From an uncultured Porphyromonadaceae bacterium (GTDB taxonomy: Bacteria > Bacteroidota > Bacteroidia > Bacteroidales > Muribaculaceae), in contig CAMWKV010000007.1 in assembly GCA_947174915.1 (NCBI GenBank), positions 1 to 32,220 of the forward strand: a stretch of 32,220 nt of DNA. The letters run 5' to 3'. The position numbers were made by a program, and so were the translations under genes. Under the pieces are notes generated by a model. The model made no database searches. It saw only the letters and a program-made list of their open reading frames with translations, and was not told where the DNA came from. This document shows, in pieces, positions 1 to 32,220 of this stretch. How positions within the stretch are numbered: position 1 is the stretch's first letter; each line of letters starts with the position of its first letter.

Positions 1-650
1 GCAACATGGGTCTCCAGGCACGCCTCATGTCGCAGGCCATGCGCAAGCTCACCGGCACTATCTCGCGCACCAACACTACTGCCATCTTCATCAACCAGCT
101 ACGCGAGAAGATAGGTCAGATGTTCGGCCCCACCGAGACTACTACCGGTGGTAACGCTCTCAAATTCTACGCCTCCGTGCGTATCGACATCCGCTCGCGT
201 ACCACCATCAAGGACGGCGATAATGTCCTCGGCCGTCACACTGCCGTGAAAGTGGTGAAGAACAAGGTTGCGCCTCCCTTCAAGCGCGCCGAATTCGACA
301 TCATGTTCGGCGAAGGCATCTCCCGCTCGAGCGAGCTCATCGACCTCGGCGTCGAACTGGACATCATCACCAAGAGCGGCTCGTGGTTCAGCTACAACGG
401 CTCTAAGCTCGCCCAGGGACGCGAGGCTGCCAAGCGTATGCTTGAGGACAACCCCGAACTGGCGGCAGAAATCGAAGCACGCATCACCGAAGCCCTCGCC
501 GTGAGCGACCCCTTCACCAAGGGAACCGACAAAAAAGCTGCTAAGGCCGCCGACAAGGACGATGACGCCGATGCCGACAATGATGCCGACGCTCTGACGG
601 ACGACCTGGACGATCTGCCCGACGAATTCTCCATCGAAGAGGACCTCTAA
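1..650 (+). CDS. recA: Recombinase RecA, C-terminal part (5' end outside window)
   Basis: Frame open from window start; '[42 protein letters not shown]' is characteristic RecA core, followed by an acidic C-terminal tail. Confidence 0.97.
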
Positions 651-693
651 AGCAGTCTCCGGATTCGGTTCCGGCATCAAAATGGCTTCTCTG

Positions 694-774
694 ACGTAGG
701 GTAGCTCCACGGAGCGACCGCCGACCCACCAATGCGCAGCCCGGAAGCGGTCGCTCCATGGAGCGACCCTACGT
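694..774. repeat. Large intergenic inverted repeat (28-nt arms 694-721 and 747-774, 26/28 matching, 25-nt spacer)
   Basis: acgtagggtagctccacggagcgaccgc / gcggtcgctccatggagcgaccctacgt; each arm carries a GCTCCAYGGAGC palindrome. Confidence 0.85.
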
Positions 775-861
775 GTATGACGGCTCACCTCTTACTTCCG
801 TACTTACTAAAGTGAGAGGAGCCATATTGACAGTGCGTCACCATTATAAAACGAACTCACC

Positions 862-3264
862 ATGAAAAAGAAAAACTATACCCCCGACGTATGCCCCGAG
901 GGCATGTCCATCGCCGATTGGCAGATCAATCTCCGCCGGCAAGCCGCCGAGAAGGGGCAGTTCATCATCCATGAACTGCCGGACCGCAACGTGCCGGGAG
1001 CCTTCGCCGTGGTGAGTCCGAAGACGCAGAGCAAATACCGCGTACTATATCACGGCGCAGGCAACCAGTGGAACTCCTGCGACTGTATGGACTTCCGCAC
1101 CAACGGTCTGGGCACATGCAAGCACCTCGAGGCCGTAGAACAGTGGCTCACCCGCCGCGGCCGGAAAGCCGACGCGCGCCTGCCGCGCAACAGTGGCATC
1201 GACGTACTCTATTCGCCCGACGGCCGCAAGATTCGCCTGCGCACAGGCTCCGGCTCGCCCGAAGAGCTGTCGCTGGCCGCCATGCGTTACTTCGACGACG
1301 CCGGCATCGCCAACGAGGGCATAGTGGCCGACATCCCCACTTTCATCGACCACGCCAAGCGTCTCGAACCGCGCTTCCACTGCACCGCCGACGCCCTCAA
1401 CCTCATCCTCGAGGAGCGCGACCGTCGCCGCCGTCACGAGCTCGCCGCGGCCATCGACGAGGAGGAAATTGCCGGCATCCTCTCAGCACGCCTTCTACCC
1501 TATCAGTGCTACGGCGTACGCTTTGCCTTCCGCGCCGGACGGTCACTCATAGCCGACCAGATGGGCCTCGGCAAGACCATCGAGGCACTCGCCACAGCAC
1601 AGCTATTTAAGAAATACAGCATGGTGGCATCGGTGGTGGTGGTGTGTCCGTCGTCGCTCAAATATCAGTGGAAGAAGGAGATAGAACGCTTCACCGGCGA
1701 GAGCGTAGTGGTGATAGAAGGCGTACACACCCGTCGCCGACAGATGTACGACCTCCCCGCCATGTACAAGATAGTGTCGTACCACACTCTGGCCAACGAC
1801 ATGAAAGCCATAGGCTCGCTCCATACCGACCTCCTCATCATGGACGAGGTGCAGCGCCTCAAGAACTGGAACACGCAGATAGCGCGCGCCGCCAGACGCA
1901 TAGAGAGCGAGTACGCAGTCATACTGTCCGGCACACCGCTCGAGAACCGTATCGAGGAACTGTACTCCGTCATGCAGTTCGTCGACCAGTACGCCCTCGG
2001 GCCTTATCACGACTTCATGCAGCGTAGCATCATCAAGTCCGACACTGGCAAGGTGACCGGCTACCGCGACCTACACACCGTGTCGGAGAGGCTGAGCGAC
2101 TGCATGATACGTCGCACCAAGAGCCAGGTGGCGCTGCAGCTACCCGAGCGGCGCGACAAGGTACTCTTCGTCACCATGACTGCCGAGCAGCAGGCCATCC
2201 ACAACGATGCCCAGAGCACCGTGGCACAGCTCGCCAATAAATGGCAACGGCAGAGATTCCTGTCCGAGAAGGACCGCAAGCGACTCCTCCTGTCACTCGG
2301 ACAGATGCGCATGGTATGCGACAGCACATATATCCTTGACCAGCACACACGCTTCGGCTCAAAGCTCTCCGAGGTGATGGAAATCATCGACAACGCCCGC
2401 GCAGAGAACGAGAAAGTAGTGGTATTCAGTCAGTGGGAACGCATGACACGCCTCGTTGCTGAAGAGCTCGAGCGCCTCGGCATCGGCTACGAATACCTCC
2501 ACGGCGGCATACCATCCCATCGCCGTGGCACCATGACGGAGCGCTTCTCCTCCGACCCGGCCTGCACGGTGTTCCTCAGCACTGACGCCGGCAGCACGGG
2601 CCTCAACCTCCAGGCAGCATCCACCATCGTCAACATCGACCTACCATGGAATCCTGCCGTACTCGAGCAGCGCATAGCACGCATACACCGCATAGGGCAG
2701 CGCCACAACATCCAGGTAATCAACCTTGTGGCTGCCGACACCATAGAGGAGCGTATGCTCACCACTCTCGACTTCAAGCGCAATCTTTTCGAAGGCATCT
2801 TCGATGGAGGCGATGACAGCATCACCCTCGACGACAACCGCCTGACACGTCTCGCTGCTGCTGTAGCCACCCTCTTTGACGACGAGACGGACGAGACGAC
2901 CGAAGCTGCACCCGCCGCAGATACTGCCTCCGAAGCCGAGGCCTCATCCGAAGCGGAAGCCTCAGCCGACGCAGAGGACACCTCCGTCTCTGAGGCCGCA
3001 GATAAAAACATCGAAGAAGAAGGCAAGCACCGAAGCTCGCCGGCACAAGACCCTGAAAGTCAAGCCAATCCCGCGGTCATCCTCGGCACAGCACTCTCGG
3101 CACTCGGACGAACATTAGCCAGCGAAGAAAGCCGCAAAGCCCTCGTCGACAGCATAGTGACCACCGACAGCGAAGGCCACACCGAGCTCCGCATACCCAT
3201 CGATAACAAGGAAACCGTAGCCACCCTCCTCACCGCCATCTCCCGCCTCTTCACCTCAAAATAA
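862..3264 (+). CDS. SNF2-family DEAD/DEAH helicase with N-terminal SWIM zinc finger
   Basis: SWIM CxCx(n)CxH (CDCMDFRTNGLGTCKH); Walker A DQMGLGKTIEALA; DEVQ box; GSTGLNLQAAS...RIHRIGQ motifs. Confidence 0.93.
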   Translation: MKKKNYTPDVCPEGMSIADWQINLRRQAAEKGQFIIHELPDRNVPGAFAVVSPKTQSKYRVLYHGAGNQWNSCDCMDFRTNGLGTCKHLEAVEQWLTRRGRKADARLPRNSGIDVLYSPDGRKIRLRTGSGSPEELSLAAMRYFDDAGIANEGIVADIPTFIDHAKRLEPRFHCTADALNLILEERDRRRRHELAAAIDEEEIAGILSARLLPYQCYGVRFAFRAGRSLIADQMGLGKTIEALATAQLFKKYSMVASVVVVCPSSLKYQWKKEIERFTGESVVVIEGVHTRRRQMYDLPAMYKIVSYHTLANDMKAIGSLHTDLLIMDEVQRLKNWNTQIARAARRIESEYAVILSGTPLENRIEELYSVMQFVDQYALGPYHDFMQRSIIKSDTGKVTGYRDLHTVSERLSDCMIRRTKSQVALQLPERRDKVLFVTMTAEQQAIHNDAQSTVAQLANKWQRQRFLSEKDRKRLLLSLGQMRMVCDSTYILDQHTRFGSKLSEVMEIIDNARAENEKVVVFSQWERMTRLVAEELERLGIGYEYLHGGIPSHRRGTMTERFSSDPACTVFLSTDAGSTGLNLQAASTIVNIDLPWNPAVLEQRIARIHRIGQRHNIQVINLVAADTIEERMLTTLDFKRNLFEGIFDGGDDSITLDDNRLTRLAAAVATLFDDETDETTEAAPAADTASEAEASSEAEASADAEDTSVSEAADKNIEEEGKHRSSPAQDPESQANPAVILGTALSALGRTLASEESRKALVDSIVTTDSEGHTELRIPIDNKETVATLLTAISRLFTSK

Positions 3265-3305
3265 AAAGCGCCCCGCAGGGTGACTGCAAGGTATCAGTAA
3301 GTCTG

Positions 3306-3983
3306 TCAATCCTCCAGCAGGTCAGGACGGAGGCGTCGCGTGCGCTCCATAGCCTGCTCGTGACGCCACTCATCTATCTTCGCCTGATGGCCTGAAAGCA
3401 GAATCTGAGGCACCTCCCAGCCATTGTACACCGCCGGACGAGTGTAAATAGGCGGCTCCAGCAGATTGTCCTGGAACGAATCCGTCAGCGCGCTCTGCTC
3501 ATCACCGATAGCTCCCGGGATAAGACGTACGATAGCATCCGTGATGATAGCCGCCGGCAACTCGCCACCGGTCAGCACATAGTCGCCGATAGAAATCTCC
3601 TTAGTGATAAGGTGCTCGCGGATACGGTAGTCGATACCCTTGTAGTGACCGCAGAGAATGATGATATTGTCAAGCAGCGACATAGAATTCGCCATACGCT
3701 GATTGAACACCTCACCGTCCGGCGCGGTGAAAATCACCTCATCATAGTGACGCTCCGCCTTGAGAGCACTGATACATCTATCGACAGGCTCCACCTGAAT
3801 CACCATACCCGCATCACCACCGAAAGGATAGTCATCCACCTTGCGGTAGCGGTTCGTGGTATAGTCGCGGAGATTGTGCACCTTGATAGTGCAAAGCCCC
3901 TTATCCTGAGCACGTTTGAGGATAGAACAGTTCAGGGGTGATTCCAGCATTTCGGGAAGGACAGTGATGATATCGATACGCAT
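3306..3983 (-). CDS. trmD: tRNA (guanine-N1)-methyltransferase
   Basis: [17 protein letters not shown]..., [25 protein letters not shown] signature. Confidence 0.97.
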
Positions 3984-4041
3984 GACAAATATTTTCCTGC
4001 AAAATTACAGAAACTCCCCCTCACTTCCAAATCCCCCGCTA

Positions 4042-4734
4042 CTAAGGCATCTTATTCTTTAGTTTGTCCAGTTCCTTTTTGCAGAACGATAAAATCACCT
4101 TACCCAAGAGAAATTTTTCAGTAGAGTACAAGCTCGGTTTACCGGCCATATCCCGTTGAAAATTAAGCTCAGAGTTTGTGATTGCATTTTCGAGTAACAC
4201 AGGATGCAACTGGAAGTTAAAACCACCGGTTATTTTAGCATCCACAAATTGTTTGAAGGTCACATACTGTTCCACATCCTCTGCTTTAATTGAGTCATAG
4301 AGATGATAATAGAGCCATAATTCAAAACACGGATTACACTGAGCTACACACCATGCCGAATATGGCTTGACTTCATCGTATTCATCTGATATTGAATTAT
4401 TTTTACGGCTACAATACTCTCTGAGAACATCTATCTTACCGTGTTCCTCCCATTGGTCGGTATCTATAGCGAACCATATCTGATCCTGTTGCATATAGTC
4501 AATGATATATCGACAGGAATCACTGAAGAATATACGTTCGGCCAACTCAAGTAATTTAACGGGATCGGTATGCCCGTCTTCCGATGGCACTGCTATTATC
4601 TCAAGATTCGAGGACAGACCCTCAAAGAACTTATAATAATCCGGCTCAGTACCATTGCCCTCGCATATGACGTAAATCTTGTTGGCATTCTTGGAGGGAG
4701 CCAGTTTATGATAATCTTTTCTTCGAGCTATCAT
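4042..4734 (-). CDS. RloB-like protein (putative defense-associated Toprim/RloB family)
   Basis: KIYVICEGNGTEPDYYKFFEGL N-terminus typical of RloB; coupled 1 nt downstream of an AAA ATPase. Confidence 0.8.
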   Translation of the reverse strand: MIARRKDYHKLAPSKNANKIYVICEGNGTEPDYYKFFEGLSSNLEIIAVPSEDGHTDPVKLLELAERIFFSDSCRYIIDYMQQDQIWFAIDTDQWEEHGKIDVLREYCSRKNNSISDEYDEVKPYSAWCVAQCNPCFELWLYYHLYDSIKAEDVEQYVTFKQFVDAKITGGFNFQLHPVLLENAITNSELNFQRDMAGKPSLYSTEKFLLGKVILSFCKKELDKLKNKMP

Positions 4735-4735
4735 A

Positions 4736-6061
4736 TCACCAGTTCAAGTCTGAAAGATTCGACAAAAATGGAATAGCGCCGTAACGGCCATGGAGATAGC
4801 CATTCTCTATATTTGCCGTCTTGTGGACATTATAGTCACTCAGTGGATAGAGTTGAGTAGCCTGTTCCACATCCTTTTGAGCGAACCATATCTCGTCCGG
4901 ACGAAATATTGACTGATCAAGTAGACAGCTCTCGTGAGTTGTAAAGATAATCTGCCCCTTGGCAGAAGTATTTTCCGAAATCCTGCTCATGATAGTCTTT
5001 ATCATAATAGGATGAATGCTGCGCTCTATCTCGTCGACGATAAAAATCCTGCTCTCTTTCAATATCCAGTAAAGTAAGGGAAGATACTCGATGAGCCGAC
5101 GCGTACCATCTGATTCATCCATCACCTGCATCTCTATATCTTTACCATCACGGGTGCGATGGACGGTAACTATCGACTTCAGAAATATAGTGTCATTCTC
5201 ACAGACTATATTAGAAAGATAGCTATACATGTTCTTCTGGAACATTACAGGTTCGCCGGGATTTTCTCTGGCAGCTTCGATGGCACGTGACAAGCCGGGG
5301 TCGCCCTTGGCATCTTCAATGTCCACCACTTCTTTTTTTACATCAAGGCGATAGATACCGGTCTGAAATTTCGGGAATACAGAATTGATATAGTCTTTGA
5401 ATTCAGCATCCGAGTCCATATAGTGCGAGATATACCCCATCTTCATATCAGGAAGCACCACCTGAAGATCTATCAGCCAACGGTAAGCCTCCGCTATCGG
5501 CGGGAACTCCTGAGGATAATACTTGCCGAAAAAAGCCAGCAAGAGCATATCGGGCCGCACAATACGCGTCAATACATCGGAGAACGTTTTATTATCCTCC
5601 TCTGAAATCTCGGACGGGGAGAGGGATATTTCGTTGCCTTTGCGCACAAAGAGTGGGATATCGTCCTTCTTCTCACATAGATAGAGTTCTTCCTGCTCAA
5701 TCTGCGTGCGAGTAAATACGATATGATAGTAATATATCGATTCGTTGACGAAGAACTCTATCGCCAACTCCGACGGCTTCATTCTGCTCTCGGCATCAAA
5801 CTTGAAAAACAAATCATCTGCGAAATAAACATCACCCAATTTTTCTTCAAGCATCATCTGCTTTAACAGATATATACAGCGGAGGAGATTACTTTTTCCC
5901 GCACCGTTGGCACCATATACGGCACTCATTCGCAAGGCCGTCACATGACCGCATTTTACCTTATGCCAGTCATGACTATGACTCTTACTGGAGGGAAAGG
6001 TGTTGAACTCTACAGCATCCTTGAACGATAGAATATTTTCAGCGGCAAATCGTAATAGCAT
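4736..6061 (-). CDS. AAA15/RloA-like ATP-binding protein
   Basis: LRFAAENILSFKDAVEF, Walker A GANGAGKSN, IFIVDEIERSIHP Walker B, TTHES. Confidence 0.85.
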   Translation of the reverse strand: MLLRFAAENILSFKDAVEFNTFPSSKSHSHDWHKVKCGHVTALRMSAVYGANGAGKSNLLRCIYLLKQMMLEEKLGDVYFADDLFFKFDAESRMKPSELAIEFFVNESIYYYHIVFTRTQIEQEELYLCEKKDDIPLFVRKGNEISLSPSEISEEDNKTFSDVLTRIVRPDMLLLAFFGKYYPQEFPPIAEAYRWLIDLQVVLPDMKMGYISHYMDSDAEFKDYINSVFPKFQTGIYRLDVKKEVVDIEDAKGDPGLSRAIEAARENPGEPVMFQKNMYSYLSNIVCENDTIFLKSIVTVHRTRDGKDIEMQVMDESDGTRRLIEYLPLLYWILKESRIFIVDEIERSIHPIMIKTIMSRISENTSAKGQIIFTTHESCLLDQSIFRPDEIWFAQKDVEQATQLYPLSDYNVHKTANIENGYLHGRYGAIPFLSNLSDLNW

Positions 6062-6242
6062 AAATCATATTCCGTTTAAACTTCACCGCAAAGATAATCA
6101 TTAATCCCATATAAGCAAAATTAAATTCAATTACTCAAAAGAATCCGTTAATTTTTAACGCAACAAACCTAATATCTCTCCTATATCAGATTATTGTACA
6201 CACGATATAAATAGATTTATATATAAATTTATAATTGTTATA

Positions 6243-6274
6243 TTTGCCAATTACAATATTTATATATAACTTTG
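6243..6274 (+). promoter_or_regulatory. Bacteroidetes-type promoter (-33 TTTG, 20-nt spacer, -7 TAACTTTG)
   Basis: TTTG 6243-6246 and TAACTTTG 6267-6274 upstream of the XRE gene. Confidence 0.6.
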
Positions 6275-6317
6275 CAGCAAAATAAAAATATCAACGTTCC
6301 GGTCACCGTAGAACAAC

Positions 6318-6806
6318 ATGAATTTCATGAAAAAAATAACTTTGCAGCCCACACCTAATTCCAAAGCTACTATTTTGAGCAACAAAGTAGTAGAAGTAAC
6401 GGCGCCCGATGGCGAAGTATTCCAAGTGCTATGCCAAGCAGGACAATATATCAGCGAAGCAACGCGCGACCACGAGTTATTCTTGATCGAGAGTATCTTT
6501 GACAATTGTTTTTCAGACGACAAAGAGCAGATGCTCAATAACATATGGAAAAATGCAATGTCAAACGAACTCTCCTTCATCGGAATAAGTCCCGGAGACA
6601 GGCAATGTGAACGAAGCCGTATCGGTGCCCGCATCAAACAGATACGAACAGAGCGAGGAATCGAAGCTCGCGACCTTGCCACTCTCGTGGGTATTGACCC
6701 CGCCAACTTAAGCCGAATAGAAAATGGGAAATACTCCGTCGGAATAGACATCCTGTCTAAGATTGCAGCCTCATTAGGTAAGAAAATTGACTTAATAGAT
6801 ATCTGA
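6318..6806 (+). CDS. XRE-family HTH protein (HTH at C-terminus)
   Basis: IGARIKQIRTERGIEARDLATLVGIDPANLSRIENGKYSVGIDILSKIAASLG. Confidence 0.85.
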   Translation: MNFMKKITLQPTPNSKATILSNKVVEVTAPDGEVFQVLCQAGQYISEATRDHELFLIESIFDNCFSDDKEQMLNNIWKNAMSNELSFIGISPGDRQCERSRIGARIKQIRTERGIEARDLATLVGIDPANLSRIENGKYSVGIDILSKIAASLGKKIDLIDI

Positions 6807-6807
6807 A

Positions 6808-7902
6808 ATGACTAACCATTTACATGCCCTCAATCGGGATAATCACCTCATACACATAAACGACGCCCAAAAAGGAAAGGAACACAGCTATACTTGTCCC
6901 GCCTGTGGGGCACCTATGATACCTAAACAAGGTAAAAAACAAGCTTGGCACTTCGCACATAAAGCCGACAAGGAAAATTGCTGTGCCGAGACATATCTCT
7001 ACAAAGTAGCAAAGCTCCGCATTAAGCAGTGCTTTGAAGAATCCTCGTCCTTTATCATCAAACCCGCTCAACGAGTAATTTGTAATGTAGAAGACTGCCC
7101 TGTAGGCCGATTAAAGCCTTGTGAATGGGAAAAGGAAGGTTCTCCTATTAACTTGAAAGAGAACTATGATACATGCGTCATTGATGCAATGTCAGACAAA
7201 TTTCATGCAGATTTATTGATTGTGTCTAAATCAAATGAAAACATTCCTCCGATACTAATTAATATCTCAGTCTCCACTACATATTGTGAACCTTGTGCAG
7301 TAACAGACTATAAGAAAATAAATCTACATATCAGTAGTGAGGAAGATTTATTGGAAATAGTAGGCAAAGCGACCATAAGCGAAACTATCAAAGAACCTGA
7401 GCAAAGGAATCCCTACGACAACGATAATGAGGAATATGAAGAATCTGAGCTTGATGAAGATATATCAATCCCCACTATCTTCTATAACTTCGATGATACT
7501 CCAGTATTTGAAAGACCAGACGAAAAACATCAGGCATATAAACATAGTTGGTGGATTAAACCTAACTATGGGTATCAATCTGATGAACCATCTGTTTTTT
7601 ATGGGTCAGGACGGTGTTTATCCTCTAATATTTCAAGCATCGAAAACTCAGTATTCTGCATACAGGCAAGATATAAAATTAATCGTGATTTTGCATTTAA
7701 GATATTAGCTCAAATCAATATCGGAATTAGATACTGCCCTATGTGTGAATTCTATGAATGGAATCGCTGTACAGAAAACCCTCCTTGTCCTACATACGCA
7801 GACAAATATGAAGCACAAAAGTGTAAGTTTTTCAAACAAAAGATTGATAAAACAGAAGAAATCCCCGAATATAAGGTGTATATAAATGGAAAGCCGCGCT
7901 AA
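6808..7902 (+). CDS. CoiA-like / zinc-ribbon nuclease-fold protein
   Basis: N-terminal YTCPACGAPMIPKQGKKQAWHFAHK, middle HADLLIVSKSNENIPPILINISVSTTYC, C-terminal Cys cluster; begins 1 nt after the XRE stop. Confidence 0.6.
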   Translation: MTNHLHALNRDNHLIHINDAQKGKEHSYTCPACGAPMIPKQGKKQAWHFAHKADKENCCAETYLYKVAKLRIKQCFEESSSFIIKPAQRVICNVEDCPVGRLKPCEWEKEGSPINLKENYDTCVIDAMSDKFHADLLIVSKSNENIPPILINISVSTTYCEPCAVTDYKKINLHISSEEDLLEIVGKATISETIKEPEQRNPYDNDNEEYEESELDEDISIPTIFYNFDDTPVFERPDEKHQAYKHSWWIKPNYGYQSDEPSVFYGSGRCLSSNISSIENSVFCIQARYKINRDFAFKILAQINIGIRYCPMCEFYEWNRCTENPPCPTYADKYEAQKCKFFKQKIDKTEEIPEYKVYINGKPR

Positions 7903-8498
7903 AACTCTATGCCAAGGCGGAGGGCGGGCATTACGTCGTAGCCGGTATAGTGGCCGCCGGTGGGTCGGCTCCACATGCCTTCTTCTTCGTTCCAGCCACT
8001 GATATATTCATCATGGCGGACACCGCGCATGTTCACTCCCAGTGCCAGATTGATGGCCACGCGGCTGCCCCAGCTGAATCTGTAGCCCAATGTGAGGGCA
8101 CCGGAGAATGATCCATGCTCGAGCAGATTACAGCCCATGCGAAGATCGGCAAACGGAGTGAAGCGCCCGAAGCGAAGGTCTGTGCGGATATCGGCAAAGA
8201 GCGGCAGGTATTTCAATGTCGCATCGCTGGTATAATAATCCTGGTCATTGAGCATCCACACGAAACTCATGCCGCCGCCAACGAACAGATGAGGATTGAA
8301 CTGATAGCCATGCACTGTGCCGAAACCGAGCCAGAAATCCGAGTCACCGCCTTCGCCGGCAAGAAAACCGAGATTGGGAAATAAGAAACACTCCGCATCC
8401 ACAAAGCCGCGATATCCCTTCTGAGGGTCACGCCCGCGTGCATCCGCGCCCCCGGCACAAAGGATAAAAAGAATGATGGCTATTATAATTTTCCGCAT
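7899..8498 (-). CDS. Outer-membrane beta-barrel-like hypothetical protein with signal peptide
   Basis: MRKIIIAIILFILCAGGADA signal; aromatic/glycine alternation, terminal PALRLGIEF. Confidence 0.65.
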   Translation of the reverse strand: MRKIIIAIILFILCAGGADARGRDPQKGYRGFVDAECFLFPNLGFLAGEGGDSDFWLGFGTVHGYQFNPHLFVGGGMSFVWMLNDQDYYTSDATLKYLPLFADIRTDLRFGRFTPFADLRMGCNLLEHGSFSGALTLGYRFSWGSRVAINLALGVNMRGVRHDEYISGWNEEEGMWSRPTGGHYTGYDVMPALRLGIEF

Positions 8499-8632
8499 AT
8501 CGTCTTAACTGAATTTTCCGATTATTCATAAGTGAATACAGAACTTCTCGGCAAATATACACAAATTTTTGGTAATGATTAGGTGCCTCGATTTTATTTG
8601 CCGGGGCGTAGGGGAGTTTGGCGGATTATTGT

Positions 8633-8640
8633 TATCTTTG
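8633..8640 (+). promoter_or_regulatory. -7 promoter element TATCTTTG 8 bp upstream of the dnaX ATG
   Basis: Exact TAnnTTTG match at 8633-8640; ATG at 8648. Confidence 0.5.
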
Positions 8641-8647
8641 CGGCAAT

Positions 8648-10522
8648 ATGGAGCAATATATAGTATCGGCACGTAAATATCGCCCTGCTACCTTCGACAG
8701 TGTGGTGGGGCAGCAGGCGCTCACGAGCACTCTTAAAAACGCTATCACCACCGGTCGTCTGGCTCACGCCTATCTCTTCTGCGGCACCCGTGGTGTGGGC
8801 AAGACTTCATGCGCGCGTATCTTCGCCAAGACCATCAACTGTACCAACCGCACCGCCGCCGGCGAGGCGTGCAATGAATGCGACTCTTGCCGCATGTTCA
8901 ACGAGGGTCGCTCGATGAACATCGTCGAGCTCGATGCGGCCTCGAACAATGGCGTCGAGCCCATGCGAGAACTCGTCGACCAGGTGATGACGCCGCCGGC
9001 AATCGGACGCTACCGTGTGTTCATCATCGATGAGGTGCACATGCTTTCTACCGCTGCATTCAATGCTTTCCTCAAGACACTCGAGGAGCCGCCGTCCTAT
9101 GTCGTCTTCATCCTCGCCACGACGGAGAAGCACAAGATTATTCCTACTATCCTCTCCCGCTGTCAGATATACGACTTCAACCGTATCTCTGTACCTGACA
9201 TCGTGGGGCAACTGCAGCGCGTAGCTGCCGACCAGGGTATCACCGCCGAACCGGAAGCCCTCAACGTCATCGCCACAAAGGCCGACGGCGGTATGCGCGA
9301 CGCTCTCAGTATCTTCGACCAGATAGCAGCCTCCGGCGGTGGAAACATCACTTACGCCGACACTATAGCGAATCTCAACGTCCTCGACGAATCGTACTTC
9401 AACCGTCTCCTCGATGCCTTCGTGGCACAGAACGTTGCCGACGCCCTCCTCATCTACCGCGACATACGCATGAAGGGCTTCGACTCGCAGCAGTTCATCG
9501 GCGGACTGGCAGGATATCTCCGCGACCTCTCCGTGGCTCAGTCGCCGGCCACTCTCAGCCTCATCGAAGGCACCGACGACATGCGCGCACGATTGGCCGA
9601 ACGCGCCTCCAAGCTCCATCCCACTTTCCTCTACCGTGCCATGGACCTCTGCAACGAGGCCGACTTCAATTTCCGCCTGGCCGGCAACAAGCAGTTCCTC
9701 GTAGAGCTCACCCTCATCAAACTGTGCCAGCTCCTCAGTCCGGGTGCCACCGATGCCTCCGGCGCCAAGAGCAGTATGCAGAGCATGGCCGGCACACCCC
9801 GCGCCACAGTAACATCAGCTCCAGCATCAACTCCCGCATCAACTCCCGCATCGACATCAGCAACTCCTGCAACAACCGCACCTCAGGCAGCACGTCCTGC
9901 CACCCCGGCCTATACAGCTCCCGCCGCCACGACTGCCGCGCCTCAACAGTCGGCACCTCAGTATGCAGCACCTCAACAAGCTACACACGCACCTGCCTCC
10001 ACCGCTACGAGGCCGGCTGCTCCTGCTGCGGGAACGCCCTCCGGCATGTCGCTCGGAGCCATGAAAGAACGGCTACGAAGCACCGCCGCCCAGGCCGGTC
10101 GACCCGGCACAACAGCCTCGGCACAACCTCAATCCGCACCGGAAGCACCTGCCGAAAAGCGTACCAACCCTTTCACTGACGCCGACCTGGAACGGGCCTG
10201 GGCCGGCGTAGCAGACATTGTGAGCGGTCAGCAAGGCCTCGCCTCAACGCTCAGCATCGTCAAGCCCGTAGTAGATGGCAACAAGGTCATCCTCCACTTC
10301 CCCGGCAAGGTCATCCTCGACATGACACAGCCATTCCTGCCGGCGATACAGCGGCACATGGCCGATGTCCTCTCCAACGATGTCTTCGAACTCGTATGCG
10401 ACGACGACATGAGCCAGTTGCCGCCCGAACTGTGGCCCGACGAAAAACTCTACAACGAAATGCTCAACGAGCATCCCGCACTCCGCGAATTCATAGCAGA
10501 GTTCGGCATGCGCCGCATATAA
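8648..10522 (+). CDS. dnaX: DNA polymerase III subunit gamma/tau
   Basis: YRPATFDSVVGQQALTSTLKNAI..AHAYLFCGTRGVGKTSCARIFAK, Cys4 zinc module, FIIDEVHMLS; start chosen at MEQYIVSARKYRP. Confidence 0.97.
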   Translation: MEQYIVSARKYRPATFDSVVGQQALTSTLKNAITTGRLAHAYLFCGTRGVGKTSCARIFAKTINCTNRTAAGEACNECDSCRMFNEGRSMNIVELDAASNNGVEPMRELVDQVMTPPAIGRYRVFIIDEVHMLSTAAFNAFLKTLEEPPSYVVFILATTEKHKIIPTILSRCQIYDFNRISVPDIVGQLQRVAADQGITAEPEALNVIATKADGGMRDALSIFDQIAASGGGNITYADTIANLNVLDESYFNRLLDAFVAQNVADALLIYRDIRMKGFDSQQFIGGLAGYLRDLSVAQSPATLSLIEGTDDMRARLAERASKLHPTFLYRAMDLCNEADFNFRLAGNKQFLVELTLIKLCQLLSPGATDASGAKSSMQSMAGTPRATVTSAPASTPASTPASTSATPATTAPQAARPATPAYTAPAATTAAPQQSAPQYAAPQQATHAPASTATRPAAPAAGTPSGMSLGAMKERLRSTAAQAGRPGTTASAQPQSAPEAPAEKRTNPFTDADLERAWAGVADIVSGQQGLASTLSIVKPVVDGNKVILHFPGKVILDMTQPFLPAIQRHMADVLSNDVFELVCDDDMSQLPPELWPDEKLYNEMLNEHPALREFIAEFGMRRI

Positions 10523-10566
10523 TATACCGCCTCTGCAGGCGGTCAGCCATCACCCATACCGTCACT

Positions 10567-11634
10567 ATGTTAATAGTCATCAAGATAGGCAGCAACGTCC
10601 TCACCCGCGCCGACGGCACCCTCGACATCACACGCCTTAGTTCGATAGTGGACCAGACAGCCGCCCTGCGCCGCCTCGGACACAAGGTGGTGCTCGTCAG
10701 CTCAGGCGCCGTGGCATCCGGTCGCGGCGAACTGCGCGACATGGGTCTCACGCACCTTGACTCCGTATCCTCCCGCCAGCTCTTCAGCGCCGTAGGACAG
10801 GCCAAACTCATCAACCACTACTACGACTTCTTCCGCGAGCATGGCCTCCACTGCGGCCAGGTGCTCGCCACCAAGGAGAACCTCGGGCGCCGCGGACACT
10901 ACCTCAACCAGCGTCACTGCATAGAGACCATGCTCGCCCACGGGGTAGTACCCATTGTCAACGAGAACGACACCGTGAGCGTCACCGAGCTCATGTTCAC
11001 CGACAACGACGAACTCGCCGGTCTCATCGCCACGATGGTCAACGCCGACCGACTCTTCATCCTCAGCAATATCGATGGTCTCTACACCGGCGACCCCTCC
11101 GACAGTACCTCACAGCTCATACAGCGTGTACGCCCCGGCGATGACATATCCGACTTCATAGCCGGCACCCACTCCAGCCACGGCCGCGGCGGTATGCAGT
11201 CCAAGAGCAGGATAGCCAGGCGCGTAGCCGCCGAAGGCATAGAGGTACGCATCGCCAACGGCACACGTCCCGGTATCATCGAAGCCCTCGCCACCGACAG
11301 CGACGTACCCTGCACCATCTTCGAAGCCTCCGCACGCACCGTCGAAGGCATCAAGAAATGGATAGCTCACAGCGACGCCTTCGCCACAGGAGCCGTCCGC
11401 GTCGATGCCGGCGCCGCCGAAGCCCTCGCAGCAGGAGCAAGTCTCCTACCAGTAGGAGTCACCGAGATAGTGGAAGACTTCGACGCCGACGACATCATCA
11501 TAATATCCGACGCCTACGGCACCACCATAGGCTGGGGACGCGCCGAGTACGACAGCACCACCGCCCGAGGCTACCTATCCGCCTCAGGATGCCCCGTCCT
11601 CGTACACGCCGATTACCTGTTCATCGACAGATAA
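10567..11634 (+). CDS. proB: Glutamate 5-kinase
   Basis: MLIVIKIGSNVLTRADG..., VSSGAVASGR, NENDTVS, GRGGMQSKSRIARR. Confidence 0.95.
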   Translation: MLIVIKIGSNVLTRADGTLDITRLSSIVDQTAALRRLGHKVVLVSSGAVASGRGELRDMGLTHLDSVSSRQLFSAVGQAKLINHYYDFFREHGLHCGQVLATKENLGRRGHYLNQRHCIETMLAHGVVPIVNENDTVSVTELMFTDNDELAGLIATMVNADRLFILSNIDGLYTGDPSDSTSQLIQRVRPGDDISDFIAGTHSSHGRGGMQSKSRIARRVAAEGIEVRIANGTRPGIIEALATDSDVPCTIFEASARTVEGIKKWIAHSDAFATGAVRVDAGAAEALAAGASLLPVGVTEIVEDFDADDIIIISDAYGTTIGWGRAEYDSTTARGYLSASGCPVLVHADYLFIDR

Positions 11635-11684
11635 ACAGCCTCTCCGTCCGCACCCTTAATAGACTGTATATCAGCGCACAAATC

Positions 11685-12458
11685 ATGAACACTCCCAAGC
11701 ACCAACATATCCTCATCACCGGCGCCGCCACAGGCATAGGCGCCGCTGCCGCGCGCCGCTTCGTCGACGAAGGCTGGTACGTCACCATGGTAGACATCAA
11801 CGACACCGTCGGCGCCGCTCTCGCCGCCGAACTCGGCCCGCGTGCCCACTACGTCCACGGCGACGTATGCAGCGCCGCCGACATGGAGAGCGCCGTTGCC
11901 GCCGCCGAGGCTCAGCACGGGCCCCTCACCAGCGTCTTCGCCAACGCCGGCATACACCGCCACAACACCCTCCTCGACATCAGCGAGGAAGAGTTCGACC
12001 GTATCGTCCGCACCAACATCTACGGCACCTTTCATACCCTCCGCGCAGCCGTACCCGCCATCATAGCCTCCGGCGGAGGCACCGTAGTAATCACCGCCTC
12101 CGACCAGTCCACCGTCGGCAAGCACCGCAGCTTCGCCTACGGCCTCACCAAAGGCGCTCTCGGACAGATGACCAAGAGCCTCTCCCTCGACCTCCTGCCG
12201 CAAGGTGTCCGCGTCAACGCCATCTGCCCCGGCACCATACGTACACCCATGGTCGACGCCATCTTCGAGCGCATCGCAGCCAACGGCGATGCCACCGTGG
12301 ACGAACTATGGAAGAGCGAAGCCGCCGAGTACGCCTGCGGACGCGTAGGAGAGCCTGCAGAAGTGGCAGCTCTGGTATATTTCCTCGCATCGGATGCCTC
12401 ATCCTTCTGCTCCGGTGGCCTCTACCTTATCGACGGCGGTCTGTCGGCAGGCAAGTGA
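11685..12458 (+). CDS. Short-chain dehydrogenase/reductase (SDR) family oxidoreductase
   Basis: ILITGAATGIGAAAARRF, YGLTKGALGQMTKSLSLDL, VNAICPGTIRTPM. Confidence 0.93.
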   Translation: MNTPKHQHILITGAATGIGAAAARRFVDEGWYVTMVDINDTVGAALAAELGPRAHYVHGDVCSAADMESAVAAAEAQHGPLTSVFANAGIHRHNTLLDISEEEFDRIVRTNIYGTFHTLRAAVPAIIASGGGTVVITASDQSTVGKHRSFAYGLTKGALGQMTKSLSLDLLPQGVRVNAICPGTIRTPMVDAIFERIAANGDATVDELWKSEAAEYACGRVGEPAEVAALVYFLASDASSFCSGGLYLIDGGLSAGK

Positions 12459-12567
12459 GAGAGTCAAAGAGCGTAACTACTCAGGTGTCATGTAAAGACG
12501 CGATAGACCACCGAGACCGCCCCTAACTGTGAAATTATCTTAAATTTTGCATTTGACCGCTGAAATA

Positions 12568-12599
12568 TTTGTTCAAGTCTGAAAGAGTTACTAACTTTG
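12568..12599 (+). promoter_or_regulatory. Promoter for tRNA-Glu/rpsT (-33 TTTG, 20 nt, -7 TAACTTTG)
   Basis: TTTG 12568-12571; TAACTTTG 12592-12599; tRNA starts at 12619. Confidence 0.65.
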
Positions 12600-12618
12600 C
12601 ACTCGCTTAACGCCGCAT

Positions 12619-12690
12619 GGCCCATTCGTCTATCGGTTAGGACGCAAGATTTTCATTCTTGAAAGAGCAGTTCGATTCTGCTATGGGCTA
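12619..12690 (+). tRNA. tRNA-Glu (anticodon TTC), copy 1
   Basis: Full cloverleaf foldable by eye: GGCCCAT/ATGGGCT acceptor, CAAGA-TTTTCAT-TCTTG anticodon arm, AGCAG-TTCGATT-CTGCT T-arm. Confidence 0.95.
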
Positions 12691-12728
12691 CAAATAATAA
12701 AATAGCGAACACAACCGCCTCAAATAAT

Positions 12729-12986
12729 ATGGCAAACCACAAATCATCCATCAAGCGTATCCGCCAGACAGCCAGCCGCCGTCTGCGCAATCGCTATTAC
12801 GCAAAGACCGCCCGCAATGCCGTGCGCAAGCTCCGCGCTCTCACCGACAAAGCAGAAGCCGAAGTTCGTTACCGCGAAGTAGAAGCTATGCTCGACCGTC
12901 TTGCTTCGAAGAACACTATCTCGAAGAACAAGGCCTCCAACCTCAAGAGCAAGCTCGCTAAGCACATCGCCAAGCTGTCAGCTTAA
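12729..12986 (+). CDS. rpsT: 30S ribosomal protein S20
   Basis: [36 protein letters not shown]. Confidence 0.97.
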
Positions 12987-13028
12987 TATCGCGGTCGCAT
13001 ACCTCTTTAGCCTTTAAACAGGCCGCGC

Positions 13029-13100
13029 GGCCCATTCGTCTATCGGTTAGGACGCAAGATTTTCATTCTTGAAAGAGCAGTTCGATTCTGCTATGGGCTA
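13029..13100 (+). tRNA. tRNA-Glu (anticodon TTC), copy 2, identical to copy 1
   Basis: Same 72-nt sequence as 12619-12690. Confidence 0.95.
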
Positions 13101-13104
13101 CAAA

Positions 13105-13138
13105 TTAACTCCGGTCGCGTAACGGCGGCCGGAGTTAA
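13105..13138 (+). terminator. Rho-independent terminator-like hairpin after tRNA-Glu copy 2
   Basis: TTAACTCCGG ... CCGGAGTTAA followed by ATTTTTA. Confidence 0.75.
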
Positions 13139-13151
13139 ATTTTTATGGCTT

Positions 13152-13769
13152 ATGATAAAAAATCTACTTTTCGATCTGGGTGGCGTAATAATGGACATCG
13201 ACCGTAGCCGATGCGTGGCAGCGTTCGATGCCCTCGGACTTGCCAAGGCCGACGATTACTTCGGCGACTATGCCCAGACCGGAATTTTCATGCAGATAGA
13301 AGATGGTACTATCAACACCGAGGGCTTCCACGCAGCCCTCCGCGAAAAACTGCCCGAAGGCACTACAGACTATCAGATAGACAGCGCCTTCCAGAAATTC
13401 CTCATCGGTATTCCCGCGCACCGTCTCGAAGCTCTCCGCCGACTACGCTGCAAAGGCTTCAATATCTATCTCCTGTCGAACACCAACCCCATCATGTGGA
13501 GGGGCAAGATAGCCTCCGAATTCGGCAAGGAAGGTCTGCGACGCGAGGATTATTTCGACGGCATGGTGACATCCTTCGAAGCCCGCTGTGCCAAGCCCGA
13601 CGAGCGAATATTCCGCTACGCCATCGAATCCCTCGGCATAGCTCCCGAAGAAACACTATTTTTCGACGACTCGCAGGCCAATGTCGACGCTGCCCGAGCT
13701 CTCGGATTTGAGGCTGTCCTCGTACAGCCCGGCACAGAATTCACGGACTATATCCCCGAGCGCCGATGA
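13152..13769 (+). CDS. HAD-family hydrolase
   Basis: KNLLFDLGGVIMDID, LLSNTNPIMW, KPDERIFRYAIE, LFFDDSQANVDAARALG. Confidence 0.93.
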   Translation: MIKNLLFDLGGVIMDIDRSRCVAAFDALGLAKADDYFGDYAQTGIFMQIEDGTINTEGFHAALREKLPEGTTDYQIDSAFQKFLIGIPAHRLEALRRLRCKGFNIYLLSNTNPIMWRGKIASEFGKEGLRREDYFDGMVTSFEARCAKPDERIFRYAIESLGIAPEETLFFDDSQANVDAARALGFEAVLVQPGTEFTDYIPERR

Positions 13770-14659
13770 GTACAGTAGCGGCTGTAGGCATGTTCGACGG
13801 CGTACACCCCGGACATCAGAAAGTACTGCGCGCCACCGCCGACATTGCCCGTCGCACAGGACGCCGATCACAGGCCTTCACCTTCGCTACACATCCTCTT
13901 GCTATCCTCTCCCCGGAGCGCGCACCGGCAGTGCTCACCGATGTGGGCCGACGAGCCGAACTCATCGCCGCCACGGGGATAGACACCGTCACCGTGCTCG
14001 ACTACAGCGCCGCCGACCTCGCCACCACAGCGCGCGAATTCCTCCTCAATCTCCGAAAGACCTATGACGTCGAAGCCCTCGTGATGGGCTACGACAACAC
14101 CATCGGCTCCGACCGCCTCGCGCCAGACCAGGTACGCAGCCTCGTACCCGAGATAATAAGCAGCCTCGATATCGTCGACGCCGCACACCTCGCCGACGGC
14201 ACCGTACCCAGCAGCAGCGCCATCCGCGCTGCCATAGCAGCCACCGACATGCCGCGTGCGGCAGAGCTCGCCGGCACACCATTCACCATCCGCGGCAACG
14301 TGGCTGAGGGACGGCGTATAGGCCGCACAATAGGTTTTCCCACGGCCAACGTCGTACCCCTCGACAGCAGGCAGCTCCTGCCCCCTGACGGCGTATATGC
14401 CGTCAACGTGACAATGCCCGACGGAACAGTACGCCGCGCTGTAGCAAATATAGGATTCCGTCCCACCCTCGACGACGGTCGCGCGCGCACCCTCGAAGTA
14501 CACATCCCCGGCTTCAGCGGTGACCTGTACGGCAGCCGACTGGACGTAGCCTTCCTCCGCTACCTGCGCCCCGAACGCCGCTTCGCCACCCTCACCGACC
14601 TCGCCGCCCAGCTCCGCCAAGACACTGCCTTAAGCATGAGTGATGAAGGTAGTATATAG
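13766..14659 (+). CDS. ribF: Bifunctional riboflavin kinase/FAD synthetase
   Basis: AVGMFDGVHPGHQKVL, VMGYDNTIGSDR, GNVAEGRRIGRTIGFPTANV. Confidence 0.94.
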   Translation: MSTVAAVGMFDGVHPGHQKVLRATADIARRTGRRSQAFTFATHPLAILSPERAPAVLTDVGRRAELIAATGIDTVTVLDYSAADLATTAREFLLNLRKTYDVEALVMGYDNTIGSDRLAPDQVRSLVPEIISSLDIVDAAHLADGTVPSSSAIRAAIAATDMPRAAELAGTPFTIRGNVAEGRRIGRTIGFPTANVVPLDSRQLLPPDGVYAVNVTMPDGTVRRAVANIGFRPTLDDGRARTLEVHIPGFSGDLYGSRLDVAFLRYLRPERRFATLTDLAAQLRQDTALSMSDEGSI

Positions 14660-14688
14660 TGGAGCCGCATTTGTTCTTACTTCCCAAA

Positions 14689-14714
14689 CTTAAAAATTAT
14701 TCGACTTTGGGAAA
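14689..14714. repeat. Left copy of island-flanking direct repeat
   Basis: cttaaaaattattcgactttgggaaa; matches 22188-22213 cttaaaaatttttcggctttgggaaa at 24/26. Confidence 0.7.
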
Positions 14715-14778
14715 AGGTGCAAAGTTGCAAATTATTTCCAAAGTAATTGAAAAATCAGTCTAAAAACATCTAAATCAA

Positions 14779-14919
14779 TTACTTTTGCTCTGGATTGAAT
14801 ATCTCCGCTGCCACGAAATCCACTGTGTGTATTTCATATGGCAGACTACACATCAACTGCAATAAGCCGATGCAGTGCATATCAATGAAGATATTTGTAT
14901 CGTTTACGATTATCTTCAT
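14779..14919 (-). pseudogene. Truncated PIN-domain-like protein (46 aa)
   Basis: Manual translation MKIIVNDTNIFIDMHCIGLLQLMCSLPYEIHTVDFVAAEIFNPEQK*; PIN N-terminal NDTNIFID; starts 3 nt after the XRE-ImmA stop. Confidence 0.65.
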
Positions 14920-14922
14920 TGG

Positions 14923-15981
14923 TTAGACAAGTTGCAGCTGGGCCTTTACGTTATCGACAGAGGTATTCAGCAGGGCCGCCGCTTTTGAGAAAGAGATTAT
15001 CTCATCGGCAAGCGCACGATACACCATTCTTACGAATCGCCCTGAGGTCTCGGGAATCGCAAGCGAACGCTCTACCAACGAATTGAACTCAGGGAAAATC
15101 TTCTTCTTTTTAAGGTAGCCCTCATATCGCCGTCCGGTAATGACTCCGTTATGTGCCAATGATTCCATTATAGAATCGATGGAAATACCGTACTGCTTTT
15201 GAATATCGGTCAGTTCAGCCAATGATATATCATGTCTGCTTTTTCCGAGCCTTGATTTCAGAACCCCGGAAGGCAGAAGAATCTCTCTGGCGAAAGTGTT
15301 ACAGGCATCTTCCATGACTTTATTTGAAACATCTTCGCCAAACTTCATCAGCAGATGACCGAACTCGTGAAGAAGGGTGAAGCGCTTCCTCTCGGAAGTC
15401 AGATTGCAATTTATGACAATCAAAGGGATATTGTCATTCGCATATCCGCTTAATCCCTCGAATGATTCAGATTCGGACACCTCGATAATCTTAATGCCAT
15501 TGTCCTCCAAGACCTCGATAACATTGGAGATACCATTGACACCTAAGCCGAGTTTTTGCCTGACTGAATTGGCTAAAGCTATCACGTCACCACCATTGGA
15601 AATCTGTTTGTGCTGAAGACTAAAAGAAGACGCAACACCGGAGAGTTGTTCAACTTCCAGATAGCGTTCAAGTTCCTCGCGCACTTTCTCCTTGACTGCA
15701 AGCGCATCCTTTTCTGAGAATCTGCTCTTTTTGCGGAACATCACCTTGTCAACTTCCACAGTAAAAGGACGGAAGAAATAATCAGGTTTTACGCCGAGAA
15801 CCATGCCGAGAGAAATCAACATCCGGCTATCAGGCATTGACTGACCTTTTTCATATTTGTTGATAGCCTGACGTGACACACTGGGCTGAACCGACTGGCC
15901 CAGCTCTTCCATGCTTATTCCTTTAATCAGTCTCGCTTGATTGAGCCTGCGACCGAATATATTTGAAGTGTCCTTACTCAT
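14923..15981 (-). CDS. XRE-family HTH plus ImmA/IrrE metallopeptidase domain protein
   Basis: N-terminal HTH (SMEELGQSVQPSVSRQAINKYEKGQSMP); HEFGH zinc-peptidase motif. Confidence 0.92.
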   Translation of the reverse strand: MSKDTSNIFGRRLNQARLIKGISMEELGQSVQPSVSRQAINKYEKGQSMPDSRMLISLGMVLGVKPDYFFRPFTVEVDKVMFRKKSRFSEKDALAVKEKVREELERYLEVEQLSGVASSFSLQHKQISNGGDVIALANSVRQKLGLGVNGISNVIEVLEDNGIKIIEVSESESFEGLSGYANDNIPLIVINCNLTSERKRFTLLHEFGHLLMKFGEDVSNKVMEDACNTFAREILLPSGVLKSRLGKSRHDISLAELTDIQKQYGISIDSIMESLAHNGVITGRRYEGYLKKKKIFPEFNSLVERSLAIPETSGRFVRMVYRALADEIISFSKAAALLNTSVDNVKAQLQLV

Positions 15982-15994
15982 ACTGACTTGTTTT

Positions 15995-16032
15995 GGTTGA
16001 CAAAGTTACCAAATATTTCTCACATGTCAACC
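15995..16032 (-). promoter_or_regulatory. Promoter with bracketing 8-bp inverted repeat upstream of XRE-ImmA
   Basis: GGTTGACA (15995-16002) / TGTCAACC (16025-16032); minus-strand -7 TAACTTTG at 16001-16008. Confidence 0.6.
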
Positions 16033-16049
16033 ATTTTCAAGTCGAAAAA

Positions 16050-16086
16050 GCGCGTCTATATACTTTCTTGCACCAACGGTTCTGTA
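16050..16086. repeat. Left arm of long inverted repeat pair (partner 22152-22188)
   Basis: gcgcgtctatatactttcttgcaccaacggttctgta; 34/37 to reverse complement of 22152-22188, first 21 nt exact. Confidence 0.85.
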
Positions 16087-16208
16087 CCATTCTTGGTTTG
16101 CTCAGGCGCACCACTTTCTTCGGTTGGATCAAGGGATGCCTTAATTTGCATTTCTAACTTATGCTCTAAGGAATTTGCTTCGAGGGATTCTTGGAGTGTC
16201 TTAAACAT
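16056..16208 (-). CDS. Small 50-aa '...VQESI' family protein, copy 1
   Basis: MFKTLQESLEANSLEHKLEMQIKASLDPTEESGAPEQTKNGTEPLVQESI; homologous to 20068-20220 (track ORF extends to 16280 via a non-ATG start). Confidence 0.7.
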   Translation of the reverse strand: MFKTLQESLEANSLEHKLEMQIKASLDPTEESGAPEQTKNGTEPLVQESI

Positions 16209-16285
16209 ATTGTTTGAGCTTTTAGATTTGTAAATGTATTGATTAAGTAGCGGTATAATTTTATCGTAATCCAAAATCAATTCAT

Positions 16286-16510
16286 ATGTACAAACAAATT
16301 GAAACTACACCCGAAATTACGTTACCCAACGGTGCTCACAGTAAACCAGTCGCAACATTAGCAGTTGAGTATGGCGGTATATGTCAAATTGTCAGGGATG
16401 ACCATTGCTATACTATTAAGTTGAAAAATAATAATGGGCAGTATGATGATACCACCCATATTTTTCCAGAAGCATTTGAAGTTCTTAAGACTTTGCCAAA
16501 CCCGCGTTAG
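16286..16510 (+). CDS. Hypothetical small protein
   Basis: 74-aa ORF MYKQIETTPEITLPNGAHSKPVATLAVEYGG... Confidence 0.45.
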   Translation: MYKQIETTPEITLPNGAHSKPVATLAVEYGGICQIVRDDHCYTIKLKNNNGQYDDTTHIFPEAFEVLKTLPNPR

Positions 16511-16869
16511 CAGTTGTGTTGAGTATTACAGGTGAAATCGTTACCTTCCAAAATATCAGCTTCAATATTTTCACGTTCGGCATTACTAACCCCCATTACG
16601 CAAAAGCAATTGGCATTATGCACATTAATATCGTTCTCATGGTCGTGGTCATAAAAACGACGATTTAAATGCTCAGTTTCGCCACAGTAAATCAAAGTGT
16701 GTGAAAATGACCCATTTTGTTGTTTATATCTTCTGGTAAAAATATAAACAGCACTTACATCGTTAAACACACCCTTGACGTCTTCAAAACAGTCAATGGA
16801 GTACATATTGAACTTGTACTCACGACCGCTCTTCCCTTTAATTGTAAAATGGTTGTCTAATTTTTTCAT
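16507..16869 (-). CDS. GIY-YIG nuclease-like small protein
   Basis: AVYIFTRRYKQ...LIYCGETEHLNRRFYDHDHEN...E arrangement resembles the GIY-YIG fold. Confidence 0.55.
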   Translation of the reverse strand: MKKLDNHFTIKGKSGREYKFNMYSIDCFEDVKGVFNDVSAVYIFTRRYKQQNGSFSHTLIYCGETEHLNRRFYDHDHENDINVHNANCFCVMGVSNAERENIEADILEGNDFTCNTQHNC

Positions 16870-16907
16870 ATTTTTTTTGATTTAAATGTTATATTATCTA
16901 CCAAGCA

Positions 16908-16939
16908 AAAAGCGTGCCAGAGAGATCCAGCACGCTTTT
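16908..16939. terminator. Perfect 10-bp hairpin terminator (bidirectional)
   Basis: AAAAGCGTGC (16908-16917) / GCACGCTTTT (16930-16939). Confidence 0.8.
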
Positions 16940-16975
16940 GTCGTCTTTATACTATTGTTAGAACTCTTCAATCTG

Positions 16976-17137
16976 TCATTTCTTTTTGCCAAACATAGCA
17001 CCGAGAACCATTCTGCCCACCTTTCGTTCCAAACCTTGTTTGGTCGTGGGGATGCCAGTCTTTCTGGCTATTTTCTGCTTGGCTGCGGTAATGCCGGCTG
17101 CTCTTTTGAGTGAAAAACTAAGTCCGGGGATTTTCAT
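16976..17137 (-). CDS. Hypothetical 53-aa basic protein, last gene of five-gene operon
   Basis: Manual translation MKIPGLSFSLKRAAGITAAKQKIARKTGIPTTKQGLERKVGRMVLGAMFGKKK*; 4-nt overlap with the upstream gene. Confidence 0.65.
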   Translation of the reverse strand: MKIPGLSFSLKRAAGITAAKQKIARKTGIPTTKQGLERKVGRMVLGAMFGKKK

Positions 17138-17253
17138 ATGTTTCCGATTAGTTTGTTAAGCCCATAGAACATGAGGAACACAAGTCCCCAAAACAACATC
17201 TTGAAGAAGTTGCGCCACATGTAAAGCAAAATTAGCAGAAGATACTTCCACAT
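17134..17253 (-). CDS. Hypothetical 39-aa transmembrane protein
   Basis: Manual translation MWKYLLLILLYMWRNFFKMLFWGLVFLMFYGLNKLIGNI*; two hydrophobic stretches; overlaps 16976-17137 by 4 nt. Confidence 0.55.
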   Translation of the reverse strand: MWKYLLLILLYMWRNFFKMLFWGLVFLMFYGLNKLIGNI

Positions 17254-17260
17254 TATTTCA

Positions 17261-18136
17261 TTAGAGCCCCTTGGCTTTGAATGACTTAACCATCTTCTTG
17301 ATTAAGTTGTCTATTTCGTTGGCGATACCGCCCATGAAAGCGGCTCGGGCAGTGGGATTTTTAAGTTTGCCAAATCCCTCCGATGTCATTGTTTTGAAGT
17401 TGAGTTCGTTGCGAGGTGAGGCAGTGGCACACGCAGCCCATGCGGAATGGTCAACGTCAACATCTATTAACGGGTCAACGCCGGTTAAAGCTGCGACTAA
17501 TGCAGGACCGGTTGCGACCTCTCCTTTGTAGCGCACTCCAAAGAAATATCTCTCTTTCATGATGATAGAGAATGTCACAGCCTTGTTTTTACGGTCTTTT
17601 GTTTTATAGATGTCAAAAGTAACACCGTAGCGTTTGTAACGGGGATTTTTGACGTAGTCTGCCACATCGGCTGTGAAGTCTTTCTTCTCGATGTCGTACC
17701 CTTTGGCGATGAGTTGGTCTTGCAACGCGTTCCAGAAGTAGAGCTGCAACTGCTCGTCGCTCATATTGTCGGTTTCCACCGCCTCACGCCCAGCGGCGGC
17801 AATCGTCATGTTGCCTGGCATCAACTTTGTGTTATCAGAGTTAGCCACTTTTACTGTGATGCCAAAGATGTCCTTCATCTTTGCTTCAAAGTTGCCGACC
17901 TGCAGGTTTCCCTTGCAGGTAAGTTCGCCTCCCTTTACATTCTCACCGCTACGGATGGATGCGAGGGTGGCATTTTCGGGTGCGAACTTCGCGCCTTTGT
18001 ACACGCGCAGGGTCGCTCCGAATGCGTCCTTGAATTGTTTTCTCAGACTGCTGACCGTCATACGGCCATTGATGTTGAATTCTGCCATAGTAAAATTGTC
18101 TTTTATGGAGTTGATAAGATTGTTTAGTACACCCAT
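17261..18136 (-). CDS. Hypothetical protein with duplicated N-terminal domain
   Basis: Internal repeat GRMTVSSLRKQFKDAFGATLRVYKG-AKFAPENATLASI vs GNLQVGNFEAKMKDIFGITVKVANSDNTKLMPGNMTIAAA. Confidence 0.8.
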   Translation of the reverse strand: MGVLNNLINSIKDNFTMAEFNINGRMTVSSLRKQFKDAFGATLRVYKGAKFAPENATLASIRSGENVKGGELTCKGNLQVGNFEAKMKDIFGITVKVANSDNTKLMPGNMTIAAAGREAVETDNMSDEQLQLYFWNALQDQLIAKGYDIEKKDFTADVADYVKNPRYKRYGVTFDIYKTKDRKNKAVTFSIIMKERYFFGVRYKGEVATGPALVAALTGVDPLIDVDVDHSAWAACATASPRNELNFKTMTSEGFGKLKNPTARAAFMGGIANEIDNLIKKMVKSFKAKGL

Positions 18137-18157
18137 AATTTTCTATGTTTTCGTGGT

Positions 18158-18400
18158 TTATTTTATTCTTTTCAAAGATGCTTTCGCGTTCTCAATATCC
18201 CGCTTGAGACTTTCTATTCTCCTATCATGAGCAGCTGCCCTGTCTATCTTTGATTTACGATAGCTGGCTTTGCCTGATGGAGTGGAAGTTTTCTTTATTA
18301 AGTTCGCATAATAGGCATTATCTTTCTTCTTGGCTTCCCGTTCTTTGGCGATAGAAGCTCTAAGGTCGATAATGCGTTTTTTATAATATTCTTTGCTCAT
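18158..18400 (-). CDS. Hypothetical basic coiled-coil protein
   Basis: 80 aa, K/R/E-rich helical composition; 4-nt overlap with the upstream endonuclease gene. Confidence 0.7.
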   Translation of the reverse strand: MSKEYYKKRIIDLRASIAKEREAKKKDNAYYANLIKKTSTPSGKASYRKSKIDRAAAHDRRIESLKRDIENAKASLKRIK

Positions 18401-19269
18401 TGTTCGGTATCAAGTTTATATGTGTCCGAGATACGTTCCCAAACACACATGTTTTCTTTGATTGATTTTTCTTTGTTCAGCCGGAACACGCCGACAAAGC
18501 GGTAGGTATTCATACCAAGCCAATCGGCATATTTCAAGAAGGTTATTCGCTTAACACCTTTGTCAATATGCGACATCATGTGTCCGCGACGCTCCGACTC
18601 CTCCTTTGGATATTCAGTAATTGTCAGTTTGTCGTCAGATAACTTATTGTACCATTTAGAGTGATTTTCGTTAGGCCACCAAACGAGGTCTTTATTTTCC
18701 TTATTTGGTACCCAGACTGCCGATACTCTCAAAAATCCTTTATGCTTTGGTTTTGTGCCAAATATAGCAGCTATATCATCTATGGTATTGAGCGAAACAT
18801 TATCATCTACGCTTATTACACCTCTTTGTCGCACTTCTTCGGGAGTGTCAGTGCCTTTCCATGGAATAAGAGGTTTTTCGTTTATCTTCTTTCTTATGAA
18901 ATCGATAACCTTATCTGTACGCTGATTAAGTTCATCAAGAGAGCAAGCGACAGCGTTGCCGTTTACTACATTGTAGCAATCAATAACCTTGACATCTGCA
19001 TATTGCGATATTTCAGTATTGCGGATTCTGTCGGCTTCTTGATTTTTGTAGTGGGCAGGCTCGTTTATTTCAACAACGAGATTAATTTGAGGAAGATATA
19101 AATCTGCAAGAGCATACTTTCCCTCTTTTCTCACAACATACTGCTGGAAAATGAAATGGATGTCTGTGTTATCAAGGGCATTCCAAATGCGGTGTATTAC
19201 ATAGCTTTCCAATCTCTTGTGGGAGATTTTGGTTAGCATTCGGGTAATGTAATCTAATTTGTAGTCCAT
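18397..19269 (-). CDS. Putative modification-dependent (PvuRts1I/AbaSI-like) restriction endonuclease
   Basis: Start taken at MDYKLDYITRMLTKISHKRLESYVIHRIW; Vsr/PD-(D/E)XK-like core YALADLYLPQINLVVEINEPAHY; C-terminal VSAVWVPNKENKDLVWWPNENHSKWYNKL...NTYRFVGVFRL suggests an SRA-like domain. Confidence 0.5.
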   Translation of the reverse strand: MDYKLDYITRMLTKISHKRLESYVIHRIWNALDNTDIHFIFQQYVVRKEGKYALADLYLPQINLVVEINEPAHYKNQEADRIRNTEISQYADVKVIDCYNVVNGNAVACSLDELNQRTDKVIDFIRKKINEKPLIPWKGTDTPEEVRQRGVISVDDNVSLNTIDDIAAIFGTKPKHKGFLRVSAVWVPNKENKDLVWWPNENHSKWYNKLSDDKLTITEYPKEESERRGHMMSHIDKGVKRITFLKYADWLGMNTYRFVGVFRLNKEKSIKENMCVWERISDTYKLDTEQ

Positions 19270-19630
19270 ATCTCGTTGGTTTGTATCTATACACGAAAAA
19301 AGAGCGACAGCCAAAACTTTCTCCTATTTGGTTAATTAGGCTCTGGAATGCCTTGACGCTCAAATAAGTAAAAAGCAGTCTGCGCCCTTGTCGGGTACAA
19401 ACCAACATTTCGACTTATTATTTGTGGGCGTCAATGTAAATTTTCCAGATTTAATTAACCCAAATAACTTGTCTAAAAAGTCATGTTTGAAATATGTCTT
19501 GCTTTAGTCTTTCTGTTTCTTGCTTCGGCGGATTTTTAGTTTTACCATCCGCAAATTAAGCAAAAATTTCTGACATACACAAATCCATATCGCAGAACTG
19601 CCTAAAAATTTGGTGGTTGTCTCATCATAA

Positions 19631-19664
19631 AAATACCCACCCGTATTGTTCCGAGTGGGTATTT
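19631..19664. terminator. Hairpin terminator
   Basis: AAATACCCAC (19631-19640) / GTGGGTATTT (19655-19664). Confidence 0.7.
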
Positions 19665-19719
19665 GGCATTATACTTATCAAATTATGTTTTGTTGCAAAC
19701 CAAAGATATTTTAACATTT

Positions 19720-19930
19720 ACCTCCTACATAAGTTTCGTCTACTTGCGTATCATTATCAAATTCTGCGTCATCATCACGTAGATTTTCGCGAATACGACC
19801 GAGCATAAACCATGCAGTCTTTTGGGTAACATTTATGTCGCGGGCAAGTTGAGCCGAACTTATACCTTTCTGGTGGGATATAAAGAGGTATATAGCATAG
19901 AACCACTTTTTGAGCGGAATGGAGTCATTT
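19720..19930 (-). pseudogene. ISXO2-like (IS1595 family) transposase fragment
   Basis: PLKKWFYAIYLFISHQKGISSAQLARDINVTQKTAWFMLGRIRENLRDDDAEFDNDTQVDETYVGGKC*; truncated on both sides within ORF 19711-20061. Confidence 0.8.
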
Positions 19931-20067
19931 ACTTTGTTCTTAAATTTTATTACAGAGTAATTGTACCGTCCAAACACGCGTTTGTTAAATTTTGAGGAAA
20001 GAAAATTATGCTTCGATGAAATTTTTCTTTCTTTTCTTTGGAATAAATATATTAACCCCAAAAAAAG

Positions 20068-20220
20068 ATGATGCAGACACTACAAGAAGCACTATACGCA
20101 AACTCCTTAGAACACAAGTCAGAAATGCCGATTAAGGCTGCTTTGGAACCGGAAGAAGAGGAGGAAAAACAAGCGCAAACCGAGAATGATACAGAATTAT
20201 ATGTGCAAGAGAGTATTTAG
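20068..20220 (+). CDS. Small 50-aa '...VQESI' family protein, copy 2
   Basis: Manual translation MMQTLQEALYANSLEHKSEMPIKAALEPEEEEEKQAQTENDTELYVQESI*. Confidence 0.65.
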   Translation: MMQTLQEALYANSLEHKSEMPIKAALEPEEEEEKQAQTENDTELYVQESI

Positions 20221-20334
20221 GCATTACAAACAATGTAATAACAAAATATTTTTGTACCTTTGTGCGTTATTAGTCACAGATTTTGTGATAAACTTGACAA
20301 CCCATTATGTTACAAATGAGGCCATAGATACAGC

Positions 20335-20910
20335 ATGAATACTGAATTTAATAATTACTACACAAGTCTTGCCGAGGCTTTCGCTAGCGGAGAATTGTTC
20401 TTTACCCGTAACACCGACTGTCTCCACAATGCAGCCATTATGAAGCTGATGTTGGAGAAGGGAACTCGCATATCAATGTACTGTGGCTCAATGTCGATAT
20501 TCAAAAATAAATTTTATTCGAATATACTTGATGACAACGGTAAGCCGGATATAGATATAAAGCGACAGGTATGTGAAGCCTTCGTTGACTTTATAAATCG
20601 TCCCGGTACTCATATTGACATAATATTAGAGAAGGAACCGAATAATCTAATCGATGATCTCATCTTTGATGTGTCATATCTTAATAATGACTCTGTCAAT
20701 ATATTCCAAATCCCTAATATCATCAGAGAAAAATCTAATTTAAATCATTTCTCATTCATTGATAATTCTGAGATTACACGTTTGGAAACCGATCCAGTAC
20801 AGCATACTGCTCTATGTAAGATAGGTTTGTCTGACAAAATTAACTCTCCCGTAGAGTCTTTTAATACACTTCTTGAAGCCTCAAGCCGTGTTAACATTGC
20901 AAACTGCTAA
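20335..20910 (+). CDS. Hypothetical cytosolic protein of a two-gene module
   Basis: 191-aa ORF; preceded by a TACCTTTG -7-like element at 20255-20262. Confidence 0.75.
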   Translation: MNTEFNNYYTSLAEAFASGELFFTRNTDCLHNAAIMKLMLEKGTRISMYCGSMSIFKNKFYSNILDDNGKPDIDIKRQVCEAFVDFINRPGTHIDIILEKEPNNLIDDLIFDVSYLNNDSVNIFQIPNIIREKSNLNHFSFIDNSEITRLETDPVQHTALCKIGLSDKINSPVESFNTLLEASSRVNIANC

Positions 20911-22078
20911 TAACGGATTTCTCAGTGAAGATACTTTTTTGGGGGTTATACTAACTCTCAATGTCCTTTGTATGTTCTTCAGTAAGCAGAACAATTTTAT
21001 TTTTGGCTTGCTTTCGGAGTTATGGCAACAACTCAAAGTTTCAATAAAAAGTTTACAAAAGTCCATTACAGAAGATGCTGATCGTTATAAAACCGATGAA
21101 CGCCTAAAAGCTTTACATGATATAACCGAGGGAAGTGTCTCATGTCAAGATGACACTATTACCCAACTTGCACTTCAAATACAGTATACTTTTGAAAATA
21201 CCATTCAGCAATTAAAGACCGATTTAACGCCATGCCTTTTGAGAATGGATCGTATAGAGAACTCTAACGAACAAATCCGTGCCCCGTTTTTTACCTTATT
21301 GTTTGGTCTTGCAATCTTTTCCATCAATATGATTTGTAAATGGTGTTCTAATGAGAATATAGAGTTAGTATTACCATCAGTGTGGATTTTTACACTTTTA
21401 TCTATTATATATTGGAGTTCCATTTGGATTGCATTCTGTTTTAGAAGCATGAAAGAACAGAGAGAGGAGAAAACTAAAAGACCCAGCAGTTTTTGGTCAA
21501 AAATTGACGAAAGGTGTAATTGGCTGTTGGGTAGTACAATTAAAATCATTTTATGTGGTGGAGTTGCACTCATAATCCTGCGAGCAAGTAATAATTATAT
21601 AGTAAATATTCCTGTATTGTGGCAGTTTACATTAGTAGTATGCGTATTACTGCTATCTATTTGTATAATTGGTATTTGTCGTTTGATTTGGTGTAGTGTA
21701 AAAGGGAAATATTCGCCTATGCACGTTTTGGGTCATATTGCAGCATTCATCGTTTATTCTACAATATTAGGATTTATATACAATGATTGTGGCTACAATG
21801 CATGTGATATTTTATTTTTCAATTATAATGCACTGAATGGTTGCGTAATATTTTTTGCTCTTGTTAACAGTATAATTTTCCCATTTATTCTGCCACATTT
21901 TAAATACCGCAAGCCATATAATGAAACGATGTCGGAATTGCGTAATAACAGAGAGAAGCTGAATAATGCTATAAATTTGTTTAACGATGATTTCAATATG
22001 TGGTCGCGAAGGAAAGTTATTAGTGACCTAGAAAAAGAAAAGGCCCAAAAGCAGAAAGAAAAGGCTTCAAAAGATTAG
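20873..22078 (+). CDS. Multi-pass membrane protein with N- and C-terminal coiled coils
   Basis: Several hydrophobic segments (FFTLLFGLAIFSINMI, VWIFTLLSIIYWSSIWIAF, IIILCGGVALII-like, LWQFTLVVCVLLLSICIIGI); 38-nt overlap with the upstream ORF, so the true start is uncertain. Confidence 0.75.
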   Translation: MKPQAVLTLQTANNGFLSEDTFLGVILTLNVLCMFFSKQNNFIFGLLSELWQQLKVSIKSLQKSITEDADRYKTDERLKALHDITEGSVSCQDDTITQLALQIQYTFENTIQQLKTDLTPCLLRMDRIENSNEQIRAPFFTLLFGLAIFSINMICKWCSNENIELVLPSVWIFTLLSIIYWSSIWIAFCFRSMKEQREEKTKRPSSFWSKIDERCNWLLGSTIKIILCGGVALIILRASNNYIVNIPVLWQFTLVVCVLLLSICIIGICRLIWCSVKGKYSPMHVLGHIAAFIVYSTILGFIYNDCGYNACDILFFNYNALNGCVIFFALVNSIIFPFILPHFKYRKPYNETMSELRNNREKLNNAINLFNDDFNMWSRRKVISDLEKEKAQKQKEKASKD

Positions 22079-22151
22079 ATATTCTAATTATTGATGTTAT
22101 TCTTGCCCAAATTATGGCGATATTCATTTGTTAATGTTAAACTATACATTA

Positions 22152-22188
22152 TATAGAACCTTTGGTACAAGAAAGTATATAGACGCGC
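22152..22188. repeat. Right arm of long inverted repeat; contains a 3' remnant of a '...EPLVQESI*' gene
   Basis: gaacctttggtacaagaaagtatatag = E P L V Q E S I stop (22156-22182). Confidence 0.8.
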
Positions 22189-22213
22189 TTAAAAATTTTT
22201 CGGCTTTGGGAAA
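22188..22213. repeat. Right copy of island-flanking direct repeat
   Basis: cttaaaaatttttcggctttgggaaa, 24/26 to 14689-14714. Confidence 0.7.
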
Positions 22214-22231
22214 CCTTCCTTTCATCTGCTA

Positions 22232-22699
22232 TCAGCGGAGGGTATAGAGTGTATCGAGGCCGATGGTGATATCGTAGGGGGTAGCCTGCTGTGCTCGGGT
22301 CGGCACGGTGCTGTTGCGGTAGTAGAACGATTGCTGCTCATCCCACGACTTGTACGATACCTGACGTGTCTCTCCTGCCGGAATCTCTACCGGCACGCGC
22401 ACCTGTCGGCTATGCAGCAGACGTCCCTGCGTGTCCTTATACTTCACCGTAAACACCATAATCTCAACAGGTTGCTTGCCATTATTGGTGGCAAAGAAAG
22501 TCTCGCGGCGCGAACGCAGCGGCTTGTCATATCCGTTGATATCCACCAGGTGCATATCCGGCGACACGATAGTGTCGAACACTACTACAGCGGGTGCAGC
22601 GGCAGGCTCGGCAGCAGCTTTAAGACGCTTGCGGGTGGTATTCTGCGCTACGGCCATTACGGCGATAGTCAGCAATATGACTGTGACGATTTTTTTCAT
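22232..22699 (-). CDS. Secreted hypothetical protein
   Basis: Signal peptide MKKIVTVILLTIAVMAVAQ; 155 aa. Confidence 0.8.
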   Translation of the reverse strand: MKKIVTVILLTIAVMAVAQNTTRKRLKAAAEPAAAPAVVVFDTIVSPDMHLVDINGYDKPLRSRRETFFATNNGKQPVEIMVFTVKYKDTQGRLLHSRQVRVPVEIPAGETRQVSYKSWDEQQSFYYRNSTVPTRAQQATPYDITIGLDTLYTLR

Positions 22700-22735
22700 G
22701 GCGATAAGTGCTTGGCAAAAGGTACTGAGAATTAG

Positions 22736-23245
22736 TTATAATTGTACGGGGGAGGGCAGTACAGGCATTTTCGCAGCCCCGTCGAGCCCGGTCGGACGAC
22801 TGTCGCGGCGTTCATATCCGGGGCGGAAAAGATAGGGTAGCATACGCACCAGGTCCACCGTCCACCCCTGGCGATAGCGGTCGAAGGACATTGACCGATA
22901 GTCCGGCGAGAAAGTAATGGCGTAGGTAGTCATACGATGCCTTGTGCGGCCTGTGCGCATATCGGTGAGCAGGAGTGCATCGGCCTTATGACGGTCCGCT
23001 CCCAGACGTAGCGTTCCTATCACAGTACCGGGTGCCATATCAGCCGCTGCTACATCCACGGCAATCACTTCGAAACAGCCGTAGTGACCCGGTGTGGCCG
23101 CTATGCGGAGCACCGTGCCGCCGGGCATCTGCCAGAGCCCCTCGGGACCAGGAGAGGCAATACTGTCAATATCAATGCGCAGCGGCGCCGATGTGGCCGT
23201 AAATACTGCCATCACCGCCGCCGCTATGAATAATGCAAGCCTCAC
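22736..23245 (-). CDS. Secreted hypothetical protein
   Basis: Signal MRLALFIAAAVMAVFTATSA; 4-nt overlap with the upstream DUF3078-like gene. Confidence 0.8.
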   Translation of the reverse strand: MRLALFIAAAVMAVFTATSAPLRIDIDSIASPGPEGLWQMPGGTVLRIAATPGHYGCFEVIAVDVAAADMAPGTVIGTLRLGADRHKADALLLTDMRTGRTRHRMTTYAITFSPDYRSMSFDRYRQGWTVDLVRMLPYLFRPGYERRDSRPTGLDGAAKMPVLPSPVQL

Positions 23246-24603
23246 AGAGTGCTGAATTTATAAGCGAAGCCGATGGAGAGTATCTCCTTGACCTGCAACT
23301 TCTTCCACGAAGGATCATCACATGCCGGAGTAGCGCTGTCGTAGCGCAGATGGGCATAGATCTGTGTGGTGAGGAAGCGGTTGATTTCGAATTGAAGAGT
23401 GTTCTCCCAGTCCACCTGAGCACTGTCATAGTCCGTGAACATGAACATGTGCGATGTGAAGCCGATATTGTGACAAATCTTCCAGAAGAACTTAAGGTCG
23501 GCGCTCGAACCGAACTTGCTCTTGGTATGTCGACCGGCCTCTATATTATAGAGAGTCGCATCGATAGCATCGTTGATACAAGTCTTCAGGTTGTACGACA
23601 GAGGCGACATGGAAGCGTCGAAGGTAACAGTCTTTTTGGCGTTGGCATAGTTGTAAGTCATACCGATACCGAGGTTCAACTCACCGGGTGAGAGGAAGGC
23701 CGAGCGCATATCGTGCGAATTGGAGTTGTACGAATTGAGCAACTGAGTCTTGAACTGACCCGTGAACGAGTAGTACCATCTGCGGGCAGCCTTGACACCA
23801 AAGGTAGTGTTGACCTGGAACACATCATCCGAGATATTGTATGCATGGATACTGTCGTCCGGAGCGTTGTTGAGGCCGAGCTTGTACTGAGCCGTTGTCT
23901 CGAAGAGCAGATTCGGATGATACTCCGTATTGAGCTTCACGTTGTAGAGGATATTCGCCAGCATGTTGAGGTTGTTGTTGCCGCCCTGATACCAGTTGGG
24001 CGACACATAGGCCTGCGAGAACTGGAGCGAGGCCGTGAAGGTACGCAACCAATGACGCTTCTTGACGGGCGCCACATCAATCTTAGCCGGGCCGTCGGCA
24101 GCCGTCGGCAGCTCGGTGAAGGATATCGTATGCTTGGCAGGGTCCACCTGAGCATAGTAGCGCTTGGGAGCCTCCGGCAGCAGATTCACATTGTAGGGGA
24201 CGCGCTCGGGATAGTTCGTATAGAGATACTTCTGCATCTCCTTCTCGCGGCGACTCAGGGCATTTTCACTCTCTATCCATTCCATACCCTCCACGCCGGA
24301 GAAATCGGGAGTGAAAGGGTTGTATTCATCCGTGAACTCATAGCCGGTGAATACGGACGGCATGAAGAATACCGGTGGCAGGGCACGCCCTGAGGTAAGC
24401 AGCTCGTAGCCATTCATATCTACGGTGTCGAGGTAGGCGTTGAGCTCCTCTACGCTGCGCGTGGCAGGGACTGTATCGCTGTCTGCCGCAGCATATTGGA
24501 CTTTGGCGGGGAAGTCGTACACCGGTCGTAGCGCCGGAGAAGCAAAGACGGACGAGATGCTGAACAGACTGAGGCAGGCAATAAGGGTGCGGAGGGTGTT
24601 CAT
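23242..24603 (-). CDS. DUF3078-like outer-membrane-associated protein
   Basis: Start at MNTLRTLIACLSLFSISSVFA; beta-barrel-like C-terminus ending ILSIGFAYKFSTL. Confidence 0.75.
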   Translation of the reverse strand: MNTLRTLIACLSLFSISSVFASPALRPVYDFPAKVQYAAADSDTVPATRSVEELNAYLDTVDMNGYELLTSGRALPPVFFMPSVFTGYEFTDEYNPFTPDFSGVEGMEWIESENALSRREKEMQKYLYTNYPERVPYNVNLLPEAPKRYYAQVDPAKHTISFTELPTAADGPAKIDVAPVKKRHWLRTFTASLQFSQAYVSPNWYQGGNNNLNMLANILYNVKLNTEYHPNLLFETTAQYKLGLNNAPDDSIHAYNISDDVFQVNTTFGVKAARRWYYSFTGQFKTQLLNSYNSNSHDMRSAFLSPGELNLGIGMTYNYANAKKTVTFDASMSPLSYNLKTCINDAIDATLYNIEAGRHTKSKFGSSADLKFFWKICHNIGFTSHMFMFTDYDSAQVDWENTLQFEINRFLTTQIYAHLRYDSATPACDDPSWKKLQVKEILSIGFAYKFSTL

Positions 24604-24637
24604 GTGATGATAGTTATGCTGAGGATTGAGTGAGGAA

Positions 24638-25399
24638 TTATTGTGATGGTTTGCGGGCGGTGTAGAGGATACATGCACCCGGCACGAGTGACCGGTAGCG
24701 GGCATCGACGAATCCGGCCTCCTCCATCAGTCTGCACATATCGGCGCGCTGCGGCGCAGCCTTGATGCTATCCAGGAGGTAGGTATAGGCCTTCCTGTCG
24801 CCGGCTACCAAGCGTCCGGCAATGGGTATGAGTGTGCGAGTATACAAGGCGTAGAACGGGCGCAGTAGCGCCGAGGCGGGCACAGACAGCTCGAGTACGG
24901 CCACCATACCGCCGGGGCGTAGCAGGCGGTACATCTCGCTATAGCCGGCACCGATGTCGGCGAAGTTGCGCACGCCGTAGGCCACCGTCAGGGCATCGCA
25001 GCAGGCATCGGGCAGGGCGGTAGCCGTACAGTCGGCGGCGGCGAAGTCCACGCGCTTGCCTTGCGGCACTGCGGCAGCCTTGCGACGCGCCTCAGCGAGC
25101 ATACCCTCGCTGATGTCGAGGCCTGTGATGTGCGCCGACGGTATGGCGCGTGCCAGGGCCAGCGCAACATCCCCCGTACCTGTGGCCATATCCACGATAT
25201 CGGCAGGAGCGGCACCAGCCACAGCATTCACGAGGGCGTGGAGCCACAGACGGTCCAGCCCGAAGGTCATGGCGCGGTTCATGAGGTCGTAGGCCGGCGC
25301 TATGCCGTCGAACATATCCTCCACCTGCGCCTTCTTCGAACGCTCGTCCTCGTAGGGATTTATCTGTTCTACCTTATTCATTTCTACGCCCTTGAGCAC
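24638..25399 (-). CDS. ubiE: Demethylmenaquinone/ubiquinone methyltransferase
   Basis: VEDMFDGIAPAYDLMNRAMTFGLDRLW, VDMATGTGDVALALA. Confidence 0.95.
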   Translation of the reverse strand: MLKGVEMNKVEQINPYEDERSKKAQVEDMFDGIAPAYDLMNRAMTFGLDRLWLHALVNAVAGAAPADIVDMATGTGDVALALARAIPSAHITGLDISEGMLAEARRKAAAVPQGKRVDFAAADCTATALPDACCDALTVAYGVRNFADIGAGYSEMYRLLRPGGMVAVLELSVPASALLRPFYALYTRTLIPIAGRLVAGDRKAYTYLLDSIKAAPQRADMCRLMEEAGFVDARYRSLVPGACILYTARKPSQ

Positions 25400-25402
25400 G
25401 TA

Positions 25403-26353
25403 TTATTCGTGTACGGTGGCGAGGAAGTCGAGCACACCAGTCTCTATGCGCTTCTCAGCGGCGGCATCGTCGCTGGCGGGCACGAACTTAAGACCGGTCA
25501 CATGCTCGTAGAGCTCAATATAACGCTCGGAGATAGAGCGGCATACCTCCTCGGTCATCTCGGGTACCTTCTCGCCGGGACGCCCCATGAAACCGTTCTC
25601 CATGAGCCACTGGCGCACGAATTCCTTGGAGAGCTGACGCTGAGGCTTGCCAGCGGCGAAGAGCTCGGCATAACTGTCGGCGTAGAAGTAGCGGCTGCTG
25701 TCGGGGGTATGGATTTCGTCGATAAGAATCACCTTGCCGTCGTGCTTGCCGAATTCGTACTTGGTGTCGACGAGTATGAGACCCTTCTCGGCAGCCATCT
25801 TGGTGCCTATCTCGAAGAGGCGGCGGGTGTAAGCCTCCATCTGAGCATATTCCTCGGCGGTGGCAAGACCCTGAGCGATGATATCGGCGGGAGCAATATT
25901 CATGTCGTGACCCTCATCGGCCTTGGTGGTGGGAGTGATGATGGGTTCGGAGAGCTTCTCGTTCTCATGCAGACCTTCGGGGAGAGTCACGCCGCAGATG
26001 GTACGGTTGCCGGCGGCATAATCGCGCCAGGCACTACCTGCGAGGTAGCCGCGGATGATCATCTCCACACGGAATCCCTCGGCACGAACGCCGGCGGTGA
26101 CCATGGGGTCGACCTCGGCAAGTTTCCAGTTCGGTATCTCGGCAGCGGTGGCATCAAGGAAGTAGTTGGCAATCTGGTTGAGAACCTGACCCTTGTAGGG
26201 GATACCCTTGGGGAGCACAACGTCGAAGGCCGATATACGGTCCGTTGCAATCATCACCAGAAGATCGTCGCCGATAGAATATACGTCGCGAACCTTACCG
26301 TGGTAAACACCTGTCTGTGCGGGGAAGTGGAAGTCTGTGTATGTGAGTGACAT
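25403..26353 (-). CDS. purC: Phosphoribosylaminoimidazolesuccinocarboxamide synthase
   Basis: [55 protein letters not shown]. Confidence 0.96.
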
Positions 26354-26437
26354 AGCTGAATTATGTTTTGTGTTGTCTTTTGTTGTTCTTTTGGAGGCAA
26401 CTCTTCCGTGACGGAGGCTGCTATGATAGATAAGAGC

Positions 26438-27448
26438 TCAGTCGTCGGATGAATTTTCTTCGTTGGACTCCTCGCGGGCAACTTCCTTGCCGGCCTTTGC
26501 GAGAGCCTTCATCTCGGCATCATGACGCTCGTAGGCCTCCACAATACGCTGCACCAGGCTGTGACGCACGATGTCTTTCTTAGCGAATTCCACCTGGCCC
26601 ACCCCCGGCACATCGCGCAGAATCTTGAGAGCCTGTATCAGGCCCGACTGCGAACGGCTCGGAAGGTCTATCTGTGTCACGTCACCCGTCACCACCATCT
26701 TGGCATTCATACCCAGACGGGTGAGGAACATCTTGATCTGCTGTACGGTAGTATTCTGCGCTTCGTCGAGGACAATGACAGCATCGTTGAGTGTGCGACC
26801 ACGCATGAAGGCAAGTGGCGCTATCTGTATCACCTTCGTCTCCATATATTCGCGGAGCTTGATCTGCGGTATCATATCCTCCAGCGCATCGTAGAGTGGC
26901 TGCAGATACGGGTCAATTTTGTCCTTCATGTCGCCGGGGAGGAAACCGAGTTTCTCACCCGCTTCCACGGCCGGACGGCTCAGAATGATCTTGCGCACTT
27001 CGCGGTTCTTGAGCGCACGCACGGCAAGAGCTATGGCAATATACGTCTTGCCCGTACCGGCGGGACCCATGGCGAAAGTGAGATCATTCTTCTCGAAACT
27101 CTCCACAAGATCCTGCTGACGGGGATTGCGGGCACTGATAGGCTTGCCGTTGATACCGTAGATGATGACACCGTCGCGGCGCAACTCCTTGGGAGCCTCA
27201 CCCTTGATAGTGTCGATGATAACCTCTTCGGTAAGGGTATTGTAGTGCTCGGCGTATGAGCAGAGCTCCTTCATTTTTTTCTCGAAGTCGGCAGTCTCAT
27301 TCTCCTCGCCGACCACACGAATCACCGACCCTCGAGCCGAGATACGCAGCTTCGGGTAGAGATTTTTGATAAGTTGCATGTGGGCGTTATTGACGCCGTA
27401 GAAGCACTGAGGGTCGACTGAATCGATTATTACTATTCGTTCTATCAT
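26438..27448 (-). CDS. phoH: PhoH-family ATPase
   Basis: Start at MIERIVIIDSVDPQ; GPAGTGKTYIAIALAVRAL, ILSRPAVEAGEKLGFLPGD, VILDEAQNTT. Confidence 0.94.
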   Translation of the reverse strand: MIERIVIIDSVDPQCFYGVNNAHMQLIKNLYPKLRISARGSVIRVVGEENETADFEKKMKELCSYAEHYNTLTEEVIIDTIKGEAPKELRRDGVIIYGINGKPISARNPRQQDLVESFEKNDLTFAMGPAGTGKTYIAIALAVRALKNREVRKIILSRPAVEAGEKLGFLPGDMKDKIDPYLQPLYDALEDMIPQIKLREYMETKVIQIAPLAFMRGRTLNDAVIVLDEAQNTTVQQIKMFLTRLGMNAKMVVTGDVTQIDLPSRSQSGLIQALKILRDVPGVGQVEFAKKDIVRHSLVQRIVEAYERHDAEMKALAKAGKEVAREESNEENSSDD

Positions 27449-27609
27449 ATAAAAAGAATCGCAACGGGTGCTATACACCCTTGCGACTGCAAATTTACGA
27501 TAAAATCACGAATAAACCACCACCCCACCACGACATAATCACTCCGGACTCCCAATAAAACTTTACCCCTATTGATTCTAATGTCTGAAGGGCTCTTTCT
27601 TTTGCCGGG

Positions 27610-27903
27610 TCAGAGTATTGTGATGGCATCGCGTGTGATTTGTTTGAGGAAAGGTGGTGAGAGATGGGCGTGACGTCGCACCAGATCTACAGAAGTATGG
27701 AGCAGTTGTTCGAGAAAATCTTTCAGTGCCGACATCAAAAAAATCTTCGGTGGCATATCCACCAAGATATCAACATCACTGTCAGTGCGATAGTCTCCGC
27801 GAGCCATTGAGCCGAAAATACACAGACCGGTGACTCCGAATTCAGATTGAATTCGAGGCATATTCTCATTCAGCAGCCTTATACATTCGTGCGGTGTACA
27901 CAT
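27610..27903 (-). CDS. MNT-type nucleotidyltransferase (antitoxin-like)
   Basis: LCIFGSMARGDYRTDSDVDILVDM (GSxAxG...DxD). Confidence 0.85.
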   Translation of the reverse strand: MCTPHECIRLLNENMPRIQSEFGVTGLCIFGSMARGDYRTDSDVDILVDMPPKIFLMSALKDFLEQLLHTSVDLVRRHAHLSPPFLKQITRDAITIL

Positions 27904-28058
27904 AGTCTGATTTCTCTGAGCTGATTTTTTACTCTCTCCCGCAAAGGTAATGTTTTTTTAACAATAGAACAATTATTCATTACCTTTCGGATATAAAGTA
28001 TCTGAGCATTTCAAATAAGTTGACCGAAACGGTGGGCGAGCGCGAATTTCAGGCCCGG

Positions 28059-28093
28059 AACTTGCCGATATCGGCAAGTTTTGACTATATTTG
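28059..28093 (+). promoter_or_regulatory. Perfect 22-bp palindromic operator adjoining the -7 element of the Fic promoter
   Basis: AACTTGCCGATATCGGCAAGTT (28059-28080); TATATTTG -7 element (28086-28093); half-site CTTGCCGAT at 28114-28122. Confidence 0.75.
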
Positions 28094-28124
28094 CATCATA
28101 TTTAATACAAATTCTTGCCGATAG

Positions 28125-29015
28125 ATGGAATATATCTCAGTAAAAGAATGGGCAGCGAGCCATGGAGTATCTGAACGTACGGCTCGTAACTACTGTGCTC
28201 AAGGTAAAATCGACGGCGCACGCTTAATAGGAAAGACATGGAATATCCCCGTCGACGCTGCCTTACCTCAGCGCAGGAAAAAGAGTAATATATCTCCATT
28301 ACTGGCAACCTTGAAGGAGCAAAAGGCAGCCCGAATCAAAGGTAATATTTACCATCGTGTACAGATAGACCTTACATATAATTCAAATCACATAGAGGGT
28401 AGCCGACTCACCCATGATCAGACTCGTTTTATTTTTGAGACAAATACTATCGGTTCTCCCGACGGTCCTGTAAATGTTGATGACATCATCGAAACGACTA
28501 ATCATTTCCGAGTCATAGATTATATAATAGATACAGCCGAGGAGCCTCTTACGGAAGCATATATAAAGTATCTTCACTTTCTTCTGAAGTCCGGCACTTC
28601 TGATGAACGCAAAGATTGGTTCAAGGTTGGAGACTACAAAATGCTACCCAATGAGGTGGGAGGTATGGATACAGTAGCACCTGAGAATGTAGGAAAGGAG
28701 ATTCGAAAATTACTGAAGGAGTACAACGCCCGCAAGTATCCAACATTTGAGGATATACTTGACTTCCATCAACGGTTTGAAGCTATCCATCCATTTCAGG
28801 ACGGTAATGGGCGTGTAGGACGGTTGATAATGTTCCGCGAATGTCTAAGGCTCGGATATGTACCTTTTATCATCACTGATAGCTTGAAGATGTTCTACTA
28901 TACCGGGCTACGCAATTGGCCCGATATCAAAGGTTATCTGATGGACACCTGCCTGTCGGCACAGGACAGTTTTAAACTACTCTTAGACAAATTCCGAATC
29001 AAATATAAGGACTAA
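28125..29015 (+). CDS. Fic-family protein with N-terminal MerR/excisionase-like HTH, class II autoinhibited architecture
   Basis: Fic motif HPFQDGNGRVGR (28788-28823); N-terminal inhibitory-type motif SNHIEG; N-terminal VKEWAASHGVSERTARNYCAQGKIDGARLIGKTWNIP. Confidence 0.92.
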   Translation: MEYISVKEWAASHGVSERTARNYCAQGKIDGARLIGKTWNIPVDAALPQRRKKSNISPLLATLKEQKAARIKGNIYHRVQIDLTYNSNHIEGSRLTHDQTRFIFETNTIGSPDGPVNVDDIIETTNHFRVIDYIIDTAEEPLTEAYIKYLHFLLKSGTSDERKDWFKVGDYKMLPNEVGGMDTVAPENVGKEIRKLLKEYNARKYPTFEDILDFHQRFEAIHPFQDGNGRVGRLIMFRECLRLGYVPFIITDSLKMFYYTGLRNWPDIKGYLMDTCLSAQDSFKLLLDKFRIKYKD

Positions 29016-29468
29016 GGGCATGCCCCTTCTCCGTACTTCTCTGCGGTGGGAGGCCTTTCTTCTGTTACCACAGTTTGCAGCGGCGGGGGCACTCCTCGCC
29101 TTTTTTCTATCACCACACTCTGCGGCCGGGGGACTTTATTATTTTATGATTACTTTTCAGTCGCGGCGGGGGCCCCGGCTTTTTCTTTTCGGGATTTGCT
29201 TTTTCACTTTTCGACAATTATCAACAGCTCTTTTTTATTATTTCGTTTTTAGTTTAAAAAAATCATTTTTTCAATGAAATCTCATCAAGAATAATAAAGG
29301 CTGTTGAAACCTTCGATAAGTTTAGAGGCTAATATTTGCTTTTTGTACTTATTGATTATCCGACGAGGGTTACTTACAACTTATCTACAGTTATCAACAG
29401 TCTGTGTGTTGAAATTAATAAATTGTTTTATAGACGATTAGACGATATTCAATGGCCGTTGAGATATA

Positions 29469-29495
29469 GTTATCAACAGTATGTAGATAAGTGTT
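29469..29495 (+). repeat. 27-bp exact direct repeat, copy 1 (two convergent DnaA-box-like sites)
   Basis: gttatcaacagtatgtagataagtgtt; identical to 30000-30026. Confidence 0.9.
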
Positions 29496-29751
29496 GATGT
29501 TGATATTTTGATAAGTGAAAAATGGTAGAAAAACGTTCATAACCGTCCTTTTTCCTGTTGAAAAGGCCATGATAAGTAGTGAGAAAAAAGTGCCGTAAAA
29601 ATTTGGAAATCGCCGACCATTAGTGGCTTATAACATTTAGGGTCTCAATCCAAATAAAGTTGTTGGTAACTTATCATCGCTTATCAACAGACTTATCAAC
29701 AGACATTGTCAACAAGTATGGAGCGACTGCTTCCGGGAGATGTTCTCTGCG

Positions 29752-29848
29752 TGTCTCTGCTCCTCTGCTGGCCTCTGCGTGAGACAAATTTTTCGGGCGT
29801 CATTCGGGAGCGCTACATGGAATTGGCTCACGCAGAGGAGCAGAGACA
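29752..29848. repeat. Large inverted repeat inside the candidate oriC
   Basis: tgtctctgctcctctg(ctggc)ctctgcgtgag (29752-29783) vs ctcacgcagaggagcagagaca (29827-29848). Confidence 0.8.
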
Positions 29849-29999
29849 TGCGGAGAATTATGAAACAGTATCGTGGCCGGAGGAAGCTCTTGACGGGTAT
29901 CGGGCTACGGTGTTATCTACAGCTTTATCTACAAGTTATCAACAATACCTTCCGATAATAAATAGCTATTATTCAAACGAATAATAAAATACAAGTGAA

Positions 30000-30026
30000 G
30001 TTATCAACAGTATGTAGATAAGTGTT
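30000..30026 (+). repeat. 27-bp exact direct repeat, copy 2
   Basis: gttatcaacagtatgtagataagtgtt. Confidence 0.9.
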
Positions 30027-30170
30027 TGTCGACAAGTGTTGACAGTTGTAGACAGTAGATGTAGGAGGCTAATGTGACAAAATTGATCCATGGAGTAAAA
30101 GATATTTAACGCGCTTGAAATGGATAGTTTAATGATTATTCATTATTTTTGCGTGCTAATAATAAATCTT

Positions 30171-31400
30171 ATGGATTTTTCCACATCCCGCCGGGCAGCG
30201 AGCGCCCTGGCTACATATAAGAAAGAAGATATCGACAGACTGTTGATAACTCTTGCGGATGCTATCGAATCGCGCCGCGCCGCTATCCTCGCCGCCAATG
30301 CAGAGGACTGCGCCGCTATGCGCAGCGATGACAGTCGCTACGACCGTCTGCTCCTCACCCCCGAAAGAATATCCGACATCGCCGACGGTATCCGCACCGT
30401 AGCCGCTCTGCCGTCGCCCCTCGACATAATCCTCGACAGTTCCACCCGTCCCAACGGCATGACGATACGTCGGGTCACCGTACCCTTCGGCGTGATAGGC
30501 GTCATCTTCGAAGCACGTCCCAATGTGGTGTTCGACGTCTTCGCCCTCACCTTCAAGGCCGGTAGCGCCTGTGTGCTCAAGGCCGGCCACGAAGCTGCCG
30601 CTACAGCAGCAGCCGAGGTAGCTGTTATTCGCGAAGTACTCCGTGACGCCGGTCTGCCGGCCGACTGTGTCGTCCTCCTCCCCGACGGCCACGAAACCGC
30701 CGACGAGATGATGCACGCCCGCGGTGACATAGACCTCCTGATACCGCGTGGCAGCCGACGACTCATCGACTACGTACGCGAACATGCCACAGTACCCGTC
30801 ATAGAGACCGGCGCCGGTGTGTGCCACACTTACTTCCACGCCTCCGGCGACATCGCCACCGGCCGCGACGTCATCTTCAACGCCAAAACGCGCCGCGTGG
30901 GTGTATGCAATGCCATGGACTGTCTGCTCATAGACCGCTCCCGGCTAACTGAGCTGCCCGCTATCTGCTACCGGCTCGCCGACCGTCACGTCGAACTCTA
31001 TGCCGACGAAGCCGCGTATGATGCCCTCGACGGTGCCTACCCCTACCTCCGACATGCTACCGAGGCAGATAATGGCCGCGAATGGCTCGACTACAAGATG
31101 ACCGTCATCACAGTCGATGATATTGATGCCGCCATAGCCTACATCGACCGTTACGGTTCGCGCCACAGCGAGTGTATCATCGCCGAGACAGCCGATGCCG
31201 TGGAGCGTTTCATGCGTCTGGTGGATGCCGCCTGCGTATACGCCAATGTCAGCACCGCCTTCACCGACGGCGGACAGTTCGGCTTCGGCGCCGAGATAGG
31301 CATATCCACACAGAAACTACACGCCCGAGGCCCCATGGCTCTCCGCGAATTATGTACATATAAGTACCTCATCAGCGGCGCAGGACAGACGCGCCCCTGA
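30171..31400 (+). CDS. proA: Gamma-glutamyl phosphate reductase
   Basis: TVPFGVIGVIFEARPNVVFDVFALTFKAGSACVLKAG; RHSECIIAE; TAFTDGGQFGFGAEIGISTQKLHARGPMAL. Confidence 0.96.
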   Translation: MDFSTSRRAASALATYKKEDIDRLLITLADAIESRRAAILAANAEDCAAMRSDDSRYDRLLLTPERISDIADGIRTVAALPSPLDIILDSSTRPNGMTIRRVTVPFGVIGVIFEARPNVVFDVFALTFKAGSACVLKAGHEAAATAAAEVAVIREVLRDAGLPADCVVLLPDGHETADEMMHARGDIDLLIPRGSRRLIDYVREHATVPVIETGAGVCHTYFHASGDIATGRDVIFNAKTRRVGVCNAMDCLLIDRSRLTELPAICYRLADRHVELYADEAAYDALDGAYPYLRHATEADNGREWLDYKMTVITVDDIDAAIAYIDRYGSRHSECIIAETADAVERFMRLVDAACVYANVSTAFTDGGQFGFGAEIGISTQKLHARGPMALRELCTYKYLISGAGQTRP

Positions 31401-31435
31401 CTACCATCGAACACACCAAACACAGCATATTTGCC

Positions 31436-32220
31436 ATGAAATTTCTACGCGCTTTAGCTCTCAGTGCCTTATCGGCCGCTTTCGGTGCCATCGCAGCACC
31501 TCCGGCCAACTATTACACCAAGGCAGAGAACAAAAATCAGCGTTCTCTCCTGGAAGCGCTGAGCTCAATCATCTCCAATCATACCACACTATCGTACAAC
31601 TCCCTCAACGACTACTATCCCAAGACGGATGCCTATCCCGACGGTACCCTCTGGGATATATATTCGACCAAGCACTGGAAGCCTTCCGAAAAGTGCGGCA
31701 ACTACAAGAACGTGGGCGACTGTTACAACAAGGAACACTCGTTCCCCAAGAGTTGGTTCGACGGCAGCTCACCCATGTACTCGGACATCATGCACCTCTA
31801 TCCCACCGACGGCAAGGTCAACGGCCAGCGCTCGAACTATCCCTTCGGTGAATGTGCCGGTGGCACCAACCTCGGTTCGAACGGCAGTGTACGCGCCCTC
31901 GGACGTCTCGGTACGAGCACTTTCAGCGGTTACTCAGGCAAGGTATTCGAGCCTGACGACGAGTACAAAGGTGACCTCGCACGTACCTACTTCTACATGG
32001 CCGCATGCTACTATTCCCGCACGGCGTCGTGGCATAGCGATATGCTCGCCGGCAACAACTTCCCCCTCTTCAAACCCTGGGCCATCACCCTCCTTCTCAA
32101 ATGGCACCGCCAGGACCCTGTGAGCGCGCGCGAGACCACCCGCAACGAAGAAATCTACAAGGTACAGAAGAACCGCAATCCCTTCATCGACCATCCCGAA
32201 CTGGCCGAATACATCTGGGG
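31436..32220 (+). CDS. Endonuclease I family protein (3' end outside window)
   Basis: Manual translation MKFLRALALSALSAAFGAIAAPPANYYTKAENKNQRSLLEALSSII...; CYNKEHSFPKSWFDG...DIMHLYPTDGKVNGQRSNYPFGE. Not listed in the ORF track because it has no stop in the window. Confidence 0.92.
   Translation, partial: MKFLRALALSALSAAFGAIAAPPANYYTKAENKNQRSLLEALSSIISNHTTLSYNSLNDYYPKTDAYPDGTLWDIYSTKHWKPSEKCGNYKNVGDCYNKEHSFPKSWFDGSSPMYSDIMHLYPTDGKVNGQRSNYPFGECAGGTNLGSNGSVRALGRLGTSTFSGYSGKVFEPDDEYKGDLARTYFYMAACYYSRTASWHSDMLAGNNFPLFKPWAITLLLKWHRQDPVSARETTRNEEIYKVQKNRNPFIDHPELAEYIW

Follow-up and report, generated by a model that had tools for sequence, protein, structure and literature searches.

The stretch of DNA analysed here, referred to as the window, is 32,220 nucleotides long and comes from an uncultured Porphyromonadaceae bacterium of gut type. 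Five minus-strand genes, A to E, occupy positions 16976–19269 as a compact cassette of 2.3 kb. All the open reading frames described in the earlier note are present at the places it gave, and its junctions are exact: A and B overlap by 4 nt, B and C are separated by 21 nt, C and D by 7 nt, and D and E again overlap by 4 nt. The hairpin it placed at 16908–16939 is a perfect inverted repeat followed by a T tract. The note had located the operon inside an island, which can now be sharpened to an IS1595-like element bounded by inverted repeats. The features are as follows.

18397–19269, minus strand: gene A, 290 aa, putative PvuRts1I/AbaSI-family modification-dependent endonuclease with an N-terminal PD-(D/E)XK domain and a C-terminal SRA-like domain
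18158–18400, minus strand: gene B, 80 aa, basic (pI 10.3) and probably coiled-coil, a core gene of a larger Bacteroidales cluster
17261–18136, minus strand: gene C, 291 aa, with a duplicated domain at residues ~17–118 and a PDC-S26 C-terminal domain at ~120–291
17134–17253, minus strand: gene D, a 39-aa single-pass hydrophobic peptide (GRAVY 1.1)
16976–17137, minus strand: gene E, a 53-aa highly basic peptide (pI 12.0), found in larger clusters too
16908–16939, minus strand: intrinsic terminator hairpin at the operon end, perfect stem with T tract
16051–16086, plus strand: terminal inverted repeat on the downstream side of the cassette, 36 bp, CGCGTCTATATACTTTC..., identical at 33/36 positions to the repeat at 22152–22187
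22152–22187, minus strand: opposite terminal inverted repeat, pairing with that at 16051–16086
19711–20061, minus strand: IS1595-family transposase remnant, internally deleted (NCBIfam IS1595, 1.1e-19)

The five genes are conserved as a set. A profile scan with an alignment of B, taking one genome per GTDB species, returned 151 relatives, and the best 80 of these, ranked by similarity to the B of the window, make up loci L062–L141. All of L062–L076 carry A-B-C-D-E in one order and on one strand, with A cut off by the contig start in L068. These 15 loci span several families and are labelled Bacteroides, Phocaeicola, Barnesiella, Odoribacter, Prevotella, Porphyromonadaceae and Onthomorpha; most come from MAGs and some from isolates, and L074 is Leyella lascolaii khD1. 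Because the list is ranked by similarity of B and holds only the best 80, the number of five-gene relatives is at least 15. The co-conservation on which the earlier note had staked its proposal is therefore borne out in 15 other Bacteroidales loci. Spacing among these relatives ranges from −8 to +11 nt for A/B, 13–24 nt for B–C and 0–17 nt for C–D, and is −4 nt for D/E in 14 of the 15. A hairpin lies 3′ of E in 14/15, its sequence varying and being little conserved, and comparison with Rfam returned no RNA element. Gene D, which is translationally coupled to E by the 4-nt overlap, is present in 15/15 relatives at 43–100% identity, as is E in 15/15 cassettes, and D has no family match in Pfam, PADLOC or NCBIfam. 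All five genes are under purifying selection, D in most pairs, with Ka/Ks of about 0.05–0.15 for A and C; D and E mostly fall in that range too, and the values that could be calculated for B are very low. The B of the window is much closer to those of L062 and L063 (Ks 0.5–1.1) than to those of L065, L066 and L069 (Ks >2 or saturated), whereas A and C show the opposite pattern; gene B thus appears to be mosaic, having been exchanged between cassettes by recombination. We found no published description of the five-gene cassette, or of the larger cluster discussed below, in the open-licence PMC literature.

The cassette is mobile, since it lies between IS1595-like inverted repeats with two exact 8-bp target duplications. 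In blastn comparisons of the window with the other loci, short matches at fixed distances on either side correspond to the ~36-bp inverted repeat, which brackets the cassette in L062, L063, L067, L069, L072 and the window. The two 8-mers flanking the element match each other exactly in L067 (TCAAATTA) and in L069 (TAAATGAA), with a chance expectation of about 3e-9; the window, whose transposase is a remnant, shows no recognisable 8-bp duplication. In L063 and L072 an intact 331-aa transposase gene immediately precedes A (L063 copy, PF12762, 1.1e-35), and relative to the L063 copy the transposase of the window carries internal deletions (blastn). No transposase reading frame was called in the L062 element. 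The element shares with the IS1595 family its Zn-ribbon plus ISXO2-type transposase, terminal inverted repeats and 8-bp duplications, but here carries a defence-type five-gene passenger, with the transposase broken in the window. Closely related copies of A in MAGs assigned to different families (Odoribacter, Prevotella, Porphyromonadaceae) are consistent with transfer of the cassette. A degenerate third inverted-repeat end near 20199–20220 adjoins the second copy (20068–20220, plus strand) of a small end-encoded peptide, the first copy being at 16056–16280 (minus strand), so that the interval 16051–22187 has the appearance of IS1595-like elements nested in one another or rearranged.

Four neighbouring genes were considered as further parts of the cassette and rejected because none is found beside it in the 80 loci. 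The first, at 16507–16869 (minus strand), lies just 3′ of the operon terminator and has a weak GIY-YIG match (PF01541, 7e-4), and the second, at 14923–15981 (minus strand), lies directly beyond the repeat at 16051 and encodes a protein with HTH and M78 peptidase parts (PADLOC RmrA, 5e-39). The other two, at 20335–20910 (plus strand, 191 aa) and 20873–22078 (plus strand, 401 aa with hydrophobic segments), form an overlapping pair within the element of the cassette and gave no meaningful match in Pfam, PADLOC or PHROG. Elsewhere the window holds another defence-type pair at 4042–6061 (minus strand), an AAA_21 ATPase followed by an RloB-like protein (PF13707, 1.8e-18), as well as an HTH protein with a CoiA_N-domain protein (6318–7902, plus strand), a small nucleotidyltransferase (27610–27903, minus strand) and a Fic-family protein (28125–29015, plus strand).

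By family and residues gene A is a PvuRts1I/AbaSI-family modification-dependent endonuclease, with cleavage activity predicted from this membership. The earlier note had suspected a PvuRts1I-like enzyme and proposed comparison with the known structures. The match proved highly significant and spans both domains in Pfam (PvuRts1I-like_N PF21598, 1.5e-31; SRA PF18491, 2e-35), in PADLOC (mREase_II, 1.2e-77) and in the PDB (AbaSI, 6.8e-27; PvuRts1I, 1.8e-22). Residues assigned to catalysis and to the modified-base pocket of PvuRts1I (PMC4027163, PMC4157451) have direct counterparts in A. Catalytic K17, E20, D57, E68, E71 and H74 correspond to K18, E21, D56, E67, E70 and H73, and pocket residues W205, P207, W215, N217 and E228 correspond to W197, P199, W206, N208 and E219, all of which are invariant in 18 homologues. 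A therefore shares with PvuRts1I and AbaSI the two-domain architecture, the catalytic residues and the SRA pocket, but differs in its EID motif, which reads EIN in most cassette members; N69 of A occupies the position of PvuRts1I Asp70, and the Asp is retained in L067, L093 and L054. The second difference concerns context. Known members are single genes, a habit rather than a defining property of the family, whereas A heads a five-gene operon in 16 loci. B–E were not seen beside the plasmid relatives of AbaSI that we inspected (Priestia, Paenibacillus, Providencia), nor was B, C or E found near the A homologues L053 and L054 elsewhere in the order. In the tree of A the cassette genes group together, along with L093. 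Gene A is an ordinary member of its family heading a conserved, mobile, five-gene form.

The earlier note had described C as a protein with a duplicated domain. The duplication is real but is limited to about residues 17–118. A full-length AF2 model of C has a pLDDT of 85, and in Foldseek the structures closest to its duplicated part were linear di-ubiquitin and ISG15 (E-value 0.011), identical to the top matches obtained from an independent model of a stand-alone C relative (E-value 0.011). Taken one at a time, the repeats align with ubiquitin-like structures over about 45–60 residues; a joint superposition of the two is poor (rmsd about 15). Homology to ubiquitin was not found by sequence, since profile comparison with ubiquitin and NEDD8 was negative (hhalign probability 0.4%) and Pfam gave no match, leaving the predicted tandem ubiquitin-like repeat as a lead at the level of fold only. 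ISG15-like bacterial ubiquitin-like systems (Bil) are the known comparison group. C resembles them in its predicted tandem repeats, again at fold level only, but lacks a Gly-Gly C-terminus, and the cassette has no E1, E2 or deubiquitinase genes; no E1/E2/JAB partner was detected among A–E or the scanned neighbours with Pfam, PADLOC and NCBIfam. Residues 124–284 of C match the C-terminal part of PDC-S26 (PADLOC, 3.3e-13, profile positions 244–408), a phage-defence candidate that combines a PDDEXK_4 nuclease with this C-terminal domain. In C the nuclease half is absent, with no nuclease domain matched in Pfam, and the duplicated ubiquitin-like-fold region stands in its place; the PDDEXK_4 nuclease that larger-cluster relatives carry is matched by the N-terminal part of PDC-S26. 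Comparison of C with a viral structure library gave nothing convincing, and searches of phage and plasmid records found no relatives of C.

Many other Bacteroidales carry B, E and the N-terminal domain of C clustered together, without A. Among the best 80 of the 151 B loci, 63 lack A. In larger clusters B is 60–79% identical (11 loci) and E 51–81% identical (10 loci). Across 394 Bacteroidales genomes B occurs in 15 and a relative of either half of C in 27, with both in 14 (p about 1e-17), and no relatives of B were found in plasmid records. Gene counts for the larger clusters cover 60 loci in which B was called, with a census of the top 25 families. They comprise an ion channel in 50, genes of the C N-terminal type in 48, a TM-OmpA protein in 31, a Ser/Thr kinase in 28, a pyroglutamyl peptidase in 26, TerB in 18 and a KAP NTPase in 15, and E in at least 14, a lower bound set by the gene caller. 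To this set the larger clusters (L077–L141, L034–L057) add variable nuclease, KAP, TIR or LRR genes. The known or candidate anti-phage effectors in them are a PD-T4-3-like GIY-YIG nuclease, PifA/QatA-like KAP, TIR and PDDEXK_4/PDC-S26, and in PADLOC several of the variable genes match PD-T4-3 (five members), PifA, QatA and PDC-S26. The GIY-YIG anti-phage nuclease PD-T4-3 (PADLOC) has a relative (1.5e-46) in several larger clusters with B, E and the C N-terminal domain; its fold differs from the PD-(D/E)XK plus SRA architecture of A, and it is absent from the cassette. Immediately upstream of B stands A in the cassettes and L093, GIY_YIG_2 in six big clusters and a gene of the C N-terminal type in 13 others. 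In L093 the A-like gene (41–43% identity) stands between genes of the C N-terminal type and B. This arrangement fits interchangeable effectors on a shared partner set, and the neighbours of the larger cluster suggest that it is immune in function. A tentative proposal, with the odds against it, is that its voltage-gated-type ion channel, TM-OmpA, TerB, kinase, tandem ubiquitin-like-fold proteins, B, E and swappable nuclease, KAP or TIR form an undescribed envelope-linked immune chassis. A–E would then be the smallest version of that chassis, mobilised by a transposon and using a nuclease for modified DNA as its effector.

Our preferred model, to which we give a probability of about 0.5, is that the five genes form one transcription and functional unit, a mobile restriction cassette directed against modified-cytosine phages and served by its own accessory complex, which may be linked to the membrane. 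The sequences themselves show the gene content and its conservation, the intact catalytic and pocket residues of A and the mobility, from which enzymatic activity, target base, complex formation and membrane location are inferred. An IS1595-like transposon would carry A–E between Bacteroidales as a passenger. A would cut close to a modified cytosine (5hmC, glucosyl-5hmC or similar) that it has flipped into its SRA pocket, so that such phages would be restricted and unmodified host DNA left unharmed; a literature search did not find a Bacteroidales-infecting phage with a 5hmC genome. B–E would be dedicated partners of A, and three of these have relatives within the larger cluster. C may serve as a two-part adaptor, its ubiquitin-like repeat acting as a protein–protein interface, while its C-terminal domain, which in defence-candidate proteins follows a nuclease, might act in sensing. 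D may be a membrane anchor, with B and E as basic bridging subunits. As the likeliest mode of action, B–E would anchor the nuclease, or gate it, at the inner membrane, the site of phage DNA entry. We hold this membrane step to be doubtful, its basis being one hydrophobic 39-aa peptide, D.

The alternative that survives best is that A is an ordinary stand-alone enzyme and that B–E make up a mobile module of their own, serving for instance in regulation or control of the toxicity of A; this module would share the promoter and transposon of A and take no part in cleavage. AbaSI and PvuRts1I act alone in vitro without a partner and the inspected plasmid relatives are stand-alone, so A need not require B–E for cutting; the frequent occurrence of B without A likewise argues for a separate module. 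However, all 15 relatives keep the five genes at nearly fixed spacing, no A-only version was seen among cassette-type A genes, and A is directly upstream of B in L093 too, which leaves this alternative unlikely. Less probable again is abortive infection, in which A would cut or sense modified phage DNA and D, with E, would be a membrane-damaging effector released or activated via C. The hydrophobicity of D and its coupling to E, the PDC-S26 C-terminal domain in C and the ion channels encoded in larger clusters are in keeping with such a mechanism; against it, the cassette has no recognisable antitoxin-like pair and D belongs to no matched family. That A is nuclease-dead, a modification reader recruiting or repressing something else rather than a restriction enzyme, is suggested by N69 in the EIN motif, but is very improbable given the Asp retained in L067, L093 and L054 and the invariance of the counterparts of K17, E20, D57 and E71, replacement of which abolishes or nearly abolishes PvuRts1I activity (PMC4027163).

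The modification-dependent enzymes of the PvuRts1I family are considered to work unaided, whereas retention of the same four partners in a conserved and mobile operon suggests that in Bacteroidales the enzyme acts as part of a complex or under the control of one. The 2.3-kb cassette also offers a compact way into a far larger modular cluster with interchangeable nucleases, and that cluster, with its link to the cassette, may be the more important discovery of the two. Finally, the cassette predicts the existence of, and selection by, Bacteroidales phages with modified cytosine.
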